Source: Candidatus Phyllobacterium onerii
GTDB taxonomy: Bacteria; Pseudomonadota; Alphaproteobacteria; Rhizobiales; Rhizobiaceae
Assembly (NCBI RefSeq): GCF_028331445.1
Contig: NZ_JAQMHX010000004.1
Location: 248,001 to 312,000 of the forward strand
DNA: 64,000 nt
Reading direction: 5' to 3'
The notes beneath the pieces were generated by a model. That model did no database searches, was not told the DNA's origin, and saw only the letters and a program-made list of their open reading frames with translations. This document shows, in pieces, positions 1 to 64,000 of this stretch (positions within the stretch are counted from its first letter, which is position 1; the number at the start of each line of letters is the position of its first letter). Position numbers and translations under genes: made by a program.

Positions 1-775
1 CGACCGCGGCTCCAGAATGAGCGGTGCCGCCACGCAAACGGTAGAGCAGGTGGGTGGCAAAAGTGCTGTCCTTGGCCGCTGGCGCATACTGCGCCAGAAG
101 CTGCGGGAGGGTATCTTTCTCAGCGTTCAGCGTGATTTCGTCGGCAACGCTATTGGCATAGGCGCGCATGCGGCGGGCACGCTCGACGCGCAGCGAAAGA
201 CGCCGGGCATTTTCGATTAGAATGAAGCGAACGGCGGATGGAAGGGCCCACAATTCGCCGATATGCAGAGGTTCCACGGTCTGGAAGCCTTCAACGATGG
301 CGCTCAGGCTATTCAGCGAAAACTGGCTGTCCGTATGCGCGACGTAAAGCCAGGCGAGCGCCATTACCCGTGGGATGTTGGGCTGACTCGCAAGTGGCGG
401 CAACTGTCTGAAGAATTTCTTGGGCAGGTCGCGCTCGACCTGCTGTATGTTCTGGTCGACCAGGTAATAATTGTCCAAAAGCCACTGAGCCGCTGGTGTT
501 ATCGTTTCGCCGTTGCGTGCTGCTGCATCGGAAGAACGGTAGGAATGCAGGATCAGCCTGGCGTTTTCGACTGTTCGCTGCTCGAAAACCATCGGCTCGT
601 AGTCGGGCAATCGGACGTCTTCGCCCTTCGCTACCCGGGTCCCAAGGTCCCTCAAATCGTCGATTGATTTATAATGAGCCCGTATAGGGTTAGGTTGGAC
701 AGCAAAAATCTGACCAACAGTCTTCTTCTGGGATGCAAACGCTTGAAAAAAGCTCAATACGGGCATTGTTTTCAT
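1..775 (-). CDS. ndvB: Cyclic beta-1,2-glucan synthase, N-terminal part (NdvB/ChvB/Cgs), runs off the left edge
   Basis: The reverse strand is open from an ATG at 775 to the window edge (258 codons) with no stop. The protein begins MKTMPVLSFF and contains LPDYEPMVFEQRTVENARLI and LLDNYYLVDQNIQQVERDLP, which I recognise as the N-terminal region of the very large inner-membrane cyclic beta-1,2-glucan synthases (about 2,800 residues) that make periplasmic glucans for osmotic adaptation and host interaction. Only the first tenth is visible, so the glycosyltransferase and phosphorylase domains cannot be checked. A second ATG at 766 is possible. No strong ribosome site is seen before either. Confidence 0.85.
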   Translation of the reverse strand, partial: MKTMPVLSFFQAFASQKKTVGQIFAVQPNPIRAHYKSIDDLRDLGTRVAKGEDVRLPDYEPMVFEQRTVENARLILHSYRSSDAAARNGETITPAAQWLLDNYYLVDQNIQQVERDLPKKFFRQLPPLASQPNIPRVMALAWLYVAHTDSQFSLNSLSAIVEGFQTVEPLHIGELWALPSAVRFILIENARRLSLRVERARRMRAYANSVADEITLNAEKDTLPQLLAQYAPAAKDSTFATHLLYRLRGGTAHSGAAV

Positions 776-1097
776 TTCAGTTTGGAAGAAAGAATCTTCG
801 GGATTGCAGCACTAAGGCGATCAGGGGCCGATCGTCCCACGTTCAGTTTAGGGTCTAATCAGGTCATGGCAATTAAGCTATCACCACTTTTATCGTTAGC
901 GATCAGTTTTGATGAAAATGAGTCAGATTTCTATTAGCCTTTGTACGCAATTTTGAAGCTTCTGCACAGGGGGAAAGCCGCTGTAGCGGCGGGTCGCAGC
1001 CGAACAACCCAACGCTTCGCGACAACAGTGCAGCCACTAACTGTAACAAAAAAGACCGGGATTTGGCCATCCCGGTCTTTCACTCAGTTGGGTCGCA
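776..1097. other. Intergenic region between ndvB and cysA
   Basis: The ndvB and cysA genes are both on the reverse strand. The stretch holds the cysA terminator at 1047-1080 and, nearer ndvB, an AT-rich segment (about 840-960) that must carry the ndvB promoter. I see no convincing gene or clear -35/-10 pair. Confidence 0.5.
1047..1080 (-). terminator. Rho-independent terminator of the sulfate operon
   Basis: A 12-bp perfect stem (1051-1062 pairing with 1069-1080) with a 6-nt loop is followed, reading on the reverse strand, by a run of T. It lies 18 bp after the cysA stop. Confidence 0.85.
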
Positions 1098-2135
1098 TCA
1101 GCTCTTCGGGAACACGCGCCAATGTTTGGGGCGAAAAGCGATGCGGCTTGTTTCCGTTGCCGGATGGTCCGCTGGAATTTCGATCTCCACATGATCGGTT
1201 ACCCCAGCTATTCGCAGCTCAATGCGCCGCGTAGCACCGACACGGCGGCTTGCAACGACTGTACCGGCGATTCCGCCGTTGGAGTCCTCGATAAGGTCGA
1301 CATCGTGGGGTCGGAAATATAGCCGTGCTTCACCGTCAGGTCGATCGCTGGAGATGCCCAGCGCTTGGCCATCGAGCCATAATTCGCCGTTCTTGACGTG
1401 AACTTCGATGGAACTCGACTCACCGATGAAGCTGTAGACAAACGGTGAATTCGGGCGGTCATAGACCTCATCGGGGGTACCGATCTGTTCTATCCTGCCT
1501 TGGCTCATGACCACAACGCGGTCCGCCAATTCCAGCGCCTCGTCCTGATCGTGCGTTACGAAAACAGTCGTGTGCTTGGTCTTGTCGTGGATCTCACGCA
1601 ACCAGCGGCGAAGTTCCTTGCGGACCTTCGCGTCGAGCGCGCCAAAGGGTTCGTCCAGCAACAACACTCGTGGTTCGATAGCCATGGCACGGGCGAGCGC
1701 GACGCGTTGACGCTGGCCGCCCGAGAGCTGCGCAGGATAGCGTTTCTCAAGGCCGGAAAGCTGCACGAAATCCAGAAGTTCCGACGAGCGTCGACGGATT
1801 TCGTCCTTGCTGGGCCGACTTGAACCCGGACGTACCTTCAGGCCGAAGCCGACGTTGTCAATCACTGTCATATGGCGGAATAGAGCATAATGTTGAAAGA
1901 CGAAACCGACGTTCCTCTCCTGCACGGACTTCAGCGAAGCATCCTCGTCGCCAAAGAAAACCTTGCCCTCGGTGGGAGTTTCAAGCCCTGCGATCAGGCG
2001 CAACAGGGTAGTCTTGCCAGATCCGGACGGACCGAGCAGCGCAATGAGTTCGCCAGAATTGATATCAAGTGAAACGTCGTGCAGCGCTGGAAACCGATCG
2101 AATTCCTTGCGTACACCACTTACGCGAACATCCAT
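1098..2135 (-). CDS. cysA: Sulfate/thiosulfate ABC transporter ATP-binding protein CysA
   Basis: ATPase subunit of the CysTWA-Sbp sulfate importer; it acts on the cytoplasmic face of the membrane. Walker A GPSGSGKT at about 35-42, signature LSGGQRQRVALARA near 137, Walker B LLLDEP near 157, and the switch His in VFVTHD are all present. The C-terminal about 110 residues form the CysA/TOBE-type regulatory extension. Length of 345 aa is normal. It is the last gene of the operon sbp-cysT-cysW-cysA, 15 bp after cysW, with a terminator just downstream. Assignment to sulfate rests mainly on its neighbours. Confidence 0.95.
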   Translation of the reverse strand: MDVRVSGVRKEFDRFPALHDVSLDINSGELIALLGPSGSGKTTLLRLIAGLETPTEGKVFFGDEDASLKSVQERNVGFVFQHYALFRHMTVIDNVGFGLKVRPGSSRPSKDEIRRRSSELLDFVQLSGLEKRYPAQLSGGQRQRVALARAMAIEPRVLLLDEPFGALDAKVRKELRRWLREIHDKTKHTTVFVTHDQDEALELADRVVVMSQGRIEQIGTPDEVYDRPNSPFVYSFIGESSSIEVHVKNGELWLDGQALGISSDRPDGEARLYFRPHDVDLIEDSNGGIAGTVVASRRVGATRRIELRIAGVTDHVEIEIPADHPATETSRIAFRPKHWRVFPKS

Positions 2136-2150
2136 AAATTCTATTCCCCT

Positions 2151-3038
2151 TTAGTGTCCGCCAACTGCACGTAACTCCGCGCCGTATCTCAGCTCCAGAA
2201 GAGTCTTGAGAACGAGTGTTACCAGCGCAAGAAGCGCCAGGAGCGAAGCCACTGCGAAAGCAGCGACAAAATTATATTCATTGTAAAGAATTTCGACATG
2301 CAGCGGCATCGTGTTGGTGAGGCCCCTGATATGTCCTGAAACGACAGACACTGCGCCAAATTCTCCCATGGCCCGGGCGTTGCATAAAAGTACGCCGTAG
2401 AGCAAGCCCCATTTGATATTTGGAAGCGTCACATGCCAGAACGTCTGCCAGCCATTGGCCCCGAGCGATAACGCGGCTTCTTCATCGGTCGTACCTTGCT
2501 CCTGCATCAGCGGAATCAATTCCCTCGCGACAAATGGAAAGGTGACGAACATGGTCGCCAGCACGATTCCTGGCACGGCAAAGAGGATCTCGATGCCATG
2601 GGATTTCAGCCAAGGACCCAATGCGGATTGCGAACTGAACAACAGCACATATACGAGGCCGGAAATAACCGGCGATACCGAGAACGGGAGATCGATCAAT
2701 GTGGTCAGAAAAGCCTTGCCCTTGAATTCGAACTTGGCGATCGCCCACGCTGCAACAACGCCGAAAACAACGTTGAGCGGTACTGCGATGGACGCTACCA
2801 GCAGTGTCAGACGAATGGCTGCCTGAGCATCAGGTTCGGAAAATGCAGCGAAATATTCGGCCGGGCCCTTGCGAAACGCTTCGACAAAAACCGACACGAG
2901 CGGAAGCACAAGAAACAGCGCAAGAAAAACCAGGGCAATCCCGGTCAGAACAAAGCGTGCCGTGCGCCGCTCGGTGGTGGCGTGCCGCGCCGTGGCTGTT
3001 GGGTCTATGACTTGAACGGGTTCAAGCGCCATAACCAT
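2151..3038 (-). CDS. cysW: Sulfate ABC transporter permease CysW
   Basis: Inner-membrane permease with about six hydrophobic segments, the first at residues 30-50. The EAA-type cytoplasmic loop is seen at EEAALSLGANGWQTFWHVTL, followed by LPNIKWGLLYG. CysW pairs with CysT to form the channel. The start overlaps the end of cysT by 17 bp, which suggests coupled translation. Length of 295 aa is typical. The call is secure because Sbp, CysT and CysA are adjacent. Confidence 0.94.
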   Translation of the reverse strand: MVMALEPVQVIDPTATARHATTERRTARFVLTGIALVFLALFLVLPLVSVFVEAFRKGPAEYFAAFSEPDAQAAIRLTLLVASIAVPLNVVFGVVAAWAIAKFEFKGKAFLTTLIDLPFSVSPVISGLVYVLLFSSQSALGPWLKSHGIEILFAVPGIVLATMFVTFPFVARELIPLMQEQGTTDEEAALSLGANGWQTFWHVTLPNIKWGLLYGVLLCNARAMGEFGAVSVVSGHIRGLTNTMPLHVEILYNEYNFVAAFAVASLLALLALVTLVLKTLLELRYGAELRAVGGH

Positions 3039-3882
3039 ACCTCCTCCGGCTCCAGGCCTGAATGAGATTGATGACGAAAAGCATGAAAAATGAGATCAAC
3101 AGCATGATCGTCGCAATCGCGGTCGCACCCGCATAATCAAATTCCTCCAGTCGGATCACGATCAAAAGCGGTGCAATTTCTGAGACATAAGGAAGGTTCC
3201 CGGCGATAAAGATCACAGAACCGTACTCACCTACCGCCCTCGCAAATGCCAGCGCGAATCCGGTCAGGATGGCCGGCTGCAAGCCCGGCAAGAGCACCCG
3301 CGTAATTGTCTGGAAGCGATTGGCGCCGAGTGTCGCTGCAGCTTCTTCGACCTCCTTGCGGATTTCTTCCATCACTGGCTGAACGGTCCGAACAACAAAG
3401 GGCAGCCCGATAAAGATCAGGGCGATGGTTATGCCGATCGGCGTGAAAGCAACCTTGATCCCGATCAGATCGAGCCAATGACCTATCCAGCCATTTCTGG
3501 AATAAAGCGCCGTCAGCGCAATGCCGGCAACTGCCGTCGGCAATGCAAACGGCAGATCGACTATGGCATCGACAATTCGACGGCCTGGAAACCGGTAGCG
3601 CACCAGAACCCACGCAACGATGACACCGAAGATGACGTTGATCACAGCAGCAATAAGGGATGTCCCAAAGCTGATTTTCAGCGCATTTACGGTCCGTGGA
3701 TCAGTCGCTACGTGCCAAAATCCGGGAAAACCCAATGAAGCCGAGCGCAAGACAAGGCCAGTTAGAGGAATGAGAACAATGAGTGCGAGGTAGGCAAGAG
3801 TGAAGCCGAGCGTCATTCCAAATCCTGGAATAACGCTCGGCTGCTTAAACCGCCAACCCGCGTTCGCAAGGTTGGATGTCAT
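3022..3882 (-). CDS. cysT: Sulfate ABC transporter permease CysT (CysU)
   Basis: Second membrane subunit of the sulfate importer. The EAA loop (VEEAAATLGANRFQTITRVL) and the motif RAVGEYGSVIFIAGN typical of CysT are visible, with six hydrophobic segments. The frame is open further upstream to 3978, but that part lies inside sbp. The ATG at 3882, 4 bp after the sbp stop, gives a 286-aa protein of normal length and is chosen as the start. Confidence 0.94.
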   Translation of the reverse strand: MTSNLANAGWRFKQPSVIPGFGMTLGFTLAYLALIVLIPLTGLVLRSASLGFPGFWHVATDPRTVNALKISFGTSLIAAVINVIFGVIVAWVLVRYRFPGRRIVDAIVDLPFALPTAVAGIALTALYSRNGWIGHWLDLIGIKVAFTPIGITIALIFIGLPFVVRTVQPVMEEIRKEVEEAAATLGANRFQTITRVLLPGLQPAILTGFALAFARAVGEYGSVIFIAGNLPYVSEIAPLLIVIRLEEFDYAGATAIATIMLLISFFMLFVINLIQAWSRRRYGYGA

Positions 3883-3886
3883 GCTG

Positions 3887-4915
3887 TTACTGTTTCGGCT
3901 TGTAAATCTGGTCAAACGTTCCGCCATCTCCGAAGTGATAGGGTTGTGCCTTTGCCCACCCACCGAAGATTGGATCATCGATCGTAACCAGTTTCAACTC
4001 CGGTAATTTTTTGATGAGCTCTGGCGGTACCAGTTCAGGCTCGGAGGGACGATAGAAGTGCTTGGCTGCGATCGTCTGGCCTTCCTTGGAATAAAGATAT
4101 CCAAGATAGGCTTCGGCTGCCTTGCGTGTGCCTTTTGCATCGACATTCGCATCCACCACGGCAACCGATGGTTGGGCGAGAATCGAGCTGGGTGGAACGA
4201 CGATATCGAATTTGTCATCGCCGAATTCCGCTGATGCGAGGTAGGCCTCATTTTCCCAGGCAAGCAATACGTCACCGAGTTCGCGCTGGGCGAATGTATT
4301 GGTCGCGCCGCGTGCACCGGAATCGAGTACGGGAACGTGCTGGAACAAATTTCCAATATATTCCTTGATCTTGGCTTCATCGCCGCCGTACTGCGCGTTG
4401 GCCCAAGCCCAGGCCGCAAGGTAGTTCCAGCGGGCGCCACCGGACGTTTTAGGATTAGGCGTGATCACCTCGACGCCATCTTTAACGAGATCTCCCCAAT
4501 CCTTGATGCCCTTCGGATTGCCCTTGCGCACGAGAAAAACAATGGTCGACGTGTAGGGCGCAGAGTTGTGCGGAAATTTCTTGATCCAGTCGGGATTGAT
4601 TTTCTTGGCCTTGACGATGGCATTCACATCGCTTTCAAGCGCCAGCGTCACGACATCAGCGTCCAGCCCATCAATGACGGAACGCGCCTGCGCACCTGAG
4701 CCGCCGTGAGATGCCTGGATGGTCACTGTCTCGCCCGTGTCGGCTTTCCACTTGGCGGCGAACGCCGCATTGAAATCCTTGTAAAGCTCGCGTGTCGGGT
4801 CGTAAGACACGTTCAAAAGGGTGGTGTCCGCGTTGGCAGCAGACATCGGCTGAATGGCGACTGTTGCTGCAAGCAACACAGCCGCCAGTGCTAGGGAAAA
4901 TCGGGAATGTTTCAT
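3887..4915 (-). CDS. sbp: Sulfate-binding periplasmic protein
   Basis: Solute-binding protein that captures sulfate in the periplasm for CysTWA. A Sec signal peptide covers about residues 1-29 ([20 protein letters not shown], then QPMSAANA). The mature part has [40 protein letters not shown] and [15 protein letters not shown], all hallmarks of the Sbp/CysP family. 342 aa. First gene of the operon. The ATG at 4915 follows a GGAGG-like ribosome site. Sbp and CysP cannot be separated with certainty from sequence alone. Confidence 0.93.
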
Positions 4916-5001
4916 GCCTGCCTCCGTATGATTAGAACTGAAGCGTAGCAGAGCGTCTCCAAATAGGGGCGTTAGAAAGAATTCCTTTTACAGTGAAAAA
5001 T

Positions 5002-5013
5002 TAGAATATTCTA
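5002..5013. promoter_or_regulatory. Palindrome TAGAATATTCTA upstream of sbp, candidate LysR-type operator
   Basis: Perfect 12-bp palindrome about 90 bp before the sbp start, in an AT-rich stretch. It fits the T-N11-A pattern of LysR-type regulators, which include the sulfur regulators CysB and Cbl. A near-identical palindrome occurs at 6217-6229 before the next operon. The regulator is not known; this is inference from pattern and position. Confidence 0.4.
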
Positions 5014-5163
5014 CCAGATCGGCATAGTCTACTGAAACAGTCGTCTATAATGAGTGAGCATAGGATTCTCTCAAACTTAAGTAGCACGGCCGTTTGTGGC
5101 CGATTGAGTAGGTCGCTGGGTCTTTTCTGGAAAATGCGACCATGCTGGAATAATTGTCCCGCC

Positions 5164-5196
5164 CCGAAAAGACACGACCGAGCCGCGTCTTTTCGG
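5164..5196 (-). terminator. Hairpin after the small-gene operon
   Basis: Ten-bp perfect stem (CCGAAAAGAC at 5164-5173 with GTCTTTTCGG at 5187-5196), 13-nt loop, 30 bp downstream of the stop at 5228 on the reverse strand. It lacks a strong T run, so termination is only likely. Confidence 0.5.
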
Positions 5197-5227
5197 CCGC
5201 TCGAGCTGCGTAGACTCGCTCGAATGT

Positions 5228-5404
5228 CTATTTGCCCAATAGCATTTTCACCGGCGTCGCGTCAGCAAGCCGCGTATAGTTGGCGGGATTGTTGTGGGCA
5301 TCTTTGAAGGTGCGCGTCTTGATCGGCATGACGAAGATTGCCGCTGTCAACAAAGCGGTGGCTGCTATGGAAAGGCGGCGTTCCATACGTGAAGTAATGA
5401 TCAT
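5228..5404 (-). CDS. Small predicted membrane or exported protein, 58 aa
   Basis: The ATG at 5404 is preceded by a good ribosome site (TGAGGAGAG, 6 nt away), which supports a real gene despite the short length. The protein has one hydrophobic segment at about residues 11-27 (LSIAATALLTAAIFVM) and then a short polar tail with DAHNNPANYTRLADA, so it could be a single-pass membrane protein or a signal peptide followed by a short periplasmic peptide. It lies 13 bp after the Cys-rich gene at 5418-5924 and is probably its last operon partner. I do not recognise a family. Confidence 0.6.
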   Translation of the reverse strand: MIITSRMERRLSIAATALLTAAIFVMPIKTRTFKDAHNNPANYTRLADATPVKMLLGK

Positions 5405-5417
5405 GCGCTTTCTCTCC

Positions 5418-5924
5418 TCAGTGAAAGTTCGCCCGCAACGGGCGGGAAATAATGTCCTCGATTGCGGATTTCGGGATCGGCAAGAGCATCTGATCCATCT
5501 CGGCCAGCGTTTCGGCAAAACCGATCGCTGCGTTCTCCACTTCCTCATGGCGCGAGGGACATGCCATGGCATTGAGGCAGGTTCGTGCCGCAACCATGTC
5601 GCAATTTTGTATCCCCGCGATAAGCCCCAAAGTCATGCATTCCTCCCGGCAGACATGGTGCGAGCCAAATGGAAAAGTCTTGAGCGGGCATAATGCGCAG
5701 TGGCGCAGCGTCCGGATGAAGAACGACAGTTCGGATAGGGCGCGGTTGCCGTTGCGCGTGCCGAGAAGCTCGCAATAGAGCCCAAAAGCCATTTCCCACG
5801 CGATGACGGAGCCCGTTTCGAAACCTGCCGTCCAACGCCGGTAGCCTTCGAGCACGAGCTTTTCCGGTGTGCGATCGAAATAGCAACCTGCATTGTTGCC
5901 GGCTTCAGATATGCGTGGATACAT
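5418..5924 (-). CDS. Uncharacterised Cys-rich protein, 168 aa
   Basis: I do not recognise this protein. It has nine Cys residues, seven of them within about 47 residues: HCALCP (a CxxC near 76-79), HHVCREEC (near 93-97), then single Cys near 108, 116 and 122. With the nearby His pairs this could bind a metal or an Fe-S cluster. No signal peptide or membrane segment is seen, so a cytoplasmic location is likely. The start at 5924 has a purine-rich GGAAGGGAG ribosome site and overlaps the end of the upstream small gene by 20 bp, indicating coupled translation. The function cannot be inferred from the neighbours. Confidence 0.75.
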   Translation of the reverse strand: MYPRISEAGNNAGCYFDRTPEKLVLEGYRRWTAGFETGSVIAWEMAFGLYCELLGTRNGNRALSELSFFIRTLRHCALCPLKTFPFGSHHVCREECMTLGLIAGIQNCDMVAARTCLNAMACPSRHEEVENAAIGFAETLAEMDQMLLPIPKSAIEDIISRPLRANFH

Positions 5925-6084
5925 CGCCGCTCCCTTCCTGTTCGTTATTGCGGATCAGGGCGAAGGGACCATTGCGGTAACCGCGGATGACCGGCTGCCT
6001 TAGGCTACGGCCAAAGACAGGAGACAGTTGCTGATGGTTCAGCAGGGAAACCACGCGCAGGCGTGGCAGAAAAAGACCTATCAT
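5905..6084 (-). CDS. Small uncharacterised basic protein, 59 aa
   Basis: Starts MIGLFLPRLRVVSLLNHQQL at an ATG with a strong ribosome site (TTGGAGGA, 5 nt away) and ends inside the start of the Cys-rich gene. The N-terminus is moderately hydrophobic, the remainder basic and polar. It is the first gene of a likely three-gene operon with a promoter at about 6150-6178. No family recognised. It could be a leader peptide controlling the next gene, since the reading frames overlap. Confidence 0.55.
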   Translation of the reverse strand: MIGLFLPRLRVVSLLNHQQLSPVFGRSLRQPVIRGYRNGPFALIRNNEQEGSGDVSTHI

Positions 6085-6149
6085 AGGGTCCTCCAATCGA
6101 AAGGGTTCAAGGCCCAGACATCAAAGGGATGTGCTTTTGCACTTTCCGC

Positions 6150-6178
6150 ATAAAGGCTTCTGATAATCGCAATGTCAA
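6150..6178 (-). promoter_or_regulatory. Candidate sigma-70-type promoter of the small-gene operon
   Basis: On the reverse strand a consensus TTGACA (6173-6178) is separated by 17 bp from CTTTAT (6150-6155). It lies about 65 bp before the ATG at 6084. Confidence 0.5.
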
Positions 6179-6216
6179 ACACTAAATCTTTAAAACCCAT
6201 AAAAATATCAATAGGT

Positions 6217-6229
6217 TAGAATAATTCTA
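6217..6229. promoter_or_regulatory. Palindrome TAGAATAATTCTA, candidate operator
   Basis: Inverted repeat 39 bp upstream of the -35 box of the small-gene operon. It differs from the palindrome before sbp (5002-5013) by one central base, so both operons may answer to the same regulator. This is an inference. Confidence 0.35.
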
Positions 6230-6329
6230 GTAAATTATGAGTTTTTTAGTATACAAATGTTCGGATTAGCCCGCGAAGAGCATAGTTCTCTTCCGGACCG
6301 GGGGCCGGAAGAGATGACAGATGCATGTT

Positions 6330-6920
6330 TTATCCGGCGATCAGCAGCCGAAGCTTTTTCAACGCAATGTCAGGGCTTTCCTTGTAGTCGATCGTGCTTT
6401 TTAACCGCCCGTCGCGATCAAGCAGCATCACCGACGCGGTATGGTCCATGGTGTAGTCGCCGTTTTCAGTTGGCACCTTCTTTGCATAAATCTTCCAGCC
6501 CTTGAGGAGCTTCTCGACTTCCTGCGGATTGCCAGTGATGCCGGTGATCCGGTCGGTGAAGGCCGATGTATAACCCTTCATGACGTCCGGAGTGTCGCGC
6601 TCCGGATCGACGGAAATGAAGAAGACGCGCAGGTCTTTGCCCTCATCGCCAAGTGTCTTCAGCCATCCGGCCATTTCGAAGAGGGTTGTCGGACATACCT
6701 CGGGGCAATGGGTGAAACCAAAGAACAGTGCTGTTGGATGGCCCGTGAAGGCCGCGTCCGTGATCGGAGCGTTGTTCTGGTCGACAAGATTGAACGGAAC
6801 GCCGAGCTGCACAGCCTGCGCATTGCCGCCATTTCGCGCGTTGATGTAAGTGAAAACCAAGAAGCCGCACAATACAGCGATCAGCGCCCATAATGCATAG
6901 CGCAAGAGACGGAAATTCAT
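6330..6920 (-). CDS. SCO1/SenC family copper chaperone
   Basis: Thioredoxin-fold protein that delivers copper to the CuA centre of cytochrome oxidase, anchored by one N-terminal membrane helix (about residues 6-26) and facing the periplasm. The copper-binding motif TALFFGFTHCPEVCPTTL (CxxxC) and the distal His in TMDHTASVML are present. 196 aa, usual length. The ATG at 6920 shares its A with the TGA stop of the PCu(A)C gene (TGATG), so the two are translationally coupled. Last gene of the copper operon. Confidence 0.92.
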   Translation of the reverse strand: MNFRLLRYALWALIAVLCGFLVFTYINARNGGNAQAVQLGVPFNLVDQNNAPITDAAFTGHPTALFFGFTHCPEVCPTTLFEMAGWLKTLGDEGKDLRVFFISVDPERDTPDVMKGYTSAFTDRITGITGNPQEVEKLLKGWKIYAKKVPTENGDYTMDHTASVMLLDRDGRLKSTIDYKESPDIALKKLRLLIAG

Positions 6921-7444
6921 CAATTGTGCTCCATGCTTGTTGCGCCCGCAGGCCCGACCATGAACTGGACGTCGACCTTGCCGGCTTTGGCAAAATCAAG
7001 CGTAACAGGCACCATATCACCCTCTTTCAGGGGTGCTGAAAGGTTGATCAACATCAAATGTGCGCCGCCGGGAGAGAGTTCGGCGCTGCCGCCAGCCGGA
7101 ATCTCAAGTCCGTCCTTCAGCTTGCGCATTTGCATGACGTTGCCATCCATCTTCATTTCATGCACCTCGACCCGGGCAGCAACAGGGCTCGAACCACCGA
7201 GGAGCTGGTCTGGCGCGTTCGATTGATTTTCAATCTTGATATAGCCGCCGCCGACTTTCGCCCCGGGGAGGGTGGCGCGGGTAAAGGCGCCGCTCAAGGT
7301 CAGATCCCCAGCTTTTACGGGGTCCATCGAGTTGTCTTCGCTCATGGTGGCACCCTGCATCATCTTGGAATGATCGTGCGCCTGAGCAGACGAGATTGCC
7401 GCAAATACCAGCGCGACGGCGGCAATTCTGGAAAAAGATTTCAT
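6920..7444 (-). CDS. Periplasmic copper chaperone, PCu(A)C family
   Basis: Secreted copper carrier that passes Cu(I) towards Sco and cytochrome oxidase. A signal peptide (MKSFSRIAAVALVFAAISSA) is followed by a His/Met-rich stretch (HDHSKMMQGATM) likely to bind copper. The PCu(A)C core shows GGGYIKIENQS, VEVHEMKMDGNVMQMR and GGAHLMLINL, which carry the H-x10-M-type ligands of the family. The frame is open upstream to 7480, but the ATG at 7444 has an AGGAGA ribosome site and begins the signal peptide. Resembles PcuC of Bradyrhizobium in family and context. Confidence 0.92.
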   Translation of the reverse strand: MKSFSRIAAVALVFAAISSAQAHDHSKMMQGATMSEDNSMDPVKAGDLTLSGAFTRATLPGAKVGGGYIKIENQSNAPDQLLGGSSPVAARVEVHEMKMDGNVMQMRKLKDGLEIPAGGSAELSPGGAHLMLINLSAPLKEGDMVPVTLDFAKAGKVDVQFMVGPAGATSMEHN

Positions 7445-7466
7445 GAGGCGTCTCCTATCCATATTT

Positions 7467-8825
7467 TTATGAGAATACACGTTGCAAAGGCGAAGGGATG
7501 CGCGTGATCAACTGGTCGAGGATCAGCATGCCGAGAATTGCGAACCCGGTCAGCGGAAAGGCGATGCCGAATACCAGTATAACCAAGGTAAATACTGCAA
7601 AGACACTTTTCTGCTGCGGCATCGGTGGCACGCCGAGCCGTCCTGAAGGACGCCGCTTCCACCACATCACCACCGCAGAGACCGAGGCGAGGATGATCGC
7701 AAGGCATGTCGCTAGCATGGCGAGTTGGTTGGCGAGGCCCCAATATTGGCCCTGGTGCACGCCGATCCCAAATTCAATTGCCTTGGCTCCAGCTCCATAA
7801 TCGGAAAACTTCAAATCCACCAATGGGTTAGCGCTATACTGGTCGAAGTGGATTGTCCGCTGTTTTGCGATATCGTCGGGGAAAACGGCTGCGGTATAAA
7901 CCCCCTTCTTGCTGGCAGGCAGGGAAATTTCAAAGCCCGGTGTCATGCCCGCTGCCGCCGCGGAGGCAACAATCCGGTCAAGGCCGACGGGCGTCCCGCC
8001 TGGCGTCGACACGGGTACCGGTGCGTTCTCGACAGTCCATCCGGAATTGCCAAGTACTCGTTTTGTCTGAAGTTTTGAAACCGGCACGTTGTCCCAGAGC
8101 TGAACGGGATAGCCAAGTCCATAGCCGGCCAACGTCGTGTTCAGCTTGTCACCCCAATAGCCCGACCACGGCATACCAGATATCGCAAGGAAGAAGATCA
8201 ATGCGCCGGCACCTGCGCCGGTGACCGCATGCAGATCCCGCCAGAACACGCGTCTATCCGGAGTCCCGCGCACAGTGATGACACCGCCGGTCTGCTTGCG
8301 CGGCCACCATAGATAAAAGCCTGTAGTTACAAGGACTAACGCAAGTCCGCCTACAGCTTCCACAATGCGGTTGAAGGCAAGGCCAAAATATTCAAGGCTG
8401 TGGATCTTCTTGACCACCCAGCTGAATTCTTCCTCTTCGCCGACCCTGCCAAGGACCGCGCCGCTGTAGGGATCGACGAAGACCAGAACGTTCCCGCCGG
8501 GAGTGCCGACGGTGACTTTTGCCGACTGAGTTGGAGTGCCAGGCGATTGATATCGCAGCACTTTTGATCCCGGCACAGCCGCTTTCGCGTTGTCGGTCAG
8601 GAGCGAAGGGGCGAGCGATTCGCTGCGCGGCTGAACCACGTTGCGGTAGGCGAAGACGGTATTGTCGATTTCGTCCTTGAACAAATAGAGGCTGCCGGTA
8701 ACGGCGAGATTGAGCATGAAAGGGATGACCAGAAGGCCGGCGAAAAAGTGCCAGCGCCAGATGGCGCGGTAGAGTGAAAGGCTGAGATAATAAGGCTTCC
8801 CGGAAGCCATGCTTGAGACGGTCAT
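7467..8825 (-). CDS. PepSY-associated membrane protein (PiuB/PepSY_TM family)
   Basis: 452-aa inner-membrane protein with four or five hydrophobic segments (near residues 25-45, 165-190, 225-245, 365-395, 410-440) and periplasmic loops containing PepSY-type repeats. The family is frequent in metal-uptake operons and in some members reduces metal or siderophore. The start at 8825 is chosen because it has an AGGAA ribosome site and the 22 residues upstream are Arg/Cys-rich and unlike the family. Its place between a DUF2946-like gene and PCu(A)C/Sco genes suggests a role in copper acquisition. That function is inference. Confidence 0.88.
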   Translation of the reverse strand: MTVSSMASGKPYYLSLSLYRAIWRWHFFAGLLVIPFMLNLAVTGSLYLFKDEIDNTVFAYRNVVQPRSESLAPSLLTDNAKAAVPGSKVLRYQSPGTPTQSAKVTVGTPGGNVLVFVDPYSGAVLGRVGEEEEFSWVVKKIHSLEYFGLAFNRIVEAVGGLALVLVTTGFYLWWPRKQTGGVITVRGTPDRRVFWRDLHAVTGAGAGALIFFLAISGMPWSGYWGDKLNTTLAGYGLGYPVQLWDNVPVSKLQTKRVLGNSGWTVENAPVPVSTPGGTPVGLDRIVASAAAAGMTPGFEISLPASKKGVYTAAVFPDDIAKQRTIHFDQYSANPLVDLKFSDYGAGAKAIEFGIGVHQGQYWGLANQLAMLATCLAIILASVSAVVMWWKRRPSGRLGVPPMPQQKSVFAVFTLVILVFGIAFPLTGFAILGMLILDQLITRIPSPLQRVFS

Positions 8826-8908
8826 ATGTGTTCCTGTCGTCTGACAGCAAGGGTGACGGCACCGCCGGAGCGGGCCGCCGCGACGCGCCATCGAGGGCGC
8901 ATTTTATG

Positions 8909-9292
8909 TCAGACGAGGGGAGGAGCTTGCGGCGGAGCCGACGGCGGAAAGAGGCTGCGCGCGATCCGGACCGCCTCTCGCTTCATCGTAAGTGATTGAA
9001 CCGGCTCGTTTTTCAAGCCGGACGCCATGGGCGGAACCGGCAGAACGACGGATGCCGAGAGGCGGCAGGCCTCGCAGCCATTGCCGTGCCAGGCGCTCTT
9101 GTGTGAACCTTGATCCACCTTGTTGTCGAGGCAGAGAACGGGTACTGAGCCGTCCGGCAAAGTATAGGCGGCAAGGTCGATATCACTGGCTGGAGAGGCT
9201 GAAATGGGCTGGTGCGCGAAGGCAACGAATACGAGCGCCAATGCGCAAAGCATGCGCACCACCAATCGCCCGTCGTTCCGAATATTGCGCAT
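8909..9292 (-). CDS. DUF2946-like small exported protein of the copper operon
   Basis: 127 aa. An N-terminal hydrophobic segment (VVRMLCALALVFVAFAHQPI) acts as signal or anchor. The rest has two Cys pairs of interest: VPVLCLDN and GNGCEACRLS, a GCxxC motif typical of DUF2946 proteins encoded beside copper genes. The C-terminus is Pro-rich. The ATG at 9292 has a GAGGCGG ribosome site. The longer frame to 9475 runs through the 21-bp repeat array and is unlikely to be translated. First gene of the copper operon; its biochemical role is unknown. Confidence 0.75.
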   Translation of the reverse strand: MRNIRNDGRLVVRMLCALALVFVAFAHQPISASPASDIDLAAYTLPDGSVPVLCLDNKVDQGSHKSAWHGNGCEACRLSASVVLPVPPMASGLKNEPVQSLTMKREAVRIARSLFPPSAPPQAPPLV

Positions 9293-9402
9293 TACCGCCT
9301 CATTTTCACTTCGCAGTCTAAATACAGGAGCCAGACCTGAAAATCCATGCGGCAAAGAGGAATGCAACTGAGCACACCCAAATTTCCCGCGATGGTGGAA
9401 AA

Positions 9403-9486
9403 TCTTGCGCCAGATTCGATGATTCTTGCACCAGTTTAGGCAACTCTTGCATGAGTTTTGCCTATTCTTGCGCAAAGAATGTTTCG
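9403..9486. repeat. Four direct repeats of TCTTGC at exact 21-bp spacing
   Basis: TCTTGC occurs at 9403, 9424, 9445 and 9466, each 21 bp after the last. Units 1 and 2 share TCTTGCRCCAG, and units 2 and 3 share AGTTT at the same offset. The array lies 110-180 bp upstream of the first copper gene (reverse strand). Spacing of two helical turns puts all copies on one face of the DNA, as expected of an operator for a cooperatively binding regulator. No fifth unit is seen on either side. Confidence 0.7.
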
Positions 9487-9516
9487 GTTCCGATCAGCAT
9501 GATTCCAAATTCAGAT

Positions 9517-10281
9517 TTACGCAGAATCGCGGCGCGGCATGTCACCCTTGGGACTGAAATGGGCGACCAGCCGGTAGGTTTCACCCGGGTAAAACATCCG
9601 AACGGCGGTGATCGGCCGTTTGCCCCGCCATGTCGATCGTTCGACCTGCAAACAGGCCGAGCCTTCCGGCACCTCGAGACGAGAGGCAAGCACGGAATCT
9701 GCGTTGAACGCGCTGATCCGGTTTTCGGCTTCCGACCAGGGCACATGACCGCGCAGCCAAGTTCCCGGAGGTTCGTCGGCAAAGGAGATATTGGCGGCTT
9801 CCGGCACGCTGACAAGATCGATCAGTCGGTCCTCGAAAGCATGGACGCGCCGGCCGGCAAAGTGACGGCAGTAAATCGCCAGAACCTGACGCGGCGTTTG
9901 CACATTGAGGCGTTCCATATCGTCCCGTGTCGAGCGGCGCTGCTGCCGTGAGATCACCTCAAGTCTGTAGACCTGCCCGATGGCCTCGACCTCGGCACGC
10001 ACGTCGGGAATTTCGATGACGGCCGATTGGGATAGCGGCTGCGAAACGAAGCTTCCCGCCTTGCGGCGGCGCTCGATGAGCCCGGAAGCGGCAAGCGCCG
10101 ACAGAGCCTTGTTCACCGTCATCCGCGCACAACCGTAGGTTTCCATTAATTCGCGTTCCATCGGAATGCGAAAACCGGGCGCCCATTCGCCGAGCAGGAT
10201 CCGCTGTTCGATGTCATGGCGGATACGGGCGGAGAGTTGGCCCTTCGGCGTATCGGTGATGGGTTTTTCCAATTGATCCAA
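9517..10281 (-). CDS. hutC: Histidine utilisation repressor HutC (GntR/HutC family)
   Basis: DNA-binding repressor released by urocanate. An N-terminal winged helix (MERELMETYGCARMTVNKAL, about residues 41-60) is followed by a UTRA effector domain (about 95-250) with CRHFAGRRVHAFEDRLID and WSEAENRISAFNAD. No ATG lies near the expected start, so a TTG at 10281 with a GAGG ribosome site 5 nt away is chosen. 254 aa, normal. It is the last gene of the hut operon; its likely target is the palindrome at 16660-16671. Confidence 0.93.
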   Translation of the reverse strand: MDQLEKPITDTPKGQLSARIRHDIEQRILLGEWAPGFRIPMERELMETYGCARMTVNKALSALAASGLIERRRKAGSFVSQPLSQSAVIEIPDVRAEVEAIGQVYRLEVISRQQRRSTRDDMERLNVQTPRQVLAIYCRHFAGRRVHAFEDRLIDLVSVPEAANISFADEPPGTWLRGHVPWSEAENRISAFNADSVLASRLEVPEGSACLQVERSTWRGKRPITAVRMFYPGETYRLVAHFSPKGDMPRRDSA

Positions 10282-10290
10282 AGCGACCTC

Positions 10291-10872
10291 TTATTCGGCC
10301 GATAGAGTTTGCGACAGGCGAACGATGATGGCCTCTCCCGATCCGCCAATGGAAATCTCTGGCGTATCTGCGGAAGCATCGATCAACGCAGCATCATGCG
10401 CGTCAAGCACTGACGACTCACCAAGAGTGATCTGGCCACTGCGGCAGAAGATGATGCAGGCATCCGCAGTGACGGGCAGAAGCTGTGTCCCATCGATGGA
10501 CAGATTGTCGACGCTGTGAGTCCAGCGCCCGCGCCGTGTCATGGCATTGAAATCTGTGATGGGTCCAGCGATCAATTTTGCGGATGCAGTCGCGTCTCCC
10601 GGGAATGGATAAGGCTTACTCGCAGGGGTCAGTCGAACGAGTGGTGTGCCCTCGACGGCAAGGTGCAGTCCTTCGCCGCTAACCACGGCCAGCGTGCGGT
10701 CGATGCCCTCAAACCGCGAAAATGGTCCATCGGAAGCAACAGTCGCCATGCTGATGCGCCAGTCGAAATCGGCGACAGATGCGAGTGGAGGAGCGACGGC
10801 AATCTCGGTGGTGACGCCGCCGCCATTCTTCCACGGCATTTGCCGGTGATCGCTGGCCCGGAGTATTTGCAT
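10291..10872 (-). CDS. hutD: HutD family protein (histidine degradation accessory)
   Basis: Cupin-fold HutD protein found in hut operons, proposed to modulate histidine catabolism by binding an intermediate such as formylglutamate. The family motif MPWKNGGGVTTEIAVAPP near the N-terminus and the segment FSRFEGIDRTLAVVSGEGL are present. Its ATG at 10872 shares one base with the hutU stop (TGATG), so translation is coupled. 193 aa. The frame open to 10917 is only read-through inside hutU. Confidence 0.92.
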   Translation of the reverse strand: MQILRASDHRQMPWKNGGGVTTEIAVAPPLASVADFDWRISMATVASDGPFSRFEGIDRTLAVVSGEGLHLAVEGTPLVRLTPASKPYPFPGDATASAKLIAGPITDFNAMTRRGRWTHSVDNLSIDGTQLLPVTADACIIFCRSGQITLGESSVLDAHDAALIDASADTPEISIGGSGEAIIVRLSQTLSAE

Positions 10873-12542
10873 CAGCCGAGGATGCCCGGCAGGTTGAGGC
10901 CCTTTTCCTTCGCGCATTCTATGGCGATCTCGTAGCCCGCATCGGCGTGGCGCATGACGCCGGTTGCCGGATCGTTCCAGAGAACGCGCTTGATGCGTTC
11001 TGCCGCATCGTCAGTTCCGTCACAGCAAATGACCATGCCGGAATGCTGGGAAAAGCCCATGCCGACACCGCCGCCATGATGCAGGGAGACCCAGGTTGCA
11101 CCGGAGGCGGTGTTGAGCAGTGCATTCAAAAGCGGCCAGTCGGAGACCGCATCGGAGCCATCTTTCATGGCTTCCGTTTCGCGGTTCGGCGAGGCGACCG
11201 AACCTGAATCGAGATGATCGCGGCCGATGACGATCGGTGCTTTCAGTTCGCCGCTGCGCACCATCTCGTTGAAAGCGAGTCCGAGCCGGTCGCGGTCGCC
11301 GAGACCGACCCAGCATATGCGCGCCGGCAGACCCTGAAACGCGATGCGTTCCCGCGCCATGTCGAGCCAGTTGTGCAGATGCGTGTTGCCGGGCGTCAGT
11401 TCCTTCACCTTGGCGTCGGTCTTGTAAATGTCTTCCGGATCGCCCGACAACGCCGCCCAGCGAAACGGCCCGATGCCCCGGCAGAACAGAGGACGGATAT
11501 AGGCGGGGACGAAGCCGGGGAAGGCAAAGGCGTTTTCCAGTCCTTCATCCTTGGCGACCTGACGTATGTTGTTGCCATAGTCGAGTGTCGGGATACCTCG
11601 TTCCCAGAAGGCGATCATGGCTTCGACATGTTCGCGCATCGAAGCACGCGCGGCTTTCTCGACGGCTTTAGGATCGGTCTCGCGCTTCTGGCGCCATTCG
11701 GCCATGGTCCAGCCTTTCGGCAGATAGCCGTTGACCGGATCATGGGCCGAGGTCTGATCGGTGACGATGTCCGGGCGCACATTGCGCCGGACGAGCTCGG
11801 GCAGGATATCGGCGGCATTGCCGAGCAGACCGACCGATTTGGCTTCGCCCGCCTTGGTCCAGCGCTCGATCATTTCCAGCGCTTCATCGAGTGTTTCGGC
11901 CTTGGCGTCCACGTACCGGGTGCGCAGGCGGAAATCGATCGAGTCCGGATTGCACTCGACGGCGAGACAGCAGGCCCCGGCCATGACGGCAGCCAGCGGC
12001 TGTGCCCCGCCCATGCCGCCAAGTCCGCCGGTCAATATCCATTTGCCCTTCAGATTGCCGCCATAATGCTGGCGCCCAGCTTCGACGAAGGTTTCATAGG
12101 TGCCCTGAACGATGCCTTGCGTTCCAATATAGATCCACGAGCCGGCGGTCATCTGGCCATACATGGCAAGACCTTTCTTATCGAGCTCGTTGAAATGATC
12201 CCAGGTTGCCCAATGCGGGACGAGATTGGAATTGGCGATCAGCACCCGCGGCGCGTTGGCATGGGTCTTGAACACACCGACCGGTTTGCCTGACTGGACG
12301 AGCAGCGTTTCATCCTCGTTCAGGGTTTTGAGGGTGGAAACGATCTTGTCGAAATCGTCCCATGTGCGGGCGGCACGGCCGATGCCGCCATAGACCACGA
12401 GCTCGTTGGGATTTTCCGCAACATCGGGATCAAGATTGTTCATCAGCATGCGCAGCGGCGCTTCGGTCATCCAGGATTTGGTGTTCAGCTTGTCGCCGCG
12501 CGGAGCGCGCACTTCACGGATATTAGAGCGGTTTGTAATCAT
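10872..12542 (-). CDS. hutU: Urocanate hydratase HutU, with a start rebuilt by an inserted element
   Basis: Converts urocanate to imidazolone propionate using bound NAD. Conserved blocks [53 protein letters not shown] and [16 protein letters not shown] are intact; 556 aa. The first residues are unusual: MITNRS is encoded by the terminal repeat of the element at 12526-12795, and the usual family sequence resumes at [10 protein letters not shown]. The native start Met-Asn-Asn-Pro-Arg-His sits 272 bp upstream at 12814. The new ATG has an AGGATG ribosome site that also lies in the element. Activity is probably kept because only the extreme N-terminus changed. Confidence 0.95.
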
Positions 12543-12795
12543 ATTGAATCATCCTGCCGGAGGGAATTTGGTTCAAGGTCGAGGGGTTTGGCGAGGCCGA
12601 TGTGGTTGCAGCGGACGACGCCGAAGCCCGATGGATTTGGGCCAAATTCACCCGGCCCTTCGGGTTTCCGGCTGGCGGCCAACCACTTTGTCAGGCGGCG
12701 TCGGACGATGGAAGGGCATCGACCTCGCCACCTTCCGCGTGGATTGTCTCGCCGTCCGAGAAACAGGATTGATACAATATGGTCACAAACCGCTC
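12526..12795. mobile_element. 270-bp MITE-like element inserted in codon 7 of hutU
   Basis: Terminal inverted repeats 12526-12556 and 12764-12795 match at about 28 of 32 positions, both starting GAGCGGTTTGT from the outside. The element is flanked by TA on each side (12524-12525 and 12796-12797), the target duplication of IS630/Tc1-mariner transposases. Removing it and one TA restores, on the reverse strand, codons for Met-Asn-Asn-Pro-Arg-His followed by Asn-Ile-Arg-Glu-Val, the normal start of rhizobial HutU. It has no transposase, so it would be moved in trans. Inside, inverted segments around 12620-12640 could fold. Confidence 0.85.
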
Positions 12796-12814
12796 TATGC
12801 CGCGGATTGTTCAT
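12539..12814 (-). other. Displaced native start of hutU reading through the element (91 codons)
   Basis: From the native hutU start at 12814, with a GGGGAG ribosome site and a TAATG overlap with the hutG stop, the frame encodes MNNPRH and then reads through the inserted element. It ends with a TGA that overlaps the new hutU ATG (ATGA, 12542-12539). It is probably not a functional protein but may be translated and keep hutG-hutU translational coupling. Confidence 0.6.
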
Positions 12815-13617
12815 TATTTGCTCCCCAGCTTGATCGCGGTCTGTCGGATGATTTCGAGAATGTCTTTGAGGTGCTTGCGCAGCCGTTCGGCTTTGGCCTC
12901 GTCATAGGCGAAAGGCGGCGCTTCCTTCGTCAGATGCGAGGACTGCGTCAGTTCCATCTGGATGGCGTGGATGCCGAGCTTTGGCTGGCCATAATGCCGC
13001 GTCGTCCAGCCACCCTTGAACCGGCCGTTGATGACGGCGTCATAACCCCGCGCCGCGAATGCGATCCGGCCGACTGCCGAGGCGATTTCCGGAGAACAGC
13101 TGTTGCCCTCATTGGTGCCGATGTTGAAATCCGGAAGCTTGCCCTGGAAGAGAAACGGGATGTGCGAACGTATGGAGTGGCAGTCGTATAGAACGACAAG
13201 GCCGTGCGCTTCGTGCACGCGCTCGATCTCCTTGGCCAGTGCGACATGGTAAGGGCTGTGGAACTGTTTCAGCCGGTATTCTATGTCCGCGGCCGTTGGC
13301 TTCTCGCCATCGCGCCAGATCGGCTTGCCGTCGAAATCAGTATCGGGAATGAGACCGGTGGTATTCTGTCCCGGATAAAGACTGACGCCTGAGGGATCAC
13401 GATTGGCATCGATGACGTAGCGATGAAAGGTGGCGCGGACAGTCGTGACCTCTGGAAGCAAGCCATCGTAGAGCTTGTCGATGTGCCAGTCCGTATCGGT
13501 GAGCATCTGGCCGGTTTCATTGAGCCGGGCGCGAATGTCGTCCGGCACATCGGTTCCCGTGTGCGGAAAGCCCAGAATTATCGGGGATGATCCCTGTTTG
13601 ACGTCGACGGGATTCAT
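12814..13617 (-). CDS. hutG: N-formylglutamate deformylase HutG
   Basis: Hydrolyses N-formylglutamate to formate and glutamate, the last step of the five-enzyme histidine pathway. The N-formylglutamate amidohydrolase family is indicated by LGFPHTGTDVPDDI, VIDANRDPSGVSLYPGQNTT, LYDCHSIRSHIPFLF (metal-binding D and H) and QMELTQSSHL. 267 aa, normal. The presence of hutF in the cluster agrees with this enzyme type rather than formiminoglutamase. The stop overlaps the native hutU ATG. Confidence 0.94.
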   Translation of the reverse strand: MNPVDVKQGSSPIILGFPHTGTDVPDDIRARLNETGQMLTDTDWHIDKLYDGLLPEVTTVRATFHRYVIDANRDPSGVSLYPGQNTTGLIPDTDFDGKPIWRDGEKPTAADIEYRLKQFHSPYHVALAKEIERVHEAHGLVVLYDCHSIRSHIPFLFQGKLPDFNIGTNEGNSCSPEIASAVGRIAFAARGYDAVINGRFKGGWTTRHYGQPKLGIHAIQMELTQSSHLTKEAPPFAYDEAKAERLRKHLKDILEIIRQTAIKLGSK

Positions 13618-13686
13618 AATTGTGTATCCAGGAACTTGTCGATAGCGGAGTTTGTGGTGTTGGGCAGTTTGCCGATTTGGAGAAAA

Positions 13687-13824
13687 CGTTGCGGTCCTTG
13701 CCCTCCCCCTTGTGGGGAGGGTGGCTGCGAAGCAGCCGGGAGGGGACTTGCTTCATTTAGAAAAACCCCTCCCCGTCGCTTCGCTCCGTCCCTCCCCACA
13801 AGGGGGAGGGCAAGGACGGCAACG
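13687..13824. repeat. RIME-like GC-rich inverted repeat element, copy 1
   Basis: Outer arms of about 30 bp (around 13694-13721 and 13790-13817) are inverted copies with core CCCTCCCCCTTGTGGGGAGG. Inner GC-rich hairpins carry GCTGCGAAGCAGC and GTCGCTTCGCTCC. It fills the hutH-hutG gap. A related copy lies at 28499-28615. The composition and structure match dispersed intergenic mosaic elements of Rhizobiales; that family link is from memory. Confidence 0.7.
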
Positions 13825-13860
13825 TTTGCGTCAGATAAAGTAAAAGAGGATGCGGGAATG

Positions 13861-15414
13861 TTATGCATTACCGACACCCTTCACACTCAGAACTGGCAGA
13901 ATATCGGGAGAAATTGCGGCGTTGAGCGCGCCCGAAGCAACGAGAACGGAAACGGATTTCAAGTCCGGCGCCATGTAGCGGTCCTCGTCGAGCGTTGGCA
14001 CTGCGACCCGAATAACGCCATGCGCACGCGTGAGTTCCGGGCTGGTCTGCAGGGGTTCGCGCAGGTCGATCCCCTGTGCGGCGGTCAGCGCCTCGATGCC
14101 GATGATCGAGAACAGATTGTCCGTCATCTGCAACAGGCGGCGCGCGCCATGGCAGGCCATCGACACGTGATCTTCCTGATTGGCCGAGGTCGGCGTTGAA
14201 TCCACCGACGCCGGGTGTGACATCTGTTTGTTTTCCGACATCAGCGCCGCCGACGTGACCTCGGCAATCATCAGGCCGGAGTTGAGGCCGGGCTTTCTGG
14301 CAAGGAACGCCGGCAGGCCGTAGCTCAAGGCCGGATCGACCAGGAGGGCAATGCGGCGCTGGGCGATCGCGCCGATTTCACAAATGGCGAGTGCGATCTG
14401 GTCGGCAGCGAAGGCCACCGGCCCCGCATGGAAGTTGCCGCCCGAGACGACGGAGCCATCGCTGAGCACCAGCGGATTGTCGGTAACGGCGTTGGCCTCG
14501 ATTTCGAGCGTACGCGCCGCCATACGCAACAGGTCTAGGCAGGCGCCGTCCACCTGCGGCTGGCAGCGGATGCAATAGGGATCCTGCACACGTTCGTCAC
14601 CCTCGATATGGCTCTCGCGAATGGGCGAGTTTTCAAGCAGTCGCCGAAGCGCCGTGCCGGTATCGATCTGGCCGCGATGACCGCGTAAGGCATGAATATC
14701 CGGATGGAATGGCGCTGACGAGCCCATTGCGGCGTCCGTGGAGAGCGCGCCGGTGATCAGCGCCGATTGACCGGCGCGGTGGGCGCGAAACAACCCCGCA
14801 AGCGCGAGAGCCGTCGATACCTGCGTGCCGTTGATAAGCGCGAGACCTTCCTTGGCCGCCAGTACGACGGGCTTGAGCCCCGCTTCGGCAAGGCCCTCGG
14901 CCGCCGGCATCTGTCTAGCCTCGAACGTGACGTCGCCTTCACCGATCATCGCCGCGGCCATGTGAGCGAGGGGCGCAAGATCACCGGAAGCGCCGACGGA
15001 GCCCTTCTCGGGAATGACCGGGATCACGCCTTTTTCCAGCATGGCTTCTATAAGGCTGATGAGTTCCGGGCGCACGCCGGAAGCGCCGCGACCGAGCGAG
15101 ATCAGCTTCAGCGACATGATCAGGCGTACGATGTTTTCCGGCAGCGCGTTCCCGACCCCGCAACAATGCGAAAGGATAAGATTGCGCTGCAGCGTTCCGA
15201 CATCCGCAGCATCAATCCGGATCGAGGCAAGTTTGCCGAACCCGGTATTGATGCCATAGACCGGCGCATTCCCGGCGGCGATTTCGGCAATTCGTTTCGC
15301 TGCCGATTCGATCCCCGCGTGGAAGGACACATCGAGCTTTGCCGGCGTGCCATGCCAGTAGATGGTTTCGAGATTGGCAAGCGGCACTGCGCCGGGGTGC
15401 AAGATTATCGTCAT
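13861..15414 (-). CDS. hutH: Histidine ammonia-lyase HutH
   Basis: Removes ammonia from histidine to give urocanate. The Ala-Ser-Gly triad that forms the MIO prosthetic group is in [14 protein letters not shown] (about residues 142-144). Other family blocks are [19 protein letters not shown]-like [14 protein letters not shown] and SADQVALAI-like [13 protein letters not shown]. The ATG at 15414, 6 nt after the hutI stop, is chosen over a TTG two codons earlier. 517 aa, normal. A repeat element separates it from hutG. Confidence 0.95.
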
Positions 15415-15420
15415 CGTCAA

Positions 15421-16614
15421 TTATGCTTTCAAAACGAGCTGGTGGAGTGGGTTGAAGCCGATGCGATAGCAAAGTTCCGCTGGTTGCTCTGCGTTCCAGA
15501 TGGCGATCTCGGCGCGCTTGCCCGGCGCAATGGTGCCCATTTCGTCAGCGAGGCCCAGGGCGCGCGCGGCTTCACGCGTGGCGCCGGCGAGCGCTTCTTC
15601 GACGGTCAGCCGGAAAAACGTGCATGCCATATTCATGGTCAGGAGCAGGGAAGTGAGCGGCGATGTGCCGGGATTGCAATCGGTGGCGACGGCGATGTGG
15701 ACACCGGCATCGCGCAGGATCTGGACAGGCGGCGCGCGCTCTTCGCGCAAGGCATAGAACGCACCCGGCAGGAGCACCGCGACTGTTCCGGCAGCCGCCA
15801 TGGCCCGGGCGCCTTCCTCATCGAGATATTCGAGATGGTCGGCGGACAAGGCGCCATACGACGCCGCGAGCTTGGCCCCGCCCAGGTTGGAGAGCTGTTC
15901 GGCGTGGAGTTTGATCGGCAAGCCAAGTGATTTCGCCTTGTCGAAGACGCGGGCGATCTGGGCGGGCGAGAACGCGATACCCTCGCAGAACCCATCCACC
16001 GCATCGACGAGACCTTCCGCATGCGCTGCATCGAGACCGGGGAGGACGACTTCGGAGATATAGTCATCAGGCCGGCCCTTATACTCCGGCGGTGTCGCAT
16101 GGGCAGCGAGGTAGCTTGTGAGGATGCGCACCGGGCGCATGGTGGCGAGGCGGCGCGCGACGCGCAGCATCTTCAGCTCGGCGTCGATATTCAGCCCATA
16201 GCCGGATTTTATCTCGACGGTGGAGACGCCTTCGGCGAGCAAGGTATCGAGCCGCGGCAGGCTCTGCGCCAGGAGCACCTCTTCGTTCAGGGCATTGGTC
16301 GATTTGACCGAGGAGATAATGCCGCCGCCGGCGCGCGCGATGTCCTCATAGGTCGCGCCTTCGAGCCGCATCTCGAACTCGCGGGCGCGATTGCCGCCAA
16401 AGACCAGATGCGTGTGGCAATCGATGAGGGCAGGGGTGGCCAGCCTACCGCCAAAATCCTGGCGCTCGACATCATTCCAGTCCGCAGGGATGGACTGTCC
16501 AACCCAGGCGATCCGCTCGCCGTCGATGCCGATCGCGCCGTTTTCAACGAGGCCATACGGCGCGCCGGTATCTTCCAGCGTGGCGATCCTCAATCCGGAC
16601 AGAATTTTCCTCAT
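15421..16614 (-). CDS. hutI: Imidazolonepropionase HutI
   Basis: Opens the ring of imidazolone propionate to give N-formimino-glutamate. Amidohydrolase fold with the metal-binding HxH in [17 protein letters not shown], a further His in [15 protein letters not shown], and catalytic residues in [14 protein letters not shown]. The frame is open to 16671, but the ATG at 16614 starts [12 protein letters not shown] as in the family (397 aa). First gene of the leftward hut operon, divergent from hutF with the HutC operator between them. Confidence 0.94.
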
Positions 16615-16659
16615 CGGCTGCGACCTGCTCCCGTTTTTGGTCTTGCCCGCAAGGTTAAT

Positions 16660-16671
16660 ATGTATATACAT
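16660..16671. promoter_or_regulatory. HutC operator ATGTATATACAT between hutI and hutF
   Basis: Perfect 12-bp palindrome in the 85-bp divergent hutI/hutF promoter region, matching the TGTATATACA core recognised by HutC repressors. It lies 28 bp upstream of the hutF start and 46 bp upstream of hutI, so one repressor could control both transcripts. It is the only copy I found in the window. Confidence 0.75.
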
Positions 16672-16699
16672 AACGTGTCAATCCGGCGGGAGGAAAGAA

Positions 16700-18082
16700 A
16701 TGACTGAGGCTAGAAAATCGGTGTTCGCCCGGACAGCGCTCACGCCAAATGGCTGGGAGAACAATGTTCTGATCGAGATCGACAGTGCGGGACGCATTGG
16801 TTCGGTTGTGGCCGGGAACGAAAGCGCATCGAATGCTTACGCTGTAGATGTCCTGCTGCCGGCGCAGGCAAACCTCCACAGCCACACATTCCAGCGGGCG
16901 ATGGCCGGGCTTTCCGAAGCACGCAGCCCTGCGGGGCGCGACAGCTTCTGGACATGGCGCGAGATCATGTACCGGTTCCTCGACATTCTGGACCCTGAGG
17001 ATGTCGAGGCGATCGCCGCCTTCGCCTTCGTCGAGATGCTGGAGTCCGGCTATTCCAGCGTTGCGGAATTTCACTATGTACATCACCAGCCGGGCGGACA
17101 GCCCTACGCGAACCTCGGCGAATTGTCGGAACGCATCGCCGCTGCGGCGAGCGCCACCGGCATCGGCCTGACGCTGTTGCCGGTCGCCTATATGCAGGGC
17201 GGCGTCGACGGACGGGCGCTGGCGGGCGGGCAATTGCGCTTCGGCAACGATTTCGACCGTTACGTGCGACTGGCGGGGCAGGCGCAGGAAGCGGCCAAAG
17301 CTGTCAGCACCGATGCCGGCTTCGGCGTCGCACCGCATTCGATCCGCGCCGTCAACGAACGCGATCTGAAGGCGCTGGAGCAGCATTTTCGCGACATGCC
17401 GTTCCACATCCATATTGCCGAGCAGATCCCGGAAATCGAAGAAGTGCAGGCGGCTTACGGCCAGCGCTCGATGACGTGGCTGCTCGACCACCTGCCGGTC
17501 GGTAAGCGCTGGTGCCTGATCCACTCGACCCATATGACATCGCAAGAAACGCGCCGGGTTGCGCAAAGCGATGCGGTTGTCGGACTGTGTCCGATCACCG
17601 AAGCCAATCTCGGCGATGGCATCTTCGACGGGGTGAATTATCTCGGCGCGGGCGGGCGCTTCGGCACGGGATCGGACTCCAACATCCGAATTTCACCCTC
17701 GGAGGAACTGCGCCAGCTCGAATACAGCCAGCGTCTGCGCGATGTCTCCCGTGTTACGCTGTCAGTCGACGGCAAATCCTGCGGCCGCACGCTTTACGAC
17801 ACCGGGCTGGTCGGGGGCGCGCAGGCTCTCGGCCGCGACGCGGGCAGTCTTGCTCCCGGCAAATGGGCCGACATGATCGCGCTCGATGCTCAAAACCCCG
17901 CGCTGTTGGGGCTGAACGGCGACCGGCTGCTCGACGCTTGGATATTCGCGGGCGACCGCCACGCGGTTAGCGATGTCTGGTCAGCCGGACGGCATGTGGT
18001 GCATGAGGGCCGCCACCGCGACCGGGATGAAATATTCGCCGCCTACAAAGCGCGCCTGGCGCCGATCCTCTCCAAGCTCTGA
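16700..18082 (+). CDS. hutF: Formimidoylglutamate deiminase HutF
   Basis: Converts N-formimino-L-glutamate to N-formyl-L-glutamate and ammonia, feeding HutG. Amidohydrolase superfamily: HxH in LPAQANLHSHTFQRAMAG, His in MPFHIHIAEQ, and a late Asp in GTGSDSNIRISPSEELR. The upstream open frame to 16391 lies inside hutI. The ATG at 16700 has a GGGAGGA ribosome site 5 nt away. 460 aa, usual length. Transcribed divergently from the rest of the hut cluster. Confidence 0.93.
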   Translation: MTEARKSVFARTALTPNGWENNVLIEIDSAGRIGSVVAGNESASNAYAVDVLLPAQANLHSHTFQRAMAGLSEARSPAGRDSFWTWREIMYRFLDILDPEDVEAIAAFAFVEMLESGYSSVAEFHYVHHQPGGQPYANLGELSERIAAAASATGIGLTLLPVAYMQGGVDGRALAGGQLRFGNDFDRYVRLAGQAQEAAKAVSTDAGFGVAPHSIRAVNERDLKALEQHFRDMPFHIHIAEQIPEIEEVQAAYGQRSMTWLLDHLPVGKRWCLIHSTHMTSQETRRVAQSDAVVGLCPITEANLGDGIFDGVNYLGAGGRFGTGSDSNIRISPSEELRQLEYSQRLRDVSRVTLSVDGKSCGRTLYDTGLVGGAQALGRDAGSLAPGKWADMIALDAQNPALLGLNGDRLLDAWIFAGDRHAVSDVWSAGRHVVHEGRHRDRDEIFAAYKARLAPILSKL

Positions 18083-18150
18083 CTTGCGCGGATAATGACC
18101 ATTGGCGATTCGCTCCAACTCCACTATTTGAGTTGGAGGGAATGACAGGG

Positions 18151-19395
18151 ATGGATTTGAGAATGGCAGGCGTGACGCAGGAGCAGGTGCTCGAGCAATT
18201 GAAGACGGTGACTGGCCCGGACTTCAACAGCAATATTGTCGAGCTCGGTCTGGTTTCGGATATTTTCATCGCAGACAACAAGGTGTTCTTCTCGATCACC
18301 GTGCCGGCCGCGCGAGCGCAGGAACTCGAACCTTTGCGCGCCGCCGCCGAGCGTGTCGTCAAGGCGATGCCGGGGGTGAACGGCGCTATCGTCGCGCTGA
18401 CCGCCGAGAAAAAAGGCGGGCCGACAAGCGATGATGCCCCGCCCCGCCCAACACCCCCAGCGCGCCCGGCGCAACGTCCGGCGCCGGCGGGGGCGGTTCC
18501 GCCACCACGGGTCGTGGCCCAGAGTGGCGCGGCAGGCCAGGGTGCACCCGCGCAAGCGGCGCATGGACACAGTCACGGCGCCCCGGTCAAATCCGGCGTG
18601 CCCGGTGTCGGCGCGATCATCGCCGTCGCCTCGGGCAAGGGCGGCGTCGGCAAGTCGACGACGGCCGTCAATCTCGCGCTGGGGCTCAAGGCCAATGGCC
18701 ACAGCGTCGGCATTCTGGACGCGGATATTTACGGGCCCTCCATGCCGCGGCTGCTTGGTCTGCATGGCAGGCCGGAGGTTGTCTCCGGCCGCGTGCTCAA
18801 GCCCATGGAAGGCTACGGCCTCAAAGTCATGTCGATCGGCTTCCTCGTCGATGAGGAAACGCCGATGATCTGGCGCGGGCCGATGGTCATGTCGGCGCTG
18901 ACTCAGATGCTGCGCGAGGTGCAGTGGGGCGATCTCGACGTGCTTGTCGTCGATATGCCGCCCGGCACCGGCGATGCGCAATTGACCATGGCCCAGCAGG
19001 TGCCGCTGGCCGGCGCGGTCATCGTCTCGACACCGCAGGACCTCGCGCTGATCGATGCGCGCAAGGGTTTGAACATGTTCAAGAAGGTGGATGTGCCGCT
19101 GCTCGGCATCGTCGAGAACATGAGCTATTTCATCGCCCCGGACACCGGCACACGCTACGACATCTTCGGCCATGGCGGTGCACGTAAGGAGGCGGAACGC
19201 CTCGGCGTGCCCTTCCTCGGCGAGGTGCCGCTGGTGATGGAAATCCGCGAGACGTCCGATGCCGGAACGCCTATAGTTGTCAGCAATCCCGACGGTCCGC
19301 AGGCACAAGCCTATCGCGAGATCGCCGCACAAGTCTGGGACCAGCTGGCGGCGACGAAAGGCGGACGCGCCGCCCCGGCGATTGTGTTTGAGTAG
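18151..19395 (+). CDS. apbC: Mrp/ApbC-type Fe-S cluster carrier ATPase
   Basis: P-loop NTPase that carries Fe-S clusters to apoproteins in the cytoplasm. An N-terminal MIP18/DUF59 domain (about residues 1-85) is joined by a Pro/Ala-rich linker to the ParA-like ATPase, which has the deviant Walker A ASGKGGVGKSTTAVNLALGL and Walker B-like DVLVVDMPPGTGDAQLTMAQ. The expected C-terminal CxxC of many Mrp proteins is absent; the block reads IVENMSYFIAPDTG, in which the usual Cys residues are replaced. The start is ambiguous: TTG 18133, ATG 18142 or ATG 18151; the last has the best-spaced GGAGGG. The TAG stop overlaps the edge of a repeat. Confidence 0.88.
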   Translation: MDLRMAGVTQEQVLEQLKTVTGPDFNSNIVELGLVSDIFIADNKVFFSITVPAARAQELEPLRAAAERVVKAMPGVNGAIVALTAEKKGGPTSDDAPPRPTPPARPAQRPAPAGAVPPPRVVAQSGAAGQGAPAQAAHGHSHGAPVKSGVPGVGAIIAVASGKGGVGKSTTAVNLALGLKANGHSVGILDADIYGPSMPRLLGLHGRPEVVSGRVLKPMEGYGLKVMSIGFLVDEETPMIWRGPMVMSALTQMLREVQWGDLDVLVVDMPPGTGDAQLTMAQQVPLAGAVIVSTPQDLALIDARKGLNMFKKVDVPLLGIVENMSYFIAPDTGTRYDIFGHGGARKEAERLGVPFLGEVPLVMEIRETSDAGTPIVVSNPDGPQAQAYREIAAQVWDQLAATKGGRAAPAIVFE

Positions 19396-19441
19396 AGCAA
19401 TTCCGCACGGAGAACGGCTTCACATTTTTCCCGGAATTGCT
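19395..19441. repeat. Dispersed palindromic element, copy 1 (after apbC)
   Basis: About 45-bp imperfect palindrome beginning GAGCAATTCCGCACGG and ending CCCGGAATTGCT. It matches 30563-30607 inside hrpB at roughly 38 of 45 positions. It abuts the apbC stop codon, whose TA precedes GAGC. I recognise the sequence as a very common rhizobial intergenic palindrome. Confidence 0.7.
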
Positions 19442-19443
19442 GT

Positions 19444-19478
19444 AAAACCCGCCACTTCTCGTGGCGGGTTTTGTTTTT
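19444..19478 (+). terminator. Rho-independent terminator after apbC
   Basis: Twelve-bp perfect stem AAAACCCGCCAC / GTGGCGGGTTTT (19444-19455 and 19461-19472), 5-nt loop, then GTTTTT. Confidence 0.9.
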
Positions 19479-19688
19479 ACGGACCCCTGATTGGTTCATT
19501 CTCTTAGACTTAAGGCGAATTGACTCCTGTCGCCGAGGCGAATTAATCACAGAATCTTATTTAATCGGCTTAAGCCGCCCTGGGAGGAGCGCGGTTTGAA
19601 GCGTGGTTGGCTGCAACCACTCTCGCGCCCCTGACGCGGTGATTTTTCAGTTCAAGAACATTTTCAAAAAATCCATTTGGAGGAAATA

Positions 19689-22652
19689 ATGATATTGCGA
19701 CGTATATTCATCGCTGGGCTTCTCGGCTGCACCATGCTCGCCGGTTGCGACGGCGACGATAAGAGCCCGCCAGCCGATACCACATCGCAAGGCACCTTCG
19801 ACCAGCTCAAACAGGAGAATGCGCAGCTCAAGGGCACCGTGGACGGTCTGCTGGAACGCTTCAAGGCGTTGGAGCAAAGCCTGGGCGGCACGCAAGGCGA
19901 CGTGGCGGAACTGAAGAAACTATTTGCGGCGCTGAGCGGCGGCTTTACCGAACTTGTGGCCCGGGTGACGGCGACGGAAGCCGATATCGCCACGCTGAAG
20001 GGCCTGAATGCGCAGCTCGCCGATTTGGAGAAGAAGGTCAAGGCGCTGGAAACAACCAGCCTGACGGGGGCTGAGAAGGCAAGTGTCCAGACCATCACAG
20101 AAAGCCTTGCAACCTTGCGGAACGATATCGACCAGGAACTCAAGAAGAAGCTGGTTGCGACCGATCTGAAGAGTTTGGAGGATAAAGTTGCGACGCTGGA
20201 ATCCGGCAAAGTGGACAAGGGCGCACTGGAGACGTTGGCGCTGGAGATCGAGAAGAAGTTGGCCGCACTCGACGATACCGCCAGGCTTGGCTCAAGCGCG
20301 ACGGGCGATTTCAAAAAGCGCATCGAGGCGCTGGAGGGGGAAATCGACAAGCTCAAGAATCCGCCGCGTGTCGATATCGCGCTGACGCAGTTTGTCGATC
20401 CTTTTATCGGAACGGGGCCCGGTGCGCCACATGATACCGGCGGCAATGGCATGGGTGCCTTCACCTTCCCTGCTGCAGGCAGGCCGTTCGGCATGGTCAA
20501 TTGGGGACCGGATACGAACACGCCGGGAGGCTATTCCGTCAAAGGTTATCACTACGAGATGAACCGCATTACCGGCTTTCCGCTCACCCACTTGAGCGGC
20601 GTTGGCTGCGATGCGGGCAGCGCTATTCCGTTTTTGCCGATGTCCGCTGCGAGCGAAACGCAGCCAGCCCTCGATCACAAACAGGAAGCCGCTCAGCCCG
20701 GCTACTACTACATCAAGTTCCCCGGCAGCGATATCGAAACCGAACTGACGGCAACGACACGCTCGGGGCTCGGCAAGTTCACCTATCCGGCGGGCAGGAG
20801 CGCGCTGCTGCGCATCGACGCCGCTTCCAGCACCGGCTCCGGCACGCTTGCTGTCGATGTAGCGTCGAAGAGCGTTTCCGGCTCTACGAGTGACGGGGGC
20901 TTCTGCGGTGCCGGCGGCCGGTTCAACGTGTACTTCCACGCAGTGTTCGATCAGGCTTTCACGCCCTCGACTTCCTCCGGAAATGCCACGACGCTCACCT
21001 TCACTGCTGCTGCCGGCGCGCCGACCGTCATGCGTGTGAAGGTTGGCCTCTCATATGTCAGCACGGCGAATGCCAAGGAAAACCTGGAGAAGGAAAGCGG
21101 AAATGCAACTTTCGAGCAGGTGCGGGAGCAAGCAAGTGCCGATTGGAACAAGCGGCTGAACGCCATCCAGGTCAGCGGCGGCAGCGCCGACGACACCAAG
21201 AAGTTTTACACGGCGCTCTACCATTCGCTGCAGACGCCCTCGACCTTCAGCGATGTCAACGGCGAGTATATCAGGTTCGGCGATGAGAAGACGGAGAAGG
21301 TTGAAAAGGATCGCGTCCACTATTCGAGCTTTTCGAGCTGGGATACGTATCGTTCGCTGGTCCCGCTGCAATCGCTGCTTTATCCGCATGAACTCAGCGA
21401 CATGATGCAAACTCTGGTCAACGACGCAAAACAGTGCGGCGGCACCTTCCCGATGTGGGTTCACGGCAATTCCTCGAGCCCGATCATGCCGGGGGATGGC
21501 GTCTCGATCATCGTGGCGCAGGCTCATGCCTATGGCGCTCGCAACTTCGATACTGCGGCTGCGAGCAAGATCATGCGCGATACCGCCTTCGGACGGACAA
21601 CGGAATGCGATGGGCGTACGACCCTTCCCGGGCTCGGCGACTACATGAAGCTGGGCTACATCCCCTACAACAGCAATGAGCAGGGCGATACCTCGTCCAA
21701 TATGGAATATACGAGCACCGACTTTGCCATTTCACAGTTCGTCACGGCGCTTGGCACGAAGGACGATCAGGTGGTCGTTGGCGGCCCTACGGATGAGGCA
21801 GTGACGTTACGCAAGCGTTCCGGCAACTGGAGTAATCTATTCAATCCTGACTGGAAAAATGTAAAGGATCAACCGCACCCCCTCATTCAGCCGCGCGGTA
21901 AGGATAGGAAATGGCCGGCTGGCTTTGTGCGCGATAATACGGGGTATGGCGGCAGCTACAAAGAGCAGTACCGCGAGGGAAATGCCGAACAATATACCTG
22001 GATGGCGCCGCATGATATTCGTGGACTTATCAATGCCGTTGGCGGCGACAAGGCAGCACTGTCGCGGCTCGATACATTCATGAAGTATGTGAACGCCTAC
22101 GAAATTGGTTCGACGGCGGAGCCCGGCTATATGTGGATCGGCAATGAGCCCAACTTTGCGTCGCCATTCCTGTATAACTGGACAAGCCAGCCCTATAAAT
22201 CGCAGGCCGTGGTCCAGCGCATAAGGACCAGCCAGTTCACCACTAAGGTGGATGGGATTCCGGGCAATGACGATCTCGGCGCTGAATCCGGCTGGCTGGT
22301 GTGGAGCATGCTTGGGCTCTATCCGGAAATTCCGGCCGTACCGGGCCTCACATTGACTAGCCCGCTTTTTGAAAAAGCGGTGGTCTGGCAGGGAGACAAC
22401 AAGCTGATGACCATCAATGCGCAGAACCCCGGCAAGACCTATATTCAGGACGTCAAGCTCAATGGCGAGGCTTATGGCAGCACCTGGCTGCCATTTGATC
22501 CAGCCAAGAGCGGTGCGAAGCTCGACTTCACACTCGGCGACAAGCCGAGCTGCTGGGGATCGAAGCCGACGGCGAATATCGCGCCATCCTTTGGTCCCGA
22601 CGGCAAAGATACGCCGCTATTGGTGCCAGTCGAAGCATGTGCTTTGCAATAG
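19689..22652 (+). CDS. GH92 family alpha-mannosidase-like lipoprotein with long coiled coil
   Basis: 987 aa. A lipoprotein signal (FIAGLLGCTMLAGC, lipobox LAGC) anchors it to a membrane. Residues about 30-225 are a heptad-like coiled coil (DQLKQENAQLKGTVDGLLER, LADLEKKVKALE and similar). The GH92 catalytic unit starts at about 235 (FVDPFIGTGPGAPHDTGG) and includes HLSGVGCDAG, SFSSWDTYRSLVPL and, near residue 858, GNDDLGAESGWLVWSMLG, the family's catalytic-base motif. GH92 enzymes are calcium-dependent exo-alpha-mannosidases. The ATG at 19689 has GGAGGA 6 nt upstream. It stands alone between terminators. The substrate is unknown; fungal or host mannans are possible. Confidence 0.9.
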   Translation: MILRRIFIAGLLGCTMLAGCDGDDKSPPADTTSQGTFDQLKQENAQLKGTVDGLLERFKALEQSLGGTQGDVAELKKLFAALSGGFTELVARVTATEADIATLKGLNAQLADLEKKVKALETTSLTGAEKASVQTITESLATLRNDIDQELKKKLVATDLKSLEDKVATLESGKVDKGALETLALEIEKKLAALDDTARLGSSATGDFKKRIEALEGEIDKLKNPPRVDIALTQFVDPFIGTGPGAPHDTGGNGMGAFTFPAAGRPFGMVNWGPDTNTPGGYSVKGYHYEMNRITGFPLTHLSGVGCDAGSAIPFLPMSAASETQPALDHKQEAAQPGYYYIKFPGSDIETELTATTRSGLGKFTYPAGRSALLRIDAASSTGSGTLAVDVASKSVSGSTSDGGFCGAGGRFNVYFHAVFDQAFTPSTSSGNATTLTFTAAAGAPTVMRVKVGLSYVSTANAKENLEKESGNATFEQVREQASADWNKRLNAIQVSGGSADDTKKFYTALYHSLQTPSTFSDVNGEYIRFGDEKTEKVEKDRVHYSSFSSWDTYRSLVPLQSLLYPHELSDMMQTLVNDAKQCGGTFPMWVHGNSSSPIMPGDGVSIIVAQAHAYGARNFDTAAASKIMRDTAFGRTTECDGRTTLPGLGDYMKLGYIPYNSNEQGDTSSNMEYTSTDFAISQFVTALGTKDDQVVVGGPTDEAVTLRKRSGNWSNLFNPDWKNVKDQPHPLIQPRGKDRKWPAGFVRDNTGYGGSYKEQYREGNAEQYTWMAPHDIRGLINAVGGDKAALSRLDTFMKYVNAYEIGSTAEPGYMWIGNEPNFASPFLYNWTSQPYKSQAVVQRIRTSQFTTKVDGIPGNDDLGAESGWLVWSMLGLYPEIPAVPGLTLTSPLFEKAVVWQGDNKLMTINAQNPGKTYIQDVKLNGEAYGSTWLPFDPAKSGAKLDFTLGDKPSCWGSKPTANIAPSFGPDGKDTPLLVPVEACALQ

Positions 22653-22656
22653 ATAT

Positions 22657-22684
22657 AAAAAGGGCCGTCTTGACGGCCCTTTTT
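22657..22684. terminator. Bidirectional terminator between the GH92 gene and pgm
   Basis: Stem AAAAAGGGCCGTC / GACGGCCCTTTTT with a 2-nt loop centre; A and T tracts on both sides serve both convergent genes. Confidence 0.9.
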
Positions 22685-22702
22685 CTAATTGTCAGCGATC
22701 AA

Positions 22703-24346
<1,644 letters not shown>

Positions 24347-24451
24347 TCACTTAAGCGTCTGCGACAATCTATGGGCCGGTCGTGTATCAGGTCAACACGA
24401 CAGAATTTCGAAGGCACGATGAAATTCCAAAGGTTGAATGCCATGGCGGAA

Positions 24452-24469
24452 TGTAGTAACATATCTACA
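24452..24469. promoter_or_regulatory. Inverted repeat TGTAG-N8-CTACA before a toxin-antitoxin operon
   Basis: Dyad 16 bp upstream of the antitoxin ATG and overlapping the region where the promoter must lie. It is a likely autoregulatory operator for the antitoxin complex. Confidence 0.45.
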
Positions 24470-24485
24470 ACCAAAAGGAGGTTTT

Positions 24486-24743
24486 ATGGGCATTACCACC
24501 ATCTCCAGTAGAGAGTTCAATCAGCACGCTAGCGAGGCTAAAAAGGCAGCGAATGACGGACCTGTTTTCATTACGGATCGGGGCCGACCTGCGCACGTTC
24601 TCTTGAGCATCGAAGAGTACAGAAAGCTGACAGGAACAGGCAAAAGTCTTGCGGATGCCTTGGCCCAGCAAGGTGATGACGGAGATTTCGATTACGAGTT
24701 TCCAAGGCTGGAAATACATTTCAAGCCTGTTGATTTTTCTTGA
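24486..24743 (+). CDS. Phd/YefM family antitoxin
   Basis: 85-aa antitoxin: MGITTISSREFNQHASEAKK forms the DNA-binding Phd fold, followed by GPVFITDRGRPAHVLLSIEE and YRKLTG typical of the family, then an acidic flexible tail that would neutralise the toxin. The ATG at 24486 has a near-perfect AGGAGG ribosome site 4-5 nt away; the frame extends upstream but without support. The stop overlaps the toxin start (TGATG). The region is AT-richer than its neighbours, which hints at transfer. Confidence 0.88.
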   Translation: MGITTISSREFNQHASEAKKAANDGPVFITDRGRPAHVLLSIEEYRKLTGTGKSLADALAQQGDDGDFDYEFPRLEIHFKPVDFS

Positions 24744-25156
24744 TGTTCATTCTGGACACCAATTTTCTCTCAGAGATGCGCCGGGCAAACAAGGCGGATC
24801 CAAAAGTCTTGGCTTGGGCGGCTGCGAATAATTTTAACGATTTTTTTCTGTCCTCGATCACCGTCTTCGAGCTCGAATTAGGTACTCTGCTGATGGAGCG
24901 CAGAGATGCAAAGCAAGGCCTGGTTTTACGCGCTTGGCTGAACGGTTGGGTTCTCGTTGAATTCAGAGAACGAATTCTTGCGGTAGATAGTGCTGTTGCA
25001 CAATGTTGCGCGCATTTGCATGTTCCAAATCCCCAAGCGGAACGGGATTCATTTATTGCGGCAACAGCAATCGTTCACGGTATGACTCTCGTCACCCGCA
25101 ATGTGGCCGACTTTCAATCCACCGGAGTTTCCATCTTCAACCCCTGGAATGAATAA
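24743..25156 (+). CDS. PIN-domain toxin (VapC/FitB type ribonuclease)
   Basis: 137 aa. PIN-domain acidic residues are in place: FILDTNFLSE (first Asp), SSITVFELELGTLL (Glu), AERDSFIAATAIVHGMTLVT (Asp) and RNVADFQSTG (last Asp/Asn). The family cleaves RNA, often tRNA or rRNA, when freed from its antitoxin. The GVSIFNPW ending is typical of FitB-like toxins. Pairing a Phd-type antitoxin with a PIN toxin is a common hybrid. Coupled to the antitoxin through TGATG. Confidence 0.88.
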   Translation: MFILDTNFLSEMRRANKADPKVLAWAAANNFNDFFLSSITVFELELGTLLMERRDAKQGLVLRAWLNGWVLVEFRERILAVDSAVAQCCAHLHVPNPQAERDSFIAATAIVHGMTLVTRNVADFQSTGVSIFNPWNE

Positions 25157-25178
25157 AGGCCGCTCGAAAGCGGCCTTT
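25155..25178. terminator. Bidirectional terminator
   Basis: Ten-bp perfect stem AAAGGCCGCT / AGCGGCCTTT with a CGAA loop. It begins within the toxin stop codon and serves the convergent L,D-transpeptidase gene too. Confidence 0.8.
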
Positions 25179-25202
25179 CCGACGTGTTGCTGAGCCAGCA
25201 AA

Positions 25203-25820
25203 TTATCTGACGATGACCTTGGCGCCGACTTCTGCGCGGTTGTAAAGGTCCATGATGTCCTGGTTCATCAGGCGAATGCAACCGGAAGACATGGCCTTGC
25301 CGATCGACCACCATTCCGGCGTGCCATGCAGGCGGTAGCCGGTGTCGCCACCCTTGTTGAACAGGTAAAGCGCGCGGGCGCCGAGCGGGTTGGTGATGCC
25401 GGGGTCCATGCCGTCGCGGAATTCCGCAAGCTTGGGCTGGCGCTGGATCATCTCGCGCGGCGGTGTCCATGTCGGCCATTCGCGCTTCATTGCGACGCGC
25501 GCGGTACCATGCCATTCGAAACCCTGCTTGCCGACGCCGATGCCGTAGCGCATCGCCTTGCCGCCGCCGAGCACATAATAGAGATATTTCGTACCCGTAT
25601 CGACGATGATCGTCCCCGGAGCTTCGCTGCCATCATAGTTGACTTCCTGGCGCAGATACTGCGGCGGGATCTTGGAGCGGGGAACAGCGGGAATCACGTA
25701 GCCGGCGTCGACGACGGAATTGTAGGAGGCTGTGGAATAGCTGAAGCCGATCGTGGAACAGCCGGTCAGAGCAGTTGTAGCCATCAGCCCAACTGCGACG
25801 ACGATAGTCTTTAATGGCAT
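25203..25820 (-). CDS. L,D-transpeptidase (YkuD domain) lipoprotein
   Basis: Envelope enzyme that crosslinks peptidoglycan (3-3 links) or attaches proteins to it. A lipobox (ATTALTGC) follows the N-terminal hydrophobic segment. The YkuD domain (about residues 70-205) contains YRLHGTPEWWSIGKAMSSGC with the active His and Cys, then IRLMNQDIMDLYNR. 205 aa. The ATG at 25820 is preferred over a GTG two codons upstream. Monocistronic. Confidence 0.92.
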   Translation of the reverse strand: MPLKTIVVAVGLMATTALTGCSTIGFSYSTASYNSVVDAGYVIPAVPRSKIPPQYLRQEVNYDGSEAPGTIIVDTGTKYLYYVLGGGKAMRYGIGVGKQGFEWHGTARVAMKREWPTWTPPREMIQRQPKLAEFRDGMDPGITNPLGARALYLFNKGGDTGYRLHGTPEWWSIGKAMSSGCIRLMNQDIMDLYNRAEVGAKVIVR

Positions 25821-25995
25821 GGTCACCCCAATATTAAGACGGATCTATGTGCGTTTTCTTGTGTTGCCTCTCTAGCGCCATTATTGTTAATGGCTGATTA
25901 ACCGTAAAGCGAAGTTTTTCGTTAACCTCTCAATCTTCAACCGGGCGGTGTAGTTTTTTTGCCATGGTTGCAAATTTGCCGATATTCTGCGGATC

Positions 25996-26490
25996 ATGCC
26001 TCTAGTCAGCCTGGGTCAGACAAGCCCGCTCATCGATGGGCGGCAATCGGAAAATGCCATGCTGGTGCGCCGCGGCGTGCAGCGGCTTTTCCTTGAACTC
26101 GGACTTGCAGTGATGCCGGAATTGCCTTTGGCGTCCGGTCGGCGCGCCGACCTTGTGGCATTGACGCGCAGCGGAGAAATCTGGATCGTCGAGATCAAAT
26201 CCTCGATCGAGGACTGGAAGGTGGATCGTAAATGGCCGATCTATCGGGCGCATTGCGACCGGTTGTTCTTCGCTACGCATCCCGGTGTTCCATCAGACAT
26301 TTTCCCCGAAGATTGCGGGTTCATTCTTTCGGACGGCTACGGCGCCGAAATCATCCGCGATGCACCCGAGCACAAGCTTGCAAGCGCAACCCGCAAGGCG
26401 ATGACGCTGCGGTTTGCCCGCGTGAGTGCAGCGCGCATGACGCTGGCGGAACTGTCAGGGATAGACTTGCCTGAAACGGATGTAGAATAG
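25996..26490 (+). CDS. mmcB: MmcB family DNA repair protein (putative endonuclease)
   Basis: 164-aa alphaproteobacterial protein with a restriction-endonuclease-like core: RRADLVALTRSGEIWIVEIK contains the D...ExK catalytic arrangement. It is named from Caulobacter, where mmcB belongs to the DNA-damage regulon. I see no LexA box (GTTC-N7-GTTC) in the 175 bp upstream, so regulation here is unclear. It ends 1 bp from the convergent actR stop. Confidence 0.88.
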   Translation: MPLVSLGQTSPLIDGRQSENAMLVRRGVQRLFLELGLAVMPELPLASGRRADLVALTRSGEIWIVEIKSSIEDWKVDRKWPIYRAHCDRLFFATHPGVPSDIFPEDCGFILSDGYGAEIIRDAPEHKLASATRKAMTLRFARVSAARMTLAELSGIDLPETDVE

Positions 26491-26491
26491 G

Positions 26492-27055
26492 CTAACGCGG
26501 AGCGCGTTTGGCCAAAATCCGCTGCAACGTACGGCGGTGCATGTTCAGCCTGCGGGCAGTTTCGGAAACATTGCGATCGCACATCTCGTAGACGCGCTGG
26601 ATATGTTCCCAGCGAACCCTGTCGGCCGACATCGGATTTTCCGGCGGAGCGACCTTTTCCCCCGAACGCCGCGTCAATGCCGCAAAGACTTCATCGGCAT
26701 CGGCTGGCTTCGACAGGTAGTCGATGGCGCCGAGTTTGACCGCATTGACCGCGGTCGCGATGTTGCCGTAGCCGGTAAGGATGACTGCACGCGTGTCTTC
26801 GCGCCGGGCGCGGATAGCCTCGATAATGTCGAGGCCGTTGCCATCGCCGAGCCGCATATCGACCACCGCATAGGCTGGGGCGTGGGTCTTGACGCTGGCA
26901 AGTCCGGCCTCGACCGAATCGGCAATGGCGACGGTAAACCCTCGCGTTTCCATGGCGCGTGCAAGACGCTGCAAAAAGGGCTTGTCATCATCGACAAGAA
27001 GAAGTGTCGGATCGCCGCCTATGGCTGCAATATCGTCCTGATCCGTGTTTTCCAT
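26492..27055 (-). CDS. actR: Two-component response regulator ActR (RegA/PrrA family)
   Basis: Global redox and acid-tolerance regulator. Receiver domain with LLLVDDDKPFLQRLARAM (acidic pocket), phospho-acceptor Asp in YAVVDMRLGDGNGLD, Thr in AVILTGYGN and Lys in YLSKPADADE. The C-terminal Fis-type helix-turn-helix NVSETARRLNMHRRTLQRIL is the nearly invariant RegA DNA-binding element. 187 aa, normal. It follows actS on the same strand in the order actS-actR with a 71-bp gap. Confidence 0.95.
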   Translation of the reverse strand: MENTDQDDIAAIGGDPTLLLVDDDKPFLQRLARAMETRGFTVAIADSVEAGLASVKTHAPAYAVVDMRLGDGNGLDIIEAIRARREDTRAVILTGYGNIATAVNAVKLGAIDYLSKPADADEVFAALTRRSGEKVAPPENPMSADRVRWEHIQRVYEMCDRNVSETARRLNMHRRTLQRILAKRAPR

Positions 27056-27126
27056 CAGGGTTTCCTGCTCTTTTTTTACTATTATTCGTTGTTAATGGTT
27101 CGCAATGAACAAAAAGTCAAAGATTA

Positions 27127-28425
27127 TCAATCGGCAGCGAGTTGATTGCGCGGCCAACTAACGATGACCTCCGCACCCTGGCCCGGATCGTTGCGATTGC
27201 GGAAGGTAATCGTCGCGCCCGAACGCTCCAAAAGCGTCTTGGCGATGAAAAGGCCGAGCCCGAGCCCGCCGCCATGTTCATTGATTTCGCGGTCGCGGCC
27301 GGTGGTATAGGGCTCGCCGATGCGGTCGAGAATTTCAGCGGCAAAACCCTGGCCATCGTCGCTGACGATGATCTCCACGGTCCTGTCGGTCCAGCCCCAG
27401 CTAACCTCGACTGTCGCCCTGGCAAAATCAATCGCGTTCTCGACCAGATTGCCCAGCCCGTAGATGATGCCGGGATTACGCCGGATGATAGGTTCGACAC
27501 CGTCGCCTCTCAGCTTCTTCACCACGATGTTGATGCCAAAATTGCGGTTGGGCTCGATGACTTCCTCGATGAGCGAGGAGATCTTCAACCGCGACATGTG
27601 TTCTTCACTGGTCGAGGACAGGCTGGTCAACCGCTTCAGAATCTCCCGGCAACGGTCGGTCTGCGAACGCAGAAGCTCGATATCCTCGGCAAAACGGTCG
27701 TCCTGTTTGAGGCTCCGCTCCATTTCCTTGGCGACGAGGGCGATCGTTGCAAGCGGGGTGCCGAGCTCATGCGCTGCGGCAGCGGCAAGCCCATCCAGCG
27801 CGGAGAGATGTTGCTCGCGCTGCAGGATCAGTTCTGTCGCGGTCAGCGCATCGGCGAGGAGGCGCGCCTCTTCCGCGACACGGTAGGCATAGACGGCAGT
27901 AAAGGCGAGGGCGGAGACCACCGAACACCAGACGCCGGCAATGAGCACGAAGGGAAGTTGCATGCTCTGGCCTTCATACCAGGGCAGCGGCAGATAGACA
28001 TTGGCAAGCACCGTGGCGCAGATGGTGACGAGAAGGCCGAGCGCGATCGTAGCGTAGGCCGGCAGCGAGGTGGCCGAAATGATCACCGGGACGATCATCA
28101 GCACCGCGAAGGGGTTTTGCAATCCGCCGGTCATATAAAGGAGACCCGCCACCTGCAGAATATCGAACGCTAGGACAGTGACCGCCGCGCGCGGCTCGAG
28201 CCGGTGGTTGATCGGATAGCGGAATGACATCAGGAGGTTCAGCCACGCCGAACAGGCGATCATCGCGAAACAGATGCTGACGGGGAAGGGGAATTTGAGG
28301 TAGAGCGCGACGAAAAGCACCGCGATGCTCTGGCCGGCAACGGCAAGCCAGCGCAGGCGAATGAGCGTCGTCAGCCGTAGCCGCCGCGACAGATATGATG
28401 AGCGTATGCCGAAATCCTGAACCAT
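27127..28425 (-). CDS. actS: Redox sensor histidine kinase ActS (RegB/PrrB family)
   Basis: Membrane sensor kinase with six transmembrane segments in residues 25-190. The quinone-sensing heptapeptide GGLQNPF in the membrane domain, the H-box HELGTPLATIALVAKEMERS and the redox-active Cys in QTDRCREILKRL are all retained. The ATPase domain has GLGNLVENAIDFA, DDGQGF and GGLGLGLFIAKTLLERSGA. 432 aa. Partner of ActR. Confidence 0.95.
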   Translation of the reverse strand: MVQDFGIRSSYLSRRLRLTTLIRLRWLAVAGQSIAVLFVALYLKFPFPVSICFAMIACSAWLNLLMSFRYPINHRLEPRAAVTVLAFDILQVAGLLYMTGGLQNPFAVLMIVPVIISATSLPAYATIALGLLVTICATVLANVYLPLPWYEGQSMQLPFVLIAGVWCSVVSALAFTAVYAYRVAEEARLLADALTATELILQREQHLSALDGLAAAAAHELGTPLATIALVAKEMERSLKQDDRFAEDIELLRSQTDRCREILKRLTSLSSTSEEHMSRLKISSLIEEVIEPNRNFGINIVVKKLRGDGVEPIIRRNPGIIYGLGNLVENAIDFARATVEVSWGWTDRTVEIIVSDDGQGFAAEILDRIGEPYTTGRDREINEHGGGLGLGLFIAKTLLERSGATITFRNRNDPGQGAEVIVSWPRNQLAAD

Positions 28426-28498
28426 GCGGGAGCTTTAGAACAAACGGAGTGCAAAGGGAATTGTGGAGTTTTTGGGGAGGCAGCAGCGTTGCCGCCTT

Positions 28499-28615
28499 AC
28501 CCTCCCCCTTGTGGGGAGGGGGCGGAGCGAAGCGACGGGGAGGGGTTCTTTTCTAAAAACGAGCGAACGCCCCTCCCTGCTGCTGCGCAGCCTCCCTCCC
28601 CACAAGGGGGGCTGC
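28499..28615. repeat. RIME-like GC-rich inverted repeat element, copy 2
   Basis: Arms CCCTCCCCCTTGTGGGGAGG (from 28501) and CTCCCTCCCCACAAGGGGGG (to 28610) with inner hairpins GGAGCGAAGCGACGG and GCTGCTGCGCAGC. Same family as 13687-13824. Lies between actS and hrpB. Confidence 0.65.
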
Positions 28616-28622
28616 GGCCCAC

Positions 28623-31190
28623 TCAAGTCCCCCGAGGTTTTGCCCTGGCGGTTGGCGATGCATTTGCCGGATCCTCCGGCCAGACGTGTCTTGGATAGCG
28701 GCCGCGCATGTCGCTGCGCACATCCGCCCACGAGCCTTTCCAGAAGCCGGGAAGATCGCGTGTGATCTGAATCGGGCGGTGTGCGGGCGACAGGAGTTCG
28801 AGCAGGAGTGGGATGGTGCCACCGGCAATGGCGGGATGCATGCCGAGACCGAAGAGCTCCTGCACGCGCACGCTCAGCACCGGTTCCCCTTCATCATAGC
28901 GGATCGGGATATTCGAGCCGGTCGGCACTTCGAAATGGGTTGGCGCAAGCGTGTCGATCTTCCGCTGGAGATCATAGGGAACAGCGGAGCGCAGCCCCTC
29001 GATAAGCACGTGGGCGGGGATCTGGCTCAAGTGTGCAGAGCCTTTGAGGAAGGGCAACAGCCAGTCATCCAGCGCCGCGATGAGAGCATCGTCATCCATG
29101 GCTGGCCAAGGCGCCCCGAGCCCCTGATGCAGCCAGGCGAGCCGGCGGCGCAGGATCGTCGCTTCCTTCGACCATGGCAGAATGCCCGGACCATGCGCGC
29201 GGACGGCGGCGATGACGCCAAGATCAGCCTCCTCGCCTGTCGGTGCAGGCAACGTCTTTTCGGACAATGCAATAGCGCCGATACGGGTGGCATCGCGTGC
29301 CTGCAGGGCATTCCGCGTGGGATCGTAGGTCACCTGCCGCCCGCTGACGATGCGATTGGCCAAGGCATCGCGGATTTCGGCTTCGGTCACCTCGGCAGCA
29401 GCGAGAATGCGCGCACGCCCCGCACGTCCGGCGAGATCGGCAACGACGAGCCATGGCGACTTCGCCAGCGAAGTGGCGGGATCGACCTCGCCGCCGCGCC
29501 CGTTTGCGAGGGTGAACTGGCCATTGCCGCGCGCCTTGGCAATGCGGTCGGGATAGGCGCCGATGAGCAGACGGCCGACACTGTCGGGTTCCGCGGCATT
29601 GCTGTTTCCCGCTAACCGCTTTGCCAGTCCGCGCGCCCGCGTTGCACGATCCCCGCGTTCGCGCTGGAAGCGTGAAAGACGCACATCGAGATCGATATCG
29701 TTGCCGCCGAGGCCGCGTTCGGTAAGGAGTACGGCAAGTTCCGCCGCTCGGTATGCCTGCCCCCGTACGCGCGCGGTCAATACCATATGGGCAAGGCGGG
29801 CAGGCAGGGCCAACTTTCGCATCGCGTTGCCCATGGGCGTGACGCGATTGCTCTCCAGCGCTCCGAGATTTTCCAAAAGCGCCCTGGCTTCCTTGATTGC
29901 AGGAGCCGGCGGCGTATCGAGAAACGCCAGACTTGTCGGGTCGGCAACACCCCAGGCGGCACAATCGAGCACGAGGCCGGTCAAATCCGCTTCGAGGATT
30001 TCCGGCGGGGCGAAGGCTTCCAGCGCCGCCGTCTGTTCGGCTCGCCAGAGGCGCAGCGCGATGCCGGGCTCGGTTCGCCCGGCGCGGCCCGCCCGCTGGT
30101 CGACGGCAGCGCGGGACGCACGCACCGTTTCCAGACGGGTCAACCCGGTGGCGGGTTCGAATTTCGGGAGACGCGCCAAGCCGCTATCGATGACAACGCG
30201 CACGCCATCGATGGTGATCGAGGTTTCGGCTATGGAGGTGGCAAGCACCACCTTGCGTTTGCCGGGAGGTGCCGGCTTGATCGCCGCGTCCTGATCGCGG
30301 CCTTCGAGCGCACCATAAAGCGGCACGATCATCACATCTGCGGCAACGCGGCCTTGCAGCGCCTCAGTGGTGCGTTCGATCTCGCGCTGGCCCGGCAGGA
30401 AGGCGAGGATGCTGCCGGTCTCGTCGGCAAGCGTATCGCGAATGGCCTTGGCCATGGCATCCTCGATCCTCTCATCGGGATTGCGGGCTCGGTAGCGGAT
30501 ATCGATGGGAAAGGAGCGGCCCTTGCTTTCCAGCACCGGCGCGTCAAGTTCTTTGTCTTGACGCAATCCCGGACGGAAAACCGCTTCACACTTTTCCTGG
30601 GATTGCTTGAGCAGACGTGCGACCCGGGCGCCATCGAGCGTTGCCGACATGACAAGAAACTTCAAGTCAGGTCGCAAGGCCGCCTGGACATCGAGCGCCA
30701 ATGCAAGGCCGAAATCCGCGTCCAGACTGCGCTCATGGAACTCATCGAATAGGACAGCGGCGACGTCTTTCAGGTCGGGATCGTCGAGGATCATCCGGGC
30801 GAAAACGCCCTCGGTGACAACGAGGACGCGCGTTTTCGCCGAGACCTTGTTTTCAAGCCGCATGCGATAGCCGACGGTCTCGCCGACCTGCTCGCCGAGG
30901 AGGCTTGCCATGCGGCTGGCAGCGGCGCGTGCGGCAAGCCGGCGCGGTTCGAGCAGGATGATCGTACGGTCCTTGCGCCACGATGCACCGAGCAAGTGCA
31001 GCGGAACGAGGGTGGTCTTGCCCGCGCCCGGTGGAGCGACCAGCACGGCGGCATTGCCGCTCGCCAACGCATCATCGAGCGACGGCAGGATCTCGGCGAC
31101 GGGAAGGGCAGGCAGGTCGATCAAGGCGTGTATCCGCAAATGACAATCGCGGCGTTTTGACAAGGTTTGGGTCTCCAAGTCCAGCGGCAT
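28623..31190 (-). CDS. hrpB: DEAH-type ATP-dependent RNA helicase HrpB, with an in-frame repeat insertion
   Basis: 855 aa. Walker A VAPPGAGKTT (about 51-60), DEFH box in AVLFDEFHERSLDADF (about 149-152), MSATLDG motif III, TSIAETSITIDGVR and QRAGRAGRTEPG motifs V/VI, and the HrpB-specific C-terminus ending GSWADVRSDMRGRYPRHVWP. Residues about 195-210 (QSQEKCEAVFRPGLR) interrupt the usual ARLL-DAPVLESKGRSFPI region and are encoded by the palindrome at 30563-30607. The start is uncertain: a TTG at codon 23, just before IDLPALPVAEILP, would match family length better. Cellular role in Rhizobiales is poorly defined. Confidence 0.93.
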   Translation of the reverse strand: MPLDLETQTLSKRRDCHLRIHALIDLPALPVAEILPSLDDALASGNAAVLVAPPGAGKTTLVPLHLLGASWRKDRTIILLEPRRLAARAAASRMASLLGEQVGETVGYRMRLENKVSAKTRVLVVTEGVFARMILDDPDLKDVAAVLFDEFHERSLDADFGLALALDVQAALRPDLKFLVMSATLDGARVARLLKQSQEKCEAVFRPGLRQDKELDAPVLESKGRSFPIDIRYRARNPDERIEDAMAKAIRDTLADETGSILAFLPGQREIERTTEALQGRVAADVMIVPLYGALEGRDQDAAIKPAPPGKRKVVLATSIAETSITIDGVRVVIDSGLARLPKFEPATGLTRLETVRASRAAVDQRAGRAGRTEPGIALRLWRAEQTAALEAFAPPEILEADLTGLVLDCAAWGVADPTSLAFLDTPPAPAIKEARALLENLGALESNRVTPMGNAMRKLALPARLAHMVLTARVRGQAYRAAELAVLLTERGLGGNDIDLDVRLSRFQRERGDRATRARGLAKRLAGNSNAAEPDSVGRLLIGAYPDRIAKARGNGQFTLANGRGGEVDPATSLAKSPWLVVADLAGRAGRARILAAAEVTEAEIRDALANRIVSGRQVTYDPTRNALQARDATRIGAIALSEKTLPAPTGEEADLGVIAAVRAHGPGILPWSKEATILRRRLAWLHQGLGAPWPAMDDDALIAALDDWLLPFLKGSAHLSQIPAHVLIEGLRSAVPYDLQRKIDTLAPTHFEVPTGSNIPIRYDEGEPVLSVRVQELFGLGMHPAIAGGTIPLLLELLSPAHRPIQITRDLPGFWKGSWADVRSDMRGRYPRHVWPEDPANASPTARAKPRGT
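30563..30607. repeat. Dispersed palindromic element, copy 2, inside hrpB
   Basis: Matches the intergenic palindrome after apbC (19397-19441) at about 38 of 45 positions. It lies in frame within hrpB, adding about 15 residues without a stop. This resembles the protein-coding palindromic elements known from Rickettsia. Confidence 0.75.
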
Positions 31191-31338
31191 TTATAACCAG
31201 GAGCAACGCTGAACGGCAGAAGTAGTGATTTGCTGAATTAGTATGCAAAATTTTGATCAGATTAAACTTTAGGCGAATTGCTTAACCGGGGCAATTCGAG
31301 AATGATTGTTCTGTTTTCCAATCAGGATTTTTTCATCC

Positions 31339-33195
31339 ATGAATTTTCGCTTTTTGCTGCTTTTCGCGCTCGGCCTTAGCGCCTGCAATGACCCCGGTTC
31401 TTCCTCTCAGCAGACAAGTGAAGGCACCTTCGTACCACCTGTCGCTGTCGTCGACACAGGCGGCACAAAAATTATCGAGCCAGAGCCTACCGCGCAGCAA
31501 ATAGCCCGAATGAAGGCAGCCAACTTGCAGGCGCAGGGTAAAATCAAGGAGGCGGCACTGGTCCTGAAAGAAGCGGGATTGATCAGTGAGGCCGCCGGGG
31601 TGTTCAAAAGCGCTGGCCTCGACGAGGAAGCCTACCAGCTCTACGCGCCGGAAGACTTCAAACTGGAAGACACAACGAAATATGATGACTCGCCGGATGC
31701 ACAGCTCGCTGCTGCCGTCGATGAGAAACCATCGGTCATGCGCCACAAGATGACGCTGAACGGCAAGACCTTCTGGTACACCGCATCGGCCGGTCATTTG
31801 ACCGCCTTTGCCAAGAACCCGGAAAAGCAGGAGCCGCAGGCGTCGGTCTTCTATACGGCCTATACGCGCGACGATCTGCCGAGAGAGAGCCGTCCGGTCA
31901 CTTTTTTCTTCAATGGCGGGCCGGGCGCTTCGTCGATCTATCTGCATCTGGCGTCGTATGCGCCGCAACGCGCCTTTCTCAATGGCCCCGAGGTCAAGCC
32001 CGAATGGAAGGACAATCCGCCGGATTCCTTTCCGATGATCGACGACAAGGAGTCGCTCATCGACAAATCCGACCTCGTCTTTGTTGATATCACCCCGGGC
32101 ACAGGCTATTCGCAGGCGATCGCGCCGAAGAAAAACCAAGACTTTTGGGGCGTCACCGTCGACGTGGAACTATCGCGGCAGTTCATCACGCGCTACGTCA
32201 ATTTCAATCACCGCCAAGTCTCGCCCAAATATCTTTACGGCGAATCCTATGCCGGCGGCATTCGCGTGCCAAAGTTGGCGCGAGCGCTGCTGGAGGCAGG
32301 CAAGGGCGATTACGAAAAAAGCGATTCTGTGTCGAAAGCCACGGTGCTAACCGGTGTCGTCTTTCATTCGCCCGCATTTGATTATGCCGCCGAAGACGCC
32401 GTACTCCCCACAACAGCGATGACGGCGGATTACCTGAAAAAGACCACGGCGCGGGGTGATCTCAGCCTGGATGAATATGCGCAGGTACTGCGTGATTCAA
32501 TGATGAAGCAACATTCGGATGGAATTGACCTTTCGAAGTATCTCGGGCCCGACCCGTTGATTGAAGATGCCATTCACAATGCCTATGACTACAGAATGTA
32601 TCTCAAGGTAAATTGGGTTTCGGCATCCTTTTGGGGGGCGCCTGTAAAGCTTCCGACAGAGCCTTGGTATAAATTCGATTTCTTTGAAGAGCGCGCTCTG
32701 AATAACATAATTACTGCATATCTCCCCGCCCACGTAAACTATAAATCGGCGTCAGCTTATACAAGCGCATCCTGGTCCGATTGGTTTCACTCGGCCAGCG
32801 GCGCGTTTGAAAGCTGGGATTTCGACAATAGCGCGAACGGTCTGCCGGATATAGTTGAAATCTTGAAGTATGATCCTTCTCTAAAGCTTCTCACCGTACA
32901 TGGTTACTACGATACGGTAACGCCTTTCCGCCGCTCCGAACTCGATCTCGAGGGCGTTGTTTTCGACAAAGACAAGAACCTGACCCTGCTTGACCGCATT
33001 CCGGTGAAGAACTTTGCGGGCGGGCACATGATCTACTATTCGGAAGAGGCGCGCGCGCCGCTGAAAAAGACGCTCGACGAGTTTTATGACGCGCCGCCCC
33101 ATGGCAACGGGCCGACAATTGTCAAAGCCCGCGATCTTGTCGCTACCATACCGGCGCAGCGTGCCGCCCCTGTCCCTGCCATTGCCCTGCACTAG
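31339..33195 (+). CDS. S10 family serine carboxypeptidase-like lipoprotein, copy 1
   Basis: 618 aa. A lipoprotein signal (FLLLFALGLSAC) is followed by a helical segment (about 55-110, QQIARMKAANLQAQGKIKEA) and the S10 peptidase domain. FFFNGGPGASSIYLHLASYA is the oxyanion region, YLYGESYAGGIRVPKLA carries the nucleophile Ser, LLTVHGYYDTVTPF the Asp and FAGGHMIYYSEEAR the His. S10 enzymes remove C-terminal residues from peptides, usually at acid pH. The upstream frame to 31306 lacks support. The EF-hand gene follows after 11 bp. The same pair occurs again at 40666-42866. Confidence 0.9.
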   Translation: MNFRFLLLFALGLSACNDPGSSSQQTSEGTFVPPVAVVDTGGTKIIEPEPTAQQIARMKAANLQAQGKIKEAALVLKEAGLISEAAGVFKSAGLDEEAYQLYAPEDFKLEDTTKYDDSPDAQLAAAVDEKPSVMRHKMTLNGKTFWYTASAGHLTAFAKNPEKQEPQASVFYTAYTRDDLPRESRPVTFFFNGGPGASSIYLHLASYAPQRAFLNGPEVKPEWKDNPPDSFPMIDDKESLIDKSDLVFVDITPGTGYSQAIAPKKNQDFWGVTVDVELSRQFITRYVNFNHRQVSPKYLYGESYAGGIRVPKLARALLEAGKGDYEKSDSVSKATVLTGVVFHSPAFDYAAEDAVLPTTAMTADYLKKTTARGDLSLDEYAQVLRDSMMKQHSDGIDLSKYLGPDPLIEDAIHNAYDYRMYLKVNWVSASFWGAPVKLPTEPWYKFDFFEERALNNIITAYLPAHVNYKSASAYTSASWSDWFHSASGAFESWDFDNSANGLPDIVEILKYDPSLKLLTVHGYYDTVTPFRRSELDLEGVVFDKDKNLTLLDRIPVKNFAGGHMIYYSEEARAPLKKTLDEFYDAPPHGNGPTIVKARDLVATIPAQRAAPVPAIALH

Positions 33196-33206
33196 GAGAG
33201 CGATCC

Positions 33207-33578
33207 ATGACCATTTCACGCACAATCATCATCGCGCTTCTCTTCACCGTAACGGCCGGGTCAGGCCATGCCGGCGACCGCATGTGGCACCCGAAACCAG
33301 GAGCCAAAACGCAAAAGCAAGATGCGGCATCGATCCATAAGCTGCTTGACAAGGAACTGCGGGCCAAATTCGAGGCGGCAGCGAAGTCCAATCACCTTCT
33401 GACAGCGCAAGCAGCCAACGATGCGGGTTGGGGCTTCGTCGCCGATCAATTTGCCCAGATCGACGTTGATCATGACGGCTATGCCAGTTTCGATGAGGTG
33501 CAGACCTTCTTCGATGGCCGCTCGCCCCTGCCTGCCGCCAGAGCAAGGGCTGCGGCGAAGGTGCAGGTCGTGGAGTAA
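33207..33578 (+). CDS. Secreted EF-hand protein, copy 1
   Basis: 123 aa with a signal peptide (MTISRTIIIALLFTVTAGSG). One canonical 12-residue calcium loop, DVDHDGYASFDE, is flanked by helices (FVADQFAQI and VQTFF). The C-terminus ends SPLPAARARAAAKVQVVE; the copy at 42435-42866 ends SPVAKPAAEGSVQIIE, so the tail is conserved. Strong AGGAGAG ribosome site. Operon partner of the S10 peptidase; it might supply or sense calcium for it, but that is inference. Confidence 0.85.
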   Translation: MTISRTIIIALLFTVTAGSGHAGDRMWHPKPGAKTQKQDAASIHKLLDKELRAKFEAAAKSNHLLTAQAANDAGWGFVADQFAQIDVDHDGYASFDEVQTFFDGRSPLPAARARAAAKVQVVE

Positions 33579-33732
33579 GAAACGGCCACTTTGGCAAAAG
33601 GCGCGCCATGAGAGGCACGCCATTCCCGATAAGAAATGTCGTTCATTCGATTGACGACCCTTGGTGCGATCCTGATAGTGCAACCAGCAAATCACTACGT
33701 TGCATTGATCGAGACGCATTGGGAGAGACTTT

Positions 33733-34844
<1,112 letters not shown>

Positions 34845-34845
<1 letters not shown>

Positions 34846-35315
34846 TGGATGAGAACCTCAAGGTTGTCTTGAGCGGGCTGGACGAGCTTAGCCCGCGCGA
34901 CCTTTATGACATGCTGAAATTGCGGGTGGATGTGTTCGTGGTCGAGCAGAAATGCCCCTATCCCGAGCTGGATGGCAAGGATGGGGATGCGCTCCACCTG
35001 CGGCTGCTTTCCGGAGGCGACCTCGTCGGAAGCGCGCGAATCAGGAAGCCGGCGAAAACCGATCCGGCGGCGCGGATAGGCCGGGTTGTCGTTTCACCCG
35101 AACATCGTGGCAAGAAGCTTGGCGACAGGCTCATGGTCGAGGCCATCGCGCAGTGCGAGCGGCTTTATCCCGAAAGCCCGATCAAACTATCGGCGCAAAG
35201 CCAGTTGCTGCGGTTTTATGGATCCTTCGGTTTCGTGCCGATCTCGGAGGAATATCTCGAAGACGGGATTCCCCATGTCGACATGCAGCGCCCCGCCGCG
35301 CTGACCACGGAGTGA
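34845..35315 (+). CDS. GNAT family N-acetyltransferase (ElaA-like)
   Basis: 156 aa. The ElaA-type start LYDMLKLRVDVFVVEQKCPY and the acetyl-CoA loop RVVVSPEHRGKKLGDRLM are clear; LSAQSQLLRFYGSFGF matches the family end. The ATG at 34845 shares its A with the adhI stop (TGATG). Substrate unknown. Its coupling to adhI suggests it is made with the formaldehyde enzymes. Confidence 0.88.
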
Positions 35316-35321
35316 GACGCG

Positions 35322-35972
35322 ATGTGGAAGCGGCATAATCCATTCTATCTTGCCGCCTTCGTCGGGATTATCACTCTCGCTCTGGCGCTGTACTTTGCGC
35401 CACGCAATGCCTATGTCGTCGCGGCCAATGTCTTCTTCGTGATTTATCTGGTTCTTTCCATCATCAAGGTCCGGAAATTGACACCGGAATACCTGCACCA
35501 AAACGCCGCCAAATCCGATGAACCCGTGTGGATCATTTTTGCGGTGACCTTCGGCACGGTCGTCGTCGCCGTCAGTTCGCTTTTCGTGCTGATCAATTCC
35601 GGCGAGGATCCGCACCCGTTCGATCTCTCGCTGGCTCTCGCCGCAGTGCCGCTTGGCTGGTTCACCGTACACATGATGGCGGCCATCCACTATGCCCATC
35701 TCTACTGGCAGCCGGACGAGACGGCGGAGGGTGCCAAGCAGACGCCCCGCAAACATGTCGGCGGCCTCGATTTCCCGGGCGACAAGGAGCCCGGCGGCTA
35801 TGATTTTCTCTATTTCTCATACGTTATTGGCATGACGGCCCAGACATCGGATACTGCGATCACCAGTACAGATATGCGCAAGATTAATCTGCTACATGCC
35901 ATTGTCTCATACGTCTTCAACACGGTGCTTGTTGCGGCCGCTGTCAACGTCATCGTTTCGCTGGGTCAATAA
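35322..35972 (+). CDS. DUF1345 family integral membrane protein
   Basis: 216 aa with five hydrophobic segments (about residues 10-26, 32-48, 70-90, 104-124, 190-212). The motif YFSYVIGMTAQTSDTAITST and the MAAIHYAHLYW block identify DUF1345. Function unknown. It sits 6 bp after the GNAT gene and 12 bp before fghA, in the same operon. Confidence 0.88.
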   Translation: MWKRHNPFYLAAFVGIITLALALYFAPRNAYVVAANVFFVIYLVLSIIKVRKLTPEYLHQNAAKSDEPVWIIFAVTFGTVVVAVSSLFVLINSGEDPHPFDLSLALAAVPLGWFTVHMMAAIHYAHLYWQPDETAEGAKQTPRKHVGGLDFPGDKEPGGYDFLYFSYVIGMTAQTSDTAITSTDMRKINLLHAIVSYVFNTVLVAAAVNVIVSLGQ

Positions 35973-35984
35973 TCAGGGGAATTT

Positions 35985-36818
35985 ATGGAAACGCTATCGA
36001 TCGCCAAAAGCTTTGAGGGTATTCAGGGCGTCTATCGCCATCGCAGCGACGCCTGCCAGTGCGACATGACGTTCGCGGTTTTCCTGCCTCCACGGGCAAA
36101 GGAGCATCCGGTGCCGCTGCTCTGGTACCTGTCGGGCCTGACCTGCACTCATCAGAACGTCATGGACAAGGGCGAATATCGCCGCGTTGCCGCCGAGCTT
36201 GGAATTGCCATCATCTGCCCGGATACCAGCCCGCGCGGCGAGAATGTCCCCGATGAAAAGGACAATTGGCAGTTCGGCAGCGGTGCGGGTTTCTATCTGG
36301 ATGCCACTCAGGAACCTTGGTCGACGAATTATCGTATGGCGAGCTATATCGCTTATGAACTTCCCGAACTGGTTGCCGCGCAGTTTCCAGTCGACGTGAC
36401 GCGCCAGAGCATTTTTGGCCACTCCATGGGCGGTCATGGTGCCATTACCCTGGCTTTAAAAAATCCGGAACGCTTCAGGTCGGTGTCCGCCTTTGCGCCT
36501 ATTGCACGGCCGATGGTTGCGGGCTGGTCGCGTCCCGCCTTCGAGAAATATCTCGGCAACGATGAAACGGCATGGCGGGCCTATGACAGCGTGGCGCTGA
36601 TCGAGGACGGCTATCGTGTGCCCGAGCTCCTGGTAGACCAAGGAAAGGCCGATGGTTTTCTTGATGACGGCCTGCGGCCCTGGCTGTTGGAAGAGGCCTG
36701 TGCCAAAGTCGGCATCCCGCTGACGCTCAACATGCGCGACGGCTATGATCACTCATATTTCTTTATCTCGACTTTCATGGCCGATCATATCGCCTGGCAC
36801 GCTGACAGGCTGTCTTAA
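35985..36818 (+). CDS. fghA: S-formylglutathione hydrolase
   Basis: Hydrolyses S-formylglutathione to formate and glutathione, completing formaldehyde detoxification started by AdhI. Esterase D family: the nucleophile Ser is in FGHSMGGHGAITLALKNPER, oxyanion loop in LSGLTCTHQNVM, Asp in LVDQGKADGFLD and His in DGYDHSYFFI. 277 aa, normal. Confidence 0.95.
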   Translation: METLSIAKSFEGIQGVYRHRSDACQCDMTFAVFLPPRAKEHPVPLLWYLSGLTCTHQNVMDKGEYRRVAAELGIAIICPDTSPRGENVPDEKDNWQFGSGAGFYLDATQEPWSTNYRMASYIAYELPELVAAQFPVDVTRQSIFGHSMGGHGAITLALKNPERFRSVSAFAPIARPMVAGWSRPAFEKYLGNDETAWRAYDSVALIEDGYRVPELLVDQGKADGFLDDGLRPWLLEEACAKVGIPLTLNMRDGYDHSYFFISTFMADHIAWHADRLS

Positions 36819-36822
36819 ACGT

Positions 36823-36856
36823 CTGCGACCATCTCAGCAATGTGAGATGGTCGCAG
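36823..36856 (+). terminator. Hairpin after fghA
   Basis: Fourteen-bp perfect stem CTGCGACCATCTCA / TGAGATGGTCGCAG with a 6-nt loop, 4 bp after the fghA stop. No T tract, so efficiency is uncertain. Confidence 0.6.
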
Positions 36857-36874
36857 CTTCTGCGCTGTTGGATA

Positions 36875-37318
36875 TCAGGCGAGTTTATCAACCACGTGCT
36901 CAAGCTGTCCGATGAATTTCTGCCAGCCATATTGCGCACCCCGATAATTGGCTTCGTCGTTTTGACCGAAGCCGGATTGCTCCATGCGCAGGAAGGTGCC
37001 GTCTTTCACGGGGGTGAGCGTGAAGGTGACGATGGTCTTGACGCCGTTTTCGGCTTCATCGCCTGAGGCGCTCCAGCTATAGGAGAGGCGCTGCTGCGGT
37101 TCTACCACCAGAACTTCGCAATCGGTGACGCCGTTCCAGTTCGGCATTGGCGGGGCGCGGAAGTTAAATCTGTGACCGACGACGGGCTCAAAGTCGTTGC
37201 TCATGAGCCAATCAGCGATGAGCGGGCCTTGGGTGAGTGCACGCCAGACCTTTTCCGGCGCGTGCGGCATTTCCCGTTCGACGATAAGGGAACGTGTAGC
37301 TGTAGCATGTTGTGTCAT
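36875..37318 (-). CDS. SRPBCC / AHSA1-type protein
   Basis: 147-aa START-like fold: ERMPHAPEKVWRALTQ-like start (VEREMPHAPEKVWRAL), DWLMSNDFEPVVGHRFNFRA and GWQKFIGQLEHVV. Such proteins form hydrophobic ligand pockets; ligand unknown. Its ATG overlaps the upstream ArsR-type gene by 4 bp (ATGA), the standard pairing of these families, in which the regulator controls the operon. Confidence 0.88.
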   Translation of the reverse strand: MTQHATATRSLIVEREMPHAPEKVWRALTQGPLIADWLMSNDFEPVVGHRFNFRAPPMPNWNGVTDCEVLVVEPQQRLSYSWSASGDEAENGVKTIVTFTLTPVKDGTFLRMEQSGFGQNDEANYRGAQYGWQKFIGQLEHVVDKLA

Positions 37319-37638
37319 TGGTCCATCCTGTTTAGCAAATCTTCGAGACGATCGAACCGCTCACGCCAGAATGCGCCGTAGAGGCCCATCCAGTCGATCA
37401 GCGGCGCAAGACCTTGTGGTTCTGCGCTATAGTGGGTTTGGCGCCCGTCGGGCCTATCCCGCACCAGGCCGGCAAGCTTGAGCACGCCGAGATGCTTGGA
37501 TACGGCGGGCTGCGAGATGCCGGAATACTCCGTCAATCCCCGCACGTTTTGTTCGCCGTGCCGCATCAGCTGTTCGAAAATCGCGCGGCGTGTCGGATCG
37601 GCTAGAGTGCGGAAAATACTGTCGGCTGTTGTGTCCAT
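37315..37638 (-). CDS. ArsR family transcriptional regulator (SdpR-like)
   Basis: 107 aa winged helix: FRTLADPTRRAIFEQLMRHG, then the recognition helix in ISQPAVSKHLGVLKLAGLV and the wing RDRPDGRQTHY. No metal-binding Cys motif, so it belongs to the non-metal group often linked to AHSA1 genes. The perfect inverted repeat at 37653-37676, 15 bp before the start, is the probable operator. Confidence 0.9.
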   Translation of the reverse strand: MDTTADSIFRTLADPTRRAIFEQLMRHGEQNVRGLTEYSGISQPAVSKHLGVLKLAGLVRDRPDGRQTHYSAEPQGLAPLIDWMGLYGAFWRERFDRLEDLLNRMDQ

Positions 37639-37652
37639 AATTGATAACCCGT

Positions 37653-37676
37653 GAGCTATGAATTAATCCATAGCTC
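37653..37676. promoter_or_regulatory. Operator of the ArsR/SRPBCC operon
   Basis: Perfect 8-bp arms GAGCTATG / CATAGCTC separated by 8 bp, just upstream of the arsR-type start. The layout fits an autoregulatory ArsR-family site. Confidence 0.65.
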
Positions 37677-37710
37677 TACAGTTATGAATCTGTCAAGCCA
37701 AAAAATGAAA

Positions 37711-38472
37711 TTATGATCTGGACTTTTCCGCCAGTCGCGGGTCGTTGGCAAAAATCTCCCGGCTCAACCCAAGCCTGACTTCTGGATGATCGCAGATGGC
37801 GTTGACGCCGTAGCTGGAGAAATGCAGCCGCCATGTTGTCATGCGAACGGGGTTCGGCATGGCAAAGCAGCCGCACGAAAGCAGCGCAAGATTGATCCCG
37901 CCAAGTGGATCGCGCACGGATTGATAGCGTATAAGGCCGATACCCGCCTCATGTGCTTTGTCGGCAAGATCAAGGCAAGCGGAATAATCGGTCAAATGCA
38001 TCCACTGTGACGCTTGCTCGATGAAGGGTACTGCAGTCAGATCGATCGCGCTGGTGGTGGCGTAACGTGCTTCGAATGCGGTGAACTCCAGCGCATTGCG
38101 CGGCCAAGGTGTGGCGGGACTTTCGGCAAAGAACAGCAGGCGGTAGAAGGCGGTTTCCGCCACAGCGGTTTCAACGTTCTCGCTGGCATAGAAAACCCCG
38201 GGCGAATAACCTTCGCGCCGAAAGCGCGAATTGCCGGGATAGCGGCCATAGCGAAACGGCGTCGCCAACAGGTAATCGAGATGTACGCACGCTGGCGGAA
38301 GCGGTGGCTTGGTGGCTTCAAGCTCGTCTTCAAGCACGGCCTGCTCGTCGAGCGTGTCGACCAGCTTCATGGTGGAAACGCGGTGCTGCGCTTCAACCAG
38401 ACGCCAGCATGCGCCGTGCAGAGATCGCGACTCAGATAGGAGCGCGGCGGGCGTCCAGATAGGCGAGGACAT
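37711..38472 (-). CDS. RES-domain toxin
   Basis: 253 aa. RES proteins are toxins that degrade NAD+ or ADP-ribosylate targets. The conserved Arg is in ACWRLVEAQHR or GRYPGNSRFRR, the Tyr and Glu in GVFYASENVETAVAETAFYR, and the late Ser follows INLALLSCG. The ATG at 38472 lies inside the antitoxin gene (41-bp overlap), as in many Xre-RES pairs. The protein is longer than the shortest family members but the core is intact. Confidence 0.88.
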   Translation of the reverse strand: MSSPIWTPAALLSESRSLHGACWRLVEAQHRVSTMKLVDTLDEQAVLEDELEATKPPLPPACVHLDYLLATPFRYGRYPGNSRFRREGYSPGVFYASENVETAVAETAFYRLLFFAESPATPWPRNALEFTAFEARYATTSAIDLTAVPFIEQASQWMHLTDYSACLDLADKAHEAGIGLIRYQSVRDPLGGINLALLSCGCFAMPNPVRMTTWRLHFSSYGVNAICDHPEVRLGLSREIFANDPRLAEKSRS

Positions 38473-38818
38473 GGGCGAGACCGTCAATGGTTTTGATCCG
38501 GTTGAGCGGCTTGCCGCCGAGCATGGTATTGTCAGTTCGCATCCACTGCCGCGCTACGCCATCGTCGCCGCCGACAATCGCGTCGAGCGAACGGTAGAGG
38601 CGGATGAACAGGAGCGCGAGTTCATAGCTCTTGCCGGTGAGCGGGCCGGCAACTCCTTCGTTGCGCTTGAGCCGGGAAATGCTGGGTTCGGACAGACCGA
38701 CGACGGTTGACAGCTCTCTAGCGGTCAGACCGAGCAATTCAGCGGAACGCAGCAGCGCCTTGGACACAACGGCAGTCTTGCTTGGAGTGTCGATAATAGG
38801 TTGCGCGGTGGTTCGCAT
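38432..38818 (-). CDS. Xre/MbcA/ParS family antitoxin (DUF2384-type)
   Basis: 128 aa. An N-terminal helix-turn-helix (LLGLTARELSTVVGLSEPSI, SRLKRNEG) is followed by the toxin-binding domain with FIRLYRSLDAIVGGDD, WMRTDNTMLGGKPLNRIKTI and GLAHVLAYLDARRAPI. The ATG at 38818 has AAGGA 7 nt upstream. It should neutralise the RES toxin and bind the dyad at 38828-38866. Confidence 0.9.
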   Translation of the reverse strand: MRTTAQPIIDTPSKTAVVSKALLRSAELLGLTARELSTVVGLSEPSISRLKRNEGVAGPLTGKSYELALLFIRLYRSLDAIVGGDDGVARQWMRTDNTMLGGKPLNRIKTIDGLAHVLAYLDARRAPI

Positions 38819-38827
38819 GGGATGTCC

Positions 38828-38866
38828 TTTCACTGGAAATAAATATATATTAAATTTCTGGTGAAA
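38828..38866. promoter_or_regulatory. Long dyad operator of the Xre-RES operon
   Basis: Arms TTTCACTGGAAAT (38828-38840) and ATTTCTGGTGAAA (38854-38866) are inverted copies at 11 of 13 positions, around an AT-rich centre (AATATATATTAA) that can hold the -10 box. It starts 10 bp upstream of the antitoxin ATG. Confidence 0.65.
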
Positions 38867-38913
38867 TCAAGAGATGGCGGCGGCGGTTATCTCTTCCCTC
38901 TGCGGGACAGAAA

Positions 38914-38958
38914 GGATTTTCCTGGATTTAGTTTCTTTGCTAAATCCTTGGAAAATCC
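38914..38958 (-). terminator. Long hairpin downstream of the P450 gene
   Basis: GGATTTTCC-t-GGATTTAG pairs with CTAAATCC-tt-GGAAAATCC around an 8-nt loop. It lies 113 bp after the P450 stop on the reverse strand and may end that transcript. Confidence 0.5.
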
Positions 38959-39071
38959 AAGTGAGGGGGTAGTTCAATGAAGCAAATCCTCGCTCTTGCG
39001 ATTTCTAGCACTTAGCAAGGGCTAAGATGCTGAAATCACTTTCTCCCCCACAACGGGAAGATAATCGGCAT

Positions 39072-40451
39072 CTACCGTCTCGCTGTCACACTCATCGGCA
39101 ATCCGCCGTCCGGCTGTGTCGTCAGCTTCTGCACGGGCCATGGCTTTATATCCTCTGCGATATCGAAGCGATAGCGATGCAGCAGGGTCGCCAAAGCGAT
39201 GATCGCCTCCTGCAGGGCAAAGCTGGCGCCGATGCAGACACGTGGCCCGGCACCGAATGGCAGATATTGGAACCGATCGATCTTGTCGCGATTTTCCGGA
39301 TGAAAGCGCGAGGGCATGAAAGCTTCGGGGTTTTCCCAGTAGAGCCGGTGCCGGTGCACGGTCCAGGGCATGACAAGGACGGCGGCACCCTTTGGAAGCT
39401 TCAAATCCTTGTACTGATCGTCCTCGATAGGTTCGCGATTGATCGACGGCGCGGGTGGGTAAAGCCGCATGGCCTCCTCGAATGCCGAGCGGGTGAAGGG
39501 CAGGGCGTCCAGCCATCGATGCGGCGGCGGGACCTCACGCTGACCCATGAAGGCATCGATCTCCTGCTCGATCAGATCGCGTTCCCATGGCGCCTTTGCC
39601 AATAGATACAGTGTCCACCCGAGTGCCCGCGCGGTGGTTTCGTGGCCCGCGCCAATGAAGGTGATGATATTGTCTTCGATCTCGGCGCGCGAAAGCCCCC
39701 GCGGACCTTCGGCTTTCAGCAGGAGGGTTAGGAAATCATTCGGGACCTTGTCACCTTCCTTTTCCATGCGGGCCTTGCGCATCTCCATCGTGTTGGCGAC
39801 GATCTGGCGGAAGAAGGCGAGAGCGCGGCGACCCCTTATCTGGGTGAAGCGCGGCAGCCAAGCTGGTGCTCCGAGAAGATCGAGAGGATCGACCCGGCCC
39901 ATGGTTTCGAACAGGCGGTCGACCTCATGGGAAAACTGGTCCGGATCACCGGCGATTTCTCCGGAAAACAACGTGTCCGCAAGAATGTCATAGGTCAGCA
40001 TGGTCATGTCGCGCGATACATCGGTCGTGCCGGTAAGACCGTCGTAGCGGTCGGCGAAAACATCGGTTGTCCGCTTCATGCTTTCCGCGAAACCATCGAT
40101 GTGTCGCGGCGTGAAAACCGGCGCCATCGCCTTGCGCGAACGCCGCCAGACATCGCCTTCCGCCGTCAGCAATCCATCGCGCAGGATGGGGCGAAGGATG
40201 CGCTGGCGTACCGCCGCCATCTTGTAATTCTTCGCATTGTCGACGAGCACATGACGGATCAGCCCCGGATCATTGGCGATGATCGTGTGGGCGAAGGACC
40301 AGTCGATGGAAACCCAGGGTTCATTATAAGAAGGCTCCCCCCACAGCTCCAGCGGATTGCGGTAAATGGTGCGAATAAGCTGCAATGTGCCGACCGGACC
40401 GGTACGCGGTACTGGCGCCGGCGGGACAAAAGCGGTCGGTATCGTATCCAT
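39072..40451 (-). CDS. Cytochrome P450
   Basis: 459 aa, soluble bacterial P450. The heme-binding loop is FGAGPRVCIGASFALQ (Cys ligand), the I-helix oxygen-binding motif AGHETTARALGW, the ExxR motif EEAMRLYPPAP, and the PERF-like segment FMPSRFHPENR. The sequence resembles the CYP1-4-like (CYP102/CYP4-type) clan of heme domains, without a reductase fusion. Strong GGAGGTGA ribosome site before 40451. No ferredoxin partner lies nearby; substrate unknown. Confidence 0.93.
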   Translation of the reverse strand: MDTIPTAFVPPAPVPRTGPVGTLQLIRTIYRNPLELWGEPSYNEPWVSIDWSFAHTIIANDPGLIRHVLVDNAKNYKMAAVRQRILRPILRDGLLTAEGDVWRRSRKAMAPVFTPRHIDGFAESMKRTTDVFADRYDGLTGTTDVSRDMTMLTYDILADTLFSGEIAGDPDQFSHEVDRLFETMGRVDPLDLLGAPAWLPRFTQIRGRRALAFFRQIVANTMEMRKARMEKEGDKVPNDFLTLLLKAEGPRGLSRAEIEDNIITFIGAGHETTARALGWTLYLLAKAPWERDLIEQEIDAFMGQREVPPPHRWLDALPFTRSAFEEAMRLYPPAPSINREPIEDDQYKDLKLPKGAAVLVMPWTVHRHRLYWENPEAFMPSRFHPENRDKIDRFQYLPFGAGPRVCIGASFALQEAIIALATLLHRYRFDIAEDIKPWPVQKLTTQPDGGLPMSVTARR

Positions 40452-40665
40452 TCATCACCTCCGCCATGGATGTGGGGACAAGCGGGGAAAATGTCCACCA
40501 ATTGACCGGAATTGGCGGCTCCTTACCCTACTAATTGCTGCCTTGACGCAAAGAGCCGAATGCGTTCAGGTTCAGCCTGATTACGTCCGACAGTCTATTT
40601 TGCGCATCATTTTTTGAAGAACATACCAGAAACATATTCAAATCGATATTGTGAGGTTTTTCACT

Positions 40666-42438
40666 ATGCTTTTTCGCCTGTGCTGGCTTTTTCTGGCGGT
40701 CTTTCTGGCGTCGTGCAGCGGGGGCTCGGATTCTGAGGAAGAGGATGTCAGTGGATCCGCCATCAGCACGTTTGAAATTCCGGATCTTTCGCAGGCTAAG
40801 CAAGAACCAGACATTCCCGCTATCCACCCGGAATTCTTGAGTGATCCTGACTATGGGCCAGAGGGCAAGTTTTACGAGAACGAATTCAGTGAAAGGCCAA
40901 CCAGCAAAATAAATGGGATTTATCTGAAAGGCAGCCTGATACGATTCGCAGTAACGGCCGGACATCTAAAGGCCGAAAGTTCCCGCAACGCTTCGGCGAG
41001 CAGTCTTGGGAAGGCGGCAATTTTCTACACGGCCTATACGCGGCAAGACCTGCCAAAGACCACACGTCCGTTAACCTTCATTTTCAACGGGGGCCCGGGT
41101 GGCGCTTCGGCAGTGATGGACGTTGGTTTCCTTGGACCGATGCGGTTCGACTGGGATGCGCCAACGTTTGCGTTGGCCGATAACCCCAACACGTTGCTCG
41201 ACAAGACGGACCTCGTCTTTGTTGACCCGGTTGGCACGGGCTATTCCAAAGCCATCTTTCCAAATAAAAATGGTGATTTTTGGGGAGTCGATGATGACGC
41301 AAGCATACTCGCCGATTTCATAATCCAATATATAAACGCCAATCAACGCCAGGAATCGCCAAAATATCTCTATGGTGTTTCGTATGGCGGCATTCGCGTT
41401 CCAATTATCGGGCGGATGCTGATTGAAAGCGGGACAACCAAATATACCGAGAAGAAGGATTCGAAGAACGTTCTTGCCGGCTTGATTCTGAATTCGCCGG
41501 TTCTCGATTATGAAGCAGATTGTCTGTCGAATGATGCACCATGCGGCGGTAATCTTCGGACCTATGCCGCGGTTGCTGCTGACTGGGAGAAATCCCTTGA
41601 ACGCAGCGGCAAGCCGATCGAGGCAATTCCGGACGATTTAGGCGCATTTGTCCGGGATTATAACAAATACTATTATTCGTCTTTCAGTGGCGTCGATAAT
41701 AGAAAGGTAAAAGACCGGACAAAATGGGAAGCTTTTCTCAAGCAGCCAGAGGCTCCGCCCTTTCTGGACCGGTTGTATCGACTGACCGGCATAGGTAAGA
41801 TCTACGCGCCTGGCGACAGTAAAGCCAACAATCCCTGGATAGAAGAACCGAACATGAACAGCTTCGAATTCAGCTGGTTCTTCGATTCAGGCGAAGACAG
41901 GATGTTGTTGCTCGCCGATGGGCGGATGACCATCAAACTTTCCGATACCGATCCGGCATATGACCGCAGAAACGTTTTCGATCCTCTTGCCCAACGATAT
42001 CAAAGGGAATTTATAGGCTATAGTTCCAATTTAGGTTACATGGGAAGTAATGGCGAAGTCATCGACAGTTGGGATTTCGGGTCGCATCATCCCAATGATC
42101 CCATCAAGCCCGACAGGGAAGTATCAAGTATTCCGGACCTCTCCGAGAGTCTTCGCCTCAACTCCGATTTAAAGGTTTTGGTTCAGCACGGATATTACGA
42201 CCTCAACACACCTTTCTACCAGTCGGAGCTTGTTCTTGCCGCGTTGCCGGCAGCAATGAAAGTCCCCGTCAAACTGTACGAAGCCGGTCATGGTATTGGT
42301 CCTGAAGATGGCCCTGAAGACAAACTCGCTCTCTATGTCCGAGTGCTGAGTGATCTTGATACATTCTACGATCAGCCGCAGCCGGGTAACGTGTTGACCG
42401 CCATGCGTTCTCCTCGTCCTGAAAGGGTGCAGCCATGA
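40666..42438 (+). CDS. S10 family serine carboxypeptidase-like lipoprotein, copy 2
   Basis: 590 aa, homologous to 31339-33195. Lipobox in LFLAVFLASC. FIFNGGPGGASAVMDVGFLG is the oxyanion region. The nucleophile motif reads YLYGVSYGGIRVP: Ser is kept but the usual Glu of GESYAG is Val. The Asp is in LVQHGYYDLNTPF and the His in LYEAGHGIGPEDG. A Cys pair (DCLSNDAPCGG) may form a disulfide. Start ATG 40666 with GTGAGG upstream; a GTG at 40651 is possible. AT-richer than neighbours. Overlaps the EF-hand gene by ATGA. Confidence 0.88.
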   Translation: MLFRLCWLFLAVFLASCSGGSDSEEEDVSGSAISTFEIPDLSQAKQEPDIPAIHPEFLSDPDYGPEGKFYENEFSERPTSKINGIYLKGSLIRFAVTAGHLKAESSRNASASSLGKAAIFYTAYTRQDLPKTTRPLTFIFNGGPGGASAVMDVGFLGPMRFDWDAPTFALADNPNTLLDKTDLVFVDPVGTGYSKAIFPNKNGDFWGVDDDASILADFIIQYINANQRQESPKYLYGVSYGGIRVPIIGRMLIESGTTKYTEKKDSKNVLAGLILNSPVLDYEADCLSNDAPCGGNLRTYAAVAADWEKSLERSGKPIEAIPDDLGAFVRDYNKYYYSSFSGVDNRKVKDRTKWEAFLKQPEAPPFLDRLYRLTGIGKIYAPGDSKANNPWIEEPNMNSFEFSWFFDSGEDRMLLLADGRMTIKLSDTDPAYDRRNVFDPLAQRYQREFIGYSSNLGYMGSNGEVIDSWDFGSHHPNDPIKPDREVSSIPDLSESLRLNSDLKVLVQHGYYDLNTPFYQSELVLAALPAAMKVPVKLYEAGHGIGPEDGPEDKLALYVRVLSDLDTFYDQPQPGNVLTAMRSPRPERVQP

Positions 42439-42866
42439 AGGTTCGTTTTGTCATCGGAATGGCGGTGGTATTTGCCATGCAATGGCAGGTAACGTCATCG
42501 AACGCTGCCGAAACCATGGCGCACTTCAAGCCTGACAGACAGATACAGGGACGATTGTTGCGGAGCACTGTGCCGCCGTCAAATCGATTGAACCAAGGTG
42601 GAGTTCCCCTGTCCCGTGAAGCGGTGAATGCTGCAGTCGACGCCAGGATCAAGGCCCTTTTCGATCATGCGGCTGATCCTGCAACGCGACTCGTCACCAT
42701 TGGGTCGGCAGAAAAGGCAGGCGCGGGTTATTTCACCGGTCACTTCGATAAGATCGACGATAATCGTGACGGCAGCCTCACTTTTGGCGAGGTGAAAGGG
42801 TTCCTCGATGCGCAATCGCCCGTTGCAAAGCCGGCCGCCGAGGGCAGCGTGCAGATCATCGAATGA
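42435..42866 (+). CDS. Secreted EF-hand protein, copy 2
   Basis: 143 aa; signal peptide MKVRFVIGMAVVFAMQWQVT then SSNAAE. One EF-hand loop DDNRDGSLTFGE with flanking helices (GHFDKI, VKGFLDA) and a C-terminus SPVAKPAAEGSVQIIE like its paralogue at 33207-33578. Coupled to the S10 peptidase gene by a 4-bp overlap. Role unknown. Confidence 0.85.
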   Translation: MKVRFVIGMAVVFAMQWQVTSSNAAETMAHFKPDRQIQGRLLRSTVPPSNRLNQGGVPLSREAVNAAVDARIKALFDHAADPATRLVTIGSAEKAGAGYFTGHFDKIDDNRDGSLTFGEVKGFLDAQSPVAKPAAEGSVQIIE

Positions 42867-43153
42867 TTTGAGTCCGTGCAGAAATTGTCAATTTCCGGCG
42901 CGCCCCGATGGGAACCATCGGGCGGTAGGGGATGCTGTTTGCTGCAAATGAGGCAGCCTGTCGGGGAACGCCCAATCCGCTGTCATGCGATATGGCTTGC
43001 AGGCATGTTGCGCCGCAAGGGGCAAATTCCCGCCATCATCCGTGGATATCAAGCCCTCCAGAATTGGAAAAACCTGCATTAATCACTATATCTAACGCGG
43101 TAATGGGGCCATGATTCGCCCAAGCTATGCTATAAGGATGGGCGCGCCAGTTT
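42867..43153. other. Intergenic region before the gyrB element
   Basis: No gene is supported. A hairpin CCCGATGG-GAA-CCATCGGG at 42904-42922 may end the S10/EF-hand transcript, though without a T run. Confidence 0.4.
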
Positions 43154-43154
43154 A

Positions 43155-45768
<2,614 letters not shown>

Positions 45769-45788
45769 GTATCATCGCGATTGCGCAG

Positions 45789-46208
45789 TTATTCCTCAAG
45801 CCAAGGGTTTATGACTGCAACACCAGCGGCGGCAAATGGGCGGGTGTCGCGTGTAGCGACGGCAAATCCATTGGCCGTAGCTATCGCGGCAATTTGGCCG
45901 TCCGCAACTGCGATGGTGCCTGAAACGCGCGCGCGACTGACAAGAGGCGCGTAGGCTTTAGCAGCAGCTTGGTCGAACGTCAGTATGCGCGACCCAAAAA
46001 GATAGCTCATGAGGTCGGAGAGTGCGTTGTCCAGACCTTCTTTACGCTTGCCGCCCGGCAAAATCGCTATCCCCAATAGTAACTCGGCCATACTTGTGGT
46101 CGTGAGGTAAAGCGTTTCTGCCGCCTGCCTGTCGAGCCAAGCCAAGACAGCAGGACTGGCGTCGGATTTCATCGGTTCTGAAACGACATTTGTGTCGAGT
46201 ATGATCAT
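45789..46208 (-). CDS. PIN-domain toxin FitB-like
   Basis: 139 aa. PIN motifs MIILDTNVVSE, TTTSMAELLLGIAILP, GTIAVADGQIAAIATANGFA and ATRDTRPF with the four acidic residues. Ends INPWLEE as in the FitB group. Starts with a 4-bp ATGA overlap with the FitA-like antitoxin. Predicted RNase toxin. Confidence 0.9.
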   Translation of the reverse strand: MIILDTNVVSEPMKSDASPAVLAWLDRQAAETLYLTTTSMAELLLGIAILPGGKRKEGLDNALSDLMSYLFGSRILTFDQAAAKAYAPLVSRARVSGTIAVADGQIAAIATANGFAVATRDTRPFAAAGVAVINPWLEE

Positions 46209-46444
46209 TCAAACTTTGCCGGTTCGGCGGGTGTTTGATCACGTCGTACGTCGAGGTCGAGACCGCCAAATCGACGGCCAAATGCGGCAAGCTCCGAACC
46301 AACCTTAACGCGGTCCTTCGGACGGATTGCCTCCTCAAGTATCTCGCGGATTTCAGCCTCGGTACTGCGACCATGCTGAGCTGCACGTAGCTTCAGCGCG
46401 CGGTGAGTTTCCTCTGGCAGATTTCTAACAGTGACAGCCGGCAT
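46205..46444 (-). CDS. FitA-like ribbon-helix-helix antitoxin
   Basis: 79 aa. AVTVRNLPEETHRALKLRAA is the ribbon-helix-helix DNA-binding start, followed by HGRSTEAEIREILEEAI and a C-terminal tail that would bind the toxin. The ATG at 46444 is preceded by CAGGAGG at 9 nt; a TTG three codons earlier is less likely. Probably binds the TGATATCA pair at 46468-46495. Confidence 0.9.
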   Translation of the reverse strand: MPAVTVRNLPEETHRALKLRAAQHGRSTEAEIREILEEAIRPKDRVKVGSELAAFGRRFGGLDLDVRRDQTPAEPAKFE

Positions 46445-46467
46445 ATTGTTCAACCTCCTGAGGTTCG

Positions 46468-46495
46468 TGATATCATATGGTGGAGTTTGATATCA
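46468..46495. promoter_or_regulatory. Two TGATATCA palindromes 20 bp apart, candidate FitA operator
   Basis: Identical 8-bp palindromes at 46468-46475 and 46488-46495, 24-51 bp upstream of the antitoxin start. Two-turn spacing fits paired ribbon-helix-helix dimers. Confidence 0.5.
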
Positions 46496-46739
46496 ATAGC
46501 CAATCGAGAGATAGTTCACATCGCAGGCGCGACAGCCACGATCCGCAGGTTACGCCAGACAGCCACTCGTCAGCGGTTTGCAACCCAGGGGCTTTTTATA
46601 CTTTTGTACAACAACTCTCTTGCCTGTTCGCGGGCATCATGATCTTTTGTCGAAAAAGGCGGCGGGCACCGAGAGGTCGACAAAAGATTACCCGGCGAAC
46701 ATGCGGTCTTTTTTCAAGTCAATCTGATCGGGAATTGAA

Positions 46740-47795
46740 ATGCAGCCTGTCTTCGATGGTCACAACGATGTGCTTTACCGGTTGTGGAAACATTCGAGAG
46801 ACGGAGCGGATCCGGTTCAGGAGTTCATCGAAGGCACCACCTCCGGGCACATCGACAAGATCAGGGCGCTCAAGGGCGGGTTGATCGGCGGGCTCTGCGC
46901 CATCTATGTTCCATCCGGTGATCTTGCCTTCAAGGCACCAGACGCCAATGGCCATTATTCGACACCGCTCGCCGCACCACTGGAGCGTTCTCCCTCCCTC
47001 GACATCGCGCTGGAAATGGCTTCGATAGCGCTGAAGCTCCAGCGTTCCGGCGGTTGGAAATTATGCCGCAGCACGGCCGAGATTACCGAGTGCATGCAAA
47101 ACGATATGTTCGCTGCGGTGCTCCATATGGAGGGCTGCGAGGCGATTGACGGTGATCTTGCCGCGCTCGATGTATTCTACGCCGCCGGCTTGCGTTCGCT
47201 CGGTCCAGTGTGGAGCCGCAACAATATCTTCGCCCACGGTGTGCCCTTCGCCTATCCGATGAGCCCGGATACGGGCCCTGGACTTACCGCGATCGGCGAA
47301 GAACTGGTCAAGGCCTGCAATCGGCTCGGCATCCTCGTCGATCTCGCGCATATCACCGAAAAGGGTTTCTGGGATGTGGCGCGGATCAGCGATCAGCCTC
47401 TTGTCGCCAGTCATTCCAATGTTCACGCGCTGACGCCTGTCGCGCGCAATCTGACAGACAAGCAGCTTGACGCCATACGAGAAAGCCGGGGGCTCGTCGG
47501 GCTGAATTATGCAGTGGCCATGCTGCGCCCCGACGCGCGTGAGAATGCCGATACGCCCCTGACCGACATGGTCCGCCACATCGACTACATGGTCAACCGC
47601 ATGGGTATCGATTGCGTAGCGCTTGGTTCTGATTTCGACGGTGCTAAAATCCCCGGCGAGATTGCCGATGCGAGCGGCAATCAAAATCTTGTCGCGGCGT
47701 TGCGGGACGCCGGATATGCCGGAGATGACCTGGCAAAAATCTGCCGCGAAAACTGGCTGCGGGTATTACGCTCGGCTTGGCACGAAGAAAACTAA
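46740..47795 (+). CDS. Membrane dipeptidase-like metallopeptidase (M19)
   Basis: 351 aa. Zinc ligands of the renal dipeptidase family: DGHNDVLYRL (His and Asp), LHMEGCEAI (bridging Glu), LVDLAHITEKGF and ASHSNVHAL (His), and LGSDFDGAKI (Asp). It cleaves dipeptides, possibly with D-residues. No signal peptide, so cytoplasmic. It precedes a peptide ABC importer by 36 bp, suggesting that imported dipeptides are hydrolysed here. The 295 bp before it (46445-46739) carry the TA operator and no other gene I can support. Confidence 0.92.
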   Translation: MQPVFDGHNDVLYRLWKHSRDGADPVQEFIEGTTSGHIDKIRALKGGLIGGLCAIYVPSGDLAFKAPDANGHYSTPLAAPLERSPSLDIALEMASIALKLQRSGGWKLCRSTAEITECMQNDMFAAVLHMEGCEAIDGDLAALDVFYAAGLRSLGPVWSRNNIFAHGVPFAYPMSPDTGPGLTAIGEELVKACNRLGILVDLAHITEKGFWDVARISDQPLVASHSNVHALTPVARNLTDKQLDAIRESRGLVGLNYAVAMLRPDARENADTPLTDMVRHIDYMVNRMGIDCVALGSDFDGAKIPGEIADASGNQNLVAALRDAGYAGDDLAKICRENWLRVLRSAWHEEN

Positions 47796-47831
47796 AAAAG
47801 TCAAATTGCTCATAAACAGGGAACCAGAACA

Positions 47832-49442
47832 ATGTTGATGAAACAGATAAACCCGAAATTCCGGCTTCTGCTTGGCAGCGCGGCGCTGTCCACTATGTTG
47901 CTTTCCGGTCTACCGGCATGGGCCGAGACGCCGGCCGACACACTGGTCGAAGCCTTCGCCATCGATGATGTGATAACGCTCGATCCCGCTGAAGCATTCG
48001 AACTCACCACCGGTGAAATCAACGGCAATACTTACGACAAGCTCGTTCGGCTCGATATCAACGATCCTTCGAAGGTCGTTGCCGATGTCGCCGAAAGCTG
48101 GACGGTTTCCGATGATGGCCTGACCTATACTTTCAAACTGAAGCCGGGCCTGAAATTTGCGTCGGGTAATCCGGTCACGGCCGATGATGTCGCCTGGTCG
48201 TTCGAGCGCGCCGTCAAGCTCGACAAGAGCCCGGCGTTCATCCTGACCCAGTTTGGCCTGAAGCCGGACAATGTAACCGAAAAGGCCAAGGCAACCGATC
48301 CTTCGACCTTCGTGTTCACGGTCGATCAGCCTTACGCGCCGAGCTTCGTCCTGAACTGCCTGACTGCGACAGTCGCCTCGGTTGTCGACAAGAAGCTCAC
48401 TTCCGAGCATGTCGTCAATGATGATTTTGGCTGGGCATGGCTGAAGACCGCCTATGCGGGTTCCGGTCCGATGAAAATCCGCGACTGGCGCGCCAACGAA
48501 ATCATCGTGCTGGAACGCAATGACAACTACTGGGGCACCAAGGCGCCTCTCATGCGTGTCATCTATCGTCACGTCAAGGAAAGCGCAGCGCAGCGCCTGC
48601 TGCTTGAGAAGGGCGATATCGACATTGCCCGCAATCTCGAGCCCAACGATCTGGAGCAGGTGGTCAAGAACAGCGACATTGCGACCACCAACGCGCCCAA
48701 AGGCACCGTCTACTACATCAGCCTTAATCAAAAGAACGCAGATCTTGCCAAGCCAGGCGTAAGCGAGGCGCTGAAATACCTCGTCGATTATGACGCTATC
48801 GGCGAAAAGCTGATCAAGGGCATTGGTGAAATCCACCAGACATTTCTGCCGAAGGGCGTCCTCGGCGAACTCGACGAGAACCCTTACAAGCTCGATGTCG
48901 CCAAAGCCAAGGAATTGCTCGAAAAGGCAGGCCTGAAGGATGGTTTCACCGTTACCATGGACGTACGCAACAATCAGCCGGTGACGGGCATTGCCGAATC
49001 CGTACAGCAGACATTCGCTCAGGGCGGCGTCAAGATGGAGATCATCCCGGGTGATGGTAAGCAAACACTGACCAAGTACCGTGCTCGTACCCATGACATG
49101 TATATCGGTCAGTGGGGCGTGGACTATTGGGATCCGAACTCCAATGCGGACACCTTCACCAACAACCCCAACAATTCCGACGAAGGCACAAATAAGACAT
49201 TGGCGTGGCGCAACGCCTGGGATGTGCCGGACCTGACCAAGGAAACCAAGGCTGCCCTGCTTGAGCGAGATGGTGCCAAACGAGCACAGATGTATCAGGA
49301 CCTGCAGAAAAAAGTTCTCGCAACCAGCCCCTTCATCATGATTTTCCAGCAGATCGAGGTTGCGGGCTATCGTTCGAACCTCAAGGGCTTCAAGCTCGGA
49401 CCGTCATTCGACACGAACTACGTTTTCAATATCTCGAAGTGA
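47832..49442 (+). CDS. Peptide ABC transporter substrate-binding protein (SBP family 5)
   Basis: 536 aa. Signal peptide MLMKQINPKFRLLLGSAALS then TMLLSGLPAWA. Family 5 features: ITLDPAEAFELTTGEINGNT, VADVAESWTVSDDGLTYTFK (the conserved SDDGLTYTF), VTADDVAWSFERAV and the C-terminal AGYRSNLKGFKLGP. Binds dipeptides or oligopeptides in the periplasm for the permease and ATPases that follow. The neighbouring dipeptidase favours a peptide substrate. Confidence 0.92.
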   Translation: MLMKQINPKFRLLLGSAALSTMLLSGLPAWAETPADTLVEAFAIDDVITLDPAEAFELTTGEINGNTYDKLVRLDINDPSKVVADVAESWTVSDDGLTYTFKLKPGLKFASGNPVTADDVAWSFERAVKLDKSPAFILTQFGLKPDNVTEKAKATDPSTFVFTVDQPYAPSFVLNCLTATVASVVDKKLTSEHVVNDDFGWAWLKTAYAGSGPMKIRDWRANEIIVLERNDNYWGTKAPLMRVIYRHVKESAAQRLLLEKGDIDIARNLEPNDLEQVVKNSDIATTNAPKGTVYYISLNQKNADLAKPGVSEALKYLVDYDAIGEKLIKGIGEIHQTFLPKGVLGELDENPYKLDVAKAKELLEKAGLKDGFTVTMDVRNNQPVTGIAESVQQTFAQGGVKMEIIPGDGKQTLTKYRARTHDMYIGQWGVDYWDPNSNADTFTNNPNNSDEGTNKTLAWRNAWDVPDLTKETKAALLERDGAKRAQMYQDLQKKVLATSPFIMIFQQIEVAGYRSNLKGFKLGPSFDTNYVFNISK

Positions 49443-49473
49443 TCCGGGGTTCGCACCGTTGACCAATCCCGAC

Positions 49474-50526
49474 ATGCAACTGGAGTCCAGGCGCTCAGGC
49501 GCCTGGGCTACCAACTTCGCTTGGGCCGCCGGCAGGTTCATCCTGATCGGCATCATCACGTTCCTGGGGCTGATCGCCGTCACGTTCTTTATCGGACGCG
49601 TCATTCCGATCGATCCGGCTCTTGCCATAGTTGGCGACAGGGCGCCTGCCCACGTGGTCGAACGGGTACGCGAAGAACTCGGTCTTAATCTGCCACTCTA
49701 CGAGCAGTTTTTCATCTACGTTAAGGGCGTGCTGGAGGGTAATTTCGGCAATTCGGTTCTGACCACCAATCCTGTGATGCAGGACATAAGACGCGTCTTC
49801 CCCGCCACGATGGAGCTTGCGACATTCGGCACGCTCATCGGCGCGGTTTTCGGGGTGCCGTTGGGCGTTCTCGCGGCGGTCAAACGCGGCAGCATCATCG
49901 ATCAGATCGTTCGCGTCATCGGTCTCATCGGCTATTCGGTCCCGATCTTCTGGCTCGGAATGATCGGTCTTGTCGTATTCTACGCCAAGCTCGGCTGGAC
50001 TTCGGGTCCGGGCCGTATCGACGTCGTCTATGAATACACCTTCACGCCTATCACCGGCTTCTACCTGCTCGATGCCGTTCTGCAGCAGAACTGGGAAGCG
50101 TTTCGCAACATTTTCAGCTTTATAATCCTGCCCGCCTCGCTGCTCGGCTATTTCTCGCTGGCCTACATCAGCCGCATGACGCGATCATTCATGCTCAATG
50201 AGCTGGAACAGGAATATATCGTCGCTGCGCGAGCCAAGGGCCTTTCCGAAACACGCATCATCTGGGGCCATGCCCTGCGCAATGCCGCGGTGCCGCTGGT
50301 CACCGTGATCGCGCTGTCTTATGCCGGATTGCTCGAGGGCTCGGTGCTGACCGAGACAGTTTTCTCATGGCCGGGGCTGGGGCTCTACATCACCAATTCG
50401 CTGCAGAACGCCGACATGAATGCAGTGCTGGGCGGTACGATCATCATTGGCACTGTCTTCGTCGCCATCAACCTTTTGTCCGATCTTTTGTATCGGGCGC
50501 TTGACCCACGGACGCGCGCACGATGA
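49474..50526 (+). CDS. Peptide ABC transporter permease (DppB-like)
   Basis: 350 aa, six membrane segments; EAA loop EYIVAARAKGLSETRIIWGH and the DppB-type N-terminal segment DPALAIVGDRAPAHVVERVR, EELGLNLPLYEQF. The start is uncertain between TTG 49459 and ATG 49474; both are in frame and follow the binding-protein stop closely. A palindromic element separates it from the next permease. Confidence 0.92.
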   Translation: MQLESRRSGAWATNFAWAAGRFILIGIITFLGLIAVTFFIGRVIPIDPALAIVGDRAPAHVVERVREELGLNLPLYEQFFIYVKGVLEGNFGNSVLTTNPVMQDIRRVFPATMELATFGTLIGAVFGVPLGVLAAVKRGSIIDQIVRVIGLIGYSVPIFWLGMIGLVVFYAKLGWTSGPGRIDVVYEYTFTPITGFYLLDAVLQQNWEAFRNIFSFIILPASLLGYFSLAYISRMTRSFMLNELEQEYIVAARAKGLSETRIIWGHALRNAAVPLVTVIALSYAGLLEGSVLTETVFSWPGLGLYITNSLQNADMNAVLGGTIIIGTVFVAINLLSDLLYRALDPRTRAR

Positions 50527-50535
50527 AAAATTTGC

Positions 50536-50637
50536 CAGAGCGGGCTGCAAACGTCAATTTTCTGTGCTCCGGTGCTCATGTACCCAAAAGTACACTGCGC
50601 TCCGGTGCTCAAAAATCGACGGTTTCGCCGCCCTCTG
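50536..50637. repeat. Palindromic element between the two peptide permease genes
   Basis: Ends CAGAGCGGGCTGCAAACGTC and, inverted, GACGGTTTCGCCGCCCTCTG pair imperfectly. The centre has TGTGCTCCGGTGCTCA and TGCGCTCCGGTGCTCA as direct copies around GTAC...GTAC, the same design as the gyrB element (43155-43296). It fills the gap between the dppB-like stop and the dppC-like start. Confidence 0.6.
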
Positions 50638-50658
50638 CCCAATTTTGTGGGTTTTGAG

Positions 50659-51576
50659 ATGATAACACGCCCCCTTTCCCGCCGTGAATGGCTGATGAGC
50701 GACCGGCCGCAATCGCGCATGCAGGCTCGGCTCGGCAGGGCCTATCTGGTCTGGAGCCGCTTTGCCAGCAACAAGCTTGCAGTCGTTGGTCTCGGCATCA
50801 TCATTGCGCTGCTGCTTGTCGCCGCCTTCGCAAATGTGCTTGCGCCACATTCGCCGGTGGTCGGCGATTTGCGCAATGCGCGCCTGTTGCCGCCGGGCGG
50901 CGAATATCTGCTTGGCACCGATGACCAGGGCCGCGATATTCTTTCGCGGTTGATCTATGGCTCGCGGCTCACGCTTTATGTGGTCATCCTCGTTGCCATC
51001 ATTGCAGCGCCTATCGGGCTTCTGGTTGGAACTATTGCGGGTTATGCTGGGGGCTGGACCGATTCAATTCTGATGCGCATCACCGATATCTTCCTGGCGT
51101 TTCCCAAGCTTATTCTTGCCTTGGCCTTCGTCGCCGCCCTCGGGCCTGGCATCGAGAACGCGGTCATCGCCATCGCGATCACCTCCTGGCCGCCCTATGC
51201 GCGTATCGCCCGCGCTGAAACGCTGACCGTGCGCAATTCCGACTACATCGCCGCGGTGCGGCTGATGGGTGCGTCGCCAATTCGGATCGTGCTGCGTCAC
51301 ATCATGCCGCTGTGTCTCTCATCGCTGATCGTGCGTGTAACGCTGGACATGGCGGGAATCATCCTGACTGCCGCCGGGCTTGGCTTTCTTGGCCTCGGTG
51401 CACAGCCGCCATTGCCGGAATGGGGCGCCATGATCGCTTCAGGACGACGCTTCATTATGGATCAGTGGTGGGTTGCGGCAGCGCCGGGCTTTGCCATCCT
51501 GATTGTCAGCCTCGGCTTCAATCTTTTAGGCGATGGCCTGCGCGACGCGCTTGATCCGCGGGGCAGCAATCAATGA
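50659..51576 (+). CDS. Peptide ABC transporter permease (DppC-like)
   Basis: 305 aa. An N-terminal cytoplasmic tail, then six membrane segments; YLLGTDDQGRDILSRLIYGS is the DppC hallmark and DYIAAVRLMGASPIRIVLRH the EAA loop. The ATG at 50659 (MITRPLSRREW) is chosen because it lies just after the palindromic element; ATG 50695 is an alternative. Its stop overlaps the next ATPase gene by 4 bp. Confidence 0.92.
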   Translation: MITRPLSRREWLMSDRPQSRMQARLGRAYLVWSRFASNKLAVVGLGIIIALLLVAAFANVLAPHSPVVGDLRNARLLPPGGEYLLGTDDQGRDILSRLIYGSRLTLYVVILVAIIAAPIGLLVGTIAGYAGGWTDSILMRITDIFLAFPKLILALAFVAALGPGIENAVIAIAITSWPPYARIARAETLTVRNSDYIAAVRLMGASPIRIVLRHIMPLCLSSLIVRVTLDMAGIILTAAGLGFLGLGAQPPLPEWGAMIASGRRFIMDQWWVAAAPGFAILIVSLGFNLLGDGLRDALDPRGSNQ

Positions 51577-52406
51577 GCAACATGCTGACTGTAGAGGACC
51601 TTCGCGTGCAGTTTCCGACGCGTAACGGCACCGTCGATGCGGTGCGCGGCGTTTCCTTCACGCTTGGCCGCGAGCGCCTGGGCATCGTCGGCGAGTCCGG
51701 TTCAGGCAAGTCGCAGACCGGCCGCGCCATCATGGGGTTGACGCCGCCGCATGCAAAGATCACTGCCCGGAAGCTCAACTTCGACGGCATCGACTTGCTG
51801 GAGGCTTCGGTGAAGCAGCGGCGGAGCCTTCGCGGCAACCGCATTGCCATGATCCTGCAGGATCCGAAATATTCGCTCAATCCTGTCATGAGTATCGGCC
51901 GGCAGATCGTCGAAACACTCAGGACGCATGAGAAGGTCAGCAAAGCCGAGGCACGCAAACGGGCGCTCGACATGCTTGCCGCCGTGCAGATCCGTGACGC
52001 AGAGCGGGTCTACGATTTACATCCGCATGAGGTTTCGGGCGGCATGGGGCAGCGCGCCATGATTGCCATGATGCTGATCACCGGCCCTGAACTGCTGATC
52101 GCCGACGAGCCAACCTCGGCGCTGGATGTGACCGTGCAACTCGACGTGCTGCGTATTCTCGACAATCTGGTGCGGGATCGCGGCATGGGCCTGATCTTCA
52201 TTTCTCACGATCTGCGGCTGGTTTCATCGTTCTGCGACCGCGTCATCGTCATGTATGCGGGGCGGATCGTCGAGGAGATTGCCGCAACCGATTTGCACAA
52301 TGCCAAGCATCCCTACACACAAGGCTTGCTCAATTGCATGCCGCAGATCGGCGCCGACCGGCATCCGCTGCCGGTGCTTGACCGCAAGCCGGAGTGGGCC
52401 GCATGA
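51573..52406 (+). CDS. Peptide ABC transporter ATP-binding protein (DppD-like)
   Basis: 277 aa. Walker A GIVGESGSGKSQTGRAIMGL, signature HEVSGGMGQRAMIAMML, Walker B LLIADEPTSALDVTVQ, switch His in LIFISHDLRLV. The C-terminal HPYTQGLLNCMP is typical of oligopeptide ATPases. Overlaps both neighbours by ATGA. Confidence 0.94.
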   Translation: MSNMLTVEDLRVQFPTRNGTVDAVRGVSFTLGRERLGIVGESGSGKSQTGRAIMGLTPPHAKITARKLNFDGIDLLEASVKQRRSLRGNRIAMILQDPKYSLNPVMSIGRQIVETLRTHEKVSKAEARKRALDMLAAVQIRDAERVYDLHPHEVSGGMGQRAMIAMMLITGPELLIADEPTSALDVTVQLDVLRILDNLVRDRGMGLIFISHDLRLVSSFCDRVIVMYAGRIVEEIAATDLHNAKHPYTQGLLNCMPQIGADRHPLPVLDRKPEWAA

Positions 52407-53179
52407 CATCAACCCGGTCCAACGCATTGGTCATTGAAAAGCTTGAAGTGAAATTCGACCGCTTTCTCGCCCTGCGCGGTGTCAGCTTCGACGTGGCGCC
52501 GGGCGAATCCTTTGGTCTCGTCGGTGAATCCGGCTCGGGAAAATCCACATTGCTGCGTGCTGTCGCAGGTCTCGCTCCGGTCAGCGCCGGAACGATTACC
52601 GTCAACGGCACGACGCTGGGTTCGTCCCGCACCAAGGCATTCTACCGTGAAGTACAGATGGTATTTCAGGACCCTTATGGCTCGCTGCATCCGCGCCAGA
52701 CAGTGGATCGATTGCTCCTGGAACCGCTGGTGATCCATGGATTCGGTGATATCGAAAAGCGTATCCTTCGCGCACTCGACGAAGTGGGATTGGGGTCGAG
52801 TTTCCGCTTCCGCTATTCGCACCAGCTGTCGGGCGGTCAACGTCAGCGCGTCGCTATTGCCAGGGCGCTGATCCTCGAACCATCGATCCTGCTCCTTGAT
52901 GAGCCCACATCGGCGCTCGATGCCTCGGTTCAGGCGGAGGTGTTGAACCTGCTCGAGCAGATCAGGCGCGACCGGAAACTGACTTTCCTCATGGTGAGCC
53001 ATGATCTTGCCGTGGTTACCCATATGTGCGACCGGCTGATGGTCATGCAGAATGGTGCCGAAGTGGAGCGGTTGACGGCATCGGAGCTTGCCAAACGCAA
53101 GGTCACGCAGGAATACACGCGCAATCTTCTCATCGCGAGCCAAGGATTCGTCCGGCCGGATATCCAGCCTGAGCACTAA
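52403..53179 (+). CDS. Peptide ABC transporter ATP-binding protein (DppF-like)
   Basis: 258 aa. Walker A GLVGESGSGKSTLLRAVAGL, signature HQLSGGQRQRVAIARAL, Walker B ILLLDEPTSALDASVQ, His in MVSHDLAVV. Also the DppF-type block VQMVFQDPYGSLHPRQTV. Last gene of the importer operon; no clear terminator follows. Confidence 0.94.
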   Translation: MTSTRSNALVIEKLEVKFDRFLALRGVSFDVAPGESFGLVGESGSGKSTLLRAVAGLAPVSAGTITVNGTTLGSSRTKAFYREVQMVFQDPYGSLHPRQTVDRLLLEPLVIHGFGDIEKRILRALDEVGLGSSFRFRYSHQLSGGQRQRVAIARALILEPSILLLDEPTSALDASVQAEVLNLLEQIRRDRKLTFLMVSHDLAVVTHMCDRLMVMQNGAEVERLTASELAKRKVTQEYTRNLLIASQGFVRPDIQPEH

Positions 53180-53323
53180 CAATCTTCATCGGATTTTTAC
53201 CATTCCAACAATGATTTTACACAAATCGTGCTGACCGAGCATGATCGTGAAAATATGAATGAATTTACTAAGCACGAATTTACGCGGGAGATTCAAAGGT
53301 CCAGGTAACGACGGAGTGGGCCA

Positions 53324-54286
53324 ATGAAAAAAATTCGAAATTTCCTAAAAGACCGCAGCGGGGCAACAGCAATAACCTTCGGATTGCTGCTCATACCCAT
53401 CATGGGGATGACCGGGCTGGCTGTGGATTACAGCCTGGCGAGCAATGAGCGGTCCAAATTACAGAACGCCGCTGACTCGGCCGCGTTGGCCGGCGCGTCG
53501 GTTTTCACCGGGTCGAATTCTGCGGCGGCAGAAGCGCGTGCAAAAGCCTACCTCAAGGCTAATCTCGGTGCGGAAGCGGACAAGGTTACCATCAAATTCA
53601 CTGCGGCCGATCAAAAGGTCAACGTTGCAATCAGCGGCGGGACAAACACAGTGTTCATGCATCTGCTAAAACAGGACAAGGTTGCGATCGGTGTGAATGC
53701 AACGGCTTTGGCGCCATTGAAACCTACAACGGCGAAATTCATTCCAGGTGATATGTACGGTTGGTACTTCAAGAAGGTTTCCATTGTGGTCGTGAAGAAT
53801 GGCGTGGAAACCGTGATGGGAACCATAACCTACACAAGTGCCTACAGAAGTGGTCCTAACAGCGCGAATGGTCGTGGTACGGGTGTCAAAACCCAGGTCC
53901 CGCCGGACAATACGACCATTAATCTCGGCGATTACGACAAGTTGTATCTCAAGATGGAAGTCAAAAACGATGGCTGCGACATTGGATACAAGTACACCGC
54001 CGATCCCGCGGACCCCAACCATACTCTTTGCGTACCGAGCGCTTCCTCTAGCAGTTATAACCTGACGTTGCGCACTGACGATCCAAATACGGTCGACTAC
54101 CTGTTCGTTGAGGGCGTGCAGCTAAAGAAGGGTTCCACGCCTCCACTGGACTCCCTGTTCAACTGCGGTGGCCGGCAAGATCATGCCTGGGAAGACGGCG
54201 GTGGCTTTGCACAGCAGGACTTTTTCTACCAGGTAGAGGCCGCTTGTAAATCCGTCGATGGCGAGAACGTCCGTCTGACAAACTAG
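53324..54286 (+). CDS. TadE/TadG-like Flp pilus-assembly or exported protein
   Basis: 320 aa. The N-terminus FLKDRSGATAITFGLLLIPI, MGMTGLAVDYS matches the TadG/Flp-type prepilin-like segment with one membrane helix, followed by KLQNAADSAALAGASVFTGS. The remaining about 200 residues are extracytoplasmic, with Cys pairs late in the chain (CDIG, LCVPS, FNCGG, AACKS), and resemble no family I know. No other tad genes are near, so this is a stand-alone copy. GGAG ribosome site 8 nt upstream. Confidence 0.78.
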   Translation: MKKIRNFLKDRSGATAITFGLLLIPIMGMTGLAVDYSLASNERSKLQNAADSAALAGASVFTGSNSAAAEARAKAYLKANLGAEADKVTIKFTAADQKVNVAISGGTNTVFMHLLKQDKVAIGVNATALAPLKPTTAKFIPGDMYGWYFKKVSIVVVKNGVETVMGTITYTSAYRSGPNSANGRGTGVKTQVPPDNTTINLGDYDKLYLKMEVKNDGCDIGYKYTADPADPNHTLCVPSASSSSYNLTLRTDDPNTVDYLFVEGVQLKKGSTPPLDSLFNCGGRQDHAWEDGGGFAQQDFFYQVEAACKSVDGENVRLTN

Positions 54287-54301
54287 ACCGATAGCAACCA
54301 C

Positions 54302-54333
54302 AGCGGCGCAATTGACTTTGTCCTTGCGCCGCT
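54302..54333 (+). terminator. Hairpin after the TadG-like gene
   Basis: Ten-bp perfect stem AGCGGCGCAA / TTGCGCCGCT with a 12-nt loop, 15 bp after the stop; no T run. Confidence 0.5.
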
Positions 54334-54346
54334 CCATCATGACTTT

Positions 54347-54434
54347 ATTCCGAGGGGGGCACTGTACAGTGCTGAGATAGCGTCGAGCTGGACCCTTGAA
54401 CCTGATCCGGGTTATGCCGGCGTAGGAACGGGAA
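54347..54434 (+). promoter_or_regulatory. TPP riboswitch (THI element)
   Basis: The conserved CTGAGAT core (54372-54378) and ACCCTTGAACCTGATCCGGG with TTATGCCGGCGTAGGAACGG form the pyrimidine- and pyrophosphate-sensing arms of the thiamine pyrophosphate aptamer. It lies about 115 bp upstream of thiX and should shut down the thi operon when TPP is plentiful. No obvious terminator follows the aptamer; translational control is possible. Confidence 0.93.
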
Positions 54435-54551
54435 TTGAGCCTTCTTCGCACACCTCAAGTCTTGTCTTCGCGCATATCCGGATCTCCGATCATGATGGAG
54501 TCCAGACCGTGCCCGTTTCCTTGAAATTTCTCCGGCAAAAACGGTAGTGGC

Positions 54552-55307
54552 GTGAACAGCGCCATGCGCCTGGTTTTACAGATAGCGGCAGCTTTGCTGG
54601 CGGTGGTCCTGTGCTGGCAAGCGATCGTCTGGGTGATGGCGCCGCCGCGTTTCATCTTGCCAGGACCATTGACGGTTATCTCTACGCTGGTCGACGAGCA
54701 GCACTATCTGCTGGCCAACGCCGCCATCACGCTGGTGGAGATCATCCTTGGGCTGATGTTTGGGGCGCTGGCAGGCATCCTGACTGCGCTTCTCGTCTGC
54801 GCTGTGCCGGGTTTCCGACAGATCGTCTGGCCGATGATGCTCGTGCTACAGGCGTTGCCGGTTTTCGCGATCGCGCCGCTGCTGGTGCTGTGGTTTGGTT
54901 TCGGTCTTGCCTCCAAGGTCGTCATGGCAAGCCTCATCATCTTCTTTCCGGTGGCCTCGGCCTTCGCCGACGGTCTGCAGCGCACCAATCAGGATCTGCT
55001 CGACGCGGCGGCACTGACACAGGCATCGCCTCTCGCGACACTGTTCCTCGTGCGCGTGCCGAGCGCCTTGCCGGCACTGGGTTCCGGCTTGCGCGTCGCG
55101 GCAGTTTTCGCACCCATCGGCGCCGTCATCGGCGAGTGGGTTGGCTCTTCGCGTGGCCTCGGTTTCGTCATGCTTCAGGCCAATGCGCGCATGCAGACGG
55201 ATACGCTCTTTGCTGCCCTCATCATCCTCGCCACGCTGACTATTGTCCTGCGCTTCCTTGTGGATGCGCTGGCAAAACGGCTGACGCCATGGGCGCGGGA
55301 GGCATGA
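54552..55307 (+). CDS. thiX: HMP/thiamine-precursor ABC transporter permease ThiX
   Basis: 251 aa, about six membrane segments. The EAA-type loop is LDAAALTQASPLATLFLVRV and the motif GSGLRVAAVFAPIGAVIGEW matches the SsuC/ThiX permease group. The riboswitch and following thiY assign it to import of the pyrimidine HMP or its formylated form. Start GTG 54552 or ATG 54564. No ATPase subunit (ThiZ) is encoded nearby. Confidence 0.88.
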   Translation: MNSAMRLVLQIAAALLAVVLCWQAIVWVMAPPRFILPGPLTVISTLVDEQHYLLANAAITLVEIILGLMFGALAGILTALLVCAVPGFRQIVWPMMLVLQALPVFAIAPLLVLWFGFGLASKVVMASLIIFFPVASAFADGLQRTNQDLLDAAALTQASPLATLFLVRVPSALPALGSGLRVAAVFAPIGAVIGEWVGSSRGLGFVMLQANARMQTDTLFAALIILATLTIVLRFLVDALAKRLTPWAREA

Positions 55308-55345
55308 CAATTTTCCCTCATTTGATCGCATGTAAAGGATCTTCG

Positions 55346-56299
55346 ATGTTTCGCATTCATCCCCTGATTTTCATGGTCGGCCTCGCCGTTTCTGCCCTCG
55401 GCATTTCCAGTCCGGTCATGGCAGCCGACAAGCTGACTGTTCTTCTTGAATGGTTCGTCAATCCCGACCATGCGCCACTTGTCATCGCCCGGGAGAAGGG
55501 CTACTTCGCGGAGGCCGATCTCGATGTCGAGCTCATCCCGCCAGCTGATCCGGCAGCGCCGCCACGCCTTGTTGCGGCGAAGCAGGCGGACATCGCCATC
55601 CACTATCAGCCCACGCTTTTTCTCGATCATGATGAAGGCCTGCCGCTGGTACGCTTCGGCACGCTTGTTGAAACGCCGCTCAATACGGTGATGACACTGG
55701 CGGCCGGGCAAATCAAAAGCTTGAAGGATTTGAAGGGCAAGAAGATTGGCTTTTCCGTCGCGGGCTTCGAAGATGCGATGCTGGGTGCCATGCTGAAAGC
55801 GGAAGGCCTTTCAACCAAGGATGTCGAGTTGATCAATGTCAACTTTGCCCTCTCCACCTCGCTGATTTCCGGGCAGGTGGATGCGACGGTCGGTGCCTAT
55901 CGCAATTTCGAGCTGACGCAGATGGCGCAGGAAGGGCACAAGGGGCTCGCCTTCTTCCCGGAAGAACATGGCGTGCCCCCCTATGACGAGCTCATTTTCG
56001 TTACCTATCCGGATTTGCTGAAGGACGACCGGCTCAAGCGCTTTCTCGGCGCGGTGGAGAAGGGAGCGATCTACCTGACCAACCATCCGGACGAATCCTG
56101 GCAGCTCTTCGTCAAGGCCTATCCGGATCTGGATAATCCACTGAACAAGCAGGCCTGGATCGACACGCTGCCGCGATTTGCCAAGCGGCCCGCTGCGCTC
56201 GATCGCGGCCGCTACGAACGGTTCGGTGTCTTCATGCACGACGCAGGATTGATCAAGAGCATCCCCAAGGTCGACGACATCGCCGTGGAATTAAACTGA
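55346..56299 (+). CDS. thiY: Thiamine-precursor-binding periplasmic protein ThiY (NMT1/THI5-like)
   Basis: 317 aa. Signal peptide MFRIHPLIFMVGLAVSALGI then SSPVMA. The NMT1/THI5-like fold is shown by LEWFVNPDHAPLVIAREKGY and LVAAKQADIAIHYQPTLFLD, with GFEDAMLGAMLKAEGLSTKD. Binds a pyrimidine thiamine precursor. The ATG at 55346 has AAAGGA 7 nt upstream; an ATG at 55304 that overlaps thiX would add 14 residues before the signal peptide. Confidence 0.9.
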   Translation: MFRIHPLIFMVGLAVSALGISSPVMAADKLTVLLEWFVNPDHAPLVIAREKGYFAEADLDVELIPPADPAAPPRLVAAKQADIAIHYQPTLFLDHDEGLPLVRFGTLVETPLNTVMTLAAGQIKSLKDLKGKKIGFSVAGFEDAMLGAMLKAEGLSTKDVELINVNFALSTSLISGQVDATVGAYRNFELTQMAQEGHKGLAFFPEEHGVPPYDELIFVTYPDLLKDDRLKRFLGAVEKGAIYLTNHPDESWQLFVKAYPDLDNPLNKQAWIDTLPRFAKRPAALDRGRYERFGVFMHDAGLIKSIPKVDDIAVELN

Positions 56300-56323
56300 A
56301 CATTTCAACTAAAGAGAGAACAC

Positions 56324-56983
56324 ATGCCAAAAGTAGATTACCGGCTGAATGCCATTGTCGATGTCGATGCTATCGGCGGCGACAGGGACCTAGGCCAGCT
56401 TGCGCTTAGCGCCGCACGGGGTGGCGCTACGATCATCCAGTATCGTGACAAGAACTCGCCAACGCGCCTTATGGTCGAACGGGCCAGAACGATCCATGCC
56501 GCACTGAAGGGGACGGGGGTGCCACTGGTGGTCAATGACCGTATCGACGTGGCGCTCGCCGCCGGCGTCGAAGGGGTGCATGTCGGCCGCGAGGACATGC
56601 TCGTGGCGGATGCGCGCCGTCTGCTCGGACCGGACGCGATCCTCGGCCTGACGGTCAAGAATGAAGCAGATGCTCAGGCGGCTATCGAGGCCGATATCGA
56701 CTACGCATGTATCGGCGGCCTGTTCGAAACACCGGCAAAGCAAAATCTGGAGCCTATCGGCTTTGAAGGGTTCAGCCGTCTGGCACCAATCATCCGCAAG
56801 GTGAAACCCGACCTGCCGATCGGCGCGATCGCAGGTATCGATCTTGCGCGTACGCCGCCTGCGATTGCGGCCGGAGCCGACGGCGTGGCTGCGATTTCGG
56901 CGATTTTCCGGCAGGACGATCCGCAAGGCGCGACCGCTGCGTTGCTGGCGGCGGTCGATGCAGCGTTGAAGGAACGGGCATGA
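56324..56983 (+). CDS. thiE: Thiamine phosphate synthase ThiE
   Basis: Joins HMP-diphosphate and the thiazole phosphate to give thiamine phosphate. TIM-barrel motifs ATIIQYRDKNSPTRLMVERA, VPLVVNDRIDVALAAGVEGV, HVGREDM and PIGAIAGIDLARTPPAIAAG are present. 219 aa, normal. The thiD start overlaps its stop by 4 bp. Confidence 0.94.
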   Translation: MPKVDYRLNAIVDVDAIGGDRDLGQLALSAARGGATIIQYRDKNSPTRLMVERARTIHAALKGTGVPLVVNDRIDVALAAGVEGVHVGREDMLVADARRLLGPDAILGLTVKNEADAQAAIEADIDYACIGGLFETPAKQNLEPIGFEGFSRLAPIIRKVKPDLPIGAIAGIDLARTPPAIAAGADGVAAISAIFRQDDPQGATAALLAAVDAALKERA

Positions 56984-57795
56984 CTGCGATTGCCCAAACA
57001 GCCATTGCATTGACCATTGCCGGTTCCGACAGCGGGGGAGGCGCAGGCATCCAGGCGGATTTGAAGACATTCTCGGCACTTGGCGTTTATGGCACCAGTG
57101 TTTTGACGGCGATCACCGCGCAGAACACACGCGGAGTGACCGCTATCGAGAATCTCTCGCCTGGCATCGTCCGCGCACAGATCGATGCTGTCCTGTCCGA
57201 TATCGACGCGCACGCGATCAAGATCGGCATGGTCGGCGTGGTCGAAACGATCGAGGCAATCGCCGACGCGCTGGAGCACTGGAACCGGAGGGTGGTACTG
57301 GACCCGGTAATGGTCGCTACGTCCGGTGACCGCTTGTTGCAGCCAGAGGCTATTGAAGCATTGCGGCAGCTTCTTCTGCCGCGCGCCCTGGTACTGACAC
57401 CCAATCTGCCGGAAGCAGCATTGCTGACAGGTGAGACTATAGCAGAGGATGAAGCCGGGATGGCCCGGCAGGCAGAGAAACTGCTGGCGCTCGGAGCGGC
57501 GGCTGTGCTGGTCAAGGGCGGTCACGCGAAATCCGAGATGAGCACGGACCTGTTGTTCGACGGTGTCATGATGCAGCGCTTTTCAAGCCCGCGCATCATG
57601 ACGAACAATGACCATGGCACTGGCTGCACTCTGGCCGCCGCAATAACCGCCGGATTGGCCAAAGGCCTTGATCTAGGTGAGGCTGTAACTGATGCGAAAG
57701 ACTATCTGACGGCGGCGATTGCCGCGGCCGGAATACTTAAAGTGGGGCAGGGACGCGGGCCTGTGCACCACTTCCACCGCTGGTGGCCGGCATGA
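56980..57795 (+). CDS. thiD: Hydroxymethylpyrimidine (phosphate) kinase ThiD
   Basis: Phosphorylates HMP and HMP-phosphate, giving the HMP-diphosphate used by ThiE. Ribokinase-like motifs IAGSDSGGGAGIQADLKTFS, HAIKIGMVG, VVLDPVMVATSGDRLLQ and NDHGTGCTLAAAITAGLAKG (catalytic Asp/Gly anion hole) are intact. 271 aa. The last 59 bp overlap the convergent transglycosylase gene. Confidence 0.94.
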   Translation: MTAIAQTAIALTIAGSDSGGGAGIQADLKTFSALGVYGTSVLTAITAQNTRGVTAIENLSPGIVRAQIDAVLSDIDAHAIKIGMVGVVETIEAIADALEHWNRRVVLDPVMVATSGDRLLQPEAIEALRQLLLPRALVLTPNLPEAALLTGETIAEDEAGMARQAEKLLALGAAAVLVKGGHAKSEMSTDLLFDGVMMQRFSSPRIMTNNDHGTGCTLAAAITAGLAKGLDLGEAVTDAKDYLTAAIAAAGILKVGQGRGPVHHFHRWWPA

Positions 57796-58519
57796 CGGTG
57801 TCGATCATTTCGGGCCGCTCGAACGGCAAGGGGACCATCGCGGGAAGAACGACTTGATCGCTCGCGTAAGCGAGTTGCGCGGCGGCCGGAGCTGCCGGCG
57901 GGAACGGCTGGGTTGCCGTCCCAGCTGTCACGGTCACCGCGGTATTGCCGGCAACCGGAGCAGGTTCAGAAGCGGCTGCGGTTTCGACCGGCGACGCCGG
58001 CTCCAATACGCCCAGCATGCCCTTGCGCTTGGCCTGGAAATAGTAGCCGCGTGAGTAAAGTCGCACAGCCTGATCCGGATTGTAATCGGCGACCTTGTAG
58101 GCCCCGGCCAGATATCTCACGCCATATTTGAGATTGGTCTCGGCATCGAGCAAATCCTTGGCGCTGCCGTCATGCCCCATACCGCGCGCGGTCGCGGGCA
58201 GCATCTGCATCAGGCCCCAATATGGTCCGTTGCGGGCCGCCGGATTGAACCGACTCTCACGCTGCACGACGCGGCGTACCAGCGATTCCGGAACAGCATA
58301 GGCGACGGAATATTTCGAGATCAGACCATCGACGGACGACCTATCGGAAGATTTGGGTTGCGGCTTGGTATCTACAGCGTTGGCAAGCCGCGGCGATGGT
58401 TCGGGAAGCGGAATTGACGTCGCACTGGGCAATTTCGGATCGGCTGTCGTGCAAGCGCCGAGTACCAGAGCAAGGCTCAGGCAGGCAAAGGCGCGCGGCA
58501 ATCGAATATCAGGCAGCAT
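57737..58519 (-). CDS. Lytic transglycosylase (SLT domain) lipoprotein
   Basis: 260 aa. Lipobox in LALVLGAC. The SLT domain (about residues 68-165) has the catalytic Glu in VVQRESRFNPAARNGPYWGL, then MQMLPATARGMG and NLKYGVRYLAGAY. It cleaves glycan strands of peptidoglycan in the periplasm. The C-terminal 80 residues are Ala/Pro-rich and probably disordered; this tail is encoded by the DNA that overlaps thiD. Confidence 0.9.
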   Translation of the reverse strand: MLPDIRLPRAFACLSLALVLGACTTADPKLPSATSIPLPEPSPRLANAVDTKPQPKSSDRSSVDGLISKYSVAYAVPESLVRRVVQRESRFNPAARNGPYWGLMQMLPATARGMGHDGSAKDLLDAETNLKYGVRYLAGAYKVADYNPDQAVRLYSRGYYFQAKRKGMLGVLEPASPVETAAASEPAPVAGNTAVTVTAGTATQPFPPAAPAAAQLAYASDQVVLPAMVPLPFERPEMIDTVMPATSGGSGAQARVPAPL

Positions 58520-58651
58520 TTGTCACCGGTCGGACGAGGCAGATGTTGAGCTGTCATAGCTTGTTCGCAGGGGCGTGGGGCAATCACTTTCCATTGCAGA
58601 TTGTTACAGTAAGAGTTCCCGTTTAAGCGACTGTCTTGACTCCAGCATATA

Positions 58652-58692
58652 TACCAATGTATCAGTTGCATATTGGTAAGGCCAGTTTACCA
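58652..58692. promoter_or_regulatory. Three half-site operator for the FCD regulator
   Basis: TACCAAT (58652-58658), ATTGGTA (58672-58678) and TTTACCA (58686-58692) form two overlapping inverted repeats of the TGGT/ACCA type bound by FadR/FCD regulators. They lie 38-78 bp upstream of the regulator start. Confidence 0.5.
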
Positions 58693-58729
58693 GTCGAGTG
58701 CGGAAGGGAGAGCCGTGCGGGGAGGACCA

Positions 58730-59488
58730 ATGTTTGCAGCGATCCAGCCGCGCCGCTTGTACCGGCAGGTGGCAGACCAGGTACGCACGCTGATCGAAAG
58801 CGGCGAGTTTGCCGTCGGCGAGCGGCTGCCCGGGGAGCGCGAACTTGCGGAAAAACTTGGCGTATCCCGCCCGACCATCCGCGAAGCGTTGATTGCGCTT
58901 GAAGTTGAAGGGCTTGTTCATATCCGCATGGGTTCCGGCATTTATGTCACGCGCCAGCAGCGCGAGAAGCCTGCGCCTGTACAAGCCGAAGCCGAAGATC
59001 TGGAAGGACCATTCGAACTGCTGCGCGCCCGTGCGTTGATCGAATGTGCGATCGCGGAAGAGGCGGCCAAAGCAACTACACCCGCCCATATCGATGCGCT
59101 GGATGACGTGCTGACGAAGATGGCGAGCACCTTCAACGATCCACGCACATCGATTGCGCTCGACCGGACTTTTCACACGACGATCGCCGGCATTATCGAA
59201 AACGCGGCGCTCAATCGGTTTGTCGGCGAGCTCTTCGACCAGAGGATGACGCCTTATTTCGAGAAGCTGGCGAGCTATTTCGAAAGTCCCGCTTCCTGGC
59301 GCGAGGCATTCGAGGAACACCGGGCCATCCGCGACGCCATCGCTTCGGGCGACCCGGCGCGCGCCAAATTGGCGATGCAGCATCATCTGCTGCAATCGCA
59401 AGTGAGATTTTCCAAGAGCTTCGATGAAGAACTGGAAAGTGAAAAGGGCCATCCCGCGGGAGGCCGGAGCAGAAGTACCAAGATCTGA
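58730..59488 (+). CDS. GntR family (FCD/FadR subfamily) regulator of the TRAP-idonate operon
   Basis: 252 aa. Winged helix LYRQVADQVRTLIESGEFAV, GERLPGERELAEKLGVSRPT, IREALIALEVEGLVHIRMGS; FCD effector domain from about residue 95 with DRTFHTTIAGIIENAALNRF and EEHRAIRDAIASGD supplying metal-binding His residues. The ATG at 58730 follows GGGGAGGA. Precedes the transporter genes on the same strand by 23 bp; it probably senses the transported sugar acid. Confidence 0.92.
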   Translation: MFAAIQPRRLYRQVADQVRTLIESGEFAVGERLPGERELAEKLGVSRPTIREALIALEVEGLVHIRMGSGIYVTRQQREKPAPVQAEAEDLEGPFELLRARALIECAIAEEAAKATTPAHIDALDDVLTKMASTFNDPRTSIALDRTFHTTIAGIIENAALNRFVGELFDQRMTPYFEKLASYFESPASWREAFEEHRAIRDAIASGDPARAKLAMQHHLLQSQVRFSKSFDEELESEKGHPAGGRSRSTKI

Positions 59489-59511
59489 ATTCAATCTGGG
59501 AGGACTACGAT

Positions 59512-60489
59512 ATGAAGATCAAACTGATGACAATTCTGGGGGCGGTTGCCGCTCTCGCGCTATCGGCCGTGGTGGCGCAAGCGCAAACGACGCTCAAATG
59601 GGCGCATGTGTACGAAACGTCGGAGCCGTTCCATACGGAGTCCGTCTGGGCGGCGGAAGAGATCGCCAAGCGGACCAATGGACGTTACAAGATCGACGTA
59701 TTCCCGGCTTCACAGCTGGGCAAGGAAGCCGACATCAATCAGGGGCTTAAGCTTGGCACGGTCGATATCATCATTTCCGGATCGAGCTTTGCCGCCCGGG
59801 ACTACAAGCCGATCGGCGTCACCTATTTTCCCTACATCTTCCGCGGGCCGGAACATCTGATTGCCTATACGAAGAGTGATGTGTTCAAGCGTCTTGCTGC
59901 CGGTTACGAGGCGAAGAGCGGCAACCACATTGCAGCCGTCAGCTATTATGGCACAAGGCAAACCACATCCAACAAACCCATCACCAAGTGCTCGGATATG
60001 GAAGGTCTGAAGATCCGCGTGCCTGACGTGCCCGCCTATCTCGCCATGCCGCGTGCCTGCGGCGCCAACACGACGCCAATCGCTTTCGCGGAAGTCTATC
60101 TCGCGCTGCAGAACGGCACGGTCGAGGCGCAGGAAAATCCGCTGACGACGATCGAAGCAAAGAAGTTCTTCGAAGTTCAGAAGAACATCATCCTTACCGG
60201 TCACATCGTCGATCATCTGAACACGGTGATCTCGAAGCAGCTTTGGACCAGCCTTTCCGATGAAGACAAGAAGATCTTCGGTGATGTGATGCAGGAAGCT
60301 GCCGAACGCACAACGAAGATCATATCGGAGAAGGAAAAACAGCTCGTCGCGACATTCAAGGAAAAGGGTATCAACGTGACGGAAGTCGACAAGGCCGATT
60401 TCGAAAAGAACGTGGTGGAAAAGGTCAAATTCGAGGATTTCGGCTACGAGAAATCCGATTGGGAAGCCATTCGCGCGATCAAGGAATGA
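59512..60489 (+). CDS. TRAP transporter substrate-binding protein (DctP family)
   Basis: 325 aa. Signal peptide MKIKLMTILGAVAALALSAV then VAQAQT. DctP features: LKWAHVYETSEPFHTESVWA, FPASQLGKEADINQGLKLGT, the conserved Arg in LKIRVPDVPAYLAMPRACGA that binds the carboxylate, and NPLTTIEAKKFFEVQ. The substrate is a carboxylate; the neighbouring idonate dehydrogenase and FCD regulator suggest a sugar acid. Confidence 0.93.
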   Translation: MKIKLMTILGAVAALALSAVVAQAQTTLKWAHVYETSEPFHTESVWAAEEIAKRTNGRYKIDVFPASQLGKEADINQGLKLGTVDIIISGSSFAARDYKPIGVTYFPYIFRGPEHLIAYTKSDVFKRLAAGYEAKSGNHIAAVSYYGTRQTTSNKPITKCSDMEGLKIRVPDVPAYLAMPRACGANTTPIAFAEVYLALQNGTVEAQENPLTTIEAKKFFEVQKNIILTGHIVDHLNTVISKQLWTSLSDEDKKIFGDVMQEAAERTTKIISEKEKQLVATFKEKGINVTEVDKADFEKNVVEKVKFEDFGYEKSDWEAIRAIKE

Positions 60490-60496
60490 TCCATCG

Positions 60497-60524
60497 GGCC
60501 GGGCGGTGATGCTATCGCCCGGCC
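60497..60524 (+). terminator. Intercistronic hairpin between the dctP- and dctQ-like genes
   Basis: Nine-bp perfect GC-rich stem GGCCGGGCG / CGCCCGGCC with a 10-nt loop in the 68-bp gap. Without a T run it may act as an attenuator or mRNA stabiliser giving more binding protein than permease. Confidence 0.5.
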
Positions 60525-60557
60525 GCATCCCATGCTGACGCCAACCGGAGACGGAAC

Positions 60558-61130
60558 ATGTCAAATGAAATTCATACCCCGGTAACTGCCGAAGAGCTTG
60601 CTCATTCCTTCGAAGATGCTGGCCCGGTGGCTGATCTGTCGGATTATGCCATTGAAGATTGGCTGACACTGATCGTCTTCTGGCTCATGACGGGATGCGT
60701 ATTCCTTCAGTTCTTTACGCGATACGTCATGAACGACAGCTATGCGTGGACCGAAGAAATCGCCATCAACTGTCTGATCGGTGTCGTGTTTCTCGGCTCT
60801 GTGATGTGCGTCCGCGTCTCGCGGCATATTCAGGTGGATGTGCTCTACCATTACTTGCCGGCGGGTGTCGCTCGCGCGCTGTCAAACTTTGTCGATATCG
60901 TGCGCATCGGCTTCTTCGCCTATGCGGTCTGGTTAATGTGGCGATACGTCGACATCGTTGCGGAAGAACGCATGGTCACAGTCGATCTTCCACGCAACAT
61001 CGTTTTTTACAGCGTGTTCGTCGCATTCATATTGATGCTGCTCCGCGCCGTTCAGGTTTTCATCCGCAATGTTCGCCGGGGCTATTCTGTCCTGGAGCGT
61101 CCCGAAGAATTCCAGAAGATTGAGGACTGA
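60558..61130 (+). CDS. TRAP transporter small permease (DctQ family)
   Basis: 190 aa, four membrane segments (about residues 33-53, 70-90, 112-130, 150-170). The DctQ signature RYVMNDSYAWTEEIAINCLI and VRVSRHIQVDVLYHYLP is clear. It partners the DctM-like protein that follows after 3 bp. Confidence 0.92.
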   Translation: MSNEIHTPVTAEELAHSFEDAGPVADLSDYAIEDWLTLIVFWLMTGCVFLQFFTRYVMNDSYAWTEEIAINCLIGVVFLGSVMCVRVSRHIQVDVLYHYLPAGVARALSNFVDIVRIGFFAYAVWLMWRYVDIVAEERMVTVDLPRNIVFYSVFVAFILMLLRAVQVFIRNVRRGYSVLERPEEFQKIED

Positions 61131-61133
61131 TCA

Positions 61134-62540
61134 ATGTTATTGCTTGTTGGAACTTTCCTTATTCTTATGCTTGTCGGCGTGCCGGTCGCCATTTCCATGG
61201 CCGTTGCCTCAGTGCTTTATCTCGTCTTCTTCGGCGTCGCCCCGGACATCATCGTGGCGCAGCGCATGATCGCCGGTGTTGAAAGCTTCCCGCTTCTCGC
61301 CGTGCCGTTCTTCATCCTCGCCGGCAATCTCATGAATTCTGCAGGTGTCACCGGGCGTATCTATTCGTTCGCCGTCGCGCTCGTCGGCTGGATGAAGGGT
61401 GGTCTAGCGCAGGTCAATATCATCGGGTCTGTCATTTTCTCCGGCATGTCTGGAACTGCTCTCGCCGACGCCGCAGGCATCGGCACCATCGAGATCAAGG
61501 CGATGAAGGATCACGGTTATCCCGTCGAGGCGGCTGTCGGCGTTACCGCGGCTTCCGCAACGCTTGGACCGATCTTCCCGCCGTCATTGCCTTTCGTGAT
61601 CTACGGGATGATGGCCAACGTCTCCATCGGCGCTCTGTTCATGGCGGGCATCCTGCCGGGCATCGTCATGACCGTGCTGATGATGGTTACCGTTGCCATC
61701 TTCGCCTATGTGAAGCGCTGGGGCTCCGATGCGCCTTTCGAGATAAAGCAGCTCCTGGAAGCTTCCCTGGAGATCGTGGTTGTCGCCTGCGTTCCTGTGG
61801 TTATCTATCTGTTGATGCTCACCGGCCTTTCCATCAACGCGTCGGTCGGTATCGCGCTGGTGCTACTCCTCGCCGCTGACTGGTATTTCGATTTCTCCGC
61901 CGTCATGGCGCTGATGACGCCGGTGATCCTCATCGGTGGCATGACCATGGGCTGGTTCACTCCGACAGAGGCAGCCGTCGCGGCTGTCTTGTGGTCGCTG
62001 TTCCTCGGCCTTGTGCGTTACAGAACGATGACCTTGAAGAGCCTTGCCAAGGCGAGTTTCGATACGATCGAAACAACCGCTTCGGTATTGTTCATCGTAA
62101 CGGCGGCCTCGGTCTTCGCATGGCTTTTGACCGTCAGCCAGGCAGCCCAGCTCCTGTCGACGGCTATCCTGTCGATCACCGAGAATAAATGGGTGTTTCT
62201 GATCCTGGTAAACTTGCTGATGCTGTTCGTCGGCTGCTTCCTCGATACGATTGCGGCCATCACCATCCTCGTGCCGATCCTGTTGCCGCTCGTACTCAAA
62301 TTCGGCATCGATCCGGTGCATTTCGGCTTGATCATGACGCTGAACCTGATGATTGGCCTGCTGCATCCGCCGCTAGGCATGGTATTGTTCGTCTTGTCGC
62401 GTGTTGCGAAGCTCTCGGTCGAGCGCACCACAATGGCAATCTTGCCCTGGCTCGTTCCACTGTTCATCGCACTGATTGCGATCACATTCATTCCGGCCAT
62501 CACCCTCTGGCTGCCAACACAACTGGGTCTGATCAAATGA
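61134..62540 (+). CDS. TRAP transporter large permease (DctM family)
   Basis: 468 aa, about 12 membrane segments. Family blocks: FFILAGNLMNSAGVTGRIY, GSVIFSGMSGTALADAAGIG, PIFPPSLPFVIYGMM and NLMIGLLHPPLGMVLFVLSR. Forms the sodium-coupled channel of the TRAP system. Longer than the minimal family by an extra segment around residues 225-245. Its stop overlaps the dehydrogenase start by ATGA. Confidence 0.94.
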   Translation: MLLLVGTFLILMLVGVPVAISMAVASVLYLVFFGVAPDIIVAQRMIAGVESFPLLAVPFFILAGNLMNSAGVTGRIYSFAVALVGWMKGGLAQVNIIGSVIFSGMSGTALADAAGIGTIEIKAMKDHGYPVEAAVGVTAASATLGPIFPPSLPFVIYGMMANVSIGALFMAGILPGIVMTVLMMVTVAIFAYVKRWGSDAPFEIKQLLEASLEIVVVACVPVVIYLLMLTGLSINASVGIALVLLLAADWYFDFSAVMALMTPVILIGGMTMGWFTPTEAAVAAVLWSLFLGLVRYRTMTLKSLAKASFDTIETTASVLFIVTAASVFAWLLTVSQAAQLLSTAILSITENKWVFLILVNLLMLFVGCFLDTIAAITILVPILLPLVLKFGIDPVHFGLIMTLNLMIGLLHPPLGMVLFVLSRVAKLSVERTTMAILPWLVPLFIALIAITFIPAITLWLPTQLGLIK

Positions 62541-63583
62541 GTACCACGGGCATTGCTGCAACTCTCTTCGGCGCCGAAGATCTTCGTGTCGTCGATATCG
62601 AACTCGGAGACCTCGCACCGAACATGGTGCGGGTCCGCTTCGGGGCTGCCGGCATATGCGGCTCCGACATGCATTATTTCCGCCATGCGAGAACAGGCGA
62701 TTTCGTCGTTACCTCGCCGCTTATACTTGGCCACGAGGTGGCGGGTGAGGTCGTCGAGATCGGGAGCAACGTGACCGGACTGGCGGTTGGTGAGCGGGTT
62801 GCGGTCAATCCGTCGCGCTGGTGCGAACACTGTGCCTATTGCCATGAAGGTCGGGCAAACCTTTGCGAGAACATCTACTTCATGGGCTCGGCTTCGAAAA
62901 CGCCGCACATGCAGGGAGGGTTTGCCAGCCTGTTCGATGCGACCGCATCGCAATGCGTCAAGGTGCCAGCGGACTTGCCTTATCAGGCAGCGGCGCTCGC
63001 CGAACCACTGGCGGTCTGCCTGCACGCGGTACGCCGCGCCGGCCACGTCAAAGGAACTTCAACCATCATTTTCGGTTCGGGCCCGATCGGCCTCTTGACC
63101 ATGCTGGCACTGAAACATGCGGGTGCAGGCTCGGTTGCCATGGTCGACGTTGCCGCCGCACCCTTGAAATTCGCACAAGAGCTCGGCGCTGACCAGACGA
63201 TAGACCTGTCGCAAGGCGAGGAACAGCTGGCGGCGTTTGCAGCCGCCACGCCCTACGATATCGCCTTCGAAATTTCGGGAACGGCGGCGGGACTGGCCTC
63301 GGCCATTCGCACGGTCAGGCGGGGCGGAACGGTGGTTCAGGTCGGTAATCTTTCCGGTGGGTCTATCCCCGTACCTGCCAATGCGGTGATGTCTAAGGAG
63401 CTCGATCTGATCGGGACATTCCGTTTTGGCGAGGAGTTTTTCGAAGCGGTCGAGTTGATCGTAGAGGGCAAGATCGATGTGCTCCGGCTGGTGACTAGCG
63501 AGTTCAAACTCGCCGACGCGCCTGAGGCGTTTCGTGTGGCTTTGGACCGCTCGCGCAGCGTCAAGGTGGTGCTCACAGCGTAG
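62537..63583 (+). CDS. L-idonate 5-dehydrogenase-like zinc alcohol dehydrogenase
   Basis: 348 aa. MDR family: catalytic zinc ligands in AGICGSDMHYFRHAR and LGHEVAGEV, structural zinc Cys residues in WCEHCAYCHEGRANLCENI, and the NAD(P) loop FGSGPIGLLTMLALKHAGAG. Closest by motif to IdnD, which oxidises L-idonate to 5-ketogluconate; sorbitol/threonine-type relatives cannot be excluded. Coupling to the TRAP importer indicates that it acts on the imported compound. Confidence 0.87.
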   Translation: MSTTGIAATLFGAEDLRVVDIELGDLAPNMVRVRFGAAGICGSDMHYFRHARTGDFVVTSPLILGHEVAGEVVEIGSNVTGLAVGERVAVNPSRWCEHCAYCHEGRANLCENIYFMGSASKTPHMQGGFASLFDATASQCVKVPADLPYQAAALAEPLAVCLHAVRRAGHVKGTSTIIFGSGPIGLLTMLALKHAGAGSVAMVDVAAAPLKFAQELGADQTIDLSQGEEQLAAFAAATPYDIAFEISGTAAGLASAIRTVRRGGTVVQVGNLSGGSIPVPANAVMSKELDLIGTFRFGEEFFEAVELIVEGKIDVLRLVTSEFKLADAPEAFRVALDRSRSVKVVLTA

Positions 63584-63646
63584 CACGCGACAATTTGGTG
63601 TGGGAGACTACGCTTGGCGCACGGGGTCAAATCGGCTAACAAGCGC

Positions 63647-63676
63647 GCTTAGAGCCTTTCATGAAAGGCTCTAAGC
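63647..63676. repeat. Perfect 30-bp palindrome after the idonate dehydrogenase gene
   Basis: Fifteen-bp arms, centre TCATGA. Inside it, GAGCC...GGCTC is flanked by TA on both sides, the same edge pattern as the hutU element. It may serve as a terminator hairpin. Confidence 0.6.
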
Positions 63677-63759
63677 CGAATTGTTAACCTCTCCTGCGCT
63701 AGACATCTGCTCTTTCGCATAAGCATTATGTTCGGAATATAAACGTGCTGCGAGTTCAT

Positions 63760-64000
63760 ATGTCGTTCTATTCATTTTCGAAAGTCGTGGTGTTGATAGG
63801 GGTGATTCTTGGCACGGCCAGCGGTTGTACGACTGCTGCAACGCTGAGTACCGTCACCCCGACGACGGTTGCACCGGTTTCGGAAAAATCCGCCTCAATC
63901 GTGGTCGATGGCAGCACGGGCGCGGTTCTTTATCAGGCAAGCGCCGATCTACCGCGGGTGCCTGCCTCGCTGACCAAGATGATGACGCTCTACCTTACTT
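63760..64000 (+). CDS. D-alanyl-D-alanine carboxypeptidase (S11), start only
   Basis: Runs off the right edge; 80 codons visible from the ATG at 63760. A lipoprotein-like signal (VVLIGVILGTASGC, lipobox ASGC) is followed by a Thr/Val-rich linker and then IVVDGSTGAVLYQASADLPR and PASLTKMMTLYLT, which contains the SxxK active-site motif (SLTK) of class S11 penicillin-binding proteins. It trims peptidoglycan pentapeptides in the periplasm. The usual family members have a Sec signal, so the lipobox is worth noting. Confidence 0.88.
   Translation, partial: MSFYSFSKVVVLIGVILGTASGCTTAATLSTVTPTTVAPVSEKSASIVVDGSTGAVLYQASADLPRVPASLTKMMTLYLT

Follow-up and report, generated by a model that had tools for sequence, protein, structure and literature searches.

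A MITE-like element at a TA in Phyllobacterium hutU may let translation restart behind an element-encoded leader

An inverted-repeat element interrupts the 5' end of hutU, the urocanate hydratase gene, in Candidatus Phyllobacterium onerii, within the 64,000-nt stretch of contig NZ_JAQMHX010000004.1 that we analysed (the window). In the reading that we favour, with a probability of roughly 0.7, this is a TA-targeted, MITE-like insertion, and HutU translation restarts behind a translated leader at an ATGA junction. The coordinates of the features within the window are collected in Table 1.

Table 1. Features of the hutU region (window positions).
Feature	Position	Strand	Comment
Inverted-repeat element in hutU	12524–12797		274 bp (272 bp plus one TA); TA at both ends
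Inverted arm, hutU side	12524–12551		Holds the new ATG (minus strand)
Inverted arm, hutG side	12770–12797		
Native hutU start codon	12812–12814	-	Overlaps the hutG stop (TAATG); orthologues start likewise
Native ribosome site GGGGAG	12821–12826	-	Anti-Shine-Dalgarno duplex -6.4 kcal/mol
Leader frame	12539–12814	-	91 codons, from the native start to the TGA overlapping the new ATG
AGGA, possible new ribosome site	12552–12555	-	Within the element; duplex -5.7 kcal/mol
New hutU start codon	12540–12542	-	19 nt from the element edge (MITNRS)
hutU (urocanate hydratase)	10872–12542	-	556 aa counted from the new start
hutG (N-formylglutamate deformylase)	12814–13617	-	Upstream gene; annotation at similar plasmid loci

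Anatomy of the element in hutU

The arms span 28 nt and are 89% complementary in an ungapped search, extending by a few nucleotides once a small gap is allowed, so that the 31–32 bp of the original prediction are about right; the predicted element length of 270 bp has to be corrected to the value in Table 1. As had been proposed, TA bounds the element on both sides, and removal of the element together with one TA restores a native start, MNNPRHNIREV. The target TA spans codons 6 and 7 (CAT AAT) instead of splitting codon 7. The native start keeps its ribosome site and its overlap with hutG, and the frame opened there runs through the entire element to a TGA (12539–12541) which overlaps the new ATG to give ATGA (12539–12542), again as predicted. 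Pfam urocanase domains cover residues 1–506 of the 556-aa HutU frame. Compared with shuffled sequences, the element folds with z scores of -8.6 and -7.4, one for each strand; because 102 full copies were recovered and the folds lie far below the shuffles, a chance origin of the structure is excluded. In Rfam, nothing matched the element at E values up to 1, and the single sub-threshold match in 11600–13700 lies outside it.

Empty sites and the state of hutU

Alignment of HutU N-termini showed that the start is uninterrupted in all 19 other Phyllobacterium genomes, 18 of which read MNNPRHN and one MNSPRHN; an uninterrupted start was also read at 16 junctions of related genomes. Since the element is absent from hutU in all 19 relatives, it is an insertion. 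For Phyllobacterium, the same data agree with the expectation of a HutU that begins with an NPRHN-type sequence. They also rule out both an ancient conserved spacer at this place, given the 19 empty sites, and MITNRS as the usual HutU beginning. The nearest relatives with an empty hutU site have CA, not TA, at the target place, and at several other sites, too, TA is missing at the precise insertion point in the closest relatives without the element.

We also considered a core landing in a pre-existing palindrome. For hutU this is ruled out, because the empty sites lack the arms as well. When 19 genomes were searched for exact matches to one arm type, 14 turned up, spread over 4 genomes; judged by their position, all are ends of the element family or of its long form.

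From codon 7 on, hutU has a dN/dS of 0.011–0.024 against seven relatives, and four element-free pairs gave 0.013–0.020. The body of hutU is thus under purifying selection, although dN/dS may be uninformative if the insertion happened very recently. In another genome, G013, hutU is perhaps frameshifted: at two adjoining loci (L092/L093, G013:C5:684002-685661) the HutU matches overlap, covering residues 4–452 and 446–556.

A family with a conserved core and variable arms

A search of the genome carrying the window for further copies returned 25 matches, pieces and self-matches included. From the loci fetched across genomes, 102 distinct full copies were extracted at 91 sites; as at most ten candidates were scored per genome, the family comprises at least 102. 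As in MITEs, the copies are short, numerous and devoid of a transposase gene: 96 are 270–279 nt long, five about 350–359 nt and one 250–259 nt. Examples of the long form (approximately 354–359 nt, with about 84 extra nucleotides in mid-element) are L013 (C4:450337-450694 of the same genome as the window), L014, L144 and L168, among others; in L013 the extra nucleotides leave the leader frame open. At L127 (G002:C3:25700-28900), two inverted copies bracket approximately 1 kb, and a 276-aa frame stops at the second copy.

Searching the named collection for a pattern of 19 fixed core bases gave 32 matching stretches. Of these, 30 lie in Phyllobacterium, and the two outside the genus are taken as chance. 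Mainly on this search, the family appears to be confined to Phyllobacterium. A query with hut flanks, run against 59 genomes, matched 19 of 39 genomes outside the genus (best E value 2.8e-28), matches that may stem from any part of the query, the flanks included; one such genome, G034, gave at least ten.

The arms show an unusual pattern of variation in the 48 aligned copies. Within a copy they are on average 90% complementary (lowest 68%), as expected of terminal inverted repeats, compared with 52% between copies. Mean divergence between copies is 45% in the arms and 13% in the core, with a correlation of 0.14 between the two. In alignment A1 (columns 7–25 and 258–276), hypervariable arms that are complementary copy by copy thus flank a conserved core. 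Only about six terminal bases are conserved, and across the 48 copies we found no common end sequence that a single transposase could read; a few copies end in something other than TA. In the consensus fold, 34 of 88 pairs have changed on both sides, 21 of these in the outer stem, a level not reached in any of 500 shuffles or six slid versions; the counts are inflated by related copies, and the structure was taken from the same alignment. As a possible sign of selection acting on the arms as RNA, the mismatches within them were counted: G-T (49) outnumber A-C (29), many of them inherited together.

The label MITE in the original prediction therefore holds in part: the number of copies, their inverted ends and the duplicated TA seen at apt (below) speak for it, while the arms vary between copies and a search for the IS630-type transposase domain DDE_3 identified no partner transposase. 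This domain was not detected in the genome carrying the window; in the search of 19 genomes it had matches in five and none in 14.

Element ends and the frames of neighbouring genes

To relate the element to gene frames, we took one copy per site and called coding frames at a codon score above 0.20, which gave 182 ends, 46 of them with an ATG at -19; at 120 ends no coding call was made, and one more was too short. Downstream of ATG-bearing ends, genes fell in frames 0/1/2 as 1/3/12 (p = 8e-4), i.e., 12 of 16 lie in the frame of the ATG, compared with 6/10/4 downstream of the other ends. Upstream genes entering an end were distributed 18/2/5 (p = 1e-4), with 18 of 25 in frame with the terminal TAG. 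Ends in the TAG frame and ends with an ATG do not coincide (0 of 46 ATG-bearing ends versus 18 of 136 ATG-less ones, p = 0.008). By eye, some outward calls (L121, L131, L217 and L225 among others) resemble antisense artefacts, and these were kept in the counts. Of the 7 ends that supply a start, 5 combine an ATGA with an open native-type frame; among the remaining 39 ATG-bearing ends, 5 do so (p = 0.003), one of these (L013) having afterwards been judged a supplier. Because the seven were chosen in the ATG frame, our claim about phase rests on the frame test and not on this comparison.

An insertion into a stop codon is seen in apt. In the genome of the window the element lies between GGGCAC and GAGCTATTC, and in G018 the empty site reads TAG followed by identical bases. 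The comparison shows that the element entered the TAG stop, duplicating TA and leaving the end of the protein unchanged. Target-site duplication is thus seen directly at apt, and hutU is consistent with TA. At the corresponding place, 18 other genomes have TAG (7), TAA (1) or TGA (10). As the sole stop site compared with orthologues, apt is joined by the frame count as support for the TAG. Directly after the apt stop region of G014 (L389) we noted TAGAGC-CTTG-GCTCTA, possibly the remnant of a deleted element. At L105 (871–1144, G009), the element lies between two genes, which we take to be murE (upstream) and murF (downstream), and the upstream frame stops 10 nt inside it.

Displaced starts at other genes

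The original prediction regarded the hutU insertion as rare. Within this family it is not: by comparison with orthologues, the element has come to lie downstream of the native start in at least six more genes, namely sdhC, phnJ, cysN, a GDYXXLXY gene, an oxidoreductase gene and a sigma-54 regulator gene. For sdhC, cysN, phnJ and the oxidoreductase, orthologues were searched in 19 genomes, the one carrying the window included. With the bar marking the point of interruption, the native starts read MSKTNLH|ANRPL in sdhC (element in G009 and G008), MSK|LGQ in cysN (G009) and MTE|LATYN in phnJ (the genome of the window and G007); the oxidoreductase has a native M(M)NM, with the element in G008 and, via another locus, in G019. 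In G018 the element interrupts both the GDYXXLXY gene (MTIK|INR; 16 rows listed, one being the occupied copy) and the sigma-54 regulator (MDFQPS|VAF; 18 rows, one occupied), the latter having no clear orthologue in G014. All six genes now read from the arm as M-x-x-x-R-S, except phnJ, which reads MIESHS.

At the ATGA sites, the leader ends in a TGA at -18 that overlaps the ATG at -19, and its length varies little: 91 codons in hutU, 91 in both sdhC copies, 87 in both phnJ copies, 88 and 87 in the oxidoreductase, and 88 in the GDYXXLXY gene, where the ATGA is retained with the element in the opposite orientation. Leaders without ATGA are those of the regulator (95 codons, ending in TAG at -2) and cysN (5 codons). 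Three genes without an empty-site orthologue complete the set: the TylF-like gene at L013, a long form with a 115-codon leader and an ATGA; the POTRA protein gene at L110, whose leader ends in TAA at -12; and the GNAT gene at L113, whose leader ends in TAA at -85. L113 was scored as not ATGA, since the ATG 7 nt before the element that gives an ATGA is in the wrong downstream frame; the frame-fitting ATG lies 14 nt before the element, with the stop at -85. In total, ATGA is present at 5 of 7 orthologue-checked sites and 6 of all 10 supplying sites. The start-supplying set began as 15 loci representing 13 sites, from which four (L096, L124, L128 and L003) were set aside, their translations showing by eye a plausible native start outside the element, and to which L013 was added.

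The two sdhC insertions (L101 in G009 and L125 in G008) are at the identical place, yet closer relatives of G009 are without the element. The two copies are 13% apart in sequence, and neither is the other's nearest neighbour. They may go back to common descent followed by losses, to transfer or to repeated insertion.

How HutU may be translated

We propose that a non-autonomous, TA-targeted, MITE-like Phyllobacterium element jumped, probably by transposase action, into the TA at codons 6 and 7, and that hutU survived thanks to an outward, in-frame ATG 19 nt from the element edge and an open native frame ending in an overlapping TGA. Ribosomes would initiate at the native hutU signal and translate the 91-codon leader, thereby opening the long stem in which the new start is buried; they would then stop at the ATGA and restart HutU, with MITNRS replacing MNNPRH. 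The same arrangement would have arisen at other genes, and copies at gene 3' ends could supply a TAG stop. In a model of the whole transcript, the outer stem takes up both the new ribosome site and the new ATG (mean unpaired probability 0.07), while the ATG is 0.71 unpaired in a fold without the upstream sequence. In nine other modelled copies the same region is 0.01–0.23 unpaired.

An unlikely alternative is that the element inserts at any TA, that only copies putting a start in frame or landing in a stop persist, and that AGGA recruits ribosomes straight to the new ATG of HutU, with an incidental leader. The new ribosome site in hutU is indeed fair (-5.7 versus -6.4 kcal/mol for the native one), and frames of the leader phase are mostly fairly open anyway: at 19 of the 39 other ATG-bearing ends the open stretch reaches to 30 nt or less from the end. 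Nor does the leader peptide bear a sign of selection, with no third-position excess between same-gene copies (8/12/13 and 23/21/25). However, the models predict that the new hutU site is buried in the stem, the new ribosome sites outside hutU are weak (-2.8 to -3.7 kcal/mol), and ATGA junctions are commoner at ends that supply a start. We think it improbable that hutU is simply disabled here by a recent insertion and is a pseudogene in the making. The element is in hutU of only one of 20 genomes, that genome has a single hutU match, and histidine use may be dispensable; as against this, the 556-aa frame is intact, dN/dS is not above that of element-free pairs, and the same arrangement occurs in two species in sdhC, a citric-acid-cycle gene.

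Removal of the element from RNA or DNA, giving back MNNPRHN, strikes us as very improbable. Excision of 272 nt would restore the hutU frame, the element has a strong fold with covarying pairs, and the sequence after apt in L389 may be a deletion remnant. However, insertion phase and ATG would then be irrelevant, yet the frames favour the element's ATG and TAG, and no Rfam family was matched. Beyond restart behind a translated leader, we tentatively entertain a broader and somewhat doubtful idea: that the ends have been shaped as host punctuation, with an inward TAG restoring a stop and an outward ATGA allowing restart behind a translated leader, the arms being kept complementary so as to hide the start, and mobility depending on arm structure and not on arm sequence.

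Discussion

These observations illustrate how a mobile element can insert near the start of conserved metabolic genes while their frame stays open, with a predicted new N-terminus and a putatively coupled leader as the result. With several such sites in one genus, the question of whether elements evolve to spare the genes of their host becomes open to test. Start-codon annotation may mislead at genes carrying such elements, and how the element moves is puzzling, given arms that vary so much yet stay complementary on either side of a conserved core. In the part of the literature that was searched, we found no account of this element family or of a MITE-supplied, leader-coupled start.

IS630/Tc1-type elements and their MITEs target TA and duplicate it, features shared by the Phyllobacterium element. 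Unlike them, the present element has terminal repeats conserved over only about six bases and resides in a genome in which no DDE_3 was detected. The RIME elements of rhizobia, as described, are likewise repeated and palindromic and occur in related bacteria, in intergenic positions (PMC2573895). MITEs overlapping reading frames have been described as QMITE1 of Coxiella (PMC5896051), ERIC/RU (PMC2759123) and Correia elements (PMC2229807). As described there, they resemble the hutU element in being short and multicopy, with inverted ends, no internal transposase gene and occasional fusion to genes. The fusions described are in frame, whereas an end of the Phyllobacterium element supplies the start, several times behind a leader overlapping it at ATGA; its hypervariable arm sequence also sets it apart from all three. 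Rickettsia palindromic elements, which are kept as in-frame peptide inserts (PMC10969869, PMC2229807), are, as described, similarly palindromic and tolerated within conserved protein genes. In-frame peptide retention of that kind is not seen in hutU, where the leader and HutU frames differ. Unlike in the Rickettsia elements so described, the HutU frame restarts past the element, and the element-coded peptide would form a separate leader.
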